From Winogradskyella psychrotolerans RS-3 (GTDB lineage Bacteria; Bacteroidota; Bacteroidia; Flavobacteriales; Flavobacteriaceae), in the NCBI RefSeq assembly GCF_000427335.1, contig NZ_ATMR01000077.1, forward strand, positions 1-64,000: 64,000 bases of DNA, in the 5' to 3' direction. Under the pieces are notes generated by a model. It was not told where the DNA came from. It worked only from the letters and a program-made list of their open reading frames with translations, and ran no database searches. Numbering within the stretch: position 1 is the stretch's first letter; every line of letters begins with the position of its first letter. This document shows positions 1 through 64,000 of this stretch, in pieces. The position numbers and the translations under genes were made by a program.

Positions 1-33
1 AAACTAATGTATTTAGTTGCTTTTTTTTTAGGA

Positions 34-2360
34 TTAGTAACCATCGAGTTCGAGGTCACTAGTCCTTATAATTAGTTCATTTTCAGCTATTCCAAATTCT
101 ATATTGGGAATGCCATCGTTATTTCTATAGCTTGCACTACTTTTCTTTCCTTCTTTATTGTTAAGACTGATTTTTATACTTATAATCTCACCTAATTTAT
201 TCCGTTTTAACTTTGTGTATTTCACTGAGATACCCTGTTTTTTCATAATATTTTTTTGCGCTTCTAAAATGTAATTTTGACTAGTCTTTGAAATGTAAAC
301 CAAAGATCCACTTTTTGAGATGTCTTCTGTGTCGATGTAACTTGTGCTATATGATATGCTCCATGGATCACCTTTTTTTGTGCTTTCTTTTTCTGGGGTA
401 AAAATAAAAGTTTTATCCTCTGTAGAGTCGTTTCTGTTTTTCGATATAACTTCTACAACGCCGTTGGTACCTTTTTCTCCGTATTTTTCTTTGGCTTCTT
501 TTTCTTTTAAAACTGAAATACTCGAAACAGTTTCTTTAGTGTATACTTTTGTTAAGTCAGATTTGGATATCTCTTTACCATCAAGAATATATAATAAATT
601 ATCCTCTTTTGGAAATTGAGCGTTCGTATCTGTATTTTTATAACTTTCTTTTAAAGGGTTATTCGATTTTGTTGTAAGAACAATAACACCATTCTGTCCT
701 TTTTTACCATAAGCATTAAGAGCATCTTCGCCTTTTAAAACAGTCATACTTTCAATATCATTAGGATTAATAGTTTTTAAATAACTTGAAAGAGTAGGTT
801 TACCATTTACAATTAGTAATGGTTTTGGATTCTGAAGATCATATCGTGTATTGTAAATTGCCTTATTTGATGGATTATGAATTGTAATTTCTTTACTTAT
901 AATTTTAGGTTTAGATCCATCTTCATAATAAAAATCAGATTTTTTGTTGATTTGATTCTTAATCTCTAAAGAATCCATAGAGAAATAAATAGTGTCTTTT
1001 GAGCTATTACTAGTATTTAATTTTCTAATGTATGTTTTATGTTTAGGCGTTCGGCTTTTAAAATAGGAGCTATCTTCAACTATAACTTCTAGGCTATCAC
1101 TATCATAAGAGTTGTGTTGAAGATTACTATTTGGATTTAATTCTTCAAATATTAATTCTTCGTATATATTATCGGTATTTTGAACGACTTCAACTCCAAA
1201 ACTCCCGTCATCATCCATTTTAAATTCAAAAGGGGTAATACCATCTTTGTCTTTAACATGGTAATTCGTGGTGCCATTTTCTGTTTTAAAATCAATATTT
1301 AAATTCGAAATTTCGCTGTTTCTGTTTCGCTTTATGTGTTTTATGGTCATGGTGACATTCTTAGACTTTAACCATATTTTCATTTTGTCTAAGCTTTCAT
1401 CGCTCATATTTTTTGTAAACTTAACCTTGATATTTTCAGTTGTGATGGCATCAATAATCTCAGTTGTGTTGGTGTTTTTAATGATGTCATTTTGAACTTC
1501 AACATAAACAGTTTCCGTATTCATACTTATTAATAAACCAGCTAAAAGCGGAAGAATTAAAAAGTACTTAAATAGATTTTTTTATTTGATCTCGATTTGT
1601 TTAACATAAGGATTCGTTTTTTGATTGATGAATTATAAAAATTATTAGATACTATAGTAGCGTGATTAGTAACGCTGGTTTTTAGTAATAAATGTTGATA
1701 TTCTTTAGTGGTGTTAGTAAGGGATTGTGTTTTAGAATCTGCGATATATTCTAAGTTTTGGCGCACTTCTTTTCTGTATAACCAAATTAAAGGGTTGAAC
1801 CAAAATAGAATACAGGCCAATTGTGTACTGATAATATCTATAGAATGAAATTGGTTAACATGAACTTTCTCGTGTGTTAGAATAAGTTGAAGTTCTTCTG
1901 TCTCATAAGATTCCGGATTATAAACAATCCATTTAAAAAATGAAAATGGTGAAATTTTATTATCTACAATAACATAAGTAAAATGTTGGTCTTTGTGTTT
2001 TGGATTTTTTAGAAGGAGTAAAACTAACGAGCCAAACTGAAAAACAAACTGACCGGTAAATGCAATCAGTCCAATACTATATAGTATTGGAATAAGTTTA
2101 TACCAATCAAATGCAACTTCAGGTTGTGCTGTAGTTATAAAATTTGAAGGCGCAGATGATATAAAGGTTGTTACTTCATTTGCTATAGGTTCAACAGGGA
2201 TATAAACAGGAATCACGATTAAGGGAAAAATCAATGCAAGTACTAAGCCAGTTAAAAGAAACCATCTATTGTGTTCAAAAAATGTCTCTTTCTTAAGAAA
2301 AAAGTAAAAACACAGATACATTATGGCGATTACGGCTGATGCTTTTAGTAGATATTCCAT
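34..2360 (-). CDS. BlaR1-type M56 metallopeptidase with TonB-plug-like tail (reading frame interrupted)
   Basis: Two adjacent frames form one gene. The N-terminal part (1557-2360) has several membrane segments and the zinc-peptidase motif HEKVH, as in the M56/BlaR1 antirepressor-sensor family. The second part (34-1524) is a periplasmic tail with two copies of a TonB-receptor plug-like motif (around LIVNGKPTL...GKKGQNGVIVLTT and LYILDGKEI...GEKGTNGVVEVIS). The frames join at a run of seven A on the coding strand (1577-1583): one extra A would read through NKKNLFKYFLILPLLAGLL, a typical last membrane helix, giving about 775 residues. It lies 2 bp downstream of a blaI-type repressor gene and probably senses an envelope signal to trigger cleavage of that repressor. 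Family is clear; substrate is unknown. The break may be a sequencing error, a real mutation or slippage. Confidence 0.8.
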
Positions 2361-2362
2361 AA

Positions 2363-2722
2363 TTATTTTTTATTTTCTATTAAGGCAATAATCTCTTTGA
2401 GCTCATCGACACTAATTTTTTCTTCCTTAGCAAAAAATGAAACCACATTTTTGTATGAGCTATTAAAGTAATTTTCAATGGCAGTATTCATAAACTTGGT
2501 TTTATAATCTTCTTTGGTTATAATAGGAAAGTACTGATGTGTTTTGCCATAGGCATTGTAACTAACATAGTCTTTTTCTTCAAGATTTCTTATAATGGTA
2601 GAAAGCGTGTTGTAATGTGGTTTGCCTGCTGACATCTCTGCTAATACATCTTTTACAAAAGCTTTTTCTAACTTCCATAATATGTGCATTATTTCTTCTT
2701 CTTTATTGGTTAACTTTTGCAT
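2363..2722 (-). CDS. BlaI/MecI/CopY-family transcriptional repressor
   Basis: About 119 residues beginning MQKLTNKEEEIMHILWKLEK, the winged-helix DNA-binding domain of the BlaI/MecI family, followed by the helical dimerisation part (ISVDELKEIIALIE). Such repressors bind palindromic operators as dimers and are inactivated by proteolysis through a BlaR1-type partner, which here is the next gene downstream. An in-frame ATG at 2755 exists, but it overlaps the predicted -7 box TACATTTG (2753-2760), so it would lie upstream of the transcript start; the ATG at 2722 is therefore preferred. Three palindromes upstream suggest autoregulation. The regulated process is not evident; in Bacteroidota such pairs are usually not linked to beta-lactamases. 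Confidence 0.88.
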   Translation of the reverse strand: MQKLTNKEEEIMHILWKLEKAFVKDVLAEMSAGKPHYNTLSTIIRNLEEKDYVSYNAYGKTHQYFPIITKEDYKTKFMNTAIENYFNSSYKNVVSFFAKEEKISVDELKEIIALIENKK

Positions 2723-2752
2723 AGGAATAGAATCTAGTGTTAATCTTGAACT

Positions 2753-2783
2753 CAAATGTATAACTATTTTTGTAGTTATACAA
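2753..2783 (-). promoter_or_regulatory. Promoter of the blaI-blaR1-type operon
   Basis: Reading the minus strand, TTG (2783-2781), a 20-bp spacer and TACATTTG (2760-2753) match the Bacteroidota sigma consensus TTG-N17-23-TAnnTTTG. The first operator palindrome fills the spacer exactly. Confidence 0.7.
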
Positions 2784-2817
2784 CTGTAAAAATAGTTTTA
2801 TAACGTAAAATATAGTT
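2762..2817. promoter_or_regulatory. Three tandem palindromic operators, 20-bp period
   Basis: Three 16-bp boxes start at 2762, 2782 and 2802: AACTATTTTTGTAGTT, AACTGTAAAAATAGTT and AACGTAAAATATAGTT. Each is an inverted repeat of AACT/AGTT type, decaying from box 1 to box 3. The exact 20-bp spacing puts all on one face of the helix. Box 1 lies between the -33 and -7 elements of the blaI promoter. Likely the binding sites of the adjacent BlaI-type repressor; box 3 approaches the divergent antiporter promoter. Confidence 0.7.
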
Positions 2818-2889
2818 TTAGTAGGTGTGAAAATGAAATATTATCTTTGCGGAAATAATAAAAACTTGTAACTAAAAATAAGATAGAGG

Positions 2890-3840
2890 ATGAGTGTGTT
2901 TTGGGTAATTGCTGGATTAGCGTTGTTAGTTGTTGGTGGTGATTTTTTGGTGAGGGCTTCTGTTGGTTTATCTTTTAAGCTTAAATTATCGAAACTGGTT
3001 ATAGGAATGACCGTTGTATCTTTTGCAACCTCTGCACCTGAATTATTAGTGAGTTTACAAGCCGCTTTAGAAGGAGTTTCAGATATAGCCTTAGGAAATG
3101 TAATAGGTTCTAATATTGCAAACATTGGTTTGGTTTTAGGAATAACAGCCCTTATTTCGCCGTTAGCAGTAGATCGTGAGTTTTATAAACTGAATTGGCC
3201 AATGATGATGTTATTGTCATTTGCACTGTATTATTTCTTGAAAAATGATGGAGTATTATCCGCTATAGAAGGCTTATTAATGATGATTTCGTTAGTTGTC
3301 TTTTTAATAGTTTTAATTAGAAGTTCTAGAAAGTCTACCAAAGCAAACATAGAAGACGTAGATGATGCATTAGCTGTTGTGTCTAACTTTAAAATAGTAA
3401 TGTGGTTGCTCATTGGTGCAGCAGGATTATATTTTGGTTCCCTTTGGTTAGTCGACGGAGCTAAAGAATTGGCATTATCAGTAGGAATTAGTGATTATGC
3501 CATCTCTGTTACTGTCATTGCTATTGGTACAAGTGTACCAGAATTAGCAGCTTCTGTTATTGCGGCATTAAAGAAAGAAAAAGCTATTTCATTAGGAAAC
3601 CTTATCGGTTCAAATATATTTAACATCGCTTCAGTATTAGGTCTTACAGCAATGATAAAACCTATCGTTGTTAATCCTCAAACTCCAGAAATATTATCAA
3701 CTAATATTTTTTGGATGATTGGTTTTGCGGCTATTCTAATTCCATTTATAATCATCCCAAAACGTTTTGAAATAGGAAGAGTGAAAGGAATGTTGTTATT
3801 CGGTTCTTATTTGGTATTCATATATATAGCGCTTAAATAA
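2890..3840 (+). CDS. Calcium/sodium antiporter (CaCA family, YrbG-like)
   Basis: 316 residues, about ten membrane segments in two inverted halves. The two alpha repeats are easily seen: TVVSFATSAPELLVSL...LGNVIGSNIANIGLVLG near residues 40-85 and TVIAIGTSVPELAASV...LGNLIGSNIFNIASVLG near 208-255; the G(T/A)S.PE and GN.IGSN.. motifs bind the cations. It exchanges Na+ (or K+) for Ca2+ across the inner membrane. The start is 40 bp after a TATCTTTG box (2842-2849). Transcribed divergently from the blaI operon across a shared 130-bp region that carries the triple operator, so co-regulation is possible but not shown. Complete and normal in length. Confidence 0.92.
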   Translation: MSVFWVIAGLALLVVGGDFLVRASVGLSFKLKLSKLVIGMTVVSFATSAPELLVSLQAALEGVSDIALGNVIGSNIANIGLVLGITALISPLAVDREFYKLNWPMMMLLSFALYYFLKNDGVLSAIEGLLMMISLVVFLIVLIRSSRKSTKANIEDVDDALAVVSNFKIVMWLLIGAAGLYFGSLWLVDGAKELALSVGISDYAISVTVIAIGTSVPELAASVIAALKKEKAISLGNLIGSNIFNIASVLGLTAMIKPIVVNPQTPEILSTNIFWMIGFAAILIPFIIIPKRFEIGRVKGMLLFGSYLVFIYIALK

Positions 3841-3927
3841 ATGATAGACTGCATTAATGATATATGATGGAGATAGAGTAGTGAGTTACTTTTTGTAATC
3901 ATTTAAAGATTATAGAGTATTAAAAAG

Positions 3928-3962
3928 AAAGCCTCATGAAATCATATTTTTTGAGGCTTTTA
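3928..3962 (+). terminator. Rho-independent terminator after the antiporter gene
   Basis: AAAGCCTCA at 3928-3936 pairs with TGAGGCTTT at 3952-3960, followed by a short T run. It lies about 90 bp downstream of the antiporter stop. Confidence 0.7.
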
Positions 3963-3990
3963 TGACTATTATAATGACTCATTAGTTCTA

Positions 3991-4170
3991 TCATTTGTAA
4001 CAATAAATTACGTGGTACTATTTTGAATTTCCACTTTTAAACTTAAAGATGGTTAATCCAATACCTAAATTGTGAGTATTAAATTTAGTGTTGTATACTC
4101 CGCTAGGATAAGTTCTTAGTTGATATTAGATGAGTGTTATTATTAAACCGTTGAGGTACTCTAGTCGTTT
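3991..4170 (-). pseudogene. Decayed copy of a T9SS type A sorting domain
   Basis: The minus strand can be read as TYPSGVYNTKFNTHNLGIGL followed by TIFKFKSGNSK and then stops. This matches the end of the intact neighbour at 4290-6131 (AYPGKVYKAEFNSSNLAAGL, YVYKVTTGNSS) position by position, and the nucleotides around 3991-4012 (tcatttgtaacaataaa) match that gene's 3' end. Weaker similarity (LEYLNG versus VFDINGR) continues to about 4165, interrupted by stop codons. Terminator hairpins flank both copies. It is probably the relic of a second T9SS-secreted protein, or of a tandem duplication of the neighbour's 3' end. The gap 3841-4289 holds nothing else beyond the two terminators. Confidence 0.65.
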
Positions 4171-4212
4171 TGCATTTATATTGAATTAAAAATAGCATCT
4201 AAAAAGTAGTAG

Positions 4213-4255
4213 AAAAAGAAAGCCTCCTGAAAATATATTTCAGGAGGCTTTTTTA
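4213..4255. terminator. Strong hairpin terminator between pseudogene and T9SS gene
   Basis: AAGCCTCCTGAAA (4220-4232) pairs perfectly with TTTCAGGAGGCTT (4238-4250). A-rich sequence before it and a T run after it allow termination in both directions; on the minus strand it ends the T9SS protein gene. Confidence 0.75.
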
Positions 4256-4289
4256 TATCGTAAACAGAGTTACTAGGAAGTTATTCTGC

Positions 4290-6131
4290 TTATTTTGTAA
4301 CAATAAACTTTTTAGTAATGCTTGAGTTTCCAGTGGTAACTTTATATACATATAATCCTGCAGCTAAATTACTAGAATTAAATTCTGCTTTGTATACTTT
4401 ACCTGGGTAAGCCTCCTCATTGAATACACGACCAACATTACGACCGTTAATATCAAATACCTCTATCGATACGTTACCAGTTGCTTGAGGTGTAAATTCA
4501 ATATAAGAAACACCACTTGTTGGGTTAGGGAATGTTCTAAAGCCTAATTCTTCAGCATTCACTGTATTTACACTAAGTAAACTTTGTTGTTCAGCGTAAG
4601 CTTGGTAATCAAATTCTTCACAAGTTCCTATAGCAATTACACCATCAAGGTCATAGCCGTCTTCCGTTGTTGTTAATTCGTCATTATTTACAATTTTCAC
4701 GTAGTAAATAAAGTTAAACCCTCCAGCGTCTGAAATATCAATTGTATTATCTGATTTACATACAGTACCTGCAAAATGGTAATTGATATCATCAGCAGAC
4801 ACATAAACGTTAGCATACTCTTTGTAACTGTCACATCCTAATGAATTTCCAAAAGTAGTTTCAACAATTACTAAGTCCGGACCTTCTTGGTTGTAAACAG
4901 CACCTCCAAATGTTAATGTAACTTCGCCACCGTATCCTAATGTTGTAAAAACGTAATCATCAGTTGATTCTGGCTCTCCAAGAACATTGTTAGGGGTTTC
5001 AGTTCTAATAGCGTCAATAACACCACCATTCTTTTTAGTTCCTTCAACGTAGTTAAAATAATCTACTGCGTAACATCCAGCGGGTGTAGGTAAAATTGGT
5101 TCGTTACAGCCTGTTAAAGCAACAACGCCATCTAAATCAAAGCCATCAGCAGAAATAGATCCACTAGGTGTTGTATCTACAATCTTCACTTCTGTAATAT
5201 AAGATAAGAAAATAGGTGCATTGCTAATATCTAAATCTCCTGCGTCATCTGTAAGAACTGATCCAATAAGGTAAAAATCGATACCGTTTTGAGATACATA
5301 AATATCAGCAGATTCTGGGTAGCTTGCGAATGATGCGTTACCAAATGTAGTTTCAACAACTTCGATATCTGGACCTTCATTATTGTAAACAACACCATCA
5401 AAACTGATAGTAACTTCTCCGCCGTAACCTAATGATAAAAAGTTTAATGAATCATCCATCTGAGGTTGGCCTAAAGCTTTGTTTGTGTCCATGCGCTCAG
5501 CAACTGTTAATGCATTTCCATTATTATCTAATCCTGGGATGTAGTTCATAGCTCCTGAACCATAACAAACGTCACTAGGAATATCTTCACAGCCATTAAC
5601 TGCTTCGATACCATCTAAATCGTAGCCATCGCCAGCTCCATATGTTATATCTGTAATTCTAATTTGAGTAACGTAATCTAAAGCAACATCTTCAAGGTCT
5701 ATTGCTCCATCACGACAAACTGTACCGTATTCAACCCATGTGTCACCATCTTGAGATAGCTCTACTAATGCCATTTCATCGTCATATCCACTACAGTTAT
5801 CCCCAGAAAAAGAAGTTTCATAAATCATTATGTCAGTTCCGCGCTCATTGTATACAGCTCCGCCTAATGCAAGAGTAATGCTTCCTTTCATACCTAAAGT
5901 ATAAAATCCGTTAGCAGCGTTTGATTTGTCTGGTGCATTTAAAGCCGCATTAACATCTGAGCGACTCGCAAGTACAGGATTACCATTTGATTGAGTGCCT
6001 TGGGTTGAAGCAATCACTTCGACAGCATTACAGCTACCTTGTGAATTGTCCTGAAAGGCATTCATGTTAATTGTCATAAAAGTAGCAGCTCCACATAAAA
6101 TAGGAAGTAGGTGCTTAGTAAAATTTTTCAT
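4290..6131 (-). CDS. Secreted T9SS protein with three internal repeats and type A sorting domain
   Basis: 613 residues. An N-terminal signal peptide (MKNFTKHLLPILCGAATFMT) is followed by three repeats of about 140-150 residues (roughly 50-182, 197-346, 363-507). Each repeat has a LGYGGEVTL.F.G.VYN..GPD..I.ETTFG core, a Y.E.A..YVS.DG..... stretch and an end DGYDLDGV.A..GC. The last 80 residues (FRTFPNPTSGVSYIEF...GLYVYKVTTGNSSITKKFIV) are a typical T9SS type A C-terminal sorting domain, which directs export across the outer membrane. Cysteines in each repeat and Asp-rich DGYDLDG segments suggest disulfides and metal binding, but I do not recognise an enzymatic function. A decayed sorting domain lies just downstream. 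Confidence 0.85.
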   Translation of the reverse strand: MKNFTKHLLPILCGAATFMTINMNAFQDNSQGSCNAVEVIASTQGTQSNGNPVLASRSDVNAALNAPDKSNAANGFYTLGMKGSITLALGGAVYNERGTDIMIYETSFSGDNCSGYDDEMALVELSQDGDTWVEYGTVCRDGAIDLEDVALDYVTQIRITDITYGAGDGYDLDGIEAVNGCEDIPSDVCYGSGAMNYIPGLDNNGNALTVAERMDTNKALGQPQMDDSLNFLSLGYGGEVTISFDGVVYNNEGPDIEVVETTFGNASFASYPESADIYVSQNGIDFYLIGSVLTDDAGDLDISNAPIFLSYITEVKIVDTTPSGSISADGFDLDGVVALTGCNEPILPTPAGCYAVDYFNYVEGTKKNGGVIDAIRTETPNNVLGEPESTDDYVFTTLGYGGEVTLTFGGAVYNQEGPDLVIVETTFGNSLGCDSYKEYANVYVSADDINYHFAGTVCKSDNTIDISDAGGFNFIYYVKIVNNDELTTTEDGYDLDGVIAIGTCEEFDYQAYAEQQSLLSVNTVNAEELGFRTFPNPTSGVSYIEFTPQATGNVSIEVFDINGRNVGRVFNEEAYPGKVYKAEFNSSNLAAGLYVYKVTTGNSSITKKFIVTK

Positions 6132-6409
6132 AAGTGTTTGAATTTGGTTAATAACAATGCAATATTATAACCGTATGGATTAGCAGCCTAAAAAAGGCGA
6201 AGACTATCTTAAAAAGTCGGTAAAAGGAAAGGATTTGCTTTAAAAAGCAGATTTTATCGTTGTAAGGAAATACTCCTTAGTTCTTATGAAACTCATAAGT
6301 ATGAGCGAGATACAGTAATAAGTGAAGTTGATTCTTGAGAAGTGTGTTGTTTACTTGTAAATAAACATGAGATTAAGTGTGTTTTAATCTTAATATATAT
6401 TAAGGAGTA

Positions 6410-6447
6410 AAAAAGTCGTCTAGAAAATACTTTCTAAACGACTTTAA
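6410..6447 (-). terminator. Terminator of the GSII gene
   Basis: AAAGTCGT (6412-6419) and ACGACTTT (6438-6445) pair, with further pairing TAGAAA/TTTCTA inside; on the minus strand a T run follows. The rest of the gap 6132-6465 (334 bp) shows no gene and no clear site apart from upstream sequence of the T9SS gene. Confidence 0.7.
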
Positions 6448-6465
6448 AATTTATTAAGTTGCTAA

Positions 6466-7491
6466 TTAAGAAATATCAGCACTTTTTACAGTTTTTACAA
6501 TTCTACCAGCAATTTTGTATGGATCACCATTAGATGCTGGTCTTCTATCTTCTAACCAGCCTTTCCAGCCTTTCTCAACTACTATAATAGGAATACGTAT
6601 TGAAGCTCCTCTATCTGAAACTCCCCAAGAGAAATCATTAATAGATGCAGTTTCGTGTAAACCGGTTAAACGTTGATCGTTAAACTCTCCATAAACAGCA
6701 ATATGTTCTTTTACTACAGGACGGAAAGCTTCACAAATTTTAGCGTAAGTTTCTTTATCCCCACAAGTTCTTAATACCTCGTTAGAGAAGTTGGCGTGCA
6801 TACCAGAACCATTCCAGTCCATATCTCTACCTAATGGTTTTGGATGATATTCAATATAGTAACCGTATTTTTCAGTTAAACGGTCTAGTAGGTATCTAGC
6901 GATCCAGATTTCGTCTCCAGCTTTTTTAGCACCTTTTGCAAACAATTGGAATTCCCATTGTCCTGAAGCAACTTCTTGGTTAATACCTTCAAAATTTAAA
7001 CCAGCTTCAATACATAAATCAGCATGTTCTTCAACTAAGCCTCTTCCATGAGTATGTAACCCACCTACAGAACAGTAATACATACCTTGTGGTGCAGGAT
7101 ATCCACCTATAGGGAATCCTAATGGCAATTGAGTTTTAGTATCCATAATAAAATACTCTTGCTCAAAACCAAACCAGAAATCATTATCATCATCATCAAT
7201 AGTTGCTCTACCATTAGAAACGTGAGGTGTTCCATCTGCATTTAAAACTTCTGTCATTACTAAATATCCGTTGATTCTATCTGGATCTGGATAAATAGCT
7301 ACAGGTTTTAATAAACAGTCAGAAGACCCACCTTCAGCTTGTCTAGTAGATGACCCATCAAAAGACCACATGCCTAACTCTTCTATAGTTCCTTTAAAGT
7401 CTTCGTGCTCTTCTACCTTGGTTTTACTTCTCATGTTTTGAGTTGGGAAGTAACCATCTAACCAAATGTATTCTAATTTAATTTTTGCCAT
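6466..7491 (-). CDS. glnA: Glutamine synthetase, type II-like
   Basis: 341 residues from MAKIKLEYIWLDGY; an in-frame upstream ATG (7527) would add MYHYYLINKTII, which is not family-like and lies close to the promoter, so 7491 is preferred. The beta-grasp N-terminal part (LEYIWLDGY, WSFDGSSTRQA) and catalytic part (EQEYFI, QWEFQL, GSGMHANFS, ASIRIP) are those of the short, eukaryote-like GSII group, which condenses ammonia and glutamate at the cost of ATP. An AATATTTG box lies about 30 bp upstream. It diverges from a type III enzyme gene, so nitrogen assimilation is served by two unrelated-length isozymes side by side. Complete. Confidence 0.9.
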   Translation of the reverse strand: MAKIKLEYIWLDGYFPTQNMRSKTKVEEHEDFKGTIEELGMWSFDGSSTRQAEGGSSDCLLKPVAIYPDPDRINGYLVMTEVLNADGTPHVSNGRATIDDDDNDFWFGFEQEYFIMDTKTQLPLGFPIGGYPAPQGMYYCSVGGLHTHGRGLVEEHADLCIEAGLNFEGINQEVASGQWEFQLFAKGAKKAGDEIWIARYLLDRLTEKYGYYIEYHPKPLGRDMDWNGSGMHANFSNEVLRTCGDKETYAKICEAFRPVVKEHIAVYGEFNDQRLTGLHETASINDFSWGVSDRGASIRIPIIVVEKGWKGWLEDRRPASNGDPYKIAGRIVKTVKSADIS

Positions 7492-7621
7492 AATGATTGT
7501 TTTGTTTATCAGATAATAATGATACAAATATTGCTATTTTTTTTTACGCATCAAAAAAAATGGGGGTATTTAGGAGAATTGTACTTAATTATTGCAGACT
7601 ACCCTAATTTTGTATAGGTAA

Positions 7622-7652
7622 TTGTCTATTTTTTAAATATTTTGTATTTTTG
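7622..7652 (+). promoter_or_regulatory. Promoter of the GSIII gene
   Basis: TTG (7622-7624), 20-bp spacer, TATTTTTG (7645-7652): a perfect Bacteroidota consensus, 18 bp before the ATG at 7671. Confidence 0.75.
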
Positions 7653-7670
7653 ACCTTAAAAATTAATAAT

Positions 7671-9857
7671 ATGTCAACACTCAGATTTCATGCAGTAAAA
7701 GCATCTTTAAAAAGAAAGCCATTAAAAATAAAAGAAAATAAACGCCGATCCGAAATCTTTGGTTCTAATGTTTTTAACGAGGTAGCGATGCGTCAATATT
7801 TAACTAAGACAGCTTTAAATAGTGTTTTAGAAGCTATTGAAAAAGGGACTAAGATAAACAGACTTGTAGCAGATCATATTTCTACAGGGATGAAAGAATG
7901 GGCCATTACTAAAGGGGCAACACATTATACACATTGGTTTCAGCCATTAACTGGTGCCACTGCAGAAAAACATGATGCGTTTTTTGAAACTATTGGAGAT
8001 GGACTTGCAATTGAAAAATTTGGTGGCGACCAATTAGTACAGCAAGAACCGGATGCTTCTAGTTTTCCGAATGGAGGTATCAGAAACACATTTGAAGCTA
8101 GAGGTTACACGGCATGGGATCCTACATCACCTGCTTTTATATATGATAAAACATTATGTATTCCAACTGTTTTTGTGTCATACACAGGAGAGGCATTAGA
8201 TTTTAAAACTCCGCTTTTAAGAGCCTTACAGGTGGTAGATAGTGCAGCAGTTGCTGTGTGTAAATACTTTGATAAAAACGTAAAAAGCGTCAGAACCTCT
8301 TTAGGTTGGGAACAGGAATATTTTTTAATAGATACGGCCTTGGCATTGTCTAGACCAGATATTTTATTGACCGGAAGAACGCTATTGGGACATTCACCTG
8401 CAAAAGGTCAACAATTAGATGATCATTATTTTGGTACTATTCCTGCAAGAGCGATGTCGTATATGCGCGATTTAGAACATCAATGTATGCTATTAGGAAT
8501 TCCTGTAAAAACCAGACATAATGAGGTGGCTCCAAACCAATTTGAATTGGCTCCGATATTTGAAGAAGCTAATTTGGCAGTTGACCATAATTCGCTGCTA
8601 ATGGATATTATGCAGAAAATTGCCAAGCGGCATAATTTTACGGTGCTTATGCACGAAAAACCGTTTGCAGGTGTAAATGGTTCAGGTAAGCATAACAACT
8701 GGAGTTTGTCTACTAATACCGGAATCAATTTATTGTCTCCAGGAAAAACTCCAATGAGTAACCTTCAATTCTTAACCTTCTTTATAAATACGATTAAGGC
8801 AGTACAAACTCATGAAGAACTCTTAAGAGCAGCTATTGCCTCTGCAAGTAATGATCATCGTTTGGGTGCAAATGAGGCGCCTCCTGCAATTATTTCTATT
8901 TTTATTGGTGATCAGCTTACCAAAGTGCTTAGTGAGTTAGAAACAGTAACCAATGGGAAATTATCTCCAAAAGAGAAAACAGACCTAAAACTTAATGTCG
9001 TAGGTAAAATACCTGAAGTGATATTAGATAATACAGATAGAAATAGAACATCATCATTTGCCTTTACAGGTAATAAATTTGAATTTAGAGCGGTGGGTTC
9101 TACTGCAAATTGTGCTAATCCAATGACGGTTTTAAGTACCATTGTTGCAAAACAATTGATGGACTTTAAAATTGAAGTCGATGTGTTGATCGATGAAAAA
9201 GGAATGAAAAAGGATGATGCTATCTTTAATGTCATAAGAGAGTATATAAAAACATCTAAAGCAATTCTTTTTGAAGGTAACGGTTATAGTGAAGAATGGG
9301 AAAAGGAAGCTAAAAAGCGTGGGTTAAGTAATAATAAAACAACACCTGAAGCTTTAAAGATTAAAAAGGCTAAATCTACAATAGAACTTTTTGATAGCTT
9401 AAAAGTAATGAATAAGGTTGAGTCTGAAGCGCGCTACGAAATTGAAATGGAAGATTATATTCATCATGTGCAAATAGAAAGTAGAGTCATTGGAGATATT
9501 GCCAGAAATCATGTGGTGCCAACTGCTGTGAGATATCAAAATATTCTGATAGAAAATGTAACAGGTCTTAAAACTATTTATGGAGATCGTTTTAAAGATT
9601 TTGCGAAAGCGCAATTGGTTCTTATTGAAGAAATTTCTGAACATATTGAAACGATAAACTCTACTGTAACCAAAATGACTGAGGCACGAAAAGTATGTAA
9701 TAAAGAAGCTAGTTTAGAAAAGAAAGCAGATGGGTATTGCAATAAGGTGAAGCCATTGTTTCAAGATATTAGATATCATTGTGATAAGTTAGAATTAATG
9801 ATTGATGATGAGTTATGGCCTTTAACAAAATATAGAGAGCTTTTATTTACTAAATAA
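7671..9857 (+). CDS. glnN: Glutamine synthetase, type III
   Basis: 728 residues starting MSTLRFHAVKASLKRKPLKI; the TTG at 7650 overlaps the -7 box, so the ATG at 7671 is the start. Signature stretches of the GSIII family are visible: GWEQEYFLID, TRHNEVAPNQFELAP, HNSLLMDIMQK, MHEKPFAGVNGSGKHNNWS and RTSSFAFTGNKFEFRAVGST. GSIII makes glutamine from glutamate and ammonia, and is common in Bacteroidota and cyanobacteria. It has its own perfect promoter and is divergent from the GSII gene across a 180-bp region, an arrangement that would let both be controlled by nitrogen state. Complete; no anomalies. The stretch 9858-10083 downstream shows no gene. Confidence 0.93.
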   Translation: MSTLRFHAVKASLKRKPLKIKENKRRSEIFGSNVFNEVAMRQYLTKTALNSVLEAIEKGTKINRLVADHISTGMKEWAITKGATHYTHWFQPLTGATAEKHDAFFETIGDGLAIEKFGGDQLVQQEPDASSFPNGGIRNTFEARGYTAWDPTSPAFIYDKTLCIPTVFVSYTGEALDFKTPLLRALQVVDSAAVAVCKYFDKNVKSVRTSLGWEQEYFLIDTALALSRPDILLTGRTLLGHSPAKGQQLDDHYFGTIPARAMSYMRDLEHQCMLLGIPVKTRHNEVAPNQFELAPIFEEANLAVDHNSLLMDIMQKIAKRHNFTVLMHEKPFAGVNGSGKHNNWSLSTNTGINLLSPGKTPMSNLQFLTFFINTIKAVQTHEELLRAAIASASNDHRLGANEAPPAIISIFIGDQLTKVLSELETVTNGKLSPKEKTDLKLNVVGKIPEVILDNTDRNRTSSFAFTGNKFEFRAVGSTANCANPMTVLSTIVAKQLMDFKIEVDVLIDEKGMKKDDAIFNVIREYIKTSKAILFEGNGYSEEWEKEAKKRGLSNNKTTPEALKIKKAKSTIELFDSLKVMNKVESEARYEIEMEDYIHHVQIESRVIGDIARNHVVPTAVRYQNILIENVTGLKTIYGDRFKDFAKAQLVLIEEISEHIETINSTVTKMTEARKVCNKEASLEKKADGYCNKVKPLFQDIRYHCDKLELMIDDELWPLTKYRELLFTK

Positions 9858-10083
9858 TTAATCTAATGCGGCTTATAGGTATTTGTAGCGATAATTTCAC
9901 ACGATGAAATACGTATATACACGTACAACTAACAGTGATAAATTTACGTTTTGTGCAGTTTGTCGATTACATTAAACTAGTTGTCGAAAAGGTGGTGGTA
10001 TCATGCGAAATAATTGGGGCTAGACCTTTTAACGATACGTTTGTTTAGTATCTTTGTGGGGCTATTAATCAATATTTGTAAAA

Positions 10084-10227
10084 ATGAAAAAGTTACTACT
10101 TAGTGTAGCAATTCTTGTTGGAGCAACACTTATTTTATCGCAAGACAATTCTAACGAATTGAAAAATGTTAATAATAATGAAGTTGTAAGTGTTCAGGTA
10201 AAGCTACCGGCAGATCTTAAAAATTAA
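10084..10227 (+). CDS. Small predicted secreted peptide, 47 residues
   Basis: A short frame, MKKLLLSVAILVGATLILSQ then DNSNELKNVNNNEVVSVQV and KLPADLKN. The first 20 residues form a good signal peptide (Lys-rich start, hydrophobic core, polar end) and the remainder is small and acidic/polar. A TATCTTTG box lies at 10049-10056, about 28 bp upstream, and a strong terminator follows at 10266-10300, so it looks like an independent transcription unit. No family recognised. The mature part would be only about 27 residues. Function unknown; coding status is supported by promoter, signal peptide and terminator together. Confidence 0.6.
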   Translation: MKKLLLSVAILVGATLILSQDNSNELKNVNNNEVVSVQVKLPADLKN

Positions 10228-10265
10228 GGTAAAATTATTAGGTGATATTTGCCTTCTAGGCTACA

Positions 10266-10300
10266 AGATAAAATCGATATTTCGGTTTTATCTTTTTTTT
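10266..10300 (+). terminator. Terminator after the small secreted peptide gene
   Basis: GATAAAATCG pairs with CGGTTTTATC around a short loop (10267-10291), followed by eight T. Confidence 0.75.
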
Positions 10301-10419
10301 GTTTTAAAATGACTTTTTTTTATAATTATATAGTGATATTTATAACTGACTAAATATTTTCTATATTGCCAATCCCTCTTTAAATCTACAATGGAATACA
10401 CTGATCTTCTAATTTAGGA

Positions 10420-11058
10420 GTGTATGATTTCCAAATTGAAAGCTATAGCTTTAAGTATAGCAATGATTTTAGTTTTTTTAATTCGGCTTTTTCTCAAGAA
10501 ACTGATGAAAAAAGTGAAAGATCTATTAATCATAGATATGCTTTTTTTGATTATAGAGGTTCTAATGCCGTAGCTTTGGTAGGTGGTTATGTAATGATGG
10601 AGAGCGATTATCCAGAATCAGAGTTCGACCTGTACTTTAGAATCGGTTATAAGTATCATATTACAAGTTATCTCAATATAAACGTCTCATACAGTAAATA
10701 CAACGTAACTGTTAATGATGTGTATAGCGAAGGCTTTATGTCTTTTGACTTAAATTTAGAAATCTTATTTAGTCCGCACACAAAGTTTTTACCATTTTTA
10801 TATGTAGGTGGAGGTTATAATGCCTCTAATTATTATGTGAGTACAGCTGCAAAAGCACAAGGAGGATGTGGTTTTGAGATTATTGTCACAAAAGGTATAG
10901 GCTTAAAATTAATTGGAGAATATAATTATATGTTCGCAGACGATCATTTAGATGGTCTCATAGCTAATGAAACAATTGATACGTTATTAAGAGGCGGATT
11001 AGGTCTTAATTTGTACTTCGGTGGCAAAAAGAAAAGGAAGCTTTACGTAGAAAAATGA
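10420..11058 (+). CDS. Outer-membrane beta-barrel fragment (probably 3' remnant of a CsgG-like gene)
   Basis: 212 residues starting at GTG, preceded by a stop at 10402 in the same frame. Alternating amphipathic strands (FDLYFRIGYKYHITSYLNIN, FMSFDLNLEILFSPHTKFLP, FLYVGGGYNASNYY, LRGGLGLNLYFGGKK) indicate an outer-membrane barrel of roughly eight strands. There is no signal peptide, and the first residues VYDFQIESYSFKYSN look like the interior of a longer protein. From memory the stretch resembles the C-terminal barrel that follows the CsgG domain in flavobacterial curli-assembly proteins; I cannot verify this here. If so, the gene has lost its 5' part and would be a pseudogene. No recognisable CsgG domain lies upstream. 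Confidence 0.5.
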   Translation: MYDFQIESYSFKYSNDFSFFNSAFSQETDEKSERSINHRYAFFDYRGSNAVALVGGYVMMESDYPESEFDLYFRIGYKYHITSYLNINVSYSKYNVTVNDVYSEGFMSFDLNLEILFSPHTKFLPFLYVGGGYNASNYYVSTAAKAQGGCGFEIIVTKGIGLKLIGEYNYMFADDHLDGLIANETIDTLLRGGLGLNLYFGGKKKRKLYVEK

Positions 11059-11143
11059 AAACTGTTATTAATTCCAACCTAATCATTCCTTATAATTAAA
11101 CGCAATCCTTATTTTTGCACCATCAATAGAAATAAATTGTACA

Positions 11144-12322
11144 ATGAGTAATTCTGTGAGTAAAAGATATGCGCAACGAGGTGTTTCCGCCTCAAAAGAA
11201 GATGTCCATAATGCTATAAAAAATATAGATAAGGGATTGTTTCCTAAAGCGTTCTGTAAAATAGTTCCAGATTATTTAACTAATGATGCTGATTATTGTT
11301 TAATAATGCATGCAGATGGTGCTGGTACTAAATCGTCATTAGCATACATGTATTGGAAAGAAACTGGTGATATTTCAGTTTGGAAAGGCATTGCGCAAGA
11401 TGCGTTAATTATGAATATTGACGATTTACTCTGTGTTGGAGCAACAGATAATATAATGCTGTCATCAACCATTGGAAGAAATAAGAATCTAATTCCTGGA
11501 GAAGTAATTTCTGCAATCATAAACGGAACGGAAGCATTAATTGAAGATTTGAAGTCTTTTGGTGTTACTATTCATTCAACTGGTGGTGAAACTGCAGACG
11601 TTGGGGATATCGTAAGAACTATTATTGTAGACTCTACTGTAACGGCACGTATGAAGCGCTCAGACGTTATTGATAATGCTAATATTGTTGCAGGTGATGT
11701 TATTGTGGGCTTAGAATCTTTCGGTCAGGCCTCGTACGAAACCGAATATAATGGAGGTATGGGAAGTAATGGCTTAACATCTGCAAGACACGATGTGTTT
11801 TCAAAATATTTAGCAGAAAAGTATCCAGAAAGTTTTGATGCTGCTGTGCCAGAAGATTTAGTGTATTCTGGTAAGACCAAATTAACAGATACTGTTGAAA
11901 ACGCACCAATAGATGCAGGTAAGTTAGTATTGTCACCGACACGGACTTACGCACCAATAATAAAAGAAATTCTTAATAAATATAATGGAGATACCGTTCA
12001 CGGTATGGTGCATTGTAGTGGAGGCGCTCAAACAAAAATTCTTCATTTTATAGATGAACTTCATATTGTAAAAGATAATATGTTCAAAGTTCCGCCGTTA
12101 TTTAAATTAATTCAAGAACAATCTAAAACAGATTGGAAAGAAATGTATCAAGTGTTTAACTGCGGTCATCGTATGGAATTGTATGTAAAGCCAGAAGTTG
12201 CAAACGCTATTATTGAGATTTCAAAATCTTTTAATGTAGATGCTAAAATTATAGGTCGCGTAGAAGCTTCCGATAAAAAACAACTTACAATTAGCAGTGA
12301 ATACGGTACATTTAAGTATTAA
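11144..12322 (+). CDS. purM: Phosphoribosylformylglycinamidine cyclo-ligase-like (AIR synthase family)
   Basis: 392 residues, starts MSNSVSKRYAQRGVSASKEDV. The PurM ATP-binding fold is indicated by HADGAGTKSSLAY, DDLLCVGA, IHSTGGETADVGD and the late motif GMVHCSGGAQTK. AIR synthase closes the imidazole ring in step five of purine synthesis using ATP. The protein is longer than the roughly 345-residue enterobacterial PurM and belongs to the divergent Bacteroidota type, so the exact reaction is assigned by family. A TATTTTTG box at 11110-11117 sits about 27 bp upstream. A DUF3078 gene follows 11 bp downstream and is probably co-transcribed. Complete. Confidence 0.85.
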   Translation: MSNSVSKRYAQRGVSASKEDVHNAIKNIDKGLFPKAFCKIVPDYLTNDADYCLIMHADGAGTKSSLAYMYWKETGDISVWKGIAQDALIMNIDDLLCVGATDNIMLSSTIGRNKNLIPGEVISAIINGTEALIEDLKSFGVTIHSTGGETADVGDIVRTIIVDSTVTARMKRSDVIDNANIVAGDVIVGLESFGQASYETEYNGGMGSNGLTSARHDVFSKYLAEKYPESFDAAVPEDLVYSGKTKLTDTVENAPIDAGKLVLSPTRTYAPIIKEILNKYNGDTVHGMVHCSGGAQTKILHFIDELHIVKDNMFKVPPLFKLIQEQSKTDWKEMYQVFNCGHRMELYVKPEVANAIIEISKSFNVDAKIIGRVEASDKKQLTISSEYGTFKY

Positions 12323-12333
12323 TTTTTTAAAAC

Positions 12334-13338
12334 ATGAAAAACTATTCTTGGTTTATATTTGGTGTATTTGTCTTATCCTCTAGTATACTTTTTGCACAAC
12401 CAGATTCTTTATACTTTCAAAAGAAAAAAAATGAGCCTGTTAAGTTAGGCTGGAGAACCATCAAGGAAGTTGGGTTAAACCTTAATCAAGTCTCCTTTAC
12501 TAATTGGAATTCTGGTGGTACCAATTCTATCTCTGGAATTATAACAGGTAAAGCTGAAGCAAAATACAAACAAGAAAAATGGTATTGGAATTCCAATTTC
12601 AACATACGTTATGGTCTAAACAAGCAAGAAGAATTAAATATTAGAAAAACAGAAGATGTTATAGAGGTTATTTCTAATGTTGGATTAGAAAAAGATCCAA
12701 AAAGTAATTGGTTTTATTCCGCAAAATTTAGCTTTAATTCACAGCTAGCTAACGGATACAATTATCCCAATAGAGATGAGCCTATTTCACAATTCTTAGC
12801 TCCTGGTTATATGTTTTTTGGTGCAGGTATGGAGTATGGTCGGTTTATTGAGCGGTTATCATTTTATGCGTCACCGTTTACTCTAAAAACAACCTTTGTT
12901 TTAGATAATGATTTGGCAAATAGAGGTGCTTTTGGAGTGGATCCAGCAATTTATGATTTAGAGGGAAATATGCTGAGAGAAGGTAAAAAGGTGCGACAAG
13001 AATTGGGTATATTATTAACAAACAAATTTGAAGAGGAACTTTTTGAGAATATTAAAGTGTCAAGTTTATTGCGTTTATATACCGATTATATCAATAGTTT
13101 TGGGAATATTGACATAGAGTGGGAGCTCAACTTAGATATGAAAGTTAATAAATTTGTTAAGGCCACCCTAGGTTCTCACCTGAGGTATGACGATGATATT
13201 AAAGTTGAAGTTGAAATAAACGAATTAACCAATGAAGAAAGTGTTATTGTAGGTCCAAAGTTACAGTGGAAACAAATTTTAGGTGTTGGGGTTGTCGTAG
13301 ATTTAGATCATATTATTAAAAGTAATTCATCATCTTAA
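12334..13338 (+). CDS. DUF3078-family outer-membrane/periplasmic protein
   Basis: 334 residues with an N-terminal signal peptide (MKNYSWFIFGVFVLSSSILF, ending ...AQPDS). The segment GWRTIKEVGLNLNQVSFTNW followed by NSGGTNSISG is characteristic of the DUF3078 family of Bacteroidota. Alternating hydrophobic strands (WYWNSNFNIRYGL, FYSAKFSFNSQL, LLRLYTDYINSF) suggest a beta-barrel or beta-rich envelope protein. It is 11 bp behind the purM-like gene with no terminator between them, so they likely share a transcript, though no functional link is obvious. Function unknown. Complete; the gene ends only a few bases from the converging ABC ATPase gene. Confidence 0.8.
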   Translation: MKNYSWFIFGVFVLSSSILFAQPDSLYFQKKKNEPVKLGWRTIKEVGLNLNQVSFTNWNSGGTNSISGIITGKAEAKYKQEKWYWNSNFNIRYGLNKQEELNIRKTEDVIEVISNVGLEKDPKSNWFYSAKFSFNSQLANGYNYPNRDEPISQFLAPGYMFFGAGMEYGRFIERLSFYASPFTLKTTFVLDNDLANRGAFGVDPAIYDLEGNMLREGKKVRQELGILLTNKFEEELFENIKVSSLLRLYTDYINSFGNIDIEWELNLDMKVNKFVKATLGSHLRYDDDIKVEVEINELTNEESVIVGPKLQWKQILGVGVVVDLDHIIKSNSSS

Positions 13339-13343
13339 TTCTT

Positions 13344-14002
13344 TTATAAGGTCCCTTCACTTAAATATTTATAATCCTCAAGTTCTGTAAGCTTTTCAAT
13401 TTTTTTTGTGGAGCCATTATTCAATAAGTAAATATGATCTGATGCCTCTATAATGTGTTGATACATGTGATCTGATATAATAATAGCTTTCTCTTTTTTT
13501 CTTCTTTAATAAGTTGTTTTACAGTGTCAATATGTAAGGGTGATAAATGTGAAAACGGCTCGTCTAGAAACACGATTTGACTTTTAGTTTTTAGAATAAT
13601 ATAGGTTTCAATAATGCGTCTTTCTCCACCTGATAATGCATTGAATCTCGCGTTTTTATAGATTGAAAATGCTTCAAAATTCTCAATAAAAATAGGCCAA
13701 TCTATCGCATATAATTTAAAAACAAAAGCCAAGGTCATTTCACTTGGGATAAAATTATACTGAGGAAGATATTTTGCAAAACCTGTTGTAAATAGTGGTT
13801 TATGAAGTGGTTTGCTGTCCAATCGAATTAGCATGTATTTTGGTTTCAGATTCCCAAAAGCAATATTGAGCAAACAACTTTTACCACAGCCATTTCTACC
13901 TAAAATAGCTGTAACTTTTCCAGTTTCAGCTTTGAGGTAGATGCCGTTTAAAATGCGCTTGTTTTTAAAGTAAAGTTCTACATTGTCTAGTTCAAAGATC
14001 AT
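13344..14002 (-). CDS. ABC transporter ATP-binding protein (reading frame interrupted)
   Basis: The readable N-terminal frame (13448-14002) has Walker A GRNGCGKS, signature LSGGERR and Walker B QIVFLDEPFSHLSP, i.e. a small ABC ATPase. The frame breaks after KEEKK at a run of seven A (13494-13500). One more A would continue EKAIIISDHMYQHIIEASDH and IYLLNNGSTKKIEKLTELED to a stop at 13344, including the switch histidine (SDH), and gives about 219 residues, the usual length. A small membrane protein gene lies 7 bp upstream and is probably its partner. Substrate unknown. The break is most easily a homopolymer error, otherwise a recent mutation. Confidence 0.75.
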
Positions 14003-14009
14003 TTAGTTA

Positions 14010-14297
14010 TCAAGTAAATTCCTGAAGTATTGTAATGAAAATAATGGTTAAAATGCAATCTAAAATAAATATTACGGAAAAAAGCGTTAAAGTAGAAAGC
14101 CCTAGATTTTTATAAAAAATTAGTTTTCGTTTGTTATTAGTCTCATTCACATAATACCATGCAAAAACCGTAAGAAATAATTTAGTCACTAATGCTGGTG
14201 CTATATGTGGATTTAAAAATCCGATAATAGCATTGGCAATAAATGACCAAACCACAAACGGTCTGTAAAATGTAAGTATAGCTAGGAATCGATACAT
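14010..14297 (-). CDS. Small membrane protein, likely partner of the ABC ATPase
   Basis: 95 residues with about three membrane segments (FVVWSFIANAIIGFL, LVTKLFLTVFAWYYV, LFSVIFILDCILTIIFITIL) and a basic cytoplasmic loop NETNNKRKLIFYKN. Only 7 bp separate it from the ABC ATPase gene on the same strand, so the two form an operon. It is much shorter than a normal ABC permease and no family is recognised. It could be a membrane anchor or a minimal transport subunit. Function inferred only from context. Confidence 0.6.
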   Translation of the reverse strand: MYRFLAILTFYRPFVVWSFIANAIIGFLNPHIAPALVTKLFLTVFAWYYVNETNNKRKLIFYKNLGLSTLTLFSVIFILDCILTIIFITILQEFT

Positions 14298-14526
14298 ACT
14301 AAAATAGATAACGCTTGTTTAGTGTGTTTTATTTGCTGAATTTTCCTCCAAATGATTTTTTTTAGATTAATTTATTTTTTGAGATTAAAGTAGGTTCCTG
14401 TAACATGGGTAATAAGAACCAATTTTTATCATTTAAAACTTACAAGGCTTTGTTCTTTATTCTAAAAGTGAAGACATCTTATATCTTAAAAAATTTGTAT
14501 TTTTGGACTTCAATTTTTGAAGATAG

Positions 14527-15606
14527 ATGTTAGAGAAAATACAGATTATAAAACAACGTTTTGACGAGATCAATGATCTTATCATTCAACCAGATATTAT
14601 ATCAGATCAACAGCGCTACACCAAGCTGATGAAAGAATACAAGGATCTCAAATTAATTGTAGATAAAGGTGAAACCTTCAAAGAAGCCTTAGAGAATATT
14701 TCTGAAGCTGAAGAGATTATTGCAGATGGCTCTGATGCCGAAATGGTAGATATGGCTAAAATGCAACTTGAAGAGGCTGAAGAAACTATTGAAAAGCTAG
14801 AAGAAGAGATTCGTTTTATGTTGATTCCTAAAGATCCAGACGATGCTAAAAATGTCGTTGTAGAGGTTCGTGCTGGTACAGGTGGAGACGAAGCCAGTAT
14901 TTTTGCAGGTGATTTATACCGAATGTATTCAAAATATTGTAGTGATAAAGGCTGGAGAGTCGATGTTGTAAGTCAGAGTGATGGAACATCTGGTGGTTTT
15001 AAAGAAATTATTTTTGAAGTTTCAGGTGAAGATGTTTACGGAACTTTAAAGTTTGAAGCTGGTGTACACCGCGTACAACGTGTCCCACAAACAGAAACTC
15101 AAGGTCGTGTGCATACAAGCGCAGCAACCGTTATGGTATTACCAGAAGCGGAAGAGTTTGATTACGAATTAGACATGACGGAAGTTCGTATAGAGCGTAC
15201 GACATCAACTGGTCCTGGAGGTCAGTCGGTAAATACAACGTACTCGGCTATTAAGTTGCATCACGAACCAACAGGAATGATTGTAAGTTGTCAAGATCAG
15301 AAATCATCACACAAAAATTTAGAAAAAGCTTTAAAGGTTTTACGTTCGCGTTTATACGATTTAGAGTTGGCAAAAAAACAGGCTGCTGATTCTGAAAAAC
15401 GTAAAAGTATGGTAAGTTCTGGTGATAGATCTGCTAAGATTAGAACCTACAATTATCCACAAGGTCGTGTCACTGACCATAGAGTGCCAGGTTTAACACT
15501 TTACGATTTGCAAAATATCATTAATGGTGATATTCAAAAAATAATAGATGAATTAATGTTAGCAGAAAACACGGAGTTGTTGAAGGCTAATGATGATGAA
15601 ATTTAA
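14527..15606 (+). CDS. prfA: Peptide chain release factor 1
   Basis: 359 residues, the standard RF1 length. The GGQ motif that triggers peptidyl-tRNA hydrolysis lies in [20 protein letters not shown], and upstream [20 protein letters not shown] is also typical. The C-terminal stretch [14 protein letters not shown] is conserved in class I factors. RF1 reads UAA and UAG. The coiled N-terminal domain (residues 1-100, rich in Glu) is present. A TATTTTTG box (14498-14505) lies about 22 bp before the ATG. Followed by a hairpin terminator and pyrF. Complete. Confidence 0.96.
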
Positions 15607-15607
15607 A

Positions 15608-15636
15608 TTGAAGCCTCTTTTTTGAGGCTTTTTTTA
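15608..15636 (+). terminator. Terminator between prfA and pyrF
   Basis: AAGCCTC (15611-15617) pairs with GAGGCTT (15624-15630), followed by seven T. It begins directly after the prfA stop; pyrF starts 5 bp after it. Confidence 0.7.
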
Positions 15637-15640
15637 TACT

Positions 15641-16455
15641 ATGACCACACAGCAACTTATATACCAAATCCAAAAAAGAAATCTTTCCTTTGCATAGGGT
15701 TAGATGTCGATTTAAATAAAATTCCAAAGCATTTATTAAAAGAAGAAGATCCTATTTTCGCTTTTAATAGAGCCATTATAGATGCTACACACCATGTTTG
15801 TGTGGCTTATAAACCCAACACAGCTTTTTATGAAGCTTACGGTATTAAAGGTTGGCAAGCTTTAGAAAAAACGATTAACTATCTCAACGACAACCATCCT
15901 GAAATTTACACGATTGCAGATGCCAAACGTGGAGATATCGGCAATACAAGTACGATGTATGCTAAAGCATTTTTCGAGGATTTAGGTTTTGATAGTGTAA
16001 CGGTTGCTCCATATATGGGAAAAGATTCAGTAGAACCTTTTTTAGCTTTTAAGGATAAACATACCATTCTTTTAGCTTTAACCTCTAATCAAGGAGCTTT
16101 TGATTTTCAGACAAAGTCGGTTGATGGTGTAGAATTATATAAACAGGTTTTAGAAACGTCTAAAACTTGGAGGAATTCTGAAAACTTAATGTATGTCGTA
16201 GGCGCGACTAAAGCCGAGTTTTTAGGAGATATTAGAAAAATAATTCCAGATAGTTTTTTACTCGTCCCAGGTGTTGGAGCGCAAGGAGGAAATCTTCAAG
16301 AGGTTTGTAAATATGGTATGAATAGTTCTGTTGGCTTATTAATTAATTCGTCTAGAGGTATTATTTATGCATCTCAAGAAGAAGATTTCGCGGAGGCTGC
16401 AGCTCAAAAAGCCCAAGAATTACAGTTGGATATGTCAGAAATTCTGAGTTTATAG
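15641..16455 (+). CDS. pyrF: Orotidine 5'-phosphate decarboxylase (early frame break)
   Basis: The body ([66 protein letters not shown]) is the bacterial long-type OMP decarboxylase, which makes UMP in the last pyrimidine step; DAKRGDI carries the catalytic Lys-Asp residues. The natural start ATG is at 15641 ([12 protein letters not shown]), but the frame then breaks at a run of six A (15672-15677). With one more A it reads [20 protein letters not shown] and continues to the stop at 16455, about 271 residues. The only in-frame alternative start is a TTG inside the prfA terminator, which is unlikely. The stop codon TAG is the first part of a hexamer array. Confidence 0.85.
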
Positions 16456-16503
16456 TCTCAGTCTCAGTCTCAGTCTCAGTCTCAGTCTCAGTCTCAGTCT
16501 CAG
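16454..16503. repeat. Hexanucleotide tandem array AGTCTC at the pyrF stop
   Basis: Eight perfect copies of AGTCTC plus a partial one, beginning inside the pyrF stop codon TAG. No spacers, so not CRISPR. Confidence 0.9.
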
Positions 16504-16511
16504 TGTTTCTG

Positions 16512-16591
16512 TATGAGTAAGCCTGAAAACTGCGACTGCGACTGAGCACCATTTTTATATATGAGTAAGCCTACGACTGAACACCATTTTT
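16512..16591. repeat. Direct duplication of about 35 bp after the hexamer array
   Basis: TATGAGTAAGCCT and CGACTGAGCACCATTTTT occur at 16512-16556, and again in shortened form (TATGAGTAAGCCT, CGACTGAACACCATTTTT) at 16559-16590. The gap 16456-16619 holds no gene. Confidence 0.75.
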
Positions 16592-16619
16592 TCGAAAAGT
16601 AAGCTATAAAACTAACAAG

Positions 16620-17396
16620 ATGAAAGACCAACTTAAGCGAGAAATTCAACTCAAAAAAACACCCAAACGCATCATCTCTTTGGTGCCTTCTCAAACCGAA
16701 TTATTGGTAGATCTGGGTTTAGAATCTTCAATTTTTGGCGTCACTAAGTTTTGTGTACACCCTAAGCATCTTAGAATGTCTAAAGCCGTTGTTGGTGGTA
16801 CAAAACAAATCAATATTGAAAAAATAATAGCACTTCGTCCAGATATTATCCTTTGCAATAAAGAGGAGAATACTAAGGAGATGATTGAAAGTCTAGAAGA
16901 AATTGCTCCAATTCACGTGAGTGATATTTATAATCTCGACGATTGTTTTGAGTTGATTAACATGTATGGGGAGATTTTTGATATTAAAAGAACGACGTCA
17001 ACTTTGGTAGCAAATATTCAATTAGAACGCGAAGCATTTCAACTTCAATTTCAAAATACAGATAAGTTAAAAATCGCTTATTTCATCTGGAAAAAACCTT
17101 GGATGGTTGCGGCATCAGATAACTTCATAGATGTTATGATTACAGAAGCTGGTTTTGTAAATGTATTTAATGATGAAAAACGCTATCCGGAAGTCGACTT
17201 AAGTAATCCAAAATTAAAAGAAGCCGATATTATTTTTCTCTCTAGCGAACCTTTTCCGTTTAAAGAAGAACATGTTTTGAAATTGAAAGCTCAATTTCCA
17301 AAAAAAACGATAAAAATTGTGGATGGCGAATTGTTTTCTTGGTATGGCAGTCGTTTACTAAAGTCTTATCTCTATTTTCAAACTCTTCATAATTAA
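16620..17396 (+). CDS. Helical-backbone metal receptor / cobalamin-binding-like protein
   Basis: 258 residues of the class III (TroA/BtuF-like) binding-protein fold: RIISLVPSQTELLVDLGLES near the start and RPDIILCNKEENTKEMIESL after the first lobe, then a second lobe with PWMVAASDNFIDVMITEAGF and ELFSWYGSRLL at the end. BtuF homologues bind vitamin B12 or iron chelates for an ABC importer. No signal peptide is visible (MKDQLKREIQLKKTPKR), so either it is cytoplasmic or the leader is missing; this is common for the flavobacterial version. No transporter genes adjoin. Ligand unproven; the B12-dependent mutase icmF is 2.3 kb away. Confidence 0.75.
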   Translation: MKDQLKREIQLKKTPKRIISLVPSQTELLVDLGLESSIFGVTKFCVHPKHLRMSKAVVGGTKQINIEKIIALRPDIILCNKEENTKEMIESLEEIAPIHVSDIYNLDDCFELINMYGEIFDIKRTTSTLVANIQLEREAFQLQFQNTDKLKIAYFIWKKPWMVAASDNFIDVMITEAGFVNVFNDEKRYPEVDLSNPKLKEADIIFLSSEPFPFKEEHVLKLKAQFPKKTIKIVDGELFSWYGSRLLKSYLYFQTLHN

Positions 17397-17400
17397 ACAC

Positions 17401-17433
17401 AAAAAAGTCGATACCTAACTACAATATCGACTT
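17401..17433 (-). terminator. Terminator, minus-strand direction
   Basis: AAGTCGATA (17405-17413) pairs with TATCGACTT (17425-17433); the A run at 17401-17406 gives a T run on the minus strand. It can end the small gene at 17557-17753 and lies right after the convergent metal-receptor gene. Confidence 0.65.
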
Positions 17434-17556
17434 CTAACTAACTAATGTAAGATCTAAACTAACTCAATCTTTTGCTCTGCAAAGATGATAAGTTTAATTA
17501 GCTTAGAAGTTAAGAGAATGTTAGGATATAATTAAGTGTAATTTAATAAGTTAGGA

Positions 17557-17753
17557 TTAATTGGCTTGTACTTCTGTATTGTATACAACAAATCCTAATT
17601 TATTAATTTTATAAAGGACTTTAGTGGCTTTATATTCAGAGAAATCACTTAATGCGTGATCTGTTTGTCTTAAGTTATAAGCATCTTCAATAAGTTGAAG
17701 ATACTTTTTCTTAAGCTTTATTCTTTTTTTACTATTTTTTCTGAATTGCTCAC
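17557..17753 (-). CDS. Small Lacal_2735-like protein, start or frame disrupted
   Basis: The minus strand encodes KLKKKYLQLIEDAYNLRQTD then HALSDFSEYKATKVLYKINK and LGFVVYNTEVQAN before TAA. The pattern of a basic start, a KLxxKYxxLxEEAxxL helix, then S(D)..Y.A..VL.KI, matches from memory the small Lacal_2735-type proteins widespread in Flavobacteriaceae. No ATG, GTG or TTG exists in this frame between the upstream stop (near 17800) and the similarity. A GTG at 17753 would be joined by adding one A to the A6 run (17735-17740), giving about 65 residues. So the gene is either frame-shifted at a homopolymer or has lost its start. Function unknown. Confidence 0.55.
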
Positions 17754-17852
17754 AGCTAAATTTTAATAAATACCTTAGTAAATTACTAAAATTTAGCTAG
17801 AACAGATGTTTTTTTAAGTAAAAAATAACAAAATATTTAGAGCAATGCTGAT

Positions 17853-18566
17853 TTAGTCTTGCATTGCAAAGACCTTCTTCAATAAATCGCTACCTCGAGA
17901 AGATACTTTTGTTCTTATTTCTTTTTCTTCAACAGCAATCATGGTATAAACACCTTTTAAAGCTTCTTGAGTTACGTAATCCGTTAAATCAGGGTTTACA
18001 TTATTCGTTAAAGGAATGTTGTTGTATTTAGTAATTAGATTCGACCAAATTTGATCAGCGCCTACTTTGCTAAACGAATTATTAATAACAGGCTTAAACT
18101 TGCTATATAATTCTGTTTGTGTTTTTGATGTTAAATATGATGTTGCTGCGTTATCTTCTCCTAAAAGAATGTTTTTTGCGTCATCAAATGTGATGTCTTT
18201 TACAGCGTTTACAAAAATTGGAGTCGCTTCAGATACAGCATCTTCTGCAGCTCTGTTAAGTACCTTTAAACCTTCATCAGCTAAACTGCTTAATCCAATT
18301 TTACGAAGTGCGCTGTCTACTTTTTGTAATTCTTCTGGTAAAACGATTTTTACCAATTCATTTTTAAAGAAACCATCTTCTGCGGTTAATTTAGTTACTT
18401 GTTTTTCAATCCCTGTGTCTAAGGCTTCTCGTAATCCGGCTGCAATGTCAGCATTACCTAAAACACCACCAGTTCCTTGTGGTAAAGAATCAACAACTTG
18501 TTGTAACTCAGCACAAGCCGTTAAATTGAAAATAATTAGTAGGGCAAAAATTCTTTTAATCATCAT
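17853..18566 (-). CDS. DUF4197-family lipoprotein
   Basis: 237 residues. The leader MMIKRIFALLIIFNLTACAE is a lipoprotein signal with a lipobox (LTAC). The mature part (GLREALDTGIEKQVTKLTAE, ILLGEDNAATSYLTSKTQTE, YVTQEALKGVYTMIAVEEKE, IR...GSDLLKKVF) corresponds to the DUF4197 family, mostly alpha-helical envelope proteins of unknown role in Bacteroidota and Proteobacteria. A TATCTTTG box (18592-18585 on the minus strand) lies about 20 bp before the start, so it is an independent unit downstream of purU. Complete; function unknown. Confidence 0.85.
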   Translation of the reverse strand: MMIKRIFALLIIFNLTACAELQQVVDSLPQGTGGVLGNADIAAGLREALDTGIEKQVTKLTAEDGFFKNELVKIVLPEELQKVDSALRKIGLSSLADEGLKVLNRAAEDAVSEATPIFVNAVKDITFDDAKNILLGEDNAATSYLTSKTQTELYSKFKPVINNSFSKVGADQIWSNLITKYNNIPLTNNVNPDLTDYVTQEALKGVYTMIAVEEKEIRTKVSSRGSDLLKKVFAMQD

Positions 18567-18724
18567 TTAAGTTTTTAGTGTTGGCAAAGATAATTTATAT
18601 AGTCAAAAAAACTTCAAGTTTTAAACCTAAAATAGACGTCTAAGCTTATTGTATAGACACATTTAAGTTTAAATAGTCACTTTTAAGTTATTTTTAAGTT
18701 GATTTTGTATCTATTAAATAATGC

Positions 18725-19579
18725 TTAAGAGAAGATGATCGTCTTATTATTGTAAACCATAACTTTTCTATTGGCGTGAAGCTTAATAGCGTTAGATAAA
18801 ACAATCTTTTCTAAATCGCGCCCTTTTGCTATTAAATCTTTAATTGAAAACGTATGAGACACATGCGCCACATCTTGTTCTATAATTGGTCCGGCATCTA
18901 ATTCTTCAGTGATATAATGACTCGTAGATCCAATAATTTTTACACCGCGTTTGTATGCCGAATGATAAGGTTTTGCACCCACAAAAGCAGGTAAAAACGA
19001 ATGATGAATATTGATAATCTTATTAGGGTACTTATCAATTAATGTTTCAGAAACAATTTGCATGTAGCGAGCCAATACTATAAAATCTATATTATGAGAT
19101 TCTAATAAATTTAACTGCTCTTGTTCGGCTTCATGTTTCATAGCTTTAGTGACAGGAACATGATAAAACGGAATGTTGAAACTATCGGCAATAGGTTTTA
19201 AATCGAGATGATTACTCAGGATAAATGGAATTTCAAGAAATAGTTCACCCGAGTTATAACGGCCTAAAATATCATACAAACAATGATCGTATTTAGACAC
19301 AAATAGCGCCATTTTCGGTTTTCTTTCAGCGGAATATATTTTCCATTTTAATTGGAATTTCTCGGCTAATTCAGAATTGAATAGGTGTTTGAATTTTTCA
19401 AGTGAGAACGAACTTGATGCAAATTCACATTCCAATCGCATAAAAAAGATATTTTGTTCTCTGTCGACATGCTGATCGATATAAACAATATTTCCATCGT
19501 TTGAAGCCATAAAACTCGTCACCGAAGCAATAATATTCGGTTGATCTGCGCAATGAATAAGTAATGTGATTTTATGCAT
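18725..19579 (-). CDS. purU: Formyltetrahydrofolate deformylase
   Basis: 284 residues: an N-terminal ACT domain (MHKITLLIHCADQPNIIASV) and a C-terminal formyl-transferase fold (KMALFVSKYDHCLYDILGRY, NIDFIVLARYMQIVSETLID, NIHHSFLPAFVGAKPYHSAY). The NIHHSFLP stretch with its His residues and the later D in the AGPIIEQDV stretch are the catalytic signature. The enzyme hydrolyses 10-formyl-THF to THF and formate, supplying formate for PurT and balancing one-carbon units. Diverges from icmF over a 145-bp gap. Complete. Confidence 0.92.
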   Translation of the reverse strand: MHKITLLIHCADQPNIIASVTSFMASNDGNIVYIDQHVDREQNIFFMRLECEFASSSFSLEKFKHLFNSELAEKFQLKWKIYSAERKPKMALFVSKYDHCLYDILGRYNSGELFLEIPFILSNHLDLKPIADSFNIPFYHVPVTKAMKHEAEQEQLNLLESHNIDFIVLARYMQIVSETLIDKYPNKIINIHHSFLPAFVGAKPYHSAYKRGVKIIGSTSHYITEELDAGPIIEQDVAHVSHTFSIKDLIAKGRDLEKIVLSNAIKLHANRKVMVYNNKTIIFS

Positions 19580-19724
19580 AAAACTAATCTTGAATGAGTT
19601 GATAAAAGTAATTAAAATTGTGTGCTATCGCCACTTTCTTTACGTTTTAGATAATTGATGATTATTGCCTTAGATTTTTGAATATTCCTTAAATTTGTCT
19701 CTTAAATAAGCAAGATTTTTAAGA

Positions 19725-22700
19725 ATGGAACAAGTTGCACCTTATAAGCCAAAATATAAAGTACGAATAGTAACAGCCGCATCTCTTTTTGATGGACACG
19801 ATGCAGCCATAAATATAATGCGCCGTATCATTCAATCTACTGGAGTTGAGGTGATTCACTTGGGGCATGATAGAAGTGTAGAGGAGGTTGTGAATACGGC
19901 TATCCAAGAGGATGCGAATGCCATTGCATTAACATCATATCAAGGTGGTCACAACGAGTATTTTAAATATATGTATGATTTGCTGAAAGAAAAAGGAGCT
20001 AGTCATATTAAAATCTTCGGTGGTGGAGGTGGAGTTATTCTTCCCGAAGAAATTAAAGAATTAATGGATTATGGAATTACCAGAATCTATTCTCCAGATG
20101 ACGGAAGAGCACTTGGTTTACAAGGCATGATTAACGATTTGGTACAACAAGCAGATTATGCTATTGGAGATGAGTTAAGTAACGAAGTAGATCTACTTCC
20201 TACCAAAAATCCAAAAGCAATTGCTCGAGTGATATCTTCTGCAGAAAACTTTCCAGAAGTTGCAAAAGCGACGTTAGACAAAATTCATATAAAAAATAAA
20301 ACATCTAAAACACCAGTTTTAGGAATAACAGGAACAGGTGGAGCAGGAAAATCGAGTTTAGTCGATGAGCTAGTTCGTCGTTTTTTAATCGATTTTCCAG
20401 ATAAAACTATAGGTTTAGTATCGGTAGATCCTTCTAAACGTAAAACAGGAGGAGCGCTTTTAGGAGATCGTATTCGTATGAATGCGATTAACAACTCAAG
20501 AGTGTATATGCGTAGTTTGGCAACACGTCAGTCTAACTTAGCCTTATCAAAATATGTAAACGAAGCGATTGAAGTTCTAAAAGCTGCAGAATACGATATA
20601 ATCATCTTAGAAACTTCTGGTATCGGTCAGTCGGATACTGAAATCATGGAACATTCTGATGTGGCCTTATACGTTATGACTCCAGAATTTGGTGCAGCAA
20701 CACAATTAGAAAAAATTGACATGCTAGATTTCGCCGATTTAGTAGCGATTAACAAGTTTGATAAACGTGGTTCTTTAGATGCATTGCGCGATGTAAAGAA
20801 ACAATACATGCGTAACAATCATCTTTGGGATGTTCACCAAGATGATTTGCCGGTTTATGGAACAATAGCTTCACAATTCAACGATCCAGGAATGAATACG
20901 CTTTATAAAGCGATTATGGATAAATTGGTTGAAAAAGCTAATTCAGAATTAAAATCGACTTTCGAAATTTCTAAGGAAATGAGCGAGAAGATTTTTGTGA
21001 TTCCACCGTCTAGAACACGTTATTTATCTGAAATTGCTGAAAGTAATCGCGCTTATGATAAAACCGCAGATGCGCAAGTTGAAGTGGCTCAGCGTTTATA
21101 CGGTATTTATAAAACATTAGAATCTGTTTTAGAGGCAACTCCAGAATTAGATAAGGCAGGAATTGCTTCAGAATCGATAGCGCCTAATGAAGAGAATAAA
21201 GATTTTGTAAAACTTTTAGTTAGTGAATTCGACCGTGTAAAATTAAACCTAGATCCTTACAATTGGGAAGTGATAACAGGTTGGGATGAGAAAGTTAATA
21301 AATACAAAAATCCAATTTATAGCTTTAAAGTAAGAGATAAAGAGATTAAAATCGAAACACATTCGGAGTCGTTATCACATTTACAAATTCCACGAATAGC
21401 GTTACCTAAATATCAAGCTTGGGGAGATTTATTACGTTGGACATTGCAAGAAAACGTACCAGGAGAATTTCCATACACTTCGGGATTATATCCTTTTAAG
21501 CGTACAGGTGAAGATCCAGCGCGTATGTTTGCAGGTGAAGGAGGACCAGAACGTACCAACAGACGTTTTCACTATGTAAGTGCAGGTTTACCAGCAAAAC
21601 GTTTATCTACTGCTTTCGATAGTGTAACACTTTATGGAAACGATCCAGACTTAAGACCAGATATTTATGGTAAAATTGGTAATGCAGGAGTTAGTATTTG
21701 TTGTTTAGATGATGCTAAAAAACTGTATTCTGGTTTTGATTTAGCAAATGTAATGACCTCGGTAAGTATGACTATTAATGGTCCTGCACCAATGTTATTA
21801 GGCTTCTTTATGAATGCGGCCATTGATCAGCAATGTGAGTTTTACATTAAAGAGAATGGTTTAGAAAAGGAAGTTGAAGCTAAAATTGCTAAGATTTATA
21901 AAGGCAAAGAGCGTCCATCTTATAATGGCGATTTACCAGAAGGAAATAATGGTTTAGGATTAATGTTATTGGGTTTTACAGGAGATAAAGTATTACCAGC
22001 AGATGTGTATGCCGAAATTAAAACCAATACTATTGCTCAAGTTAGAGGAACGGTTCAAGCAGATATTTTAAAAGAAGATCAAGCACAAAACACCTGTATT
22101 TTCTCTACAGAATTTGCATTGCGTTTAATGGGAGATGTTCAAGAATATTTTATTGAGAATAACGTACGTAACTTTTATTCAGTTTCTATTTCTGGATATC
22201 ATATTGCAGAAGCAGGAGCCAATCCAATTACACAATTAGCGTTGACCTTATCTAATGGTTTCACTTACGTGGAATATTATTTAAGTCGTGGTATGGACAT
22301 CAATAAATTTGGTCCAAACCTATCCTTCTTTTTCTCAAACGGAATTGATCCAGAATACGCAGTAATTGGTCGTGTGGCACGTAAAATTTGGGCAAAAGCA
22401 ATGAAGCACAAATATGGCGCCAATGCAAGAGCACAAATGTTGAAATATCATATTCAAACCTCTGGTCGTAGTTTACACGCGCAGGAGATTGACTTTAATG
22501 ATATTCGTACAACGCTTCAAGCTTTATACGCTATTTATGATAACTGTAACTCATTACACACCAATGCGTATGATGAGGCTATTACCACACCAACAGAAGA
22601 ATCTGTTAGACGTGCGATGGCAATTCAGTTGATTATAAATAAAGAATTAGGATTAAATAAAAACGAAAACCCAATACAAGGCTCTTTTATTATTGAAGAA

Positions 22701-23138
22701 TTAACAGATTTAGTAGAAGAAGCTGTGCTTTTAGAATTCGACAGAATTACAGAACGTGGTGGTGTTTTAGGTGCTATGGAAACGATGTACCAACGTAGTA
22801 AAATACAAGAAGAAAGCTTGTATTATGAAACTTTAAAACACAACGGGAAATTCCCAATTATTGGTGTAAATACCTTTTTAAGTTCTAAAGGGTCTCCAAC
22901 GGTTGTGCCGGCGGAAGTAATTAGAGCAACAGAAGAAGAGAAGCAATTTCAGATTAAAACGTTAGCGAATCTTCATGAAGCAAATGATACAGAAGCATTG
23001 TTAACAGATTTACAACAACGCGCCATTAATAACGAAAATATATTTGAAGCTTTAATGGAAGTTTGTAAAGTCTGTAGTTTAGGTGAGATTACAGCTTCGT
23101 TATTTGAAGTTGGAGGTCAGTATAGACGAAACATGTAA
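19725..23138 (+). CDS. icmF: Fused isobutyryl-CoA mutase / methylmalonyl-CoA mutase family (IcmF)
   Basis: 1137 residues in three parts: an N-terminal B12-binding domain (residues about 12-145, [11 protein letters not shown] with the cobalt-ligand His), a G3E-type chaperone GTPase (Walker [10 protein letters not shown] near 205, then NKFD), and a C-terminal substrate-binding TIM barrel (from about 560, [20 protein letters not shown] and RRFHYVSAG). This order is that of IcmF, which interconverts isobutyryl-CoA and butyryl-CoA with adenosylcobalamin and loads its own cofactor through the GTPase. Annotators often call it methylmalonyl-CoA mutase; the domain order argues for IcmF. A TAAATTTG box (19690-19697) with a TTG 22 bp upstream precedes it. 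Complete. Confidence 0.92.
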
Positions 23139-23146
23139 GTAGAGAG

Positions 23147-23173
23147 CCCACTTTTCATTTTTTTGAAAAGTGT
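23147..23173 (+). terminator. Hairpin after icmF
   Basis: CACTTTTCA pairs with TGAAAAGTG around a T-rich loop just after the icmF stop; a possible transcript end, although no long T run follows. Confidence 0.5.
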
Positions 23174-23344
23174 GCGAATCGCTTATTCCAAACTAGTTTT
23201 GGGATCTCAATTAAAGATTTTTTCGTTTTATCGAAAAAAGTTAACTTTTAAGAGAGGCTTTTGTTATTCAGAGGATTATTCAAATTAAAATATATTTTGA
23301 TTGATAATACCTAGACGTAGTTTAAAGAATTTCAATAAATAATA

Positions 23345-23377
23345 AAAAAGCGTTTCAATCTGAAGCGCTTTTTTTAC
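23345..23377 (+). terminator. Hairpin upstream of the OsmC gene
   Basis: AGCGTTTCA pairs with TGAAGCGCT, flanked by an A run and a run of seven T, 20 bp before the OsmC start. It is bidirectional in form. It may end icmF transcripts or act as a leader terminator for OsmC. The rest of 23174-23344 shows nothing recognisable. Confidence 0.6.
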
Positions 23378-23395
23378 ATCAATTAAAATAACACC

Positions 23396-23869
23396 ATGTC
23401 TATAAAACACACCTTTAAAGCAACCGTAAACTGGACAATTAACCAAGGAGAAAGCACACAAAACCCAAGAACTTTCAGTCGGAATCATGAGGTATTAATT
23501 GACAACAAAGCAACTCCATTACAGGTGTCAGCAGCAAAACCCTTTAGAGGTGATGATGCTTTATACAATCCAGAAGATTTATTATTGTCAGCTTTAACGT
23601 CCTGCCATATGATGTCTTATTTATACGTTTGTGCTCAAAATAATATAGAAGTTTTAAGCTATACAGATCATGCAGAAGGCGATTTAGAAGTTAATGCTTC
23701 AGGAAGTGGAAGTTTTAAATCCGTAAGGTTAAAACCTATAGTTACTATAAAAGATGAGGCACAAAAAACACTAGCACTAAGTTTGCATAATAAGGCAAAC
23801 AGCTTATGTTTTATAGCTAATTCTTGCAATTTTCCAATTACTCACGAAGCAATTATATTGGTGAAATAA
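23396..23869 (+). CDS. OsmC-family peroxiredoxin-like protein
   Basis: 157 residues. The OsmC/Ohr fold is indicated by NPEDLLLSALTSCHMMSYLY (first catalytic Cys with preceding Glu) and, at the end, NKANSLCFIANSCNFPITHE (second Cys). These proteins reduce organic hydroperoxides using paired thiols. Starts MSIKHTFKATVNWTINQGES. It directly precedes the Cys-rich peptide and the SigZ-like sigma factor on the same strand, which suggests a thiol or metal stress module. Complete. Confidence 0.88.
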   Translation: MSIKHTFKATVNWTINQGESTQNPRTFSRNHEVLIDNKATPLQVSAAKPFRGDDALYNPEDLLLSALTSCHMMSYLYVCAQNNIEVLSYTDHAEGDLEVNASGSGSFKSVRLKPIVTIKDEAQKTLALSLHNKANSLCFIANSCNFPITHEAIILVK

Positions 23870-23951
23870 TTCAACATTAATAAATGTTATCATCTTTTTG
23901 CATCTTTTTAAAGATTTGCTCGTCTATTATATGAACTATAAAATAGATATC

Positions 23952-24053
23952 ATGAAAAATAAAGAATGCACTTGCGATTGCGATAATTGCGCAAAAGGAA
24001 ATTGTTTTAACTGTACTTGTAATAGCTGTGCATGTACAAATTGCAATTGTTAA
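23952..24053 (+). CDS. Cysteine-rich metallothionein-like peptide, 33 residues
   Basis: A short frame beginning at ATG 23952: MKNKECTCDCDNCAKGNCF followed by NCTCNSCACTNCNC and TAA. Eleven of 33 residues are Cys, arranged as CxC and CxxC pairs (positions 6, 8, 10, 13, 18, 21, 23, 26, 28, 31, 33), with no aromatic residue except one Phe. This is the composition of a metallothionein, i.e. a soft-metal (Zn, Cu, Cd) ligand. No signal peptide, so cytoplasmic. A hairpin terminator follows immediately (24061-24099), then the SigZ-like gene, whose own protein ends in a Cys-rich tail. I know no named family for it. Too short for most automated gene callers. Confidence 0.65.
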   Translation: MKNKECTCDCDNCAKGNCFNCTCNSCACTNCNC

Positions 24054-24060
24054 ATTAGTG

Positions 24061-24099
24061 TTAGTTCGGGTGCGAGATTTTGTGTCCGAACTAATTTTA
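24061..24099 (+). terminator. Hairpin terminator after the Cys-rich peptide gene
   Basis: TTAGTTCGG (24061-24069) pairs with CCGAACTAA (24086-24094), followed by TTTTAA. It lies between the peptide and the sigma factor gene, so it could act as a partial terminator setting a high peptide-to-sigma ratio. Confidence 0.65.
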
Positions 24100-24112
24100 A
24101 TTAATTTAGAGT

Positions 24113-24652
24113 ATGACTACAAAAGATGTTTGGGGACTATATGCAGAAGACATAAGACGCTTTATTCTGAGTAAAGTAAAGAATCCTGTGATTACAGAAG
24201 ATATTCTTCAGGAAACCTTTATAAAAGTTCATACGAAGTTGCATACCCTAAAAGATGAAGATAAACTGAAATCATGGTTGTTTTCAATTGCGAGATATAC
24301 TATTCTGGATTACTTTAGAGAAAATAAACAAGAGTTACCTGTGGACGATTTAGAAATAGAATCAGAGCCAGAACCTAGTGAACATTCTGAGCAAGACTGC
24401 CTCAGAGGAATTATAAAAAGCTTACCTAAAAAATATAGAGACCCTTTGTTTTTATCTGATATTAAAGGCTTAAAACAACAAGAGGTCGCTAATCAATTAC
24501 ACTTGTCATTACCAACGGTAAAATCTCAAATTCAGCGTGCAAGAAAGCAGATTGCACAGGGTTTTATGGATTGTTGCGGTTTTAAAATGAATGATGAAGG
24601 TCATTTAGTTGGAGAAATACAAGACAAAGCCGACTGTAAAGTCTGTCATTAA
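24113..24652 (+). CDS. sigZ: SigZ-like ECF RNA polymerase sigma factor with Cys-rich tail
   Basis: 179 residues. Region 2 (VITEDILQETFIKVHTKLHT, KLKSWLFSIARYTILDYFRE) and region 4 (LPKKYRDPLFLSDIKGLKQQ, VANQLHLSLPTVKSQIQRAR) form a normal ECF sigma. After region 4 comes a short extension DCCGFKMNDEGHLVGEIQDK and ADCKVCH with a CC pair and C..C.H, as in SigZ-type sigmas; this may bind metal or sense thiols in place of a separate anti-sigma. No anti-sigma gene adjoins. Upstream lie the Cys-rich peptide and OsmC genes, possible members of its regulon. Complete. Confidence 0.82.
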   Translation: MTTKDVWGLYAEDIRRFILSKVKNPVITEDILQETFIKVHTKLHTLKDEDKLKSWLFSIARYTILDYFRENKQELPVDDLEIESEPEPSEHSEQDCLRGIIKSLPKKYRDPLFLSDIKGLKQQEVANQLHLSLPTVKSQIQRARKQIAQGFMDCCGFKMNDEGHLVGEIQDKADCKVCH

Positions 24653-24707
24653 TGGTATCTTTGCAGTCCTTAGTAAATTTTTAATTTACTATTTAAAAAA
24701 TGCATTC

Positions 24708-25322
24708 ATGTCTTTCAAAAAATTACATCCTTTATTAAAAGAATCTTTAGAAAACGCTGGTTATGAAACTTCAAATCCGTTTCAGAAAAAAGTACTTCCA
24801 ATATTAAAAGCGGGCTCTGATGCATATATCATTGCACCAAAAGATAGCGGAAAAACAACAGCGCTTATTATTGCGACTATCCATAAGCTGAAAGCTGAGG
24901 CTTTTGAAGATTCTCCACGTGCCGTAATTATAGTAAAAGATAAGGCAGATGCTTTAGCTTTAAAAGATGAATTTGAGCGTTTTACAAAAAACACAGATTT
25001 AAGAGTTTATGCGCTTTACGATGAATATGATATTGAAAAGCAAAAAACGGAAGTGTATTTCGGTCAAGATATAGTCATTGCTACTCCTGCTAGATTAAGT
25101 AAGTTGTATTTTTTGAATGGTATTCATTTAGGGGAAATCCAATTATTTGTTATTGAAGATGCGGATTATGTAGGTAGGAATAATACTTATAACCTCCTAT
25201 TACGCTTATCAGAAAGTGTTGGTAAAAGCCAATTTGTAATTATTGCCGATGCCATGAGTTCTAAAATTAAGAACTATCAAAATTCTTTTATGAGTAATGC
25301 ACAACTAATTGAAAAAAAATAA
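24708..25322 (+). CDS. Single-domain DEAD-box-like ATPase
   Basis: 204 residues from MSFKKLHPLLKESLENAGYE; chosen because a TATCTTTG box (24656-24663) lies 45 bp upstream, whereas an in-frame start at 24609 would overlap the sigma gene. Present: a Q-motif-like FQKKVLPIL, Walker A PKDSGKTT, IVIATPARL (motif Ib region), motif II in degenerate form IEDAD, and IIADAMSS at motif III. Only the first RecA domain is encoded; the second, needed for RNA unwinding, is absent and no remnant follows. It may be a stand-alone regulator or decoy of RNA helicases. The missing domain and EDAD instead of DEAD make helicase activity doubtful. Confidence 0.75.
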   Translation: MSFKKLHPLLKESLENAGYETSNPFQKKVLPILKAGSDAYIIAPKDSGKTTALIIATIHKLKAEAFEDSPRAVIIVKDKADALALKDEFERFTKNTDLRVYALYDEYDIEKQKTEVYFGQDIVIATPARLSKLYFLNGIHLGEIQLFVIEDADYVGRNNTYNLLLRLSESVGKSQFVIIADAMSSKIKNYQNSFMSNAQLIEKK

Positions 25323-25326
25323 CGAC

Positions 25327-25722
25327 TTAAAGCGTCAACATCCAAGTGCGTTGCAACTTTCTAAACTTTCTTAATTCGCCACGAAGAATAGGTAGATAAT
25401 CTCTTCCGTTACTATTAGACTTTTCTAGCCTTCTACAATTGCTGTATAGACGCGTTGTTAAACGGTCTAAGCTTTCTAGATGCTTACTCTTTTTATGAGA
25501 ACAACGTTCTTGTTCAGCACTAATAATTTGAGGGGCAAGATTAGTAGATTGTTGAACAATATCTCCTGAGAAATAAATATGCTCATCCTCTGAACCATCA
25601 GCATTCAAGTATGATAAATCTTGATTGAGATAGGTTGAGATACTTCGAGACAACACAATAATATCTATTGCCTTCTGGTAAACAGGCAAATGAGAAAAAT
25701 GCGATGGTAGGTTATAATTCAT
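25327..25722 (-). CDS. Conserved hypothetical protein, all-helical
   Basis: 131 residues from MNYNLPSHFSHLPVYQKAID; an ATG 33 bp upstream (25755) is also possible. The sequence is predicted helical throughout, with a heptad-like pattern (LDRLTTRLYSNCRRLEKS, LRGELRKFRKLQRTWML), one region rich in charged residues, and no membrane segment or signal peptide. The start LPVYQKAIDIIVLSRSISTY recalls four-helix-bundle proteins, but similarity is too weak to assign. It diverges from the Lrp-type regulator gene and converges on the DEAD-box gene with a 4-bp gap. Function unknown. Confidence 0.65.
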   Translation of the reverse strand: MNYNLPSHFSHLPVYQKAIDIIVLSRSISTYLNQDLSYLNADGSEDEHIYFSGDIVQQSTNLAPQIISAEQERCSHKKSKHLESLDRLTTRLYSNCRRLEKSNSNGRDYLPILRGELRKFRKLQRTWMLTL

Positions 25723-25839
25723 AATTTCAGTAGCAATTGATACGAAATTAAGCACTAAAAACTAATTTTAACTTTAAGATTTAAAGTGATTTTGTATATT
25801 TACTTTAATAATAATGTTATTATAGTTAAATTTCTTTAA

Positions 25840-26282
25840 ATGAAAATAGATAATCTAAATTGGAAGATTTTAAAGTGCTTGCAACAGAATGCGCGCATAT
25901 CTAATGCCGAAATCGGAAGGCAAGTTGGTATAACGTCGCCAGCAGTTTCGGAACGTATAAAAAAATGGAGGATGCTGAAGTTATTCAGGGGTATACCACA
26001 TTCGTTTCTCCTTTTGAAGCTGGTTATCAGCTTAAGGCTTTAATTACATTACGAGCCTTTATGGGCATGCTAAAACCTTTTTTAGAGAAGGTAAAAACCT
26101 ATGATGAGGTGGTGAATTGCTATCGTATTACAGGTAACGAAAATATAGTAATGGAAGTAGTGCTAAAAAATCAAAAGCATTTAGAGGTTTTTATCGACCA
26201 ATTGATTAGCTATGGTGAAACTAAAACACAGATTGTACTATCTCATGTTATTAAATACAGTGAAGTTAAACCCGTGAAATAA
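25840..26282 (+). CDS. Lrp/AsnC-family transcriptional regulator (frame interrupted)
   Basis: The first frame gives the Lrp helix-turn-helix (MKIDNLNWKILKCLQQNARI, SNAEIGRQVGITSPAVSERI), then breaks at a run of seven A (25959-25965). The second frame continues KKMEDAEVIQGYTTFVSPFE and the RAM ligand-binding domain (YRITGNENIVMEVVLKNQKH, LEVFIDQLISYGETKTQIVL). One added A joins them into about 147 residues, the normal Lrp length. Such regulators bind amino acids and often control neighbouring genes; the divergent gene at 25327 is a candidate. The break is probably a homopolymer artefact. Confidence 0.82.
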
Positions 26283-26329
26283 TTACATCTAGATAAGCCT
26301 AGATTCATAACTACGCTTTCTTATAGTAG

Positions 26330-27301
26330 TTATATCGTTTGTGTTATATGATTAGTAATCATTTTAGCATGTATTCTAGAGTTTTCAATAAACCATTTGT
26401 GCGTTTCTTTTCCTCCACAAATGACGCCAGCTAAATAAAGACCTTTCACATTAGATTCCATCGTTTCTGGGTTGTAATTTGGAATGGATTTTCTGTCTGT
26501 AGAAAATTCAATTCCAGCATTCTCTAAAAATTTAAAGTTTGGTCTATAACCTGTTAATGCAATGACATAATCGTTGGCTATTGTTTTTTCGCCTTTAGGA
26601 GTCTTTATAATGATTTCTGAAGGTTTTATTTCTTTGATTTCAGAATTAAAATAGGCTTTAATACTTCCTTCTTCAATCCGGTTTAAAATATCTGGTTTCA
26701 CCCAATATTTTACGCGTTCTCCAATGGCATCACCTCTTACAATCATGGTGACATTGCCTCCTTTTCTGTAAATTTCTAAAGCAGCATCTACCGACGAATT
26801 ACTTGCGCCTACAACTGCAATATCTTGTAAAGTAAAAGGATGTGCTTCTTTGTAATAATGAAACACTTTTGGTAAATCTTCTCCTTCTATATTTAAGAGA
26901 TTAGGGATGTCATAAAAGCCAGTCGCTATGATGATTTTCTTAGCATTATATAATGACTTATCCGATTTAATTTTAAATCCGGTTGGTGTTTTGTTGACTT
27001 CTATTACCGTTTCATAAAGATTAATATTTAAGGTATTAGAGGTACTAACACGCCTATAATATTCTAAAGCTTCGTTCCGCGTTGGTTTAGGGTTGTTGCT
27101 AATAAAAGGAATGTTGTCAATCTCTAATTTTTCAGATGTTGAAAAAAAGGTCATGTTTAACGGATAAGTAAATAATGAGTTGGTTAAAGCTCCTTTCTCG
27201 AGTACCACATAATTTAAGTTTCGTTTTTTGCATTCTAATGCGCAGGCAATTCCTATTGGGCCAGCTCCAATAATTAAAACGTCTAAATCTAAATCTTCCA
27301 T
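26330..27301 (-). CDS. YpdA-family FAD/NAD(P)-dependent disulfide reductase
   Basis: 323 residues with two dinucleotide-binding motifs: LDVLIIGAGPIGIACALECK for FAD at the start, and IAVVGASNSSVDAALEIYRK for NAD(P)H near residue 160. FYDIPNLLNIEGEDLPKVFH and the end GLYLAGVICGGKETHKWFIE fit the YpdA family, described as a bacillithiol-disulfide reductase in Firmicutes and also present in Bacteroidota. No CxxC redox pair is seen between the motifs, as expected for YpdA rather than thioredoxin reductase. It would keep the low-molecular-weight thiol pool reduced. Complete; separate unit, divergent from the DUF1684 gene. Confidence 0.85.
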   Translation of the reverse strand: MEDLDLDVLIIGAGPIGIACALECKKRNLNYVVLEKGALTNSLFTYPLNMTFFSTSEKLEIDNIPFISNNPKPTRNEALEYYRRVSTSNTLNINLYETVIEVNKTPTGFKIKSDKSLYNAKKIIIATGFYDIPNLLNIEGEDLPKVFHYYKEAHPFTLQDIAVVGASNSSVDAALEIYRKGGNVTMIVRGDAIGERVKYWVKPDILNRIEEGSIKAYFNSEIKEIKPSEIIIKTPKGEKTIANDYVIALTGYRPNFKFLENAGIEFSTDRKSIPNYNPETMESNVKGLYLAGVICGGKETHKWFIENSRIHAKMITNHITQTI

Positions 27302-27416
27302 AAGTGTTTAAAATTACATTTAAAGTATATCATTATAAAATGTATACTATTAAATATCTCATAAAACTAAAATGAAATTCTATATGTTGTATTTTTGAAG
27401 TTTAAATCTTAAAATT

Positions 27417-28019
27417 ATGCGCATTTTAGTTGTTTTAATTACGATTTTGTTTTGTTTTAGTTGTGGCCAGGAAAAAAAGATTTTAAAATATGAAACTCCA
27501 TTTCAAGAAAAAATGAATACTGAGTTTAAGGATGCTTCAAAATCTCCTTTAAAAGCTAAGGATTTAAAAACTTTTGAAAGTTTAGATTTCTTTCCTTATG
27601 ATTCTACTTTCGTTGTATCAGCCACTTTAAAACGTACTCCTGGTAGCGAATGGTTTTATATGAAAACCAGTACAGATCGCTTATCTAAAGAGCGTGTTTT
27701 TGGAGTTTTAACTTTTGAATTAAAGGGTGAATCTCATCAATTGAATGTTTACCAAGGAGAAGAATTAATGCATACGGAAGGTTTTGAAGATTATTTATTC
27801 TTGCCTTTTCTAGATCACACCAATGGGTATTCTACTTATGGCGGTGGTCGCTATATAGATTTAGAAATTCCCGATGGGAATATAATAGAAGTAGATTTTA
27901 ACTCCGCATATAATCCGATGTGTGCTTATAATGAAAAGTATTCTTGTCCGATTGTACCAAGCGCAAATTATATTAAACTAGAAATTGAAGTCGGAGTAAA
28001 AGCTTATAAAAATCACTAG
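27417..28019 (+). CDS. DUF1684 lipoprotein
   Basis: 200 residues with lipoprotein leader MRILVVLITILFCFSCGQEK (lipobox FSC). The C-terminal part has the family hallmark GGRYIDLEIPDGNIIEVDFN then SAYNPMCAYNEKYSCPIVPS, characteristic of DUF1684, a beta-rich fold found in secreted and cytoplasmic proteins. NPxCAYNxxYSCPIxPxxN is its conserved end. Role unknown. A TATTTTTG box at 27390-27397 lies 20 bp before the ATG, so it has its own promoter. Complete. Confidence 0.87.
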   Translation: MRILVVLITILFCFSCGQEKKILKYETPFQEKMNTEFKDASKSPLKAKDLKTFESLDFFPYDSTFVVSATLKRTPGSEWFYMKTSTDRLSKERVFGVLTFELKGESHQLNVYQGEELMHTEGFEDYLFLPFLDHTNGYSTYGGGRYIDLEIPDGNIIEVDFNSAYNPMCAYNEKYSCPIVPSANYIKLEIEVGVKAYKNH

Positions 28020-28053
28020 ACGTGAAGCCTCTATCTACTGTATGGTTTTTGCT

Positions 28054-28518
28054 TTATAATTGCTTTTCCACAAGGTAATTTTCAAAGCCAGCTCCGTTAA
28101 TACTCTTGTTTTGTTTTTTAAGAACTTCAAAGTATTTATTGTCAAAAAAAGGTAAAGCTGTTTTGTTGACGTCAGATTTCAGGACTTCAAAATCATTCAT
28201 CATTACTTGAGATTCTATAATTCGTAATAGTTTTGAACCAACCCCTTGACGTTGATGATCTTTATGAACAAATAATCCATCTAAATAATTGCCATTTTTT
28301 AAGTAGGCAAAACCAACCATATTATTTTCAATTTCAGCAATAATAAAATAGAACTTAGCGATTCGTTTTTTCCATTCTTCAACATCATCAGCACCAGAAG
28401 ACCAAGCATTAATTTGCTTTTCAGAATAATGTTTCTTGTTAATATGAGTAATAGTATCTCTAAAAAGCGAAGTGATTTCAGGAATATCTTCGAGTGTTGC
28501 GGGTCTTATTTGTATCAT
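28054..28518 (-). CDS. GNAT-family N-acetyltransferase
   Basis: 154 residues. The GNAT fold is supported by IRPATLEDIPEITSLFRDTI at the start, the strand MVGFAYLKNGNYLDGLFVHK and the acetyl-CoA loop DHQRQGVGSKLLRIIESQVM (R/QxxGxG/A). The end SINGAGFENYLVEKQL is typical of the YafP-like subgroup. Substrate unknown. Its ATG overlaps the end of the upstream outer-membrane gene by 4 bp (ATGA), so both are translated from one message. Complete. Confidence 0.85.
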   Translation of the reverse strand: MIQIRPATLEDIPEITSLFRDTITHINKKHYSEKQINAWSSGADDVEEWKKRIAKFYFIIAEIENNMVGFAYLKNGNYLDGLFVHKDHQRQGVGSKLLRIIESQVMMNDFEVLKSDVNKTALPFFDNKYFEVLKKQNKSINGAGFENYLVEKQL

Positions 28519-29375
28519 TTTTTTAATTTAAATATAGTACCAAAAGAAACAACACGCTGAAAAAAGTAAAAACTTTGCTCTGCATGATCTGCTGAATCAT
28601 TGGTTGTTCTTATATTATTCATATCAATATAACCACCTTTTGCATTTAATTGTATGAAAAAGTGTTTAAAGAATGTGAGATTTAATCCAATATTAGCAGA
28701 AAGCCCATAACCTGACACGTGAAATTCATCATATCTGTCCTTTTGTAATAATGTAGTATTGGTTCTAGGAAATAAAAGACCTCCGCCGATACCTTCGGTT
28801 ATATTTACTTGAAATTTATCCGTGTTGTTTATGTGAAATAATGATGAAATATCATCATATCTCGCAATTTCGGTATAGATAAAGTTGAGACCGTCTGTGT
28901 GTTCAAATTTTAATAAATCACTAGAAATAAATACATTTTCATCATCAAATTCACCGTTGTAATTGCTTCCAGGTTCATTGTCTGGCAAATTAATATAACC
29001 GTTTACATTTCTATTCCTGTCTCTATTCATAACATATTTCATATGGTCTAAACCAATTGAAACGGTGTAATGATCTGATATAAAATACCCCAACTTAGCA
29101 TTTGTTTGAGGGATGGTCATTCGAGTAGGATTTATATAATCGATATGCCAACCTTTAGGTTTGTCTTTTGCTGTAGCATCACTTATAGTAAAATCATAAT
29201 CATCACCTTTAAAGCGAATATCCGATTTTGAATAGGCGCCTCTATTTCCTCCCCAGCTAATAAATAATTTTCCTTTATTAGAGGTTGAGTATTTTAGTGT
29301 TTCTTGAGTTTGACTGTTTGCTATTGTACATAGCAAAGTGAATCCTAAGCTTAGAATTCTATTTAAATAGTTCAT
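28515..29375 (-). CDS. Hypothetical outer-membrane protein
   Basis: 286 residues with a signal peptide (MNYLNRILSLGFTLLCTIAN, ending SQTQE). The rest is rich in alternating hydrophobic strands with aromatic ends (KLGYFISDHYTVSIGLDHMK, GYGLSANIGLNLTFFKHFFI, QLNAKGGYIDM, RVVSFGTIFKLKK), typical of an outer-membrane barrel ending in a basic tail. No named family recognised. First gene of a two-gene operon with the GNAT gene (4-bp overlap). Function unknown. Confidence 0.75.
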   Translation of the reverse strand: MNYLNRILSLGFTLLCTIANSQTQETLKYSTSNKGKLFISWGGNRGAYSKSDIRFKGDDYDFTISDATAKDKPKGWHIDYINPTRMTIPQTNAKLGYFISDHYTVSIGLDHMKYVMNRDRNRNVNGYINLPDNEPGSNYNGEFDDENVFISSDLLKFEHTDGLNFIYTEIARYDDISSLFHINNTDKFQVNITEGIGGGLLFPRTNTTLLQKDRYDEFHVSGYGLSANIGLNLTFFKHFFIQLNAKGGYIDMNNIRTTNDSADHAEQSFYFFQRVVSFGTIFKLKK

Positions 29376-29447
29376 AAGATAACTTCCGTAAGGATAAGAG
29401 TAGACGTTAACCTTAGAGCTTACTTACAATAGCTGTAAAAATAGAAG

Positions 29448-30260
29448 TTATAATGAGTTAATTGTTTTTCTAATAGCGACTAAATTAGACAATAAACCTT
29501 CCAGATTATCTAAGTGTAACATGTTGGCTCCATCACTTTTTGCGTTTGCAGGGTCAAAATGTGTTTCAATAAACAAACCATCTACATTATTAACGACACC
29601 GGCTCTCGCGATGGTTTCAATCATATCTGGTCGTCCACCAGTAACACCAGCACTTTGGTTAGGTTGTTGTAATGAGTGTGTAACGTCTAAAACTGTTGGA
29701 GCGTACTTACGCATGGTTGGGATACCTCTAAAATCAACAATCATGTCTTGGTAACCAAACATGGTACCACGATCGGTAATCCAAGCATGCTCATTCCCAG
29801 CATCCTTCACTTTTTGAACAGCATGCTTCATGGCTTCAGGACTCATAAATTGTCCTTTTTTCAAATTAACAACTTTTCCGGTTTCAGCAGCAGCAACTAC
29901 TAAATCTGTTTGTCTTACCAAAAATGCAGGAATTTGTAAAACATCTACATATTCTGCCGCCATTGCAGCATCTGAGACTTCGTGGATATCAGTTACCGTT
30001 GGCACATCAAAAGTCTCAGAAACTTTTCTAAGAATTTTTAAAGCTTTTTCGTTTCCAATACCAGTAAAGCTATCGATTCTACTACGATTAGCTTTTTTGA
30101 AACTGCCTTTAAAAACGTAAGGGATTTCAAGTTTATCTGTAATTTTTATGACTTTTTCAGCAATACGAAGTGCCATATCTTCACCTTCAATAGCGCATGG
30201 GCCACAAAGTAGAAAGAAGTTATTGGAATCTGTATGTTTTAATTTTGGAATTGATATCAA
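29448..30260 (-). CDS. kdsA: 3-deoxy-D-manno-octulosonate 8-phosphate synthase
   Basis: 270 residues starting at TTG 30260 (MISIPKLKHTDSNNFFLLCG). A longer reading from 30290 is rejected because that codon lies inside a perfect TATCTTTG box (30295-30288). Family motifs: CGPCAIEGEDMA, KGSFKKANRSR, KKGQFMSPEAM, TDRGTMFGYQDMIVDFRGIP, TGGRPDMIETIARAGV and ETHFDPANAKSDGANMLHL. KdsA joins phosphoenolpyruvate and arabinose 5-phosphate to make Kdo-8-phosphate for the lipopolysaccharide core. The Asn in FKKANRS and the context point to a metal-dependent or independent variant that I cannot settle. Complete. Confidence 0.93.
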   Translation of the reverse strand: MISIPKLKHTDSNNFFLLCGPCAIEGEDMALRIAEKVIKITDKLEIPYVFKGSFKKANRSRIDSFTGIGNEKALKILRKVSETFDVPTVTDIHEVSDAAMAAEYVDVLQIPAFLVRQTDLVVAAAETGKVVNLKKGQFMSPEAMKHAVQKVKDAGNEHAWITDRGTMFGYQDMIVDFRGIPTMRKYAPTVLDVTHSLQQPNQSAGVTGGRPDMIETIARAGVVNNVDGLFIETHFDPANAKSDGANMLHLDNLEGLLSNLVAIRKTINSL

Positions 30261-30336
30261 AGCTTTAAACTTAAAATTAGTAAGGTACAAAGATACGATT
30301 ATGTATGTTTAGATGAAACTATGATTAAGGGATATT

Positions 30337-30376
30337 AAGTTTCAAAGTTTCAAAGTTTCAAAGTTTCAAAGTTTCA
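30337..30376. repeat. Octanucleotide tandem array AAGTTTCA
   Basis: Five copies of AAGTTTCA in the gap between kdsA and the small membrane protein gene, followed by a degenerate sixth. Confidence 0.85.
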
Positions 30377-30452
30377 AAAGTTCGATGATTTGCGTCTTTG
30401 CTAATTCGTGTAATTTTTTTTAGTTAGCCATCAATAAGTCTTCCGTATTCAA

Positions 30453-30812
30453 TTAAAAGACCTTCTTAATACTATTTCTCACAATCCATAGTGACATTAC
30501 AAAGTTTCCAATAACTAAAAGTCCACCGTAAAACAGTAGTTTTTTCGATGTTTCTGACCAATGAATTATATGGAGTAAATCAAACACATAAGCTAAGATT
30601 AAGTAGGAAGATAGACACACAAAAATAATTCCTAATGAAAAATTTAATTTTCTATTCGGTTTAATAAGTTGCCATAAAAACGGAATTCCAAACAATAATA
30701 TAGGATATGCAGAAATGCCTTCACTTTTATTTATGGTTGTAAACCAATATGTAATTACCGACAAAAAATAGAGGTAAGGAATGAATTTGGTATATTTGCT
30801 AAGGGTTTCCAT
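30453..30812 (-). CDS. Small membrane protein of unknown function
   Basis: 119 residues with four hydrophobic segments (FIPYLYFLSVITYWFTTI, ISAYPILLFGIPFLWQLI, FSLGIIFVCLSSYLILAYVF, LLFYGGLLVIGNFVMSLWIV) and a basic tail. It has an even loop pattern like a four-helix inner-membrane protein. No family recognised. It stands alone, upstream of the octamer array and kdsA on the same strand, divergent from typA. Function unknown. Confidence 0.65.
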   Translation of the reverse strand: METLSKYTKFIPYLYFLSVITYWFTTINKSEGISAYPILLFGIPFLWQLIKPNRKLNFSLGIIFVCLSSYLILAYVFDLLHIIHWSETSKKLLFYGGLLVIGNFVMSLWIVRNSIKKVF

Positions 30813-31022
30813 CTGTTAATTTTTTAAAGTTCAGATTAGCCTATAAAATGCAGTTTTACGTGCCTAGTTAGCGGTAGGTTTTATAAGGGAGGCTTTATCT
30901 GTTAATCAATTATTTAACGTAAGATACGGCTTCAAATTATTTGATAATAAAATTATAACATATAATTAACGGAAAAAGAAGAATTAAACGTACATTTGCA
31001 CGCTTAAAAATCAGCATCAGTT

Positions 31023-32820
31023 ATGACCAAGATTAAAAATATTGCAATTATTGCGCACGTCGATCACGGAAAGACAACATTGGTAGATAAGATTATGTAT
31101 CACTGTCAATTGTTCCGTGAAAACGAAAATACAGGAGACTTAATTCTAGACAACAATGATCTAGAAAGAGAAAGAGGTATTACAATTACTTCTAAAAAAC
31201 GTTTCTGTAGTATATAAAGATACTAAAATCAATATTATTGATACACCTGGTCACGCCGATTTTGGAGGTGAAGTAGAACGTGTATTAAACATGGCTGATG
31301 GAGTTGTGTTATTGGTAGATGCTTTTGAAGGGCCAATGCCACAAACACGTTTTGTATTACAAAAAGCAATTGATTTAGGTTTAAAACCTTGTGTAGTTAT
31401 CAATAAAGTTGATAAAGAAAACTGTACTCCTGATGAAGTACATGAAAAAGTTTTCGATCTAATGTTTGAACTTGGTGCTGAAGAGTGGCAGTTAGATTTT
31501 CCAACCGTTTATGGTTCTGCTAAGAACAATTGGATGAGTGATGACTGGAGAAATGAAACTAAAAATGTTGAGCCATTATTAGATATGGTAATTGAGCATG
31601 TGCCAACTCCTGAATTTGAGAAAGGAACAACACAGATGTTAATTACATCTTTAGATTTCTCTTCTTTTACTGGTCGTATCGCCATTGGTCGTGTACAAAG
31701 AGGGAATATTGTAGAAGGACAACAAATCGCTTTAGTAAAAAGAGATGGTTCAATAGTAAAAAGTAGAATTAAAGAAGTATTCATTTTTGAAGGTTTAGGA
31801 CGTAAGAAAGTTCAAAGCGTTGAAACTGGAGATATTTGTGCGCTTGTTGGTGTTGAAGGTTTTGAGATTGGAGATACGGTTTCTGATATAGAAAATCCTG
31901 AAGGTTTAAAATCTATTGCGATTGATGAACCTACAATGAGTATGTTATTTACAATTAATGATTCACCTTTCTTTGGTAAAGATGGAAAGTATGTAACGTC
32001 TCGTCATATTAAAGATCGTTTAGAAAAAGAATTAGAAAAGAACTTAGCGCTTAAGTTAGGTGAAACAGGTAGTGCTGATAAATTCATGGTTTTTGGTCGT
32101 GGTGTATTACACTTATCGGTTTTAATCGAAACAATGCGTCGTGAAGGTTATGAATTACAAATTGGACAACCACAAGTAATCATCAAGGAAATTGATGGTG
32201 TTAAATGTGAGCCAATTGAAGAATTAACAATTGACCTTCCTGAAACGGTATCTGGTAGAGCAGTAGAGTTTGTTACTAAGCGTAAAGGAGAGTTACTAAG
32301 TATGGTAACTAAAGGTGAGCGTATGATTTGTGAGTTTATGATTCCTTCTCGTGGTATTATTGGTTTACGTAACCAATTACTAACAGCAACTGCTGGTGAG
32401 GCAATTATGGCACACCGTTTTAAAGAATACCAACCTTATAAAGGTGATATTCCTGGACGTATTTCTGGATCTTTAATCTCTATGGAAAACGGAACAGCGA
32501 TTCCTTATTCAATTGATAAATTACAAGATAGAGGTAAGTTCTTTGTTGAGCCAGGAGAAAGTATTTATGAAGGACAGGTTATCGGAGAAAATTCTCGTCA
32601 AGATGATATGTCTGTAAACATTACAAAAGCTAAAAAGCAGAGTAATGTACGTAGTTCTGGAGCAGATGATAAAGCTAAGATTGTACCAGCAATTAAGTTT
32701 TCTTTAGAAGAAGCTTTAGAATATATTCAAAAAGATGAGTATGTTGAGGTAACTCCAAATTCTTTAAGATTACGTAAAATCTATTTGAAAGAAACAGATC
32801 GTAAACGTAATAAAATATAA
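31023..32820 (+). CDS. typA: Ribosome-associated GTPase TypA/BipA (frame interrupted)
   Basis: About 598 residues when joined. The N-terminal GTPase has [16 protein letters not shown] (G1) and the switch region [10 protein letters not shown], but the frame breaks at a run of six A (31194-31199); with five A it reads [20 protein letters not shown] (G3) and continues [21 protein letters not shown] (G4) and GSAKNN (G5). Domains II-III and the TypA-specific C-terminal region ([48 protein letters not shown]) are intact. BipA is an EF-G-like factor needed for ribosome assembly at low temperature and under stress. A TACATTTG box is at 30991-30998. The break is most likely an assembly error. Confidence 0.93.
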
Positions 32821-32843
32821 TCTGCTAAGATTTATTATATATT

Positions 32844-32878
32844 TGAAAAGAGAAACATTGAAAAATGTTTCTCTTTTT
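32844..32878 (+). terminator. Terminator of typA
   Basis: AAGAGAAACATT pairs with AATGTTTCTCTT around GAAA, with a following T run; it begins about 25 bp after the typA stop. Confidence 0.8.
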
Positions 32879-33025
32879 TGTTTTCTAAATTCTGGAAAAC
32901 ATACTTGATGAAAACTCATTAGGTTTTGCCGATAATGTGGTTTGTTATTTTCTTGTCGCTTTAATAATTACTCAATATTAATAAACTTAACTCATAGTTT
33001 TTTGTTTACTTTGGTGTCTAACTAA

Positions 33026-34009
33026 ATAGTCAACATTATTTTCTCAGTTAAAAAATATCACTCTAGCTTACAATCGGAATGGGATACATTTGTAAAAGAA
33101 GCAAAGAATGGGACGTTCTTGTTTCAGCGCGATTTTATGGACTATCACAGTGATCGTTTTGAGGATTTTTCGGTAATGATATATAAAGACGATCAGCTTT
33201 ATGCATTGCTTCCTGCAAATGTTGTTGACGATAAAGTGATTTCTCACCAAGGACTAACTTATGGGAGCTTTGTGCTTCAAGATAAATCAAAATTCTTTTA
33301 TGCTTTTGAAGCTTTTAAAGCGATGCTTGCTTTTTACGAATCAGAAAGCATAAAACAATTTGAAATAAAAGTGATACCTACGTTTTATAATAGGATGCTA
33401 GCAGACGAGTTGGACTATTTTCTGTATAAAGCGAATGCTGAGTTGTTAAAAAAAGAAGTGCTAATGGTCATTGATTATGCCCATAAACTGCGCTTTCAAA
33501 AAAACAGGAGAGAAGGTCTCAATAAAGCCCTGCGATCTGGGCTAGAACTTAAAGTAGATACAAATTTTAGCGAGTTTTGGAATTCAGTTTTAATACCAAA
33601 TCTAGATAAGAAACACGGTGTTAAACCAGTACATTCCTTAGAAGAAATAGAATTATTGGCGTCTCGCTTTCCTGAAAATATTAAACAGGTTAACATCTAT
33701 AAAGATGGTAAAGTTGTCGCAGGAACAACCGTATTTTTAACTGAAACTACGGTGCACCCTCAGTATGTGTCTGGTAATACAGATAAAAACGCATTTGGTA
33801 GTCTCGATCTTGCTTATGATTTTATAATAAATAAGATGTGTGATTATAAGCGTTATTTTGATTTTAATATTTCGAGTGAAGACAACGGTAAGAAGATTAA
33901 TGAAGGTTTGATCTTTTGGAAAGAAAGCTGTGGAGCACGAGCTCATACGGCAAACACATATCTATTAGAAACGGCTAGTCATAAAATTTTAGATATACCT
34001 AAAGCATAA
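33026..34009 (+). CDS. FemAB-like (GNAT-fold) transferase lacking a canonical start codon
   Basis: The frame is open from 33026, and the part before the first TTG (33119) reads VNIIFSVKKYHSSLQSEWDT then FVKEAKNGTFLFQRDFMDYH, which is typical of this family's N-terminus. No ATG, GTG or TTG occurs before 33119, so initiation must use ATA, GTC or ATT near 33026-33040, or the start has been lost. The body (LRFQKNRREGLNKALRSGLE, VVAGTTVFLTETTVHPQYVS, SLDLAYDFIINKMCDYKRYF) is the FemAB/GNAT double fold that transfers acyl or aminoacyl groups to sugars or peptidoglycan. It opens the surface polysaccharide cluster and may modify an amino sugar. A TTACTTTG box at 33006-33013 supports a start near 33026. 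Confidence 0.75.
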   Translation: MVNIIFSVKKYHSSLQSEWDTFVKEAKNGTFLFQRDFMDYHSDRFEDFSVMIYKDDQLYALLPANVVDDKVISHQGLTYGSFVLQDKSKFFYAFEAFKAMLAFYESESIKQFEIKVIPTFYNRMLADELDYFLYKANAELLKKEVLMVIDYAHKLRFQKNRREGLNKALRSGLELKVDTNFSEFWNSVLIPNLDKKHGVKPVHSLEEIELLASRFPENIKQVNIYKDGKVVAGTTVFLTETTVHPQYVSGNTDKNAFGSLDLAYDFIINKMCDYKRYFDFNISSEDNGKKINEGLIFWKESCGARAHTANTYLLETASHKILDIPKA

Positions 34010-34193
34010 GTCTGTTTCTCTACCTTCTATTCAAATTAAAGTATTTATTAGTTGATTAAAACAAGTATTTGATAAGGTTCTTGAAATCTAGTTAATTAAA
34101 GTTTTAATTTAATCAATTGTTGTTTTATATTTCACAGGTTTATCTGATTAGTCAGTTGAAAAAAAAGAGATATATCCTTTCAATTTTAAATTT

Positions 34194-35333
34194 ATGATTA
34201 AGTTTTTAGATTTATATAAGATCAATAACCGATTTAGAGACGCGTTTCAAGAGTCGTTTAGTAAATCTTTAGACGATGCACATTTCATTCTAGGTAATAA
34301 TGTTACCACTTTCGAAAACGAGTTCGCCAACTATTGTGGCACAAAATTCTGCATTGGTACAGGTAATGGATTAGATGCCTTAACTCTGATCTTAAAAGGC
34401 TATATAGAACTCGGTAAGCTCAAAAAAGGAGATAAGGTTATTGTACCTGCCAACACATTTATTGCAACAATCTTATCGGTTATACATGCGGAGTTAATTC
34501 CTGTTTTGGTGGAGCCCAATCCAAATACATATACGATTTCTGTCGATACAGATAAAGCCATATTTGTTGATGCTAAAGCCCTTATTATGGTGCATTTATA
34601 TGGTCAATTGGCAGATGTGGAAGGCTTACAACAAATAGCTAAAGATTTTAATTTGTTTTTATTTGAAGATGCAGCCCAAGCACATGGAGCCATTTTAAAT
34701 TCCAAAAAGGACAGTTCAAATTCAATTTCAAATTCAAGTTCAATTTCGGTTAGAGCAGGTAGCCTTTCAGATGCAGCAGCATTTAGCTTCTATCCGAGTA
34801 AAAATTTGGGAGCACTTGGTGATGGTGGAGCCATTACAACTAACGATTCAGAATTAGTTACTGTCATTAAGTTATTGCGAAATTACGGTAGTGAAGAAAA
34901 GTACACTAATAAAATTATTGGCTTTAATAGTCGTTTAGATGATATGCAAGCGGCATTTTTAAGCATAAAATTGAAGACCTTAGACAACGATAATGATAGA
35001 CGTAGAGAAATCGCTAAAGCTTATTTAAATGGCATTAAAAACCCAAAACTAAAATTACCATTTTATGATGGTAGCAAGAATCATATATTTTATGCTTTTG
35101 TTGTTGAGGTTGATGATAGAGCTGATTTTATCGAGTTTCTAAATGCCAATCAAATAGAATGGTTGATTCATTACCCTATTCCTCCACATCAACAAGAGGC
35201 ATTGCGTTCTTTTTCGCATTTTAATCTTCCACTTACGGAAAATATTCACAAAAGAATTATAAGTTTGCCTATGAGTCCTGTGATGATAGATAAAGATATT
35301 CAGTCGGTAATCTCGGCTTTAAACACATATTAA
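34194..35333 (+). CDS. DegT/DnrJ/EryC1-family sugar aminotransferase (FdtB-like)
   Basis: 379 residues, PLP-dependent. LGNNVTTFENEFANYCGTKF, GTGNGLDALTLILKGYIELG and VPANTFIATILSV form the N-terminal half; DAAQAHGA holds the cofactor Asp, and FYPSKNLGALGDGGAITTND contains the Schiff-base Lys. These enzymes aminate nucleotide-linked keto sugars. With the FdtA-type isomerase gene 7 kb downstream it probably makes dTDP-3-amino-3,6-dideoxy-hexose (Fuc3N or Qui3N). Odd: between DAAQAHGAILN and SLSDAAAF lies a Ser/Asn-rich insert of about 17 residues (SKKDSSNSISNSSSISVRAG) encoded by TTCAAA/TTCAAT-like repeats. It is in frame, so it may be tolerated as a loop. Confidence 0.87.
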   Translation: MIKFLDLYKINNRFRDAFQESFSKSLDDAHFILGNNVTTFENEFANYCGTKFCIGTGNGLDALTLILKGYIELGKLKKGDKVIVPANTFIATILSVIHAELIPVLVEPNPNTYTISVDTDKAIFVDAKALIMVHLYGQLADVEGLQQIAKDFNLFLFEDAAQAHGAILNSKKDSSNSISNSSSISVRAGSLSDAAAFSFYPSKNLGALGDGGAITTNDSELVTVIKLLRNYGSEEKYTNKIIGFNSRLDDMQAAFLSIKLKTLDNDNDRRREIAKAYLNGIKNPKLKLPFYDGSKNHIFYAFVVEVDDRADFIEFLNANQIEWLIHYPIPPHQQEALRSFSHFNLPLTENIHKRIISLPMSPVMIDKDIQSVISALNTY

Positions 35334-36644
35334 TTGAAAAAGTTTTTTAATTACATCAATAGCGAAGTGTTAGTAAAGGCAGCAAGTCTAAACTTGGCCA
35401 ATATTAGTCTCAGAATTTTATCAGGCATTTTAATTTCTAAGTTTATTGCCATATACATTGGTCCACAAGGGATGGCGCTTATTGGGAATTTACGAAATTT
35501 TATGAGTGGTTTACAGTCCTTGTCTATTTCTGGCCTTTATAAAGGTGTTGTTAAATTTGTAAGTCAGGTTAAGAATGATTCGGTCGAGCTTACAAAAACC
35601 CTATCTACCGTTTTTTATTTCGGTTTTTTCTCGTCTATCTTTCTAGCATTTTTATGTTATTACAATGCACAGTTTATAAATGATATTATTTTTTCGTCGA
35701 GTTATAGATATACATATATCATTAAAACGCTCGCCATTATTTTGCCTTTTTATGCTTTAAATATGTTTACCTTTTCGATTATGAACGGGTTTTCTAAGCA
35801 CAAATATTTGTTGCTTATAAATATTCTAGGCCAAGTTCTTGGGCTTTTAGTAACGTTAATTCTTATATATCAAGAAAATATAGATGGAGCATTAATAGCT
35901 ATAGTCATCACTCCTGCGCTTAATTTACTTATAACCATTGTTGGTATAGCGTTTAGAAGAAGTTTAGTGTCGTTTGTTAGGATTACGCAAGTAAGTTTTT
36001 CTGTCATAAAGAAATTAAGTCCTTACATGGTAATGGCATTAGTTAGCGCCATTGCTATCCCAATTGTGATGATTTTAATTAGGAATTATCTTATAGATGA
36101 AGTAGGTATTAAAGCTGCAGGACATTGGACAGCAATGACACGGGTTTCAGATTATTATTTGATGTTTATTAATTCGTTGACGGCACTTTATATTTTACCT
36201 CGTTTTTCTGAAATTAACTCTAGACGAGATTTTAGAAAAGAAGTATTTAGCTTTTATAAAAGTATTATGCCTGCGTTTTTAGTTTTACTTTTTGTAATTT
36301 ATCTCAGTAGATCAGTATTAATAAATATATTATTTACTGAAGATTTTAGACCTGTAGAGGGTTTATTCGGTTACCAAATCTTAGGAGATATTGCACGTGT
36401 ACTTTCTATGGTAATTGCTTATCAATTTTTAGCTAAAAAGATGTTTGCGCACTTCTTAATTTTAGAAATATTCTTATTTATAATGATGTACTTTTCTAGT
36501 ATTTACCTCATTGATGAGTTTGGACTGCAAGGAGCTGTAATGGGACATTGCTTGAGTTATTTTATGTACTTTGGAATAATATTATTACTCTTTAGTAGTT
36601 CTTTGTTTGGTGTTTTAACGGAAGAAGGAACACCCGATTATTAA
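35334..36644 (+). CDS. wzx: O-antigen flippase, Wzx/RfbX type (first copy)
   Basis: 436 residues, about twelve membrane segments. The N-terminal LANISLRILSGILISKFIAI and YIGPQGMALIGNLRNFMSGL is the WzxE-like signature (polysaccharide biosynthesis family), which flips undecaprenyl-linked oligosaccharides to the periplasmic side. It begins with TTG directly after the aminotransferase stop, so translation is coupled. The next gene is a paralogue with the same architecture (E.N.R ...WTA...R...Y.....LYILPRF). Complete. Confidence 0.87.
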   Translation: MKKFFNYINSEVLVKAASLNLANISLRILSGILISKFIAIYIGPQGMALIGNLRNFMSGLQSLSISGLYKGVVKFVSQVKNDSVELTKTLSTVFYFGFFSSIFLAFLCYYNAQFINDIIFSSSYRYTYIIKTLAIILPFYALNMFTFSIMNGFSKHKYLLLINILGQVLGLLVTLILIYQENIDGALIAIVITPALNLLITIVGIAFRRSLVSFVRITQVSFSVIKKLSPYMVMALVSAIAIPIVMILIRNYLIDEVGIKAAGHWTAMTRVSDYYLMFINSLTALYILPRFSEINSRRDFRKEVFSFYKSIMPAFLVLLFVIYLSRSVLINILFTEDFRPVEGLFGYQILGDIARVLSMVIAYQFLAKKMFAHFLILEIFLFIMMYFSSIYLIDEFGLQGAVMGHCLSYFMYFGIILLLFSSSLFGVLTEEGTPDY

Positions 36645-36654
36645 AAACTAAGAC

Positions 36655-37959
36655 GTGAAAATTCCTAAATTTATCAGTAGTAATACAGTGCTTAAGATTA
36701 CGTCGCTTAATGCCGTGGTGATTACCATTAGATTAATCGTTTCTGCATTTATACAGCGTTTACTTGCGGTTACTGTTGGCGAAGCTGGCTATGCTAGTAT
36801 TGGTCAGGTTAGGAATGTTTTAGCAATGCTCACAAGCACATCAACCTTAGGGACTTTTAACGGAGTTGTAAAGTATGTCGCAGAATTTAAAAACAATCAG
36901 CCAGAACTTTCTAAAGTATTTTCAACTGTAACCATTTTTGCAATTATTGGATCTCTTGTATCTGCCACCATTTTATTTTTTGGAGCGTCGTACTTATCGG
37001 ACTATCTTTTTCAATCTCAAGCGTATATTTATATTTTTAAGTTATTAGCTGTTATTGTACCATTTATTGCTGTTAGTCGCGTGGTAAATGCTGTGGTTAG
37101 TGGTTTATCGGATTATAAACGCTACGCCAAAATTGAGCTTATTAGTTATCTTTTAGCAACCGTTGCAGTTGTTGTTGGGCTATATACTTCAGAATTAAAA
37201 GGAATAATCATTGCCATTGCTTTAGCACCAGTGATTCAGTTAATAGTTTTGGCCTTTGTATTTGGTGAAACTTTAAAAACCTATGTAAAATTTAAGTCTT
37301 TAACGTTTAGCCTCATTTATAAAAATAAGTTATTGGCATTTACATTAATGTCTTTTATTTCTACGTTCTTATTGAATTATATTGAGTTGAATATAAGAAC
37401 CTTGGTCACCGATGAAATAAACATTAACGAAGCAGGTTATTGGACGGCCATTACATTTATTTCTAAAAACTATATGGTGTTTGCTACAGGATTGTTTACG
37501 CTGTATGTGTTACCAAAATTCGCTAGTATCCATAATAAGCATGAGTTTAAGGTTGAAGTATTCAATATTTACAAAACTATTCTGCCGATTTTTGGATTAG
37601 GAATGTTATTAGTCTATTTTTTAAGAGACTATATTATAATGTTTATATATCCAGATTTTACAGGAATGGAACCCTTGTTTAAATGGCAGCTTTTAGGAGA
37701 TTTTATAAGATTAGGAGCGCTAGTGTTATCGCATCAGTTTTTAGCCAAACGTTTAGTAAAAAGTTTTGTAATTACTGAAATAGCATCTTTAGCACTGTTT
37801 TTTGTACTGTCTAAAGTGTTTATTCAGTATTATGGTACTGAAGGGATTGTAATTGCTCATTTTGTGAGGTACATAATTTACTTTATAATGGTCTTTTTTG
37901 TCATAAAAATATATTTCAGTAATCAAAAAAATAATTCCACCGATGGAAAAAATATGTAA
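36655..37959 (+). CDS. O-antigen flippase, Wzx type (second copy)
   Basis: 434 residues, twelve or so membrane segments, starting at GTG 36655, 10 bp after the previous stop. It matches the first copy throughout: VVKYVAEFKNNQPELSKVFS versus VVKFVSQVKNDSVELTKTLS, and AGYWTAITFISKNYMVFATG versus AGHWTAMTRVSDYYLMFINS. Two flippases in a row suggest a tandem duplication, with specialisation for two oligosaccharides or two steps. It overlaps the next gene by 17 bp. Complete. Confidence 0.85.
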   Translation: MKIPKFISSNTVLKITSLNAVVITIRLIVSAFIQRLLAVTVGEAGYASIGQVRNVLAMLTSTSTLGTFNGVVKYVAEFKNNQPELSKVFSTVTIFAIIGSLVSATILFFGASYLSDYLFQSQAYIYIFKLLAVIVPFIAVSRVVNAVVSGLSDYKRYAKIELISYLLATVAVVVGLYTSELKGIIIAIALAPVIQLIVLAFVFGETLKTYVKFKSLTFSLIYKNKLLAFTLMSFISTFLLNYIELNIRTLVTDEININEAGYWTAITFISKNYMVFATGLFTLYVLPKFASIHNKHEFKVEVFNIYKTILPIFGLGMLLVYFLRDYIIMFIYPDFTGMEPLFKWQLLGDFIRLGALVLSHQFLAKRLVKSFVITEIASLALFFVLSKVFIQYYGTEGIVIAHFVRYIIYFIMVFFVIKIYFSNQKNNSTDGKNM

Positions 37960-38776
37960 AATATTTATTGATAATAAACCTTTTGAATTTAAGGTTGAAG
38001 GTGATTTTTTTTGGGGAAAACCAGAATTACTTTATCCACAAGAAGATAATGTTTTGTCTAAAATGTCCTGGGAAAATGATGGTTTTAATATCGTTGAAGC
38101 ATTTGAAAATCGAGATTTTTTAAAGCTTCAAGAATCTGTAAAAAATATTATAATTGATGCTTTAAAGATTAATAATGTAACTGTAGATAATGAAACATTT
38201 GACTTAAAGGATTATCATAAATTTGTAACTACAGATGCATTACATAATCAGGTAATTGCTATAACTCGTAACCTGGAAACTTCAGATTTTGATTTCGATA
38301 TAGACTTACTAGCAAAACGGTTTGGAGACATTTTGCGTTACAAATTGACCTCTTATGTAGAGGAACTAAAAAAATCACACATTCAAATACGGATAAGTAG
38401 ACCAAAGTCGTTGGATATAAATCCACCACACAGAGATGGTTATTTGAGTTATTGGGAAGATATTATTAATGTTTGGTTACCTATTGCAGGTTGTAATGAA
38501 AAATCGTCTTTACCGGTAGTGGCAAAAAGTCACCTTATACCAGAAAACGAAATTTTAAGAACAGAAAGTAAGGGAGCAAAAATTAACGGTAATATTTATT
38601 ATGTGCCTTGTATTTTAGAGACAAAGTCTGGAGTCATTAAGATGACAAGACCAAATCCTAAGGAAAGTGAAGCCTTATTATTTTCTCCTTTTTTAATTCA
38701 TGGTGCTGCCGTAAATGAAAATGAAGATATCACAAGAGTTTCTTTAGAACTTCGTTTTCCGAAACAAAAAAATTAA
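37943..38776 (+). CDS. Phytanoyl-CoA dioxygenase-like Fe(II)/2-oxoglutarate protein
   Basis: 277 residues. The second half shows a facial-triad pattern: HRD in NPPHRDGYLSYW (H-x-D), distal His in FLIHGAAVNENEDITRVSLE, with the Arg of TRVSLELRF as likely 2-oxoglutarate ligand. This is the arrangement of PhyH-like non-haem iron oxygenases. The N-terminal 100 residues are not recognised. In a polysaccharide cluster it could hydroxylate a sugar or lipid precursor. Starts inside the preceding flippase gene (17-bp overlap), so it is translationally coupled. Convergent with, and overlapping by a few bases, the repaired glycosyltransferase frame. Confidence 0.6.
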   Translation: MEKICKIFIDNKPFEFKVEGDFFWGKPELLYPQEDNVLSKMSWENDGFNIVEAFENRDFLKLQESVKNIIIDALKINNVTVDNETFDLKDYHKFVTTDALHNQVIAITRNLETSDFDFDIDLLAKRFGDILRYKLTSYVEELKKSHIQIRISRPKSLDINPPHRDGYLSYWEDIINVWLPIAGCNEKSSLPVVAKSHLIPENEILRTESKGAKINGNIYYVPCILETKSGVIKMTRPNPKESEALLFSPFLIHGAAVNENEDITRVSLELRFPKQKN

Positions 38777-39905
38777 GACCATTTTTCTAAAAATGATTTT
38801 GCACTATCAATATGGTTGTGATGCGTTTTTACAAATTGACGTGCATTTTTAGATATTTCAATTATTTTTCGGGGTTTTCAATCAGCCATTCTAGTTTAGA
38901 GGCAATATCTTTTGCGTCAGGTAATGCATTTATAACAATAGTATTGGGTGTTACATTATAATAGTCTTCCCATTCTTTTTCAGCTCCTGTAAATACTACT
39001 TTTCCTTTTGCCATAGCTTCTAAAGCATTATAGCCTTGATCATAAGCATAGACTTGATCTAACAAGATATGAGCAGTATCAAAAGCTTTAATGTAATCTG
39101 TGTAAGGTAAGTTTTCGACTTTAATTATAACGACTTTTGATTTGTATTTAGTTTCAATTATATCTAATGCAGCATCAAAAATGTCATTTCCTTTTTTGTA
39201 ATAGTTTGTTCTGTTTATACCATGAAAAATAGTTATTTTTTCCTCTATATTAGGTTTCTGATAAGGTATCCTATCTACATTTATAACATGAGGAATCATT
39301 CCCAAATGTTTTTTATGGTTTTGTAAAGGAATGTAATAATCGAGGTCAGAACTAATAACACCTTCAATTTTATTGTAAATATGATGGTGTAATTTCACAA
39401 ATTCAGGTGTTAAATATTTTAGTCCTAACGAGAAATCTGTAGCCTTTGCTCGACCTTCAAAATAAGGAGTATGTATGGAGTATCTGAATTTTTTATCAAC
39501 TGAGAATTTAACACTCGGGTAGTCTGTACCACAGGATAGGATAAATACTTTCTTATTCCAATCGCTTAATAAATCAAAGAGTTTTTGTTCATCTTTAGCT
39601 GAACAAAGAAAAGAGGATTCATTTATAAATTGAATAACATCATAGTTCTCAAGTTGTGTTTTATTCTTTAATAATTGCTTTTTAACGTGAATAAAATGTA
39701 AATCAATTTTAAACAAACGGATCATTAAAGATCTCACTTTTTGTAATGGTCCTATTCTAAATTTTTGATTTATTTCTATGTCAACATCAACTTTTTTAAA
39801 ACCATCGCACATGCCAACAACAACTGCTTCGTGCCCTAAGTTTTGTAGTCCTTCTTTTAAATACCTATGTGATCTGTTGTATTCACCAACCAATAAAACT
39901 CTCAT
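38773..39905 (-). CDS. Glycosyltransferase (GT-B type), C-terminus frame-shifted
   Basis: MRVLLVGEYNRSHRYLKEGL opens the GT-B N-lobe; the C-lobe has ITIFHGINRTNYYKKGNDIF and VYAYDQGYNALEAMAKGKVV (nucleotide-sugar Glu region). The readable frame stops at 38862 after ENPEK. Adding one A to the A5 run (38865-38869) continues IIEISKNARQFVKTHHNHID and SAKSFLEKWS to a stop at 38773, a normal C-terminal helix, and gives about 377 residues. A TAAATTTG box (39936-39929) precedes the start. It is the only gene on this strand between the two plus-strand polysaccharide blocks. Donor and acceptor unknown. Confidence 0.72.
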
Positions 39906-40028
39906 GTGTAGATTCTAATTATTGTAATCAAATTTATGGAACATCTTAAGCATAATCTTGCTAGAGAATAGCAATGAAATATAGATGTTTCATTTATATC
40001 GTTACATTTGTCTCAAAGATACTCGTTA

Positions 40029-41111
40029 ATGCTAAAAGCCAATAATAAAAAGATTTGTATTGTTGTTTCTTCTTTAGGTAAAGGAGGTGCAGAACGCTCT
40101 TCTGGCTTATTATCGCAGATACTTTTTGATGTTGGTTATGATGTGCATGTGGTTAGTGTGTTGAATGATATTGAATTTTCATATAAAGGTAAATTACTTA
40201 ATTTAGGGGAACTTAAAGATCAAGACGATTCTGTTTTAGGACGGTTGAAACGATTACGAGTTTTGAAAGCGTATTTGAAAAAACATAACTTTGATTATGT
40301 GATTGATAATAGAACACGAATTGGTTTTTTGAAGGAATTTGTAATTTCTAAATTCATCTACTCTCCTAAAAAAACAATCTATTGTATTCGAAGCTATAAA
40401 ACAGCTAATTATATTAACCCTAATCGGTTTTTAGGGCGATTGTTATATGCTAATGCTTATAAAATTGTTGGTGTGTCTAAAGCCATTGCAGAGCACGTAA
40501 AAGCCGTTTGCAAATTCAAAAATGTAACGTCCATTTACAATCCAATAGTCTTGGAAAAGTATAACTCAAAACTTGAAAGTAAAGACAACTACATCTTATT
40601 TTTTGGTCGCTTAGATGATGAGGTTAAAAATATTTCATTGCTATTAGCCGCTTATTCAAAATCCGAACTACCAAAACATAATGTAAGCTTAAAAATTTTA
40701 GGAGAAGGAAAAGATTTAGAAACACTAAAGAATCAAGTTGAAACATTAAATATAGCATCTAACGTAGAGTTCTTGCCATACAATCCATATCCTTCAGCCA
40801 TTGTAAAATCTGCTTTATTTACAGTGTTAACCAGCAGATATGAAGGTTTTCCGAGATCTATTTTAGAATCTCTTGCGCTCGGTACTCCTGTGGTTTCTGT
40901 AGATTGTAAATCTGGACCTAATGAAATTATTCAGAGTACCTTCAATGGTCTTTTAGTTGAAAATCATAATCAGGTGGCTTTAGCAGAAGCCATGACAAGT
41001 CTTTTTATAGATAAAGATTTATATTTACATTGTAAGCAGAATTCGAAACCTAGTGTTGCTCATTTCTCGGAAGCTGAAATTGTTCAACAATGGCAATCCA
41101 TTTTAAATTAA
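40029..41111 (+). CDS. Glycosyltransferase family 4
   Basis: 360 residues from MLKANNKKICIVVSSLGKGG; the TTG at 40008 lies in a TACATTTG box (40003-40010), so ATG 40029 is the start. GKGGAERSSGLLSQIL is the N-lobe glycine-rich loop; NYILFFGRLDDEVKNISLLL and TSRYEGFPRSILESLALGTP with VVSVDCKSGPNEII form the C-lobe, with the ExxxxxE-type donor-binding motif. Retaining GT4 enzymes add sugars from nucleotide donors to lipid-linked oligosaccharide. It is 4 bp upstream of the FdtA-like gene. Complete. Confidence 0.87.
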   Translation: MLKANNKKICIVVSSLGKGGAERSSGLLSQILFDVGYDVHVVSVLNDIEFSYKGKLLNLGELKDQDDSVLGRLKRLRVLKAYLKKHNFDYVIDNRTRIGFLKEFVISKFIYSPKKTIYCIRSYKTANYINPNRFLGRLLYANAYKIVGVSKAIAEHVKAVCKFKNVTSIYNPIVLEKYNSKLESKDNYILFFGRLDDEVKNISLLLAAYSKSELPKHNVSLKILGEGKDLETLKNQVETLNIASNVEFLPYNPYPSAIVKSALFTVLTSRYEGFPRSILESLALGTPVVSVDCKSGPNEIIQSTFNGLLVENHNQVALAEAMTSLFIDKDLYLHCKQNSKPSVAHFSEAEIVQQWQSILN

Positions 41112-41115
41112 TTAT

Positions 41116-41523
41116 ATGAATTCAATAAACGACGTAAAAATAATTGATATTCCTAAAGTACATGATGAACGTGGTTTTTTAGCGGTTATAGAAAAGAACA
41201 CCATTCCATTTGCAATTAATCGTGTTTATTATTTGTACGATGTACCAAGTGATAGTTTTCGAGGAGGCCATGCTCATAAGGAACAAGAATCCGTGATTAT
41301 AGCATTAAGTGGAAGTTTTGAAGTGCTAGTAGATGATGGTAAAACAAAAAAGAGAATTATGCTTAATAAGCCCAATTTAGGGTTGGTAATACCAACACAG
41401 ATTTGGAGAGAAATAGATAATTTTTCTTCTGGTGCAGTGTGCTTGGTTTTAGCTTCTACAACGTATGATGAAGCGGAATATATCAGAGATTATGAGGTTT
41501 TTAAATCTCAGCTTTTAGGGTAA
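41116..41523 (+). CDS. fdtA: dTDP-sugar 3,4-ketoisomerase, FdtA/QdtA type
   Basis: 135 residues, a single cupin domain. IPKVHDERGFLAVIEKNTIP, RVYYLYDVPSDSFRGGHAHK (the HAHK cupin histidines) and LVIPTQIWREIDNFSSGAVC are characteristic of FdtA-like proteins, which isomerise dTDP-4-keto-6-deoxyglucose to the 3-keto sugar. The product is aminated by a DegT enzyme such as that at 34194, giving a Fuc3N- or Qui3N-type sugar. The acetyltransferase usual to the pathway is not evident nearby. Its 3' end overlaps by 16 bp the converging glycosyltransferase gene. Complete. Confidence 0.85.
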   Translation: MNSINDVKIIDIPKVHDERGFLAVIEKNTIPFAINRVYYLYDVPSDSFRGGHAHKEQESVIIALSGSFEVLVDDGKTKKRIMLNKPNLGLVIPTQIWREIDNFSSGAVCLVLASTTYDEAEYIRDYEVFKSQLLG

Positions 41524-42428
41524 TATATTTTTTCGCCTTTTAAAGATTTAATCTTAATTAAGAGTTTTAAGAGCCATTCTGGGCTATGTAATAAAAAGTT
41601 TTGTCTAAAACTTAAATTACTAGAATCTAAATGTGAGGTATAATAATTAAAAAGGGTTTTATCATGCTGTACTTTACTGAGTATCGCCATAGAATACCTG
41701 TTTCTATCCAAGAATTTCTTTAGAGACCTATTCTGTTGCTCTTCTTTATAATACTTGTCAAACTTAGGTTTTTTATTCGCATCAAATGTTGTGTTAGATA
41801 GACTAGCCGAATTAAAAACATAATAGACAAGAACTTTGTTTATAAACACAACGTCATAATGCATTCCAAAACGAAGCCACAAATCAGTATCCTGTCCAGA
41901 AATTATAGACGTATCAAAGAGACCCGTTTTATCTGTAATAGATTTTTTAAAGACGACACTAGAGCTTGTTATTAAAGAATATTTCTGGCTTGCTTCAAAA
42001 AAATTGTGAGAGCCATAAAGATCTTGTTGTTGAAAATTATACGCAACAGGAACAACTTTGTTTTCATATTTCTGAGCAATTGCAGCCGAAAAAATATTTA
42101 TGTCAGGAAATACAGTGATGGCATCGCACATGTATTGCAAATAAGAGGCATCCCAAGTGTCATCTCCATCTAAAAGAGCAATATAATCAGCGGTTGCCGC
42201 TTTTATTCCTGTATTTCTAGCATTTGATGCTCCTTGGTTTTTAATGCTTAGAAGTTTTATGCGTTGGTCGTCAAAACTATTTATAATGTCTTCGCTCTTA
42301 TCTGTAGACCCATCGTTAATAATTATAATCTCAAAATCATTGAAGCTTTGGTTCAGAACACTTTCAATGGTATGTTGAATGTGTTTTTCCTTATTATAAA
42401 CAGATATGATTACAGAGAAAAAAGGCAT
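41508..42428 (-). CDS. Glycosyltransferase family 2
   Basis: 306 residues from MPFFSVIISVYNKEKHIQHT; a start 24 bp further upstream is possible but the ATG at 42428 overlaps the preceding stop (TAATG), a coupled arrangement. GT-A features: FEIIIINDGSTDKSEDIINS, NQGASNARNTGIKAATADYI, then ALLDGDDTW (metal-binding DxD) and SGQDTDLWLRFG. Inverting GT2 enzymes transfer a single sugar to the growing repeat unit. Forms a two-gene operon with the next GT2. Complete. Confidence 0.85.
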   Translation of the reverse strand: MPFFSVIISVYNKEKHIQHTIESVLNQSFNDFEIIIINDGSTDKSEDIINSFDDQRIKLLSIKNQGASNARNTGIKAATADYIALLDGDDTWDASYLQYMCDAITVFPDINIFSAAIAQKYENKVVPVAYNFQQQDLYGSHNFFEASQKYSLITSSSVVFKKSITDKTGLFDTSIISGQDTDLWLRFGMHYDVVFINKVLVYYVFNSASLSNTTFDANKKPKFDKYYKEEQQNRSLKKFLDRNRYSMAILSKVQHDKTLFNYYTSHLDSSNLSFRQNFLLHSPEWLLKLLIKIKSLKGEKIYYPKS

Positions 42429-43324
42429 TATTTTTTTGAGTTTAAAGTGCAATAATAACTTAATCTGTACAAATCAAAAACTAAGAGCGACGGGTTTTTA
42501 CCAAGTAAGTTTTTCTTAAAGGTAGCTTCATACTTATAATAAACAGATGCTAGTACTTTTGAAATGACGTTATCCTTAATTTTCGAATAGATGTTTGTAA
42601 TTCTAGTGTAATTAGATGGTAATAAATCTTGATTGATAAATAGGTTTATCGCTTCAACCGAGTCTAATGATTTTTGTAAGAAGGTTTTGCTATCTTCAAG
42701 ACCAAGATGATAAACAGGATTATCTATATGTTGTATATTAATGTTAGCTTCTTTTAAATTATAGGAAAACAACGTGTCTTCATGTCTTAAATTAGGTATG
42801 TCTTCATTAAAATGAACCGTATTAAAAACGCTTTTATGTATTAAGAAGCTCAGGGTTAAAAAGCTTAAATAGGTGTTTTTGTTTCGAACTTCGGCAGATA
42901 AGGCTTCTCGTTTATTTCCATAAATCCAACGTAAGAGTTGAGCATCATCTACACGTTTTTCTTGATATAAAATACCTCCATAAATTACTTCAGATTTTTC
43001 TGAAATAGATTTAAGATAGGTACTTATAAAATCATCATTTTTGGGCATAACATCGGCATCTAGAAAAAGACACCAATCGAATTTGGCATCTTTAGCCAAC
43101 TTATTTCTTATAGCACTTCGACCAATATTTTTTTGTAAAATGGTATAGGCACAATGTGAAAGTGTATTTATAGTATTGTTGTAATCCTGAAATTTAATAT
43201 CGTTAGAACAGTCGTCGTAACATAATATTTCAAAAGGAATTTCTGATGTAATTAACTGCTTATGTACTTCGGAAACGAGTTCTGAAATATTATAATTATA
43301 AACAGGTATTAATACAGAAATCAT
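42428..43324 (-). CDS. Glycosyltransferase family 2
   Basis: 298 residues. MISVLIPVYNYNISELVSEV, FEILCYDDCSNDIKFQDYNN, NIGRSAIRNKLAKDAKFDWC and LFLDADVMP (DxD) are the GT-A domain of GT2 enzymes; LRHEDTLFSYNLKEANINIQ holds the later acidic catalytic residue. The final 60 residues are helical. First gene of the minus-strand GT2 pair at the right edge of the polysaccharide cluster; a separate unit from ftsE, which lies 49 bp upstream. Complete. Confidence 0.85.
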   Translation of the reverse strand: MISVLIPVYNYNISELVSEVHKQLITSEIPFEILCYDDCSNDIKFQDYNNTINTLSHCAYTILQKNIGRSAIRNKLAKDAKFDWCLFLDADVMPKNDDFISTYLKSISEKSEVIYGGILYQEKRVDDAQLLRWIYGNKREALSAEVRNKNTYLSFLTLSFLIHKSVFNTVHFNEDIPNLRHEDTLFSYNLKEANINIQHIDNPVYHLGLEDSKTFLQKSLDSVEAINLFINQDLLPSNYTRITNIYSKIKDNVISKVLASVYYKYEATFKKNLLGKNPSLLVFDLYRLSYYCTLNSKK

Positions 43325-43373
43325 AAGGTTTTACAAAGGTTAACCAAGAACTTAATAGTGTTACATGTAGGTT

Positions 43374-44057
43374 TTAACTCTTACGTTGCACCACTTCAAA
43401 CACTTTGTTTTCGTCGCATTTTAATGTTTTACTAGGATATTTTAGAAGCAAAGCATAATCGTGAGTAGCCATTAAAATAGTGTTACCATTTTTATTAATG
43501 TCTTGCAAGACTTCCATGACTTCAACACTGGTTTGTGGATCTAAATTTCCGGTTGGCTCATCAGCTAAAATCAATTCAGGATCATTTAACAATGCACGTG
43601 CAATAGCAATACGTTGTTGTTCACCACCTGAAAGTTCATGTGGATATTTAAAGCCTTTGGTCTTCATTGCTACTTTATCTAAAACTGTATCGATACGGTC
43701 TTTAATACGGTCTTTTTCTTTCCAACCTGTAGCTTTTAACACGAATTCTAAATTTCCATTTATCGTACGATCTGGAAGTAATTTAAAATCCTGAAACACA
43801 ATACCCAATTTTCGTCTTAAAAAAGGAATGTCTTTTTCTTTCATGGTTTTTAAGTTGAAGTCCACAATAGAACCTTCACCTTCTGTTAATTGTAAATCAC
43901 CATAAAGTGTTTTCATGAAACTACTTTTTCCACTTCCTGTTTTACCAATAAGATAGACGAAATCGCCTTTCTTCATTTCAAAATTCACCTTAGACAGTAC
44001 CATACTGTCTCCTTGATAAATTGTAGCATCTCTAAGTTCTAAAACCGTTTCGGACAT
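43374..44057 (-). CDS. ftsE: Cell-division ABC ATPase FtsE
   Basis: 227 residues: Walker A GKTGSGKSSF, Q-loop VFQDFKLLPDRTINGNL, signature LSGGEQQR, Walker B ELILADEPTGNLDP and switch ATHDY. The LPDRT stretch after the Q-loop is a hallmark of FtsE, which with FtsX activates cell-wall hydrolases at the septum. FtsX is not adjacent here, which is usual in Bacteroidota. It follows the tryptophan operon on the same strand, separated by the CAACCAA array, where trpA would be expected. Complete. Confidence 0.88.
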   Translation of the reverse strand: MSETVLELRDATIYQGDSMVLSKVNFEMKKGDFVYLIGKTGSGKSSFMKTLYGDLQLTEGEGSIVDFNLKTMKEKDIPFLRRKLGIVFQDFKLLPDRTINGNLEFVLKATGWKEKDRIKDRIDTVLDKVAMKTKGFKYPHELSGGEQQRIAIARALLNDPELILADEPTGNLDPQTSVEVMEVLQDINKNGNTILMATHDYALLLKYPSKTLKCDENKVFEVVQRKS

Positions 44058-44151
44058 ATTATAGATATAAATAATTGGTAACTGTAAATGTATTGCTTAA
44101 AATTTCAAATCCAAAACATAAGTTTTAAATTCCAATTTAGAATTCTATTTT

Positions 44152-44210
44152 CAACCAACAACCAACAACCAACAACCAACAACCAACAACCAACAACCAA
44201 CAACCAACAA
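44152..44210. repeat. Heptanucleotide tandem array CAACCAA at the trpB stop
   Basis: About 8.4 perfect copies of CAACCAA. It ends exactly at the base before the trpB stop codon (TAG, complement of 44211-44213), so on the trpB strand it starts directly after the stop. Confidence 0.92.
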
Positions 44211-45398
44211 CTATAAATCAAAATAATCTATATAATTCTGTAAATCTTTGTCTCCACGACCAGATAAACTAATCACCACAACATCATTTGGTTTAAAAGT
44301 TTTATGTTTAAAAATAGCCAAAGCATGAGAACTTTCGATAGCCGGAATAATACCTTCTAACTGCGTTAATTCTAAGCCAGAATTCATGGCTTCGTCGTCG
44401 GTTGCAGAATAAAATTCACCACGACCTGTTTTATACAAATGTGAATGTAGTGGTCCAACACCAGGATAATCTAATCCTGCAGAAATTGAGTAAGGCTCTG
44501 TAATTTGTCCGTCTTTGGTTTGCATCAACAAGGTTTTACAACCATGAATTATCCCTTCTTTTCCTAACACAGAAGTGGCAGCACTTTCACCAGAATGAAT
44601 GCCTTTTCCAGCAGCCTCTACAGCAATAATACCTACGTCTTCATTGTCTAGAAAATGATGATACGTTCCTGCGGCATTACTTCCTCCACCAATACAAGCC
44701 ACAACATAATCTGGATTTTCTCGACCTTCTTTTTCCTTTAATTGCCATTTTATTTCTTCGGAAATCACCGATTGAAATTGCGTCACCATGTCTGGATAGG
44801 GATGTGGTCCTATAGCGGAACCAATAATGTAATGTGTGTCAACAGGATTGTTAATCCAGTCGCGAATGGCTTCATTAGTTGCATCTTTCAACGTTCGACT
44901 ACCAGATAACGCAGGTACCACTTTGGCGCCTAACATTTTCATTCGGGCGACGTTTGGTGCTTGACGTGCAATATCAATTTCTCCCATATAAACCACACAG
45001 TCAATACCTGTTAAGGCACAAACAGTTGCGGTTGCAACACCGTGTTGGCCAGCTCCGGTTTCGGCAATAATTCTGTTTTTACCTAAACGTTTTGCCATCA
45101 GAATTTGACCAATGGTATTGTTGATTTTGTGCGCGCCAGTATGATTTAAATCTTCACGTTTTAAATACACTTTGGTATTGTATTTTTCAGAAAGACGTTT
45201 CGCAAAATAGAGTGGAGAAGGACGACCAACATAATCTTTTAAAAGTTGATTGAACTCTTCTTGAAACGAAGGTTCTGCCATGATTTTTAAATAGTTTTGG
45301 CGCAATTCTTCTACATTAGGATAAAGCATTTCGGGAATGTATGCTCCACCGAATTCTCCGTAATAACCTTTTTCGTTGATTTTGTATGTATTTTTCAT
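44211..45398 (-). CDS. trpB: Tryptophan synthase beta chain
   Basis: 395 residues, standard TrpB1 length. [20 protein letters not shown] contains the PLP Lys (HTGAHK), [17 protein letters not shown] the Glu of the active site, and [15 protein letters not shown] the phosphate loop. TrpB condenses indole and serine to tryptophan, normally in complex with TrpA, which also supplies indole. Last trp gene of the operon here; trpA, usually next in flavobacteria, is missing. Upstream, 330 bp of repeats and a non-coding element separate it from trpF. Complete. Confidence 0.95.
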
Positions 45399-45405
45399 AA
45401 GCCTT

Positions 45406-45434
45406 TGTCATTCCTGCGAAGGCAGAAATCTATT
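45406..45434. repeat. REP-like palindrome, family 1
   Basis: TGTCATTCCTGCGAAGGCAG followed by AAATCTATT: stem CCTGC/GCAG(A) around GAAG. About 10 bp upstream of the trpB start. Confidence 0.7.
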
Positions 45435-45480
45435 ATTTTCATTGTGGATCACGCTTTTTTGCGTGATGTGGCAATCTGTT

Positions 45481-45756
45481 TCTTTATTTCTTTCCGTTCA
45501 TTTTGTCTTGAAACACTATTAAATAAAAATTGTCCAGTGGACGATTTTTGTTTAATACAAAACCAAAAATTCAAAACGATTTATTAGGAAATTGCTAAAG
45601 CACCATTCGCTTTCAAAGCTACATGCTTGAAGCTTCGCTTCGCAGTTCCGCTTTTTCGCTCTTTATTTCTGAAAATCGTTGTTTCCGACGCTGTCGGAAT
45701 TTGGGACCCTCTTATATGCTAATTTTTGCTTTCCTTCCAAGTTATTTTAATTTTTG
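45481..45756. repeat. Non-coding element copy A (trpB-trpF gap)
   Basis: This 276-bp stretch has no gene but resembles 48503-48680. Shared pieces in the same order: TTCATTTTGTCTTGA / TTCATTTTGCCTTGA, then AGTTCCGCTTTTTCGCTCTT with TATTTCTGA / AGTTCCGATTTTTCACTCCT with TATTTCTGA, then TCGGAATTTGGGAC / TCGAAATTTGGGAC, and TATTTTAATTTTT at the end. Both run straight into a heptamer array. Copy A also carries a long hairpin (ATTAAA...AAATTGTCC with GGACGATTT...TTTAAT) at 45520-45558. Confidence 0.65.
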
Positions 45757-45830
45757 CTAACACCTAACACCTAACACCTAACACCTAACACCTAACAGCT
45801 AACAGCTAACAGCTAACAGCTAACAGCTAA
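45757..45830. repeat. Heptanucleotide array CTAACAC x5 then CTAACAG x5 at the trpF stop
   Basis: Five copies of CTAACAC (45757-45791) switch to five of CTAACAG (45792-45826) plus CTAA. The trpF stop codon (complement of 45820-45822) lies inside the last copies. Confidence 0.92.
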
Positions 45831-46437
45831 TTACATTATGTTTAAACGTTTTCAATTCCTCCACATTCTTCAATCCAGGTTCAATTTCAAATTTACTATT
45901 AACGTCAATAGCGTAACAATATTTTGAAGCTGGACTTTCTTTAAATTCTTTTATTTTTTCAATTTCATGTAATCCAATACCACCACTTAAAAAATACGGT
46001 TTGGTTGACGGATACTGTTCTAATACATTCCAATTGAACGTGTAACCATTTCCGCCTGGTAATTGTCCTTTTGTATCAAATAAGAAATAATCACATACAT
46101 CTTCATAAGGTTGAAGCACATCAAAGTTGAATTCATCTTTAATGCTAAACACCTTTATAACTTCAACAGCGTTTATCGCAGCGCAATATTCAGGAGATTC
46201 GTGTCCATGTAATTGCACGGCTTGTAAGTTGAATTTTTTAATAGTGTCTTTCACTATTTCTAGTTCTTCATCCACAAAAACACCAACTTTTTTTATTGAT
46301 TTTGGCAATTCAGGAATACTAGAATCAAAATGTCTGGCTGATTTTTTATAAAATATAAAACCGAGATAGTCTGGCAGCAAATTAGCCACAGCTTCTAGGT
46401 TCTCCTTATATTTCATGCCGCAGACTTTTAGTTTCAT
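45820..46437 (-). CDS. trpF: Phosphoribosylanthranilate isomerase
   Basis: 205 residues from MKLKVCGMKYKENLEAVANL; an ATG two codons upstream is equally possible. The reading further upstream (MRDEIPAFARM) is a REP palindrome, not protein. Motifs: LKVCGMKY at strand 1 with the catalytic Cys, VGVFVDEELEIV, VQLHGHESPEYC, FLFDTKGQLPGGNGYTFNW (catalytic Asp) and PYFLSGGIGLHEIEKI. TrpF converts phosphoribosylanthranilate to CdRP. The last residues (ISC and stop) derive from the heptamer array that has invaded its 3' end. Complete otherwise. Confidence 0.92.
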   Translation of the reverse strand: MKLKVCGMKYKENLEAVANLLPDYLGFIFYKKSARHFDSSIPELPKSIKKVGVFVDEELEIVKDTIKKFNLQAVQLHGHESPEYCAAINAVEVIKVFSIKDEFNFDVLQPYEDVCDYFLFDTKGQLPGGNGYTFNWNVLEQYPSTKPYFLSGGIGLHEIEKIKEFKESPASKYCYAIDVNSKFEIEPGLKNVEELKTFKHNVISC

Positions 46438-46440
46438 CTT

Positions 46441-46463
46441 CATTCTCGCGAAAGCGGGAATCT
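46441..46463. repeat. REP-like palindrome, family 1 variant
   Basis: CATTCTCGCGAAAGCGGGAA plus TCT: stem TCTCGC/GCGGGA around GAAA. It abuts the trpF start. Confidence 0.7.
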
Positions 46464-46510
46464 CATCACGCATTCGACTTTTTTAAATTATTATGTATGT
46501 TATGTGTTAA

Positions 46511-46540
46511 GACCTACAAGGTTTTGAAACCTTGCAGGTC
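46511..46540. repeat. REP-like palindrome, family 2
   Basis: GACCTACAAGGTTT and AAACCTTGCAGGTC form a near-perfect 14-bp stem. In the trpF-trpC gap. Confidence 0.75.
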
Positions 46541-46564
46541 ACTTAACGTTATTTGTTTAATTTT

Positions 46565-46593
46565 TGTCATTCCTGCGAAGGCAGGAATCTATT
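46565..46593. repeat. REP-like palindrome, family 1
   Basis: TGTCATTCCTGCGAAGGCAG then GAATCTATT: perfect stem ATTCCTGC/GCAGGAAT around GAAG. Confidence 0.75.
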
Positions 46594-46675
46594 AATTTCT
46601 TTTCGATATAATTTTTTCGTACTTCAAATAGCACTCGAAGTGACGTTAAAATTAATTTGTTTCTTTTCTATTTTA

Positions 46676-46706
46676 GACCTGCTAGGTTTTATAAACCTGC
46701 TAGGTC
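46676..46706. repeat. REP-like palindrome, family 2, overlapping the trpC stop
   Basis: GACCTGCTAGGTTT and AAACCTGCTAGGTC form an inverted repeat. On the trpC strand it encodes the last residues DLAGL and the stop. Confidence 0.75.
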
Positions 46707-47477
46707 TTTTATAAATTGAGCAGCACTCGCTCCAGGGTTATCTGTTTTCATAAAGTTTTCACCGATTAAAAAGCCTTTGTAACCATAAGGCTGTAATTCT
46801 TTGATGGCGTTCACAGAACTAATACCTGATTCTGATACTTTTACAAAATCATTTGGTATTAATGCACTTAATTGTTTTGAGATGTCTAAACTGACTTCAA
46901 ATGTTTTTAAATTTCTATTGTTTATACCTAGCATATCTAAAGATGGCATAATTGACTTGTGTAATTCGTCTTCGTTATGGACTTCTAATAACACATCAAG
47001 ATTGAGGCTTTTAGCTAATTCAGAAAACTGCTTAATTTCGGCTTTAGTTAATATGGCTGCTATTAGTAAAATAGCATCTGCACCAATGGCTTTGGCTTCA
47101 ATAATCTGATATTCATCAATTATAAATTCTTTTCGAAGCAAAGGTAATTCGCAATTTTCTCTAGCAATCATTAAATCGTCCATGGAACCGCCAAAATAAA
47201 TCTCGTCCGTTAAAATAGACATGCCACACACTCCTGCGTTTTCGTAACCAATGGCAACATCTTCAACCAAAGCAGTATCATTTATAATGGATTTAGAAGG
47301 CGATTTGCGTTTAAATTCTGCAATAACACCAGTCTGACTTGCTCTTAATTTTTCAGACAATGACCTTGTTTTCATTCCGAAATAAGGTAGCTGTTCATAA
47401 GCTTTAATAGGGATTAGTTCTTTTTTAAGATTAACCTCTTTGCGTTTGTCTATTACTATTTTGTCTAAGATGTTCAT
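46689..47477 (-). CDS. trpC: Indole-3-glycerol-phosphate synthase
   Basis: 262 residues. GVIAEFKRKSPSKSIINDTA holds the catalytic Lys/Glu region, then VCGMSILTDEIYFGGSMDDL, PLLRKEFIIDEYQIIEAKAI (K-E-F-I-I-D) and LGINNRNLKTFEVSLDIS, VSESGISS and GFLIGENFMK. The enzyme makes indole-3-glycerol phosphate from CdRP. Its start overlaps the trpD stop by 4 bp, so the two are coupled. The C-terminal DLAGL and stop are formed by a REP palindrome that appears to have replaced the original end. Complete and functional-looking. Confidence 0.94.
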   Translation of the reverse strand: MNILDKIVIDKRKEVNLKKELIPIKAYEQLPYFGMKTRSLSEKLRASQTGVIAEFKRKSPSKSIINDTALVEDVAIGYENAGVCGMSILTDEIYFGGSMDDLMIARENCELPLLRKEFIIDEYQIIEAKAIGADAILLIAAILTKAEIKQFSELAKSLNLDVLLEVHNEDELHKSIMPSLDMLGINNRNLKTFEVSLDISKQLSALIPNDFVKVSESGISSVNAIKELQPYGYKGFLIGENFMKTDNPGASAAQFIKDLAGL

Positions 47478-48466
47478 TTGCTTAATTCAATTAGTTTATA
47501 TAAACTTTGTTTTGCTTTTCCACTAACAAGAGATTCTTTCGCCAATTCAAATCCTTCCTTATGTGAAATTTGTTTGGCAGTAGCAATGGCCAATCCGGCA
47601 TTAGCACATACCACATTATGTTGCGCTTCTGTACCTTGATAATTGATAACGCTTTTAAAAATTTCTGCAGCCATTTTCACACTGTTTCCTCCAAAAATTT
47701 CGGATTGTTGAATTTGTTTGACACCTAAGTCAAGCGGTTCAAATAAGGTTTCTGCTGTATTAGAAATCACTTTCGTTTTTCCTGTTAACGAGATTTCATC
47801 ATAACCATCCAAAGCATGAACTATGGCATAGTTTTTATCCGATTCTTGATATAAATAACTGTATAATCGCAATAATTCAAGATTAAAAACACCAACCATT
47901 TGATTTTTTGGAAATGCAGGATTTACCATCGGTCCTAACATATTGAAAAAGGTTTTTACACCCAATTCTTTTCGTATTGGAGCCACATTTTTCATTGCAG
48001 GATGAAACAAAGGTGCATGTAAAACACAAATACCAGCCTCATCGATACTACGTTTTAAAAAGTCAGTATCACTTGTAAATTTTATGCCTAAATATTCCAT
48101 AACATTTGAAGATCCACAAGCAGAGGATACACCATAATTACCATGTTTAGTAACATGGACTCCTGCACCTGCTGTCACAAATGATGATAAAGTTGAAATG
48201 TTGAAAGTGTCTTTGCCGTCACCTCCGGTTCCACACAAATCGATAGTCTCGTAGTTATCTAAATTTACTGGAATGCATAACTCTAATAATGCATCTCTAA
48301 AACCTCGAAGTTCTTCCGTGGTAATACTTCTCATCATATAAACGGTTAAGAATGACGCAATTTGACTTTGGTTATATTTTCCTTCGGATATGTTGACCAA
48401 GACATTTTTTGCTTCTTCACTAGAGATGCTTTCTTGGTTGATGAGTCTATTTAATAATTGTTTCAT
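47474..48466 (-). CDS. trpD: Anthranilate phosphoribosyltransferase
   Basis: 330 residues. DLCGTGGDGKDTFNISTLSS (PRPP-binding GTGGD), HGNYGVSSACGSSNVMEYLG and FFNMLGPMVNPAFPKNQMVG with HALDGYDEISLTGKTKV are the family signatures. It joins anthranilate to PRPP. It overlaps trpC by 4 bp downstream. Directly before its ATG is a small hairpin (TTCCGT/ACGGAA) that also precedes trpG, and beyond that the non-coding element and heptamer array that separate it from trpG. Complete. Confidence 0.95.
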   Translation of the reverse strand: MKQLLNRLINQESISSEEAKNVLVNISEGKYNQSQIASFLTVYMMRSITTEELRGFRDALLELCIPVNLDNYETIDLCGTGGDGKDTFNISTLSSFVTAGAGVHVTKHGNYGVSSACGSSNVMEYLGIKFTSDTDFLKRSIDEAGICVLHAPLFHPAMKNVAPIRKELGVKTFFNMLGPMVNPAFPKNQMVGVFNLELLRLYSYLYQESDKNYAIVHALDGYDEISLTGKTKVISNTAETLFEPLDLGVKQIQQSEIFGGNSVKMAAEIFKSVINYQGTEAQHNVVCANAGLAIATAKQISHKEGFELAKESLVSGKAKQSLYKLIELSK

Positions 48467-48469
48467 ATC

Positions 48470-48498
48470 AATGTTCCGTAAAACGGAATATCTTTTTA
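48470..48498 (-). repeat. Hairpin element immediately upstream of trpD
   Basis: AATGTTCCGTAAAACGGAAT followed by ATCTTTTTAA: a 6-bp stem TTCCGT/ACGGAA. It ends 8 bp before the start codon and is nearly identical to 49330-49359 before trpG. Confidence 0.7.
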
Positions 48499-48502
48499 AA
48501 TG

Positions 48503-48680
48503 TAATTTCTATTCTTTCTTTTATCTCTGTTCATTTTGCCTTGATGCAAACTGCGAAGCAAATCATGAGTTCCGATTTTTCACTCCTTATTTCTGAATTT
48601 TGATGTTTCGGACGTTGTCGAAATTTGGGACATTAATTTTTACTAAATATTATATTCTTCCCAAATTGTATTTTAATTTT
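48503..48680. repeat. Non-coding element copy B (trpD-trpG gap)
   Basis: Shorter relative of the element at 45481-45756, with the same ordered blocks (see there): TTCATTTTGCCTTGA, AGTTCCGATTTTTCACTCCT, TCGAAATTTGGGAC and terminal TATTTTAATTTTT, followed at once by a heptamer array. No gene seen. Confidence 0.65.
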
Positions 48681-48764
48681 TTCTCACTTCTCACTTCTCA
48701 CTTCTCACTTCTCACTTCTCACTTCTCACTTCTCACTTCTCACTTCTCACTTCTCACTTCTCAC
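48681..48764. repeat. Heptanucleotide array TTCTCAC x12 at the trpG stop
   Basis: Twelve perfect copies. The trpG stop codon TGA (complement of 48754-48756) and its last residues (SEK) lie inside the array. Confidence 0.93.
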
Positions 48765-49326
48765 TGTTTACCCAATTTTCTAAAATCTGTTTTCCATTAG
48801 GTGTCAGCACCGACTCAGGATGATATTGAACACCTTTTACATCGTAAACTTTATGTCTTAATGACATTATTTGACCGTTGTCGTCAAAAGACGTAGCTTC
48901 TAAACAATCTGGTAAATTGGCATTAACGACCCATGAATGATATCTGCCCACTTCAAAAGTTTTGCCTAGTCCTTTAAAAAGGGATTCATCATCAACTGAA
49001 AGTGTAATGCTAGTTGCTACACCATGATAAACATTATCTAAATTTTCTAATGAACCACCAAAAACTTCACCAATAGCTTGTTGCCCTAAACAAACACCTA
49101 AGATACTTTTGGTTGGAGCATAAGTTTCTATAATCTGTTTTAATAAACCGGCTTCATCTGGGACACCAGGTCCTGGCGATAACACAATTTTCTCAAAAGC
49201 ATCGACTTCTTCTAGCGTTAGTTTATCGTTTCGTTTTACGGTGACTTCACAATCTAAATCTTCTAAATAATGAACTAAATTGTATGTGAAACTGTCGTAA
49301 TTATCTATGACTAATATTTTTTTCAT
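48754..49326 (-). CDS. trpG: Anthranilate synthase component II (glutamine amidotransferase)
   Basis: 190 residues of a class I amidotransferase: [46 protein letters not shown] (nucleophile Cys) and [14 protein letters not shown] (catalytic His-Glu). It supplies ammonia to TrpE for anthranilate. Lies between trpE and trpD. The final SEK and stop are read from a GTGAGAA (TTCTCAC) array, so the array has overrun the original 3' end without destroying the active site. A hairpin element precedes the start. Complete. Confidence 0.94.
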
Positions 49327-49329
49327 CGC

Positions 49330-49359
49330 AATGTTCCGTGAAACGGAATATCTTTTTAA
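49330..49359 (-). repeat. Hairpin element immediately upstream of trpG
   Basis: AATGTTCCGTGAAACGGAAT followed by ATCTTTTTAA; differs from the trpD copy by one base in the loop, stem intact. Ends 4 bp before the ATG. Confidence 0.7.
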
Positions 49360-49379
49360 TTATACTTCAATTTTTTAAA

Positions 49380-49408
49380 TAGATTCTTGCTTATGCAGGA
49401 ATGACAGC
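49380..49408. repeat. REP-like palindrome, family 1 (degenerate), at the trpE stop
   Basis: On the trpE strand TGTCATTCCTGCATAAGCAA with GAATCT starts 6 bp after the trpE stop; stem CTGC/GCAA(G) is imperfect. Confidence 0.6.
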
Positions 49409-49412
49409 TAAT

Positions 49413-50813
49413 TTAAATTTCCTCAGCCTGTTCAATCGCTTTTGTTAAAGCACCAAGCTTATTATAAACTTCTTGCAATTCACTTTCGGCTTCAGATTTG
49501 GCAACTATTCCTGCTCCTGCTTGCCAAAATAATTTATGATTCTGACTTAAAAATGTTCTAATCATAATGGCATGATTAAAGTTGCCGTTAAAATCCATAA
49601 AGCCGATAGCTCCACCATAATAACCTCTGCTTGTTTTTTCATACTTTTCAATCAACTGCATGGCTTTGTGTTTTGGTGCTCCACTTAGGGTTCCGGCAGG
49701 AAATGTGTCTGCAACCACTTGCATGGTATCGGTATTTTTGTGAATTGTACCTGTAACTTTACTCACTAAATGTATGACGTGAGAGAAGAATTGTACTTCT
49801 CTATAATTTTCGACAGTAACATTACTTCCGTTTCTACTTAGGTCGTTTCTTGCCAAGTCAACTAACATCACATGCTCACTGTTTTCTTTGTCGTCTTTTA
49901 TTAATTCTTCAGCTAATTGCGCATCTTTAAGGTCATTTCCACTTCGCTTAAAAGTACCAGCAATAGGGTGAATTTCGGCTTTACCATCACTAACCACTAA
50001 TTGTGCCTCTGGAGAGCTTCCGAATATTTTAAAATTCCCATAATCAAAATAGAATAGGTAAGGGGATGGGTTAATACTTCTTAAGGCTCTGTATACATTA
50101 AACTCGTCTCCGCTAAATTGTTGCGAAAATTGTTTAGACAGTACCAATTGAAAGACATCTCCACGGCCACAATGCTTTTTTGCCAGTTCTACATTTGCTT
50201 TATATTCCTCATCTGTAAGATTAGATTCAATGTCTCCTTTGGGTTTAAAATCGTAAGAGGCATATTGTCTCGTTTGGATCAATTGTAAAATGTCGTCAAT
50301 GTTATTTTCGCTATGAAAACAATGCGCAAAAATATAAGCTTCATTTTTTTGATGATCTATAGCGATGATATTTTGATAAACAGCGTAGTATATTTCAGGA
50401 ATAGAAACAGAGTTGTCTTTTTTTGAAATTTCGATATCTTCAAAATACTTTACCGCATCATAAGCCGTGTATCCAAAAATTCCATTATTGATAAACTTAA
50501 AGTCTTTGTTTGAATCCACTTTAAAACGTTGTGTAAACTTATGAATCTCTTCAATGACACCAACGGTTTGAATTAAGTTGCTCTTAGAGCTTCCATCAGG
50601 ATAGGTTTGAGAAATTGTATCACCTTCCACTTTTATAGAAGCGATAGGATTGCAGCAGATATATGAAAAATTGTTGTCGTTTGCATGATAATCACTACTC
50701 TCTAACAGAATACTATTTGGGAATTTATCTCTAATTTTAAGATAAATACTAACTGGCGTAATAGTGTCTGCTAATATTTTTTTATAATGTGTGTTTAAAC
50801 TAAATGTTTTCAT
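49413..50813 (-). CDS. trpE: Anthranilate synthase component I
   Basis: 466 residues. The N-terminal half has LLESSDYHANDNNFSYICCN (LLES region of the Trp feedback site). The chorismate-binding half has FQLVLSKQFSQQFSGDEFNV, SPYLFYFDYG, GSSPEAQLVV, HPIAGTFKRS (PIAGT), DLARNDLSR and PAGTLSGAPKHKAMQLIEKY. TrpE with TrpG makes anthranilate from chorismate and is normally inhibited by tryptophan. First structural gene of the operon; its 5' leader carries a leader peptide and terminator (attenuator). Complete. Confidence 0.95.
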   Translation of the reverse strand: MKTFSLNTHYKKILADTITPVSIYLKIRDKFPNSILLESSDYHANDNNFSYICCNPIASIKVEGDTISQTYPDGSSKSNLIQTVGVIEEIHKFTQRFKVDSNKDFKFINNGIFGYTAYDAVKYFEDIEISKKDNSVSIPEIYYAVYQNIIAIDHQKNEAYIFAHCFHSENNIDDILQLIQTRQYASYDFKPKGDIESNLTDEEYKANVELAKKHCGRGDVFQLVLSKQFSQQFSGDEFNVYRALRSINPSPYLFYFDYGNFKIFGSSPEAQLVVSDGKAEIHPIAGTFKRSGNDLKDAQLAEELIKDDKENSEHVMLVDLARNDLSRNGSNVTVENYREVQFFSHVIHLVSKVTGTIHKNTDTMQVVADTFPAGTLSGAPKHKAMQLIEKYEKTSRGYYGGAIGFMDFNGNFNHAIMIRTFLSQNHKLFWQAGAGIVAKSEAESELQEVYNKLGALTKAIEQAEEI

Positions 50814-50891
50814 TTTATGTCAAATTCAATTTGATATCTCTTTAAACAGAAATACGTTTCAATATAATAGCTTCTGAAGCTGTGTTAAATT

Positions 50892-50928
50892 AAAAAAGGC
50901 TTGTCGTGAATGACAAGCCTTTTTTTTA
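50892..50928 (-). terminator. Attenuator terminator of the trp operon
   Basis: On the minus strand GGCTTGTC (50919-50912) pairs with GACAAGCC (50905-50898), loop ATTCAC, followed by six T. It lies 28 bp after the leader peptide stop and about 80 bp before trpE. The sequence TTCACGA (50910-50904) in its loop and 3' arm is complementary to TCGTGAA at the leader peptide stop (50961-50955), giving an alternative antiterminator pairing. Confidence 0.8.
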
Positions 50929-50955
50929 TATAAGTATTACATACCAAGGATTAGT

Positions 50956-51012
50956 TCACGAACGTAAGTTTGAGAAATTCCACCACCAAGTATGATTTGT
51001 ATTTATTTTCAT
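50956..51012 (-). CDS. trpL: trp operon leader peptide with three consecutive Trp codons
   Basis: An 18-residue frame, MKINTNHTWWWNFSNLRS, with codons TGG TGG TGG at 50988-50980 and stop TGA at 50958-50956. It is preceded by a perfect promoter (TTG-N19-TATCTTTG) and followed by a terminator and then trpE, the classical layout for ribosome-mediated attenuation. When charged Trp-tRNA is scarce, a ribosome would stall on the Trp codons, leaving the stop-codon region (TTCGTGAA) free to pair with TTCACGA in the terminator and prevent termination. When tryptophan is ample, the ribosome reaches the stop and covers that region, so the terminator forms. Trp is otherwise rare; three in a row in an 18-residue frame is not plausible by chance. 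Confidence 0.85.
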   Translation of the reverse strand: MKINTNHTWWWNFSNLRS

Positions 51013-51020
51013 CTGAACAT

Positions 51021-51050
51021 CAAAGATAGAAATCAAAATTCGGATTTCAA
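51021..51050 (-). promoter_or_regulatory. Promoter of the trp operon
   Basis: TTG (51050-51048), 19-bp spacer, TATCTTTG (51028-51021) on the minus strand. The transcript would start within a few bases of the leader ATG at 51012. Confidence 0.8.
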
Positions 51051-51063
51051 ACACTTTAGGAAA

Positions 51064-51105
51064 AAAAGATTCCTGTTGTCGTAAATTTCACGAAAACAGG
51101 AATAT
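51064..51105 (-). terminator. Terminator of the yceI gene
   Basis: On the minus strand ATTCCTGTT pairs with AACAGGAAT around a loop, followed by CTTTTTTT. It lies about 25 bp after the yceI stop and insulates it from the trp promoter. The remainder of 50814-51129 is the trp leader. Confidence 0.75.
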
Positions 51106-51129
51106 AAATGTGACTAAATTTATTTGGGA

Positions 51130-51699
51130 TTAAAACGTAAGCGTTACATTTAAATCAAATTCGTCATAAATAGCTTTATCTTTTAAAGTCTCTAATAATG
51201 AAGGTGATTTATAGGTAATGTTATGTTTCGTTCTATCAATCTTTAAATTTGCAGTCGCTGTATTATCTTTAATTAGCATAGGAAAAGAAATAGCTTCTGT
51301 TTTTCCTTTAATAGTAATGTTAGCTTTTACGTTGTAATTTCCATCTTTACCTGTAACAGATGTAATGTCTAAAGTCGCTGTAGGAAATTCTTCTACACCA
51401 AAGAAATCATCAGATTTTAAATGGCCATCTAATTTTCCCTTGTATTCTCCATCAAGATCTGTGCTACCAAGAGTCGTCATATCGATAGTGAAATTTCCTC
51501 CTGTTAAGGTTTTTCCATTAAAAGTTAATGAACCACTTTTTAAATCAATAGTTCCGGTATGTTCGCCTCCTACTTTATAGCCTTTCCAAATTACTGAGCT
51601 CTCTTCAACTTTAACGGTTTTGTCTTTTAACGTCGTGTAAGACATAAATGATAATGCTAAAATGAATAGCATGGCAACTTTTGAATTTCTGTTTTTCAT
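51130..51699 (-). CDS. YceI-family periplasmic lipid-binding-like protein
   Basis: 189 residues with an N-terminal signal segment (MKNRNSKVAMLFILALSFMS). The mature part SSVIWKGYKVGGEHTGTIDL, NFTIDMTTLGSTDL and FPTATLDITSV, ending in TFDLNVTLTF-like strands (YDEFDLNVTLTF), is the YceI beta-barrel fold that binds isoprenoid-type lipids in known members. It follows a MarR-type gene on the same strand, overlapping as annotated, so the two form an operon. Actual ligand unknown. Complete. Confidence 0.87.
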   Translation of the reverse strand: MKNRNSKVAMLFILALSFMSYTTLKDKTVKVEESSVIWKGYKVGGEHTGTIDLKSGSLTFNGKTLTGGNFTIDMTTLGSTDLDGEYKGKLDGHLKSDDFFGVEEFPTATLDITSVTGKDGNYNVKANITIKGKTEAISFPMLIKDNTATANLKIDRTKHNITYKSPSLLETLKDKAIYDEFDLNVTLTF

Positions 51700-52159
51700 A
51701 ATTATTTGTTTTAAGTTTTATTAAAAGGGTATTCAATTGTATCAACTCTTCTTGAGTCAAGTTTTTTGTGATGTTTTTTTCTGTGCAATCTATAATTGGG
51801 TCCACTGTTTTTAAAGTTTTTAACCCTAAATCTGTAATGACGATTTCAACCTTTCTTCTGTTGGTTTTACAAATGGTACGGTTTACAAATTTTTTCTTTA
51901 TCAGCTTATCAACCAATCTTGTCGTATTACTCATTTTACTTACCATACGTTCTTGTATGTCTTGTAGGTTTATAGTATTTCCATTTTGACCTCTTAAAAT
52001 CCTAAGGACATTAAATTGTTCTAAGGATAAATCGAAAGGTTTTAACTCTAATAACAAATCATCTTTCATCCATGTTGTGGTGTGAAAAATATTTATTACT
52101 GTCGCTCTTGGTATCGGCAAATCAGCTTTTGTTTTTAGTATGTCGTTTAATTCTTTCAT
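51611..52159 (-). CDS. MarR-family transcriptional regulator (3' end probably distorted)
   Basis: Starts MKELNDILKTKADLPIPRAT at 52159; an earlier in-frame ATG (52201) is upstream of the TACATTTG box (52185-52178) and is rejected. The winged-helix core LSLEQFNVLRILRGQNGNTI, LQDIQERMVSKMSNTTRLVD and KLIKKKFVNR is MarR-like. The frame runs 89 bp into yceI, ending in residues that are merely the YceI start read in another frame. One extra A in the run of four (51709-51712) would give KLKNK and a stop at 51702, a normal 152-residue MarR and a 2-bp gap to yceI. A 17-bp palindrome at the start codon suggests autoregulation. Confidence 0.78.
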   Translation of the reverse strand: MKELNDILKTKADLPIPRATVINIFHTTTWMKDDLLLELKPFDLSLEQFNVLRILRGQNGNTINLQDIQERMVSKMSNTTRLVDKLIKKKFVNRTICKTNRRKVEIVITDLGLKTLKTVDPIIDCTEKNITKNLTQEELIQLNTLLIKLKTNNYEKQKFKSCHAIHFSIIIYVLHDVKRQNR

Positions 52160-52175
52160 ATACAACAATTGTATA
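52159..52175. promoter_or_regulatory. Operator palindrome at the marR-type gene start
   Basis: TATACAACAATTGTATA has perfect 7-bp arms around CAA. It lies between the -7 box (52185-52178, minus strand) and the start codon, where a bound MarR dimer would block transcription. Confidence 0.65.
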
Positions 52176-52258
52176 TACAAATGTATGTGTTTTATTGACA
52201 TATGAAATTAATATTTTGTTAAATTTAAAACATGTAGGTTTTAATTATTTTGAAGTTT

Positions 52259-52360
52259 ATGACTTTTAAGAAAAGATGTACTAAAAAAATGATACAAGAG
52301 TTATATATTGAAGATGCTGTTGGTCTCATATTAAAAAAATCAGAGCATAAAAATGAATAA
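52259..52360 (+). CDS. Possible 33-residue peptide, unsupported family
   Basis: ATG 52259 opens MTFKKRCTKKMIQELYIEDA then VGLILKKSEHKNE and stop. It is basic at the start with an amphipathic middle. No promoter box, ribosome site or similarity supports it, so it may be chance. The gap 52202-52507 otherwise shows nothing recognisable apart from AT-rich sequence upstream of the rhodanese gene. Confidence 0.2.
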   Translation: MTFKKRCTKKMIQELYIEDAVGLILKKSEHKNE

Positions 52361-52507
52361 AAAAGAGTAATTAACTGTATTATTACAGTAGATTCTTACG
52401 ATAAAGGTAGAATATGTTAAAAAATGAATCTGAAATGTAACACTTCTGATATTTTTACGTCTATATCATAATGGAATGTTAATTTTGCTAAAAATTAAGA
52501 ATAAAGA

Positions 52508-52824
52508 ATGGCTGATTTATCACAAGAAGAATGGACAAAACAACTCGAAGCAGACGATAATGCCGTTGTTTTAGATGTTAGAACACAAGATGAAATTGAT
52601 TTAGGGATGATTCCTAATGCAATTCATATAGATATATTTAAAGGACAAGGATTTATACACGAAGTAGAACAGTTAGATAAAACAAAAACTATTACGTGTA
52701 CTGTAAGTCTGGTAATAGAAGCGGACAAGCTTGTGCAATTATGAATCAATTAGATATTGAAAATGCTTATAACCTCATAGGTGGTTTTAGCGAATGGCAA
52801 GGTGAAGTTGCCCACAATCAATGA
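52508..52824 (+). CDS. Rhodanese-like domain protein (frame interrupted)
   Basis: MADLSQEEWTKQLEADDNAV then VLDVRTQDEIDLGMIPNAIH is the start of a single-domain rhodanese. The frame breaks at a run of five A (52684-52688). One more A restores NYYVYCKSGNRSGQACAIMN (catalytic Cys loop CKSGNRS) and QLDIENAYNLIGGFSEWQGE, ending AHNQ at 52824, about 105 residues, the normal length. Rhodaneses transfer sulfane sulfur or act in thiol redox. The ATGA of its stop overlaps a possible start of the next rhodanese gene. Presumably a homopolymer error. Confidence 0.82.
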
Positions 52825-52841
52825 TTTTAAAACAAACAATA

Positions 52842-53243
52842 ATGAATAGAGTATTTGTAATATGTTGTTTATTGTTAACGCTAGGCGTTAGCACAAGTTG
52901 TTTAGATAGTACTTTGGCTGATTCTGAAATAAAGTTAATAACAGCGGAAGAAATGCAATCTATTTTAGAATTAGAAGATGTGCAATTAATTGATGTAAGA
53001 ACACCCAAAGAATATGAAGGTGGTTTCATTGCTAATGCTCAAAATATAGATTTTATGTCACCTACTTTTGATGATGACATTACAAAATTAGATAAGGATA
53101 AACCTGTGATATTGTATTGTAAGTCTGGAGGTCGAAGTGCTAAATGCGCTAAAAAGATGATAGATGCAGGATTTAAAAAAATATATGATCTCAAAGGTGG
53201 AATTTCTCAATGGAAATTTGCAGAAGAGACACAAATCCAATAA
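52842..53243 (+). CDS. Rhodanese-like lipoprotein
   Basis: 133 residues from MNRVFVICCLLLTLGVSTSC, a lipoprotein leader with a VSTSC lipobox; an ATG at 52821 is also possible. The mature part is a rhodanese domain: EDVQLIDVRTPKEYEGGFIA, NAQNIDFMSP, and active loop ILYCKSGGRSAKCAKKM with the catalytic Cys (CKSGGRS), then YDLKGGISQWK. It is a membrane-anchored partner of the cytoplasmic rhodanese just upstream, and both precede a DsbD-like reductase, so the block handles sulfur or thiol redox. A terminator follows. Complete. Confidence 0.87.
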   Translation: MNRVFVICCLLLTLGVSTSCLDSTLADSEIKLITAEEMQSILELEDVQLIDVRTPKEYEGGFIANAQNIDFMSPTFDDDITKLDKDKPVILYCKSGGRSAKCAKKMIDAGFKKIYDLKGGISQWKFAEETQIQ

Positions 53244-53259
53244 AAATCTAAACACAATC

Positions 53260-53288
53260 AAACCGAACTTTAAGTTCGGTTTTTTTAT
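53260..53288 (+). terminator. Terminator after the rhodanese pair
   Basis: AACCGAACTT (53260-53269) pairs with AAGTTCGGTT (53272-53281), followed by seven T. Confidence 0.8.
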
Positions 53289-53382
53289 GCCTATAATTCT
53301 CTTCTCGAATTCTTAAGATTTTTATAAATTAGACGATTGTAAACCTAGAATAGAAACCCTTCTGTTACATTTGCAAATTAAC

Positions 53383-55788
53383 ATGTCGTTTATGAAATTT
53401 AATAAAGTACTTCTGCTTTGCCTTTTGGCATTTACGTTTTCATTCAATTTATTTTCACAGGTTTTTGATCCCGTAAAATGGGAAACCAAGGTTGAAAAAA
53501 TTTCAGATACAGAATACAATCTTATTTCAATAGCAACAATAGATTCTGGCTGGCATTTGTATTCGCAAAATGTACCGGATAATGGCCCTATTCCTACAAC
53601 CTTTTCTTATACCGAGACCAAAGATTTTGAATTAATAGGGAAAACATCTGAGGAAGAAGGCGAAACTATAGATGATCCTGTTTTTCAAATGCGGATTAAA
53701 TTTTTTGGTAATAAAGCAGCGTTTTCACAACGTATTAAAGTTCTCAATAAAGAATTGTCACTTATTGAAGGTGAAGTAGAATTTATGGTCTGTGATGACG
53801 AAAAATGTTTACCGCCAACTTATATCGATCTTAAGTTTAACTTGAAGGATACTGAAGATGTTAAAGAGGTTTCTACAGGAATGGCATTAAATTTAACCGG
53901 TAATACACCAAAAATTCTAGAGCCTGTAAAATGGAGCACTTCTGTTGAGAAAATAAATGATACCGAATTGATTTTAGTGTCTACCGCAACGATAGATAAG
54001 GGTTGGAAGTTATATGCTCAAAATATTGAAGAAGGCGGCCCAATTCCAACGAGTTTTGATTACACATTAAAAGACGGTGTTGAGTTAGTCGGTTCAACTA
54101 ATGAAGAAAAGGGTGAAGAAAGTATAGACAAGGTCTTCGATATGAAGATTAAATACTTTAAAGATAAGGCTGAATTCAGACAAAAAATTAAAGTTTCAGA
54201 CGCAACAATTTCTTCACTCGTTTCTGAGGTTGGCTTTATGTCTTGCGATGACACACAATGTACAGCTCCAACTTATGTCGATTTAGAATATGATTTAACT
54301 AAGACTGTTGTGGCTTCCTCAGATATTTCTGAAAACTCTGAAGCAGATGACGACGAGTCGAGCAAAGGTTTATGGTCTATTTTTATTATTGCTTTCTTTT
54401 CTGGATTTGTAGCGTTATTAACACCATGTGTGTTTCCAATGATACCAATGACGGTAAGTTTCTTTATAAAACAAAGTCAATCTAAAGCCAAAGGCATTCG
54501 TAATGCTATCATTTATGGATTATCAATTATTGTAATTTATGTCTTATTAGGTACAATCATAACAGCTATTTTTGGAGCAGATGCCTTAAATGCATTAGCC
54601 ACAAACGTTTGGTTTAACCTAATTTTCTTTATACTATTAGTGGTTTTTGCCATTTCATTTTTAGGCGCTTTTGAAATTGTATTACCTAATTCTTGGGCAA
54701 ATAAAGCCGATAAGCAAGCTGATAGAGGTGGACTAGTTGGCATCTTTTTTATGGCTTTGGCTTTAGCAATTGTCTCGTTTTCTTGTACAGGGCCAATAGT
54801 AGGAACTATTTTGGTTGAAGCGGCTTCTAAAGGAGGTATCGCACCGGTAATAGGAATGTTAGGCTTTTCATCTGCAATCGCATTACCATTTGCATTATTT
54901 GCTGCTTTTCCGGGTTGGTTAAATTCTCTACCAAAATCAGGAGGCTGGTTAAATACCGTAAAGGTCGTTTTAGGGTTCTTAGAGTTAGCTTTAGCGTTTA
55001 AATTCTTATCACAAGCCGATTTAGTATTGCAATTACATTTCTTAGAACGTGAAGTATTTATCGCTATATGGATTGCTATTTTTGGAACATTATCCTTATA
55101 TCTTTTTGGGAAAATCCAATTGCCACACGATTCGCCACTGAAACATATTTCCGTAGGACGATTATTATTTGGCTTACTAACGCTGACGTTTACGATTTAC
55201 ATGATTCCGGGACTTTGGGGAGCACCTTTAAAAATTATAAGTGCGTTTCCTCCTCCATTAGATTATTCTGAATCTCCGTATGGAGTCGGTAATTCAAGAG
55301 GTGGTGGTGCAAGTATAACAGATATTCCTGAAGGAGCACATTTATTAGCACCACATGATATTTTAGCATTTAATGATTACGAAACCGGTTTGGCTTATGC
55401 TAAAAAAGTAGGGAAACCTGTGATGCTCGATTTTACAGGTTGGGCTTGCGTTAACTGTCGTAAAATGGAACAGAATGTTTGGGTAGATCCACAAGTATTA
55501 TCTAAACTTAAAAATGATATTGTGCTTATTTCTTTATATGTTGATGAGCAAATCGATTTTCCTGAAGGTGAAGCGCCAGATTCAAAATTAAGACCAGGAA
55601 AAAAACTAAGAAACAAAGGTCAGAAGTGGAGCGAAATGCAAACCATTAAATATAAAACCAATACACAACCGTATTATGTATTGATGGATCATAATGAAGA
55701 AAATCTTATTGAGCCTGTTGCTTATACTCCAGATATTGAGGAATACGAGGCATGGTTAAAAGAAGGGATTGGGAATTTTAAAGATTAA
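53383..55788 (+). CDS. dsbD: DsbD-like protein-disulfide reductase with duplicated N-terminal domain
   Basis: About 801 residues from ATG 53383 (53392 is also possible); TACATTTG at 53366-53373 precedes it. Signal peptide, then two homologous periplasmic domains ([20 protein letters not shown] and [20 protein letters not shown]), each with a Cys pair (VCDDEKC, SCDDTQC). A central CcdA-like core of about eight membrane helices follows ([20 protein letters not shown] and [11 protein letters not shown], the two redox Cys), and a C-terminal thioredoxin domain with [11 protein letters not shown] (CxxC). It moves electrons from cytoplasmic thioredoxin to periplasmic thiols. Its end overlaps the convergent histidine kinase gene by 4 bp. 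Confidence 0.9.
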
Positions 55789-57128
55789 AAAATCAAACTA
55801 AAAACAGAACCTTCGCCTTCTACACTTTTAACAATGATTCGGCCTTTATGAAGCAACATAATTTGCTTACAAAGGCTTAGTCCTATACCACTTCCTGTCG
55901 TTTTACTGGTGAAGAATGGAACAAATATATTTTCTAGAATATCTTTAGGAATTCCCGAGCCATTATCTAAAACCTTAATCACAATATCTCTATTTGGGTT
56001 TTGAGAAGCAAGGACTTTAATTTGTGGATGTACTCCATCTTTACAAGCATCAACAGCATTTAAAATAAGGTTGATTAAGACTTGTTCTATAAGATGGGTG
56101 TCAATATCCAACTCTAGTTTAGGAGACGTAACATTAAATTCTATACTTATATTTTTCGCCTTTATCGAAGGTTCCATTAACAACTGAAGATTATTAAATA
56201 AGTCTTCAATTTTAACCCGTTGTAGGTTGAGGTGTGTGACTTTACTCAAACTTCTATAGGTCTTCGCAAATTTTAAAAGACCTTCACTACGGTTTTTAAT
56301 AGTTTTAACTCCAGCGTTTAAATCCTCTAACTCAAGGCGTGTTTCTTCAGGTTGTTCTATGGCTAATTGTAAGTTTTTTTGAAGTGTATCTGCCAAGGAT
56401 GAAATCGGAGCAATAGAATTCATGATTTCGTGTGTCATCACGCTTAAAAGTTTCTTCCAAGATTCCGATTCATTTTTATTTAAAGTATCATCGATATTCT
56501 GAATCACAATTAATTTGAAAGCATCCTCTTTAACTTGAAATACGGTATCAGAAATCAAGATTTTAATACTTTCATTTTGAAGCGCTATAGAAATAGAATT
56601 CGGTTCTCTATGGTAGGTTTCAAAAATAGTATTGAATAATTCTGGTTTTCTATTTTCTACAAACCGAATATTTTTAAACGAAGGCATATCTAGCGTTTCC
56701 CCAAAAGAATCATTACTCCAAAGCACGTCGCCAGATTCTAAATTATACGCAATAATCCCAATGTCTACCATTTCTAAAATCTTTTGAAGGTAAACATATT
56801 GCGCTTCGTTTTGAGAGTTGATTTCTTTAATGGTTCTATTAATTTCATTAAAACCTGTGTATAAAAAACGGATATCTTTTGGACCTCTGTCTTCTGGAAA
56901 CCATCTCGAAAAATCACGATACTTTACAGCTTCAAAAAAATCATCCATCACCACAAATCGTCGTTTTACAAACGTGTAGGTATTAATACATAGGTAAAGT
57001 AGCGCCATGCTAATTACTACGATGTAAGCCGTTTGTTCCTTATATATCGTATAGGCTAATGCAAGTATGGTACTCACTAAAAGTAAAATTCTAAAAAAGA
57101 GCCAAAAGATGTAACTTCTATAGTTCAT
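55785..57128 (-). CDS. Sensor histidine kinase
   Basis: 447 residues. Two N-terminal membrane segments ([40 protein letters not shown]) without a large sensor loop, a HAMP-like linker, a PAS-like domain ([20 protein letters not shown]), then the phosphoacceptor [15 protein letters not shown] and ATPase boxes [10 protein letters not shown] (N), DNGSGIPKD (G1), FVPFFTSK (F), GSGIGLSL (G2). This is the kinase type that pairs with NtrC-like regulators. Starts within the 3' end of the response regulator gene (11-bp overlap), so the two are one operon. Signal unknown, perhaps an envelope or toxic stress relieved by the export system opposite. Confidence 0.9.
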
Positions 57129-58473
57129 ACTTTTCTAGTCTTCGGTATAAAGCAGCTCTTGTAATCCCCAGTTCTTTAGCCGATTTTGACACGTTGCCCT
57201 TATTTTTTTCAAGGACATTTAAAATCGCATTTTTTTCTAAATCGTCTAAGTTTAAACTCTTCGTGGTAATACGCGTTGCCGTGGACGGACGCTCTATTGA
57301 TGAAAACACTAAGTCTTCAGGTTTTAAAACGGACCCATCGGTCATTATCACAGCACGTTCTAAAACGTATTGCAATTCTCTAACATTACCCGGAAAATCG
57401 TGGTTTTTTAATTTTGAAATAAAACCCGAATCAAATGAAAACGGACTTTTATTATATTTTTCGGCATATAAGGTGACAAAATGATGTGCTAATTCGGTAA
57501 TATCCGTGCCACGATCTCTAAGTGGTGGCGCAATAATATCCACCGTATTTATTCTGTAAATTAAATCTTTTCGAAATTTCTTTTCGTCAGCTAAAATTTG
57601 TGGGTCAATATTCGTCGCACAAACTAACCGAATGTCAATAGAAATTGAAGTATTAGAACCTAATGGCGTGACTTGTCTATTCTGCAAAACGGTGAGTAAT
57701 CTTGCTTGTTGAGCTAAACTAATATTACCAATTTCATCTAAAAATAGTGTACCACCATGGGCAGCTTCAAAACGGCCTTTTCTGTCTTCTCTAGCGTCTG
57801 TAAACGCACCTTTTTTATACCCAAATAATTCACTTTCAAATAGTGATTCAGTTAAAGCACCAACATCGACCTTTACAAACGGTTGGTGTTTTCTATTGGA
57901 GTTGTCATGAAGCGCTCGAGCAATTAAATCTTTACCTGTGCCGTTCTCACCAAGGATTAAAACGTTGGCATCTGTGGGTGCTACTTTTTTAAGTTTGGTA
58001 AAGATATCCGTCATAACATCACTATCACCAATGATTTCAACAGTATTGCTGTTAAGGTGTTTCTTTTGGGTGTTTTGGGATTTCTTTTGACTTAGAATCG
58101 TTGTAATTGTTTCTATAATTTTTTCATTCTTCCAAGGTTTCATCAAAAAGTCAGAAGCTCCTTCTTTTAATCCTCTTATCGCTAAATCAATATCAGCATA
58201 GGCAGTCATTAAAATAACTGAGGTTTCAGGTTTTTGTTTCCGGATTTTATTCAACCAAAAAATACCTTCGTTACCCGTATTGACTAAACCATTAAAGTTC
58301 ATATCTAAAATGATAATGTCGTAGGAGGTACGCTCAATTTGAGACGTAATATTACTTGGGTTTTTTTCGGTAACCACTTCCTTAACCAGTGGTTTTAAAA
58401 GCAGGCGTAATGCTGTTAATACATCAACATCATCGTCTATAACTAATATTGTAGCGTTTTTTAATACCATCAC
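57118..58473 (-). CDS. Sigma-54-dependent response regulator (NtrC family)
   Basis: 451 residues: receiver domain (ATILVIDDDVDVLTALRLLL, phospho-Asp in IIILDMNFNG), AAA+ domain with Walker A GENGTGKDLIARALHD, the sigma-54 contact loop ESELFGYKKGAFTDAREDRK, Walker B GGTLFLDEIG, and a Fis-type helix-turn-helix (VSKSAKELGITRAALYRRLE). It activates RNA polymerase with sigma-54 from distant enhancer sites. It diverges from the HlyD/ABC export genes, with palindromic candidate enhancers and a weak sigma-54-like promoter in the intergenic region. Complete. Confidence 0.93.
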   Translation of the reverse strand: MMVLKNATILVIDDDVDVLTALRLLLKPLVKEVVTEKNPSNITSQIERTSYDIIILDMNFNGLVNTGNEGIFWLNKIRKQKPETSVILMTAYADIDLAIRGLKEGASDFLMKPWKNEKIIETITTILSQKKSQNTQKKHLNSNTVEIIGDSDVMTDIFTKLKKVAPTDANVLILGENGTGKDLIARALHDNSNRKHQPFVKVDVGALTESLFESELFGYKKGAFTDAREDRKGRFEAAHGGTLFLDEIGNISLAQQARLLTVLQNRQVTPLGSNTSISIDIRLVCATNIDPQILADEKKFRKDLIYRINTVDIIAPPLRDRGTDITELAHHFVTLYAEKYNKSPFSFDSGFISKLKNHDFPGNVRELQYVLERAVIMTDGSVLKPEDLVFSSIERPSTATRITTKSLNLDDLEKNAILNVLEKNKGNVSKSAKELGITRAALYRRLEKYEL

Positions 58474-58629
58474 TCGATAATCGAGGTTTATTTATTAGGA
58501 AGTCCCTTCAAAGCCCAACGTCATTCTTCGTTAAATTACGTATAGAGCTCATTCTAAGGTTGTGTTTACAATATTACGATTTTATCTTGGGCTTATAAAA
58601 ATTACAAAACCTAAATTTTTACAGCCTTC

Positions 58630-58677
58630 AAAAGTGTGCGTTTTCGAACATAAAGTGTATCAAAAACGGACACTTTT
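58630..58677. promoter_or_regulatory. Candidate enhancer (UAS) of the sigma-54 regulator
   Basis: AAAAGTGTGCGTTTT (58630-58644) and AAAACGGACACTTTT (58663-58677) are inverted copies agreeing at 14 of 15 positions. The left arm also forms TGTGCG-TTTT-CGAACA (58635-58650). The pair lies about 50-95 bp upstream of the possible -24/-12 promoter, the usual position for NtrC-type binding sites. The remaining part of 58474-58770 shows no gene. Confidence 0.6.
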
Positions 58678-58724
58678 AGTTTTGGATTTAAATATAAGCA
58701 GCTATAAATAAGGTTGTTATGGTT

Positions 58725-58740
58725 TTGGCATCATCTTCAC
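58725..58740 (+). promoter_or_regulatory. Weak sigma-54-like promoter candidate
   Basis: TTGGCATCATCTTCAC: a good -24 part (TTGGCA) but a poor -12 part (TTCAC instead of TTGC). Supported mainly by the adjacent sigma-54 activator gene and palindromes. Confidence 0.35.
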
Positions 58741-58770
58741 TATATAAATGGTATAAATAAAAGATATATA

Positions 58771-60021
58771 ATGGACGTTCCAATTCAGAAGAAGAAATTT
58801 TCAAATCAAAAACTAGGATTAGCTTTAGGGGTTTTAGCCATAGTGGCTTTAATCGTGTATGTTATTTTTCAAACCTCAGGTGGTTCAAAATTGAATGTTG
58901 AAAAAGAACGCATTTCTATCAATACCGTTTCGAAAGGTGTCTTCCAAGAAAATATTCCGGTTAATGGGATCGTGCTTCCTGTGACGACAATTTATTTAGA
59001 TGCTTTAGAAGGTGGACGTGTAGAAGAAAAGTTTGTTGAAGACGGAGCGATGCTTAAAAAAGGTGAGCCTATTTTAAGATTATCGAATACAGATTTGGAA
59101 TTGAGTTTAATAAATCAAGAAACATCAGTATATAATTTGTTAACGCAAATGCAGATTTCTCAAAATGCAGCGCGTCAAAATACCATTAACAGACAAAATC
59201 AATTTACAGATGTTGAAAACAATCTGATTGAAGCCGAACGTGTTTATAATTTGAATAAACGCTTATATGAAAAAGGCGCGATAGGAAGAATGGATTATGA
59301 GTCGTCTCAAAACAATTTCGACTACCAAAAAGAACGGATGAAGCTCGCCAAACAAGTCTTATCTGAAGATACTCTTTCGTCTAAATTGGAAGTGAGTCAA
59401 GCAAAAAACTCATACGCCAGAACGCAAAGTGCTTTAGAATTAATGCGAAAAAAAGTAGGGGATTTAGTGGTTAGAGCACCAATTGATGGGCAGTTAACCT
59501 CTTTAGATGCTGAAATCGGACAGTCCATTAATAAAGGCACGAGATTAGGACAAGTTGATGTGATTACTGGTTATAAAGTAAGAGTGGATATTGATGAGCA
59601 CTATATTTCAAGAATCTATAATGGTCAAACTGGAACCTTTGTGTTGAATAATAAAACCTACACTTTAGAAATTAAAAAAGTATTTACCCAAGTAACAAAT
59701 GGTCGTTTTCAAGTGGATATGAAATTTCAGGGTGATGTGCCTGAAGGTATTAGAAGAGGTCAAAACTTACAGATCCGTGTGGCCTTAAGTGCCGAAAAAG
59801 AAGCCTTATTAGTTTCAAAAGGTGGGTTCTTTCAAAAAACAGGAGGGAATTGGGTGTTTAAAGTGAGCGAAGATGGTAACACGGCTTATAAAGTAAATAT
59901 TAGATTAGGAAGTCAGAATACAGAATACTACGAAGTGCTTGAGGGATTAAATCCAGGAGATAAAGTAGTGACATCGAGTTATGATTCTTTTGGTGATACG
60001 GAAGAGTTGATTTTGAAATAG
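58771..60021 (+). CDS. HlyD/MacA-type periplasmic adaptor of an ABC exporter
   Basis: 416 residues from MDVPIQKKKFSNQKLGLALG; readings further upstream lack family similarity and overlap the control region. One N-terminal membrane segment (LGLALGVLAIVALIVYVIFQ), a lipoyl-like barrel sandwich (LDALEGGRVEEKFVEDGAML and VVRAPIDGQLTSLDAEIGQS), a long helical hairpin between them (EAERVYNLNKRLYEKGAIGR), and a beta-barrel C-terminal part. The adaptor links the inner-membrane permeases to an outer-membrane channel. First gene of an operon with an ABC ATPase and two MacB/FtsX-like permeases. Its TAG stop is followed within 2 bp by a heptamer array. Confidence 0.87.
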   Translation: MDVPIQKKKFSNQKLGLALGVLAIVALIVYVIFQTSGGSKLNVEKERISINTVSKGVFQENIPVNGIVLPVTTIYLDALEGGRVEEKFVEDGAMLKKGEPILRLSNTDLELSLINQETSVYNLLTQMQISQNAARQNTINRQNQFTDVENNLIEAERVYNLNKRLYEKGAIGRMDYESSQNNFDYQKERMKLAKQVLSEDTLSSKLEVSQAKNSYARTQSALELMRKKVGDLVVRAPIDGQLTSLDAEIGQSINKGTRLGQVDVITGYKVRVDIDEHYISRIYNGQTGTFVLNNKTYTLEIKKVFTQVTNGRFQVDMKFQGDVPEGIRRGQNLQIRVALSAEKEALLVSKGGFFQKTGGNWVFKVSEDGNTAYKVNIRLGSQNTEYYEVLEGLNPGDKVVTSSYDSFGDTEELILK

Positions 60022-60023
60022 AA

Positions 60024-60107
60024 GCAAGAGACAAGAGACAAGAAGCAAGAGACAAGAGACAAGAATCAAGAGGCAAGAGGCAAGAGGCAAGAGGCAAGAG
60101 GCAAGAG
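60024..60107. repeat. Heptanucleotide array GCAAGAG/ACAAGAG at the adaptor gene stop
   Basis: Twelve units of seven bases, GCAAGAG, ACAAGAG and ACAAGAA variants at first, then five perfect GCAAGAG copies. Starts 2 bp after the stop codon. Confidence 0.88.
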
Positions 60108-60143
60108 AAAAGATAAAAGAGTATAGATAAAAGAAATATTTTT

Positions 60144-60199
60144 AACCAACAACCAACAACCAACAACCAACAACCAACAACCAACAACCAACAACCAAC
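60144..60199. repeat. Heptanucleotide array AACCAAC upstream of the ABC ATPase
   Basis: Eight perfect copies of AACCAAC, the same unit as at 44152-44210, followed by CTAACAG-like units (60207-60232) resembling those at trpF. The 226-bp gap holds only these arrays. Confidence 0.92.
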
Positions 60200-60247
60200 A
60201 ACTAAGGGCTAACAGCCAAAAGCCAACAGCTAAAAAATATAAATACA

Positions 60248-60925
60248 ATGATACAAATTACGGACTTAGAGAAATTTTATAAAACCGAAGAAGTGCAAAC
60301 CATAGCCTTAAACAAATTATCATTTAATGTTAAAGAAGGTGAATTTGTAGCGATCATGGGACCTTCGGGATGTGGGAAATCGACTTTATTGAATATTTTG
60401 GGATTATTAGACGATCCTGATGGAGGTAGTTTTATGTTTAACGGCACAGAAGTCGCTGGTTATAATGAGCGCAAGCGTTCAGAATTACGTAAACACAATA
60501 TCGGTTTTGTATTCCAGAGCTTTAACTTAATCGATGAACTTACAGTTTTTGAAAATGTAGAATTACCATTAATCTACACAGGTGTTAAACCGGCAGAACG
60601 TAAAAAGCAAGTAGAAGCGGTTTTAGAGAAAATGCAAATTATGCATCGACGTAATCACTTTCCTCAACAATTATCTGGTGGTCAGCAGCAGCGTGTAGCT
60701 GTGGCAAGAGCTGTTGTAAATAAACCGAAATTAATTTTGGCTGATGAGCCAACAGGAAATTTAGATAGTACTAATGGTAATGAAGTTATGGATTTATTAA
60801 TAGATCTTAATGAAGCAGGAACAACCATCATCATGGTAACACACAGTGAGCACGATGCAAAATACAGTCACAGAATTATAAGAATGTTAGACGGACAAAA
60901 AGTAACAGAAAATATATTGGCGTAG
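60248..60925 (+). CDS. ABC transporter ATP-binding protein (LolD/MacB type)
   Basis: 225 residues: Walker A GPSGCGKST, Q-loop VFQSFNLIDELTVFENVELP, signature LSGGQQQR, Walker B LILADEPTGNLDSTNG and switch VTHSEHDAKY. The QSFNLI..LTVFENVELPL segment is typical of the LolD/MacB group, which drives mechanotransmission-type export or lipoprotein release. Second gene of the exporter operon, between the adaptor and the permeases. Directly after its stop is a REP-like palindrome. Complete. Confidence 0.92.
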   Translation: MIQITDLEKFYKTEEVQTIALNKLSFNVKEGEFVAIMGPSGCGKSTLLNILGLLDDPDGGSFMFNGTEVAGYNERKRSELRKHNIGFVFQSFNLIDELTVFENVELPLIYTGVKPAERKKQVEAVLEKMQIMHRRNHFPQQLSGGQQQRVAVARAVVNKPKLILADEPTGNLDSTNGNEVMDLLIDLNEAGTTIIMVTHSEHDAKYSHRIIRMLDGQKVTENILA

Positions 60926-60927
60926 TC

Positions 60928-60957
60928 TATCCTGCAAGGTTTTTAAAACCTTGTAAG
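60928..60957. repeat. REP-like palindrome, family 2, at the ABC ATPase stop
   Basis: ATCCTGCAAGGTTTT and AAAACCTTGTAAGT form a 12- to 13-bp stem, starting 2 bp after the stop. Confidence 0.7.
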
Positions 60958-61085
60958 TATATAATCATCAATCAATCCATCAATCAGGCCGAAAACACTT
61001 CCGTAAATCATAAAACAACCAATCAATTACTACTGAAGTGTCGAAGCCAAATCAATCAAAAAACGAACAGTAATTCTTAGAAACT

Positions 61086-63503
61086 ATGTTTAAAAATTAT
61101 TTCAAAATAGCACTCAGAAACCTCTGGAAAAACAGAACATTCACGGCACTCAATGTCGTAGGTCTTACAGTGGCATTCGGAGTAGCACTATTATTAGGCA
61201 TGTATGCCGTTTTTCAATTGTCTTTTGATCGCTTTCATGAGCATGGAGATGAAATCTATCAAGTGTATACAGAAGATAGTGGGTTAAATGGCATTGAAGC
61301 TAACATCTCAAAATCCGAACCTTTTGCTGCCGCTTTGAAAGATGAGGTTACAGGAGTAGAGAAAATTACACGTTATGTTAGTACTGGTGTCTTATTAAGT
61401 CAAGAAGACAAGCAATTCGGTTTGAGTACGGCTTATGTAGATCCTGATTTTTTCGAGATGTTTAGCTTTCCAATCATAAAAGGAGATACGAAAAATCCAA
61501 TAACGTCAGAGTCTTCTGTGGTAATGACAGAGCTAGCTGCGAAACGTATATTTGGAGATGAAGAGCCCATCGGGCAAACGGTTAGTATTCTAAGAGATGA
61601 GCAGCAAGTACCGTTTACGGTTACAGCAATCGTAAAAGATTTTCCGAATACAAGTTCTATGGGATTTGATATCGTTTTAAATTTTAAAAGTCAGAATGAA
61701 CATGGGTATGCCAGAACAATAGGGCGTTGGGACATGGAGAATCATGAGGTATATATGCAACTTGCAGAAAGTGTACAACCTGATCAATTTGAAAAAAACA
61801 CCACTGATTTTACCCAATTACATTATAAAAACGAGATTGATAATGCTAAGCGTGATGGGTTTCAGCCTAATACAGAAGGTCTTTATAGACAACTAAAACT
61901 ATTGCCTTTGGCAGATGTTCGCTTTGCTGATTTTAATCAAGGCGCAGTAACTGTAAGTCGTACAATGCCCTATTTGGTCTTGGGGATTTCAATTTTAATT
62001 CTGTTTATCGCTTGTGTGAATTTTATCAATATGAGTATTGCTAAAAGTGCGCAACGTTTGCGTGAGATTGGCATGCGAAAAACGCTAGGAGCAAACAAAA
62101 AACAGCTGTTCTTTCAATTTTGGGGTGAAAGCATTTTAGTGTTTTTAATTTCCATCGGACTAGGGATTTTATTAGCCGTGGTTTTACTACCATACTTTCA
62201 AACCTTATTTAAAACCCAAGCATCATTGGCAACGCTAATAAAGCCATCATTGTTATTGGTGCTTATTTTAAGTGTTTTGCTGATCACATTAATTGCTGGA
62301 GGTTATCCTGCGTTATTAATGAGTCGTCTTGGAACCTTACAAAGCTTAAAAGGGAAGCTCGATGTCAATGGTAAAAACCATTTGCGAAATAGTTTAATGG
62401 TCTTACAATTTGGGATTGCTATTTTACTGATTAGTGGTACGCTTGTACTTTGGGATCAGGTGGAATTTATGAGGACCAAAGACTTAGGTTTCAATAAAGA
62501 TCAAGTGATTGCTTTTCCACTGAATGGCCAACTTAACGATCAACAAGCTATAGAATTACTTCGAAATACGCTTCAAGATAAACCTAATATTGTAAGTGTT
62601 ACAGCATCTAATAATATTTTAGGTTTAGGAAAAGATGGCTCGCGTTCAACTAGTATTTTGGGTTTTGAACACAAAGGTAGAGGAGTAGATACACACATGG
62701 TGGTTGTAGATGCCGATTATATTGAAACCTTAGACTTGAATATTATTGAAGGTCGTTCATTTCGAAAAAACTTAGCGAGTGATAGTCTTTCGGTTATTAT
62801 TAATGAAGCCATGGCAAAGCAACTCAATGAAGATGATATTTTAGCTTCTCAGATAGATTTAGATGATGCAGTATATTCTGTTGTAGGGGTTATTAAAGAT
62901 TTCAATTTTCAAGAACTCGACCAGAATATTGCACCAATGACTTTATTTGCACTTCCTAACTGGAATTTACGCAACGTATACGTTAAGGTGTCATCACAAA
63001 ATTTAGAACAAGCTTATACAGATGTAAAAGCAGCTTGGAAAACTATTGAGCCCAATGCCGAATTTCAAGGGTCTTTTTTAAATGAAAATATTGATAGAAC
63101 CTTACGAAATGAGCGTACTATGATTACCATGATTGGTAGTGGGTCAATACTCGCTATAATCTTAAGTTGTATCGGTTTGTTTGCGATGTCATTACTCATT
63201 GTAGCACAGCGTAAAAAGGAAATAGGAGTTCGTAAAATAGTCGGTGCGAGTGTCTCGGCCATTACAATATTACTGACTAAAGACTTTTTAAAATTAGTAG
63301 TTATCGCTTTTTTAATCGCGTCGCCAATAGCATGGTGGGCAATGCGTAATTGGTTACAGAATTATGCGTATCATATAGATCTTAATATTTGGATGTTTCT
63401 ATTGGCAGGCGGAATTGCAGTAGTCATAGCCATGCTCACCATAGCCGTAAAAACGATTAAAGCAGCAACCTCTAATCCTGTAGATGCATTACGAACGGAA
63501 TAA
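61086..63503 (+). CDS. MacB/FtsX-type ABC permease (first copy)
   Basis: 805 residues. N-terminal segment FKNYFKIALRNLWKNRTFTA then LNVVGLTVAFGVALLLGMYA (first helix), a large periplasmic MacB_PCD domain, three helices around residues 295-420 (FIACVNFINMSIAKSAQRLR), a second periplasmic domain and the last helices (GSILAIILSCIGLFAMSLLI, FLLAGGIAVVIAMLTIAVKT). RLREIGMRKTLGAN and RKKEIGVRKIVGAS are the FtsX-family turns. This long duplicated type, with two FtsX units in one chain, is typical of Bacteroidota. Complete; paralogue follows. Confidence 0.9.
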   Translation: MFKNYFKIALRNLWKNRTFTALNVVGLTVAFGVALLLGMYAVFQLSFDRFHEHGDEIYQVYTEDSGLNGIEANISKSEPFAAALKDEVTGVEKITRYVSTGVLLSQEDKQFGLSTAYVDPDFFEMFSFPIIKGDTKNPITSESSVVMTELAAKRIFGDEEPIGQTVSILRDEQQVPFTVTAIVKDFPNTSSMGFDIVLNFKSQNEHGYARTIGRWDMENHEVYMQLAESVQPDQFEKNTTDFTQLHYKNEIDNAKRDGFQPNTEGLYRQLKLLPLADVRFADFNQGAVTVSRTMPYLVLGISILILFIACVNFINMSIAKSAQRLREIGMRKTLGANKKQLFFQFWGESILVFLISIGLGILLAVVLLPYFQTLFKTQASLATLIKPSLLLVLILSVLLITLIAGGYPALLMSRLGTLQSLKGKLDVNGKNHLRNSLMVLQFGIAILLISGTLVLWDQVEFMRTKDLGFNKDQVIAFPLNGQLNDQQAIELLRNTLQDKPNIVSVTASNNILGLGKDGSRSTSILGFEHKGRGVDTHMVVVDADYIETLDLNIIEGRSFRKNLASDSLSVIINEAMAKQLNEDDILASQIDLDDAVYSVVGVIKDFNFQELDQNIAPMTLFALPNWNLRNVYVKVSSQNLEQAYTDVKAAWKTIEPNAEFQGSFLNENIDRTLRNERTMITMIGSGSILAIILSCIGLFAMSLLIVAQRKKEIGVRKIVGASVSAITILLTKDFLKLVVIAFLIASPIAWWAMRNWLQNYAYHIDLNIWMFLLAGGIAVVIAMLTIAVKTIKAATSNPVDALRTE

Positions 63504-63511
63504 CCATCATC

Positions 63512-63541
63512 AACCTGCAAGGTATTTGAAACCTTGTAAGT
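63512..63541. repeat. REP-like palindrome, family 2, at the permease stop
   Basis: ACCTGCAAGGTATTT and GAAACCTTGTAAGT form a stem; starts about 8 bp after the stop of the first permease gene. Confidence 0.7.
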
Positions 63542-63562
63542 TTTGCTATAAAACAATACATC

Positions 63563-64000
63563 ATGATTAAAAATTATTTCAAAATAGCATGGAGGAACCT
63601 CATGAAGCATAAGGTGTTTTCTCTAATAAATATTATTGGATTAACCATTGGTTTAAGTGCGTCGTTTGTCATTGGATTAATGATTTATTACGATGCTACC
63701 TTCGATACATTTCATAAAGATGAGGAACGTATTTATAGAGTCGTTACAGATTTAAGTAGTCCAGAAGCTAGTTTTTCTATTCCTGGAGTCACGCTAGCAT
63801 TGGAAGATGCCATTACTGAGGATTCAAATTTTGAAACCGTTAGTGGCTTTTATATTGAACGACCTTTTAAAGTTGAAAACAGAGAATTAAGTTCAGAATT
63901 TAAATGGCCCAACTTCGTCATTTTTGCAGATGCTGATTATTTTAAGATTTTCGATTATAAATTTTTAGCTGGTAATACATCTGAAATTTTAGCGAGTCCT
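63563..64000 (+). CDS. MacB/FtsX-type ABC permease (second copy, cut by window end)
   Basis: The first 146 residues are present: MIKNYFKIAWRNLMKHKVFS, then LINIIGLTIGLSASFVIGLM (first membrane helix), and the start of the periplasmic domain (FDTFHKDEERIYRVVTDLSS). It aligns with the start of the preceding permease (MFKNYFKIALRNLWKNRTFT; FDRFHEHGDEIYQVYT), so they are tandem paralogues, possibly forming a heterodimer with the shared ATPase. The gene continues past 64000. Confidence 0.88.
   Translation, partial: MIKNYFKIAWRNLMKHKVFSLINIIGLTIGLSASFVIGLMIYYDATFDTFHKDEERIYRVVTDLSSPEASFSIPGVTLALEDAITEDSNFETVSGFYIERPFKVENRELSSEFKWPNFVIFADADYFKIFDYKFLAGNTSEILASP

Follow-up and report, generated by a model that had tools for sequence, protein, structure and literature searches.

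Introduction

The leader studied here belongs to the Rfam family RF01692 (Bacteroid-trp, 'Bacteroidete tryptophan peptide leader RNA'), which Weinberg et al. 2010 (PMC2864571) include in their Table 1. In Flavobacterium psychrophilum, an element conserved before the trp operon has been compared with the E. coli attenuator (PMC6414381), and strong clues for leader-peptide attenuation have been reported upstream of amino-acid operons of the same species, with structured 5' elements before pheA and hisG (PMC9723704). These candidates are flavobacterial like the present leader, the passages that deal with them do not name trp, and 'trp' and 'tryptophan' have 0 occurrences in the main text of that paper. 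According to a 2010 survey, leader-peptide systems had until then been demonstrated in Proteobacteria and Actinobacteria alone, and the survey contributed Bacillus hisS as a further case; T-boxes and TRAP control amino-acid or trp genes in other phyla (PMC3766115). Our literature search, which was short on subscription journals and supplements, returned no published loop/3'-arm antiterminator for a Bacteroidota trp leader and no published functional test of ribosome-mediated attenuation in flavobacteria.

In the enterobacterial trpL leader, consecutive Trp codons are followed by a segment that is free when the ribosome stalls, covered when it reaches the stop codon, and in competition with an intrinsic terminator. 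The usual arrangement is that the antiterminator uses the 5' arm of the terminator. We take the features of RF01692 to be a short ORF with two or more Trp codons and a 3' end overlapping an intrinsic terminator.

An initial annotation of the region upstream of trpE in Winogradskyella psychrotolerans RS-3 had left undecided whether such a leader was described for this group. It is described, as RF01692, in Table 1 of the 2010 paper and in F. psychrophilum, and the element is thus not new: it is a real, well-formed attenuator of a known RNA family. The new content is a covariation-supported antiterminator, its unusual topology, and its omission from the printed RF01692 model. Since the kind of element is already known, the value lies in the mechanism, and we report here the computed parts of the leader, their conservation, their fixed spacing and their covariation.

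Loci and sequence sets

The window is a stretch of 64,000 nt of contig NZ_ATMR01000077.1 of W. psychrotolerans RS-3, with the trp leader on the minus strand. Thirty of the 56 matches found in the genus were read (29 loci plus L001, this locus); neither alignment A1 nor the set of 35 divergent loci used below includes the 29. A1 contains 129 sequences: 108 loci of the family, 7 further loci of the same family and 14 from other families of the class. None of the counts of 108 includes L031, which is truncated by the end of its contig, and L119, L122 and L133 were dropped as duplicates of L035, L072 and L109. The held-out set of 23 family loci missed by the Rfam model excludes L166, L188 and L189, for which upstream DNA is absent, and L185, which has no consecutive Trp codons. 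The terminators of L047, L088 and L102 were found by a looser rule only.

For spacing and ribosome footprint, 137 of 144 loci were kept after removal of seven whose best pairing lay outside 12-22 nt; with the same exclusion of off-position pairings, 147 of 158 loci were used for stability and stepwise folding. In the stepwise folds a stalled ribosome was represented by masking the sequence up to 10 nt past the Trp codons. The footprint limits in the folding and spacing tests are values of general knowledge.

The leader at this locus and its RNA family

Direct reading of the sequence between 50892 and 51051 on the minus strand found every part that had been proposed in the initial annotation (Table 1).

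Table 1. Features of the trp leader, the trp genes and neighbouring repeats (window positions unless a locus or contig is given).
Feature	Position	Strand	Remarks
TTTG, -33-like promoter element	51048..51051	-	19 nt before the -7 box; read directly
TATCTTTG, -7 box	51021..51028	-	8 nt before the leader ATG
Leader peptide ORF MKINTNHTWWWNFSNLRS and stop TGA	50956..51012	-	18 codons; read directly
Leader hairpin, 5' side, CATACTTGGTGG	50983..50994	-	Rfam structure and MFE; weak in the genus
TGG TGG TGG (TGGTGGTGG)	50980..50988	-	putative tryptophan sensor codons
Antiterminator segment TCGTGAA	50955..50961	-	overlaps the peptide stop codon; fixed spacing from last TGG, covariation
Leader hairpin, 3' side, CCTTGGTATG	50940..50949	-	Rfam structure and MFE
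RF01692 match	50912-51035	-	cmscan
Intrinsic terminator AAAAAAGGCTTGTC-ATTCAC-GACAAGCCTTTTTT	50892..50925	-	14-bp stem including A and U tracts, 6-nt loop
TTCACGA, antiterminator target	50904..50910	-	terminator loop and GA of 3' arm
trpE, first structural gene	49413..50813	-	best NCBIfam TIGR00564, 436.4 bits, below cut-off 517.7
trpG	48754..49326	-	TIGR00566, 193.5 bits, above cut-off 121.05
trpD	47474..48466	-	TIGR01245, 312.5 bits, above cut-off
trpC	46689..47477	-	NF001377, 280.6 bits, above cut-off 260
trpF	45820..46473	-	NF002295, 145.4 bits, below cut-off 216
trpB	44211..45398	-	TIGR00263, 578 bits, above cut-off
Heptamer tandem arrays	44152-44211, 45757-45830, 48681-48765		
56-nt repeat copies	48452-48507, 49312-49367		
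hisG leader	G000:C199 (L190:1187-1240)		terminator from about 1272
pheA leader	G000:C102 (L191:1295-1351)		terminator from about 1393

The string TGGTGGTGG occurs a single time in the 64 kb, both strands counted, and trpE starts 79 nt downstream of the last base of the terminator, followed by trpG, trpD, trpC, trpF and trpB. With cmscan, the leader scored 69.6 bits against RF01692 (cut-off 49; E 1.4e-6 for the window) over model positions 1-131 of 131, with several non-standard pairs, mostly in the outer stem. This was the sole Rfam family above cut-off in the whole window, where neither trpL (RF00513) reached its gathering score nor the T-box (RF00230) its cut-off, and the only RF01692 match found in the 4.34-Mb genome.

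The locus is like RF01692 in its full-length model score, in the tryptophan-synthesis genes downstream, in its short Trp-rich ORF and in the intrinsic terminator at its 3' end. The two differ in extent, since the printed model stops at the 5' arm of the terminator (GGCUUGUC) whereas this locus continues into the full terminator. They also differ in structure: the structure line of RF01692 holds the leader hairpin only and lacks the antiterminator and terminator pairings, on which the supplement of Weinberg 2010 may say more. A simple terminator scan reported none at this locus, apparently because the U tract was counted as paired to the A tract, and a sigma-70 promoter scan gave no useful information either.

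We take the TTTG element to be the -33 part of a flavobacterial promoter. The -7 consensus of flavobacteria is TAnnTTTG, and their genes are described as being without Shine-Dalgarno sequences (PMC9723704). In 144 of 158 loci a TAnnTTTG box precedes the leader ATG by 4-30 nt, the remainder being 3 loci without an ATG by the rule used and 11 without a box. The 'nearly leaderless' start proposed for this leader fits the present locus, where the 8-nt gap suggests a predicted 5' leader of a few nt; as a general trait it fails, given a gap of 4-30 nt across loci.

Spread of the leader among relatives

At E <= 0.001, RF01692 matches were found in 56 of 60 genomes of the genus and in 109 of 149 genomes of the Flavobacteriaceae, 95 of them above cut-off; the counted genomes are related and these counts are hence not independent. 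In the class, 27 of 395 genomes had a match at the same threshold (13 Flavobacteriaceae and 14 of other families), a low count from which absence need not follow because the RF01692 model misses diverged leaders. Forty family genomes had no match, and 27 of these contain TrpE at E <= 1e-60. When those with both TrpE and upstream DNA were examined, 23 of 24 carried at least two consecutive TGG codons, in a candidate leader frame, within 250 nt before trpE; the exception, L185, had no consecutive Trp codons before trpE.

With tblastn, trpE was found downstream of the match in 153 of 159 loci. It was not found after the match in L031 (cut by the contig end), L113, L127, L128, L130 and L131. The last five belong to other families of the class, and no trpE was detected within 1.5 kb of their matches with the TrpE of the window as query. 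All 108 usable family loci had consecutive Trp codons, three in 105 loci and two in the other 3. As judged from these genomes, a putative attenuator of this type sits before most of the trpE genes examined in the Flavobacteriaceae.

A segment at fixed distance from the Trp codons is predicted to pair with the terminator loop and 3' arm

At this locus TCGTGAA is complementary to TTCACGA, which comprises the terminator loop and the beginning of its 3' arm. Taken alone this complementarity is borderline (p 0.03 against shuffles); p did not exceed 0.05 in 76 of 108 family loci and in 8 of 29 genus relatives, with a range of 0.015-0.43 in the genus. We thus rejected single-locus complementarity as proof, because shuffles match too often, and it is the comparison of relatives that convinces.

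The segment that best complements the terminator loop and 3' arm begins, in 103 of 108 family loci, 16-19 nt past the last TGG. The stop codon is 12, 15, 21 or 27 nt after the last TGG in 102 of 108 loci and lies overall at 6-30 nt. The last bases of the motif T(C/T)GTGA form the stop codon in 52 of 108 family loci; in 28 the motif lies inside the ORF in another frame, in 21 it comes after the stop, and 7 loci lack it. The motif is kept regardless of the reading frame, and is therefore conserved as RNA and not as peptide. When complementarity was scored in 12-nt windows along the leaders, the family mean was 15-17 for starts 12-18 nt after the Trp codons against a background of 0.6-4.1 for starts at most 8 nt or at least 22 nt after them. 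The 23 held-out leaders had the same peak position (14-15 at 14-18 nt versus 1.8-3.6 at <=8 and >=24), and quite different sequences still pair in them; the 14 loci of other families gave a flatter peak (10-12 versus 3-10).

We then turned to covariation. In A1, 85.4% of the cells of the 8-pair antiterminator helix were paired, with double changes at 5 of the 8 pairs and 26 double-change cells compared with 6.4 +/- 2.7 in shuffles (0/500). The inner six pairs were 95.6% paired, and the helix slid out of register gave 21-49%. As a positive control on the same 129 sequences, the 8-bp core of the terminator was 99.6% paired, with 49 double-change cells versus 5.9 in shuffles. A consensus fold of the whole alignment returned the terminator only. 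Most loci carry identical TCGTGA/TCACGA letters, so that the covariation rests on a minority, the 35 divergent loci. In these 35 loci without TCACGA, the segments scored 493 with their own targets and 349.5 +/- 23 with swapped ones (0/5000 permutations); with 31 distinct targets the values were 440 and 304 +/- 22 (0/5000). Among the best single cases are L187, where ACCGGAT pairs with ATCCGGT, L183 (GGATTCAG with CTGAATCC), L177 (TGCGATGAT with GTCATCGCG) and L081 (TTTGTCGCAAT with ATTGCGACAAG). Two family leaders, L105 and L171, have Trp codons and a terminator, but their pairing is weak and no convincing segment-loop match was seen.

The initial annotation had proposed this antiterminator from a single sequence and named the trp leaders of related flavobacteria as the place to check it. 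Both the check in relatives and the pairing itself came out positively, on the family matches, the held-out leaders, the fixed spacing, the covariation and the swap test.

Topology of the pairing

The partner of the segment is the terminator loop plus 3' arm in 103/108 family loci, 29/29 genus loci, 6/7 of the further family loci, 17/23 held-out loci and 9/14 loci of other families. In 4/108, 1/7, 4/23 and 1/14 loci of the family, further, held-out and other-family sets, respectively, the pairing has its centre on the loop and takes in some bases of the 5' arm. The 5' arm, with or without the loop, is the partner in four of the 14 other-family loci (L125, L128, L130 and L131) and in one of the 23 held-out loci (L180).

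The likeness to enterobacterial trpL that had been put forward for this leader is therefore to be divided. The logic of stalling and covering is shared. The topology is different: at this locus and in 103/108 family loci the loop and 3' arm are paired, against the 5' arm in trpL. On balance we lean towards the view that the trp leaders of the Flavobacteriaceae use a kinetic-only 'loop-capture' antiterminator, free of the reading frame and placed at a fixed distance after the Trp codons, that some other families pair the 5' arm, and that the topology has switched within one RNA family. Capture of a terminator loop would then suggest a workable alternative to the textbook antiterminator.

The leader hairpin

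The structure of the RF01692 model itself is a hairpin around the Trp-codon region. In 107 of 108 MFE folds of the family (a count made without a shuffled control), this region has its pairing partners beyond the antiterminator segment, and the hairpin has a median z of -2.04. The claim that the leader has only one alternative pairing is consequently not valid for the family, which has this second hairpin. In the genus the hairpin is weak: its median z there is -0.26, no better than shuffled sequence. At this locus z is +0.44 and 324 of 500 shuffles fold equally well, which weakens the sequestering hairpin as a trait of the locus.

These values bear on the idea that the Rfam hairpin alone is the switch, the position of the ribosome setting its formation and the TCGTGA/TCACGA match being incidental. 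That the Rfam model carries the hairpin, and the pairing and z values of the family, speak for it. However, the hairpin of this locus does not overlap the terminator and cannot by itself stop termination, in the genus it is no better than shuffles, and the pairing between segment and loop shows covariation and a constant spacing. We thus regard a hairpin-only switch as improbable.

Folding and proposed mechanism

The whole folded leader had a z of -4.16, with 0/200 shuffles as good, most of the energy being supplied by the terminator. In all of the 147 loci the terminator was more stable than the antiterminator (at this locus, about -18.9 versus -4.6 kcal/mol), and it belonged to the MFE structure in 144 of 147 once the 3' arm was complete. 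Since the terminator wins at equilibrium, the switch must be kinetic.

Stepwise folds with the ribosome stalled at the Trp codons gave, at some step, an MFE structure with four or more antiterminator pairs in 105/105 family loci (median 9 steps) and 26/26 genus loci. With the ribosome at the stop codon, the same number of pairs was obtained in 1/105 and 0/26 loci, and without a ribosome the antiterminator appeared at some step in 36/105 and 25/26. As a control, dinucleotide-shuffled leaders joined to the same terminators gave a comparable helix (>=4 pairs, loop/3' arm) in 263/525 cases, compared with 105/105 for the real ones; with such a high background, we do not regard stepwise folding as strong proof. 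Taking the footprint size as generally assumed, a ribosome that has reached the stop codon would cover at least part of the segment in 136 of 137 loci. Two general traits of leader-peptide attenuators, a terminator and an antiterminator that exclude each other and a segment that a stalled ribosome leaves free and a ribosome at the stop codon covers, were in this way found at the level of folding and spacing.

The course of events that we infer, together with the sign of the response and an action that is kinetic rather than at equilibrium, is as follows. RNA polymerase would begin transcription a few nt ahead of the leader ATG, and a ribosome would set out to translate the 18-codon peptide. 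When Trp-tRNA is scarce, the ribosome would halt on the TGG codons and leave TCGTGA, 18 nt further on, exposed. This segment could then pair with TCACGA as the terminator loop and the first bases of the 3' arm emerge, which would block closure of the terminator so that trpE is transcribed. When Trp-tRNA is plentiful, the ribosome would reach the stop codon in or beside TCGTGA and cover the segment, and the terminator would form. In much of the family, the hairpin between the Trp region and the sequence downstream may hide TCGTGA when there is no translation, probably poorly so in the genus. Folding thus predicts that an untranslated leader should terminate in most of the family and perhaps not in this genus, for which this arm of the mechanism is unsupported because the antiterminator appears without a ribosome in 25 of 26 loci.

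The opposite role for the segment-loop pairing is that it aids termination, for example by anchoring the hairpin as a pseudoknot. A pairing with the loop and 3' arm could indeed coexist topologically, in part, with a shortened stem. But no spacer separates the captured bases from the rest of the 3' arm, so that the full-length helices look sterically incompatible, and such a role would reduce expression under tryptophan shortage, the opposite of what a biosynthetic operon requires; we consider it very unlikely. Least probable of all is control by a T-box, a TRAP-type protein-binding leader or a tryptophan riboswitch with a short frame present by chance: although T-boxes and TRAP do serve such genes in other phyla, RF01692 is the only Rfam family above cut-off in the window, the GAG/TAG triplets that make up TRAP repeats are absent between the leader ATG and the terminator, and consecutive Trp codons recur throughout the 108 usable family loci, as well as in 23 of the 24 examined loci missed by the model.

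Comparison of relatives thus favours what had first been read from one sequence, a ribosome-mediated trp attenuator in which a segment at the peptide stop codon pairs with the terminator loop and 3' arm. From sequence analysis, the leader is very probably a ribosome-mediated transcription attenuator of trpEGDCFB, a member of RF01692, with the mechanism proposed here. The conserved segment-loop pairing provides a defined and easily mutated target for a functional test of attenuation in flavobacteria.

Other features of the genome and of the trp locus

Two further leaders were observed in the same genome. Before hisG, a His-rich ORF (MTLIQLHHHFHIIAQAR) is followed by an intrinsic terminator, the 5' arm of which carries CGTTTGAG; the complementary sequence, CTCAAGCG, comes after the His codons. 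Before pheA, a Phe/Tyr-rich ORF (MNMNISRAYYNWFYFFFS) ending in FYFFFS precedes a terminator in whose 5' arm AGTCTCG is complementary to CGAGACT. Both complementarities were seen by eye, without a chance control, and the two leaders look like the usual 5'-arm antiterminator. Upstream of ilvD, candidate leader ORFs were present and no terminator was found.

In the trp locus, trpB is not adjoined by trpA; an FtsE-like gene comes next instead (window 43374-44211). A TrpA match lies on another contig (locus L193), and TGGTGG is absent from the first 1.6 kb of that locus. Tandem arrays of heptamers, with units CAACCAA, CTAACAC and TTCTCAC, are located at the 3' ends of trpB, trpF and trpG or a short way beyond them, and the window has two further period-7 arrays, at 60025-60121 and 60144-60202. 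Finally, a 56-nt stretch containing the palindrome TTCCGTNAAACGGAA is repeated, with 86% identity, across the starts of trpD and trpG.
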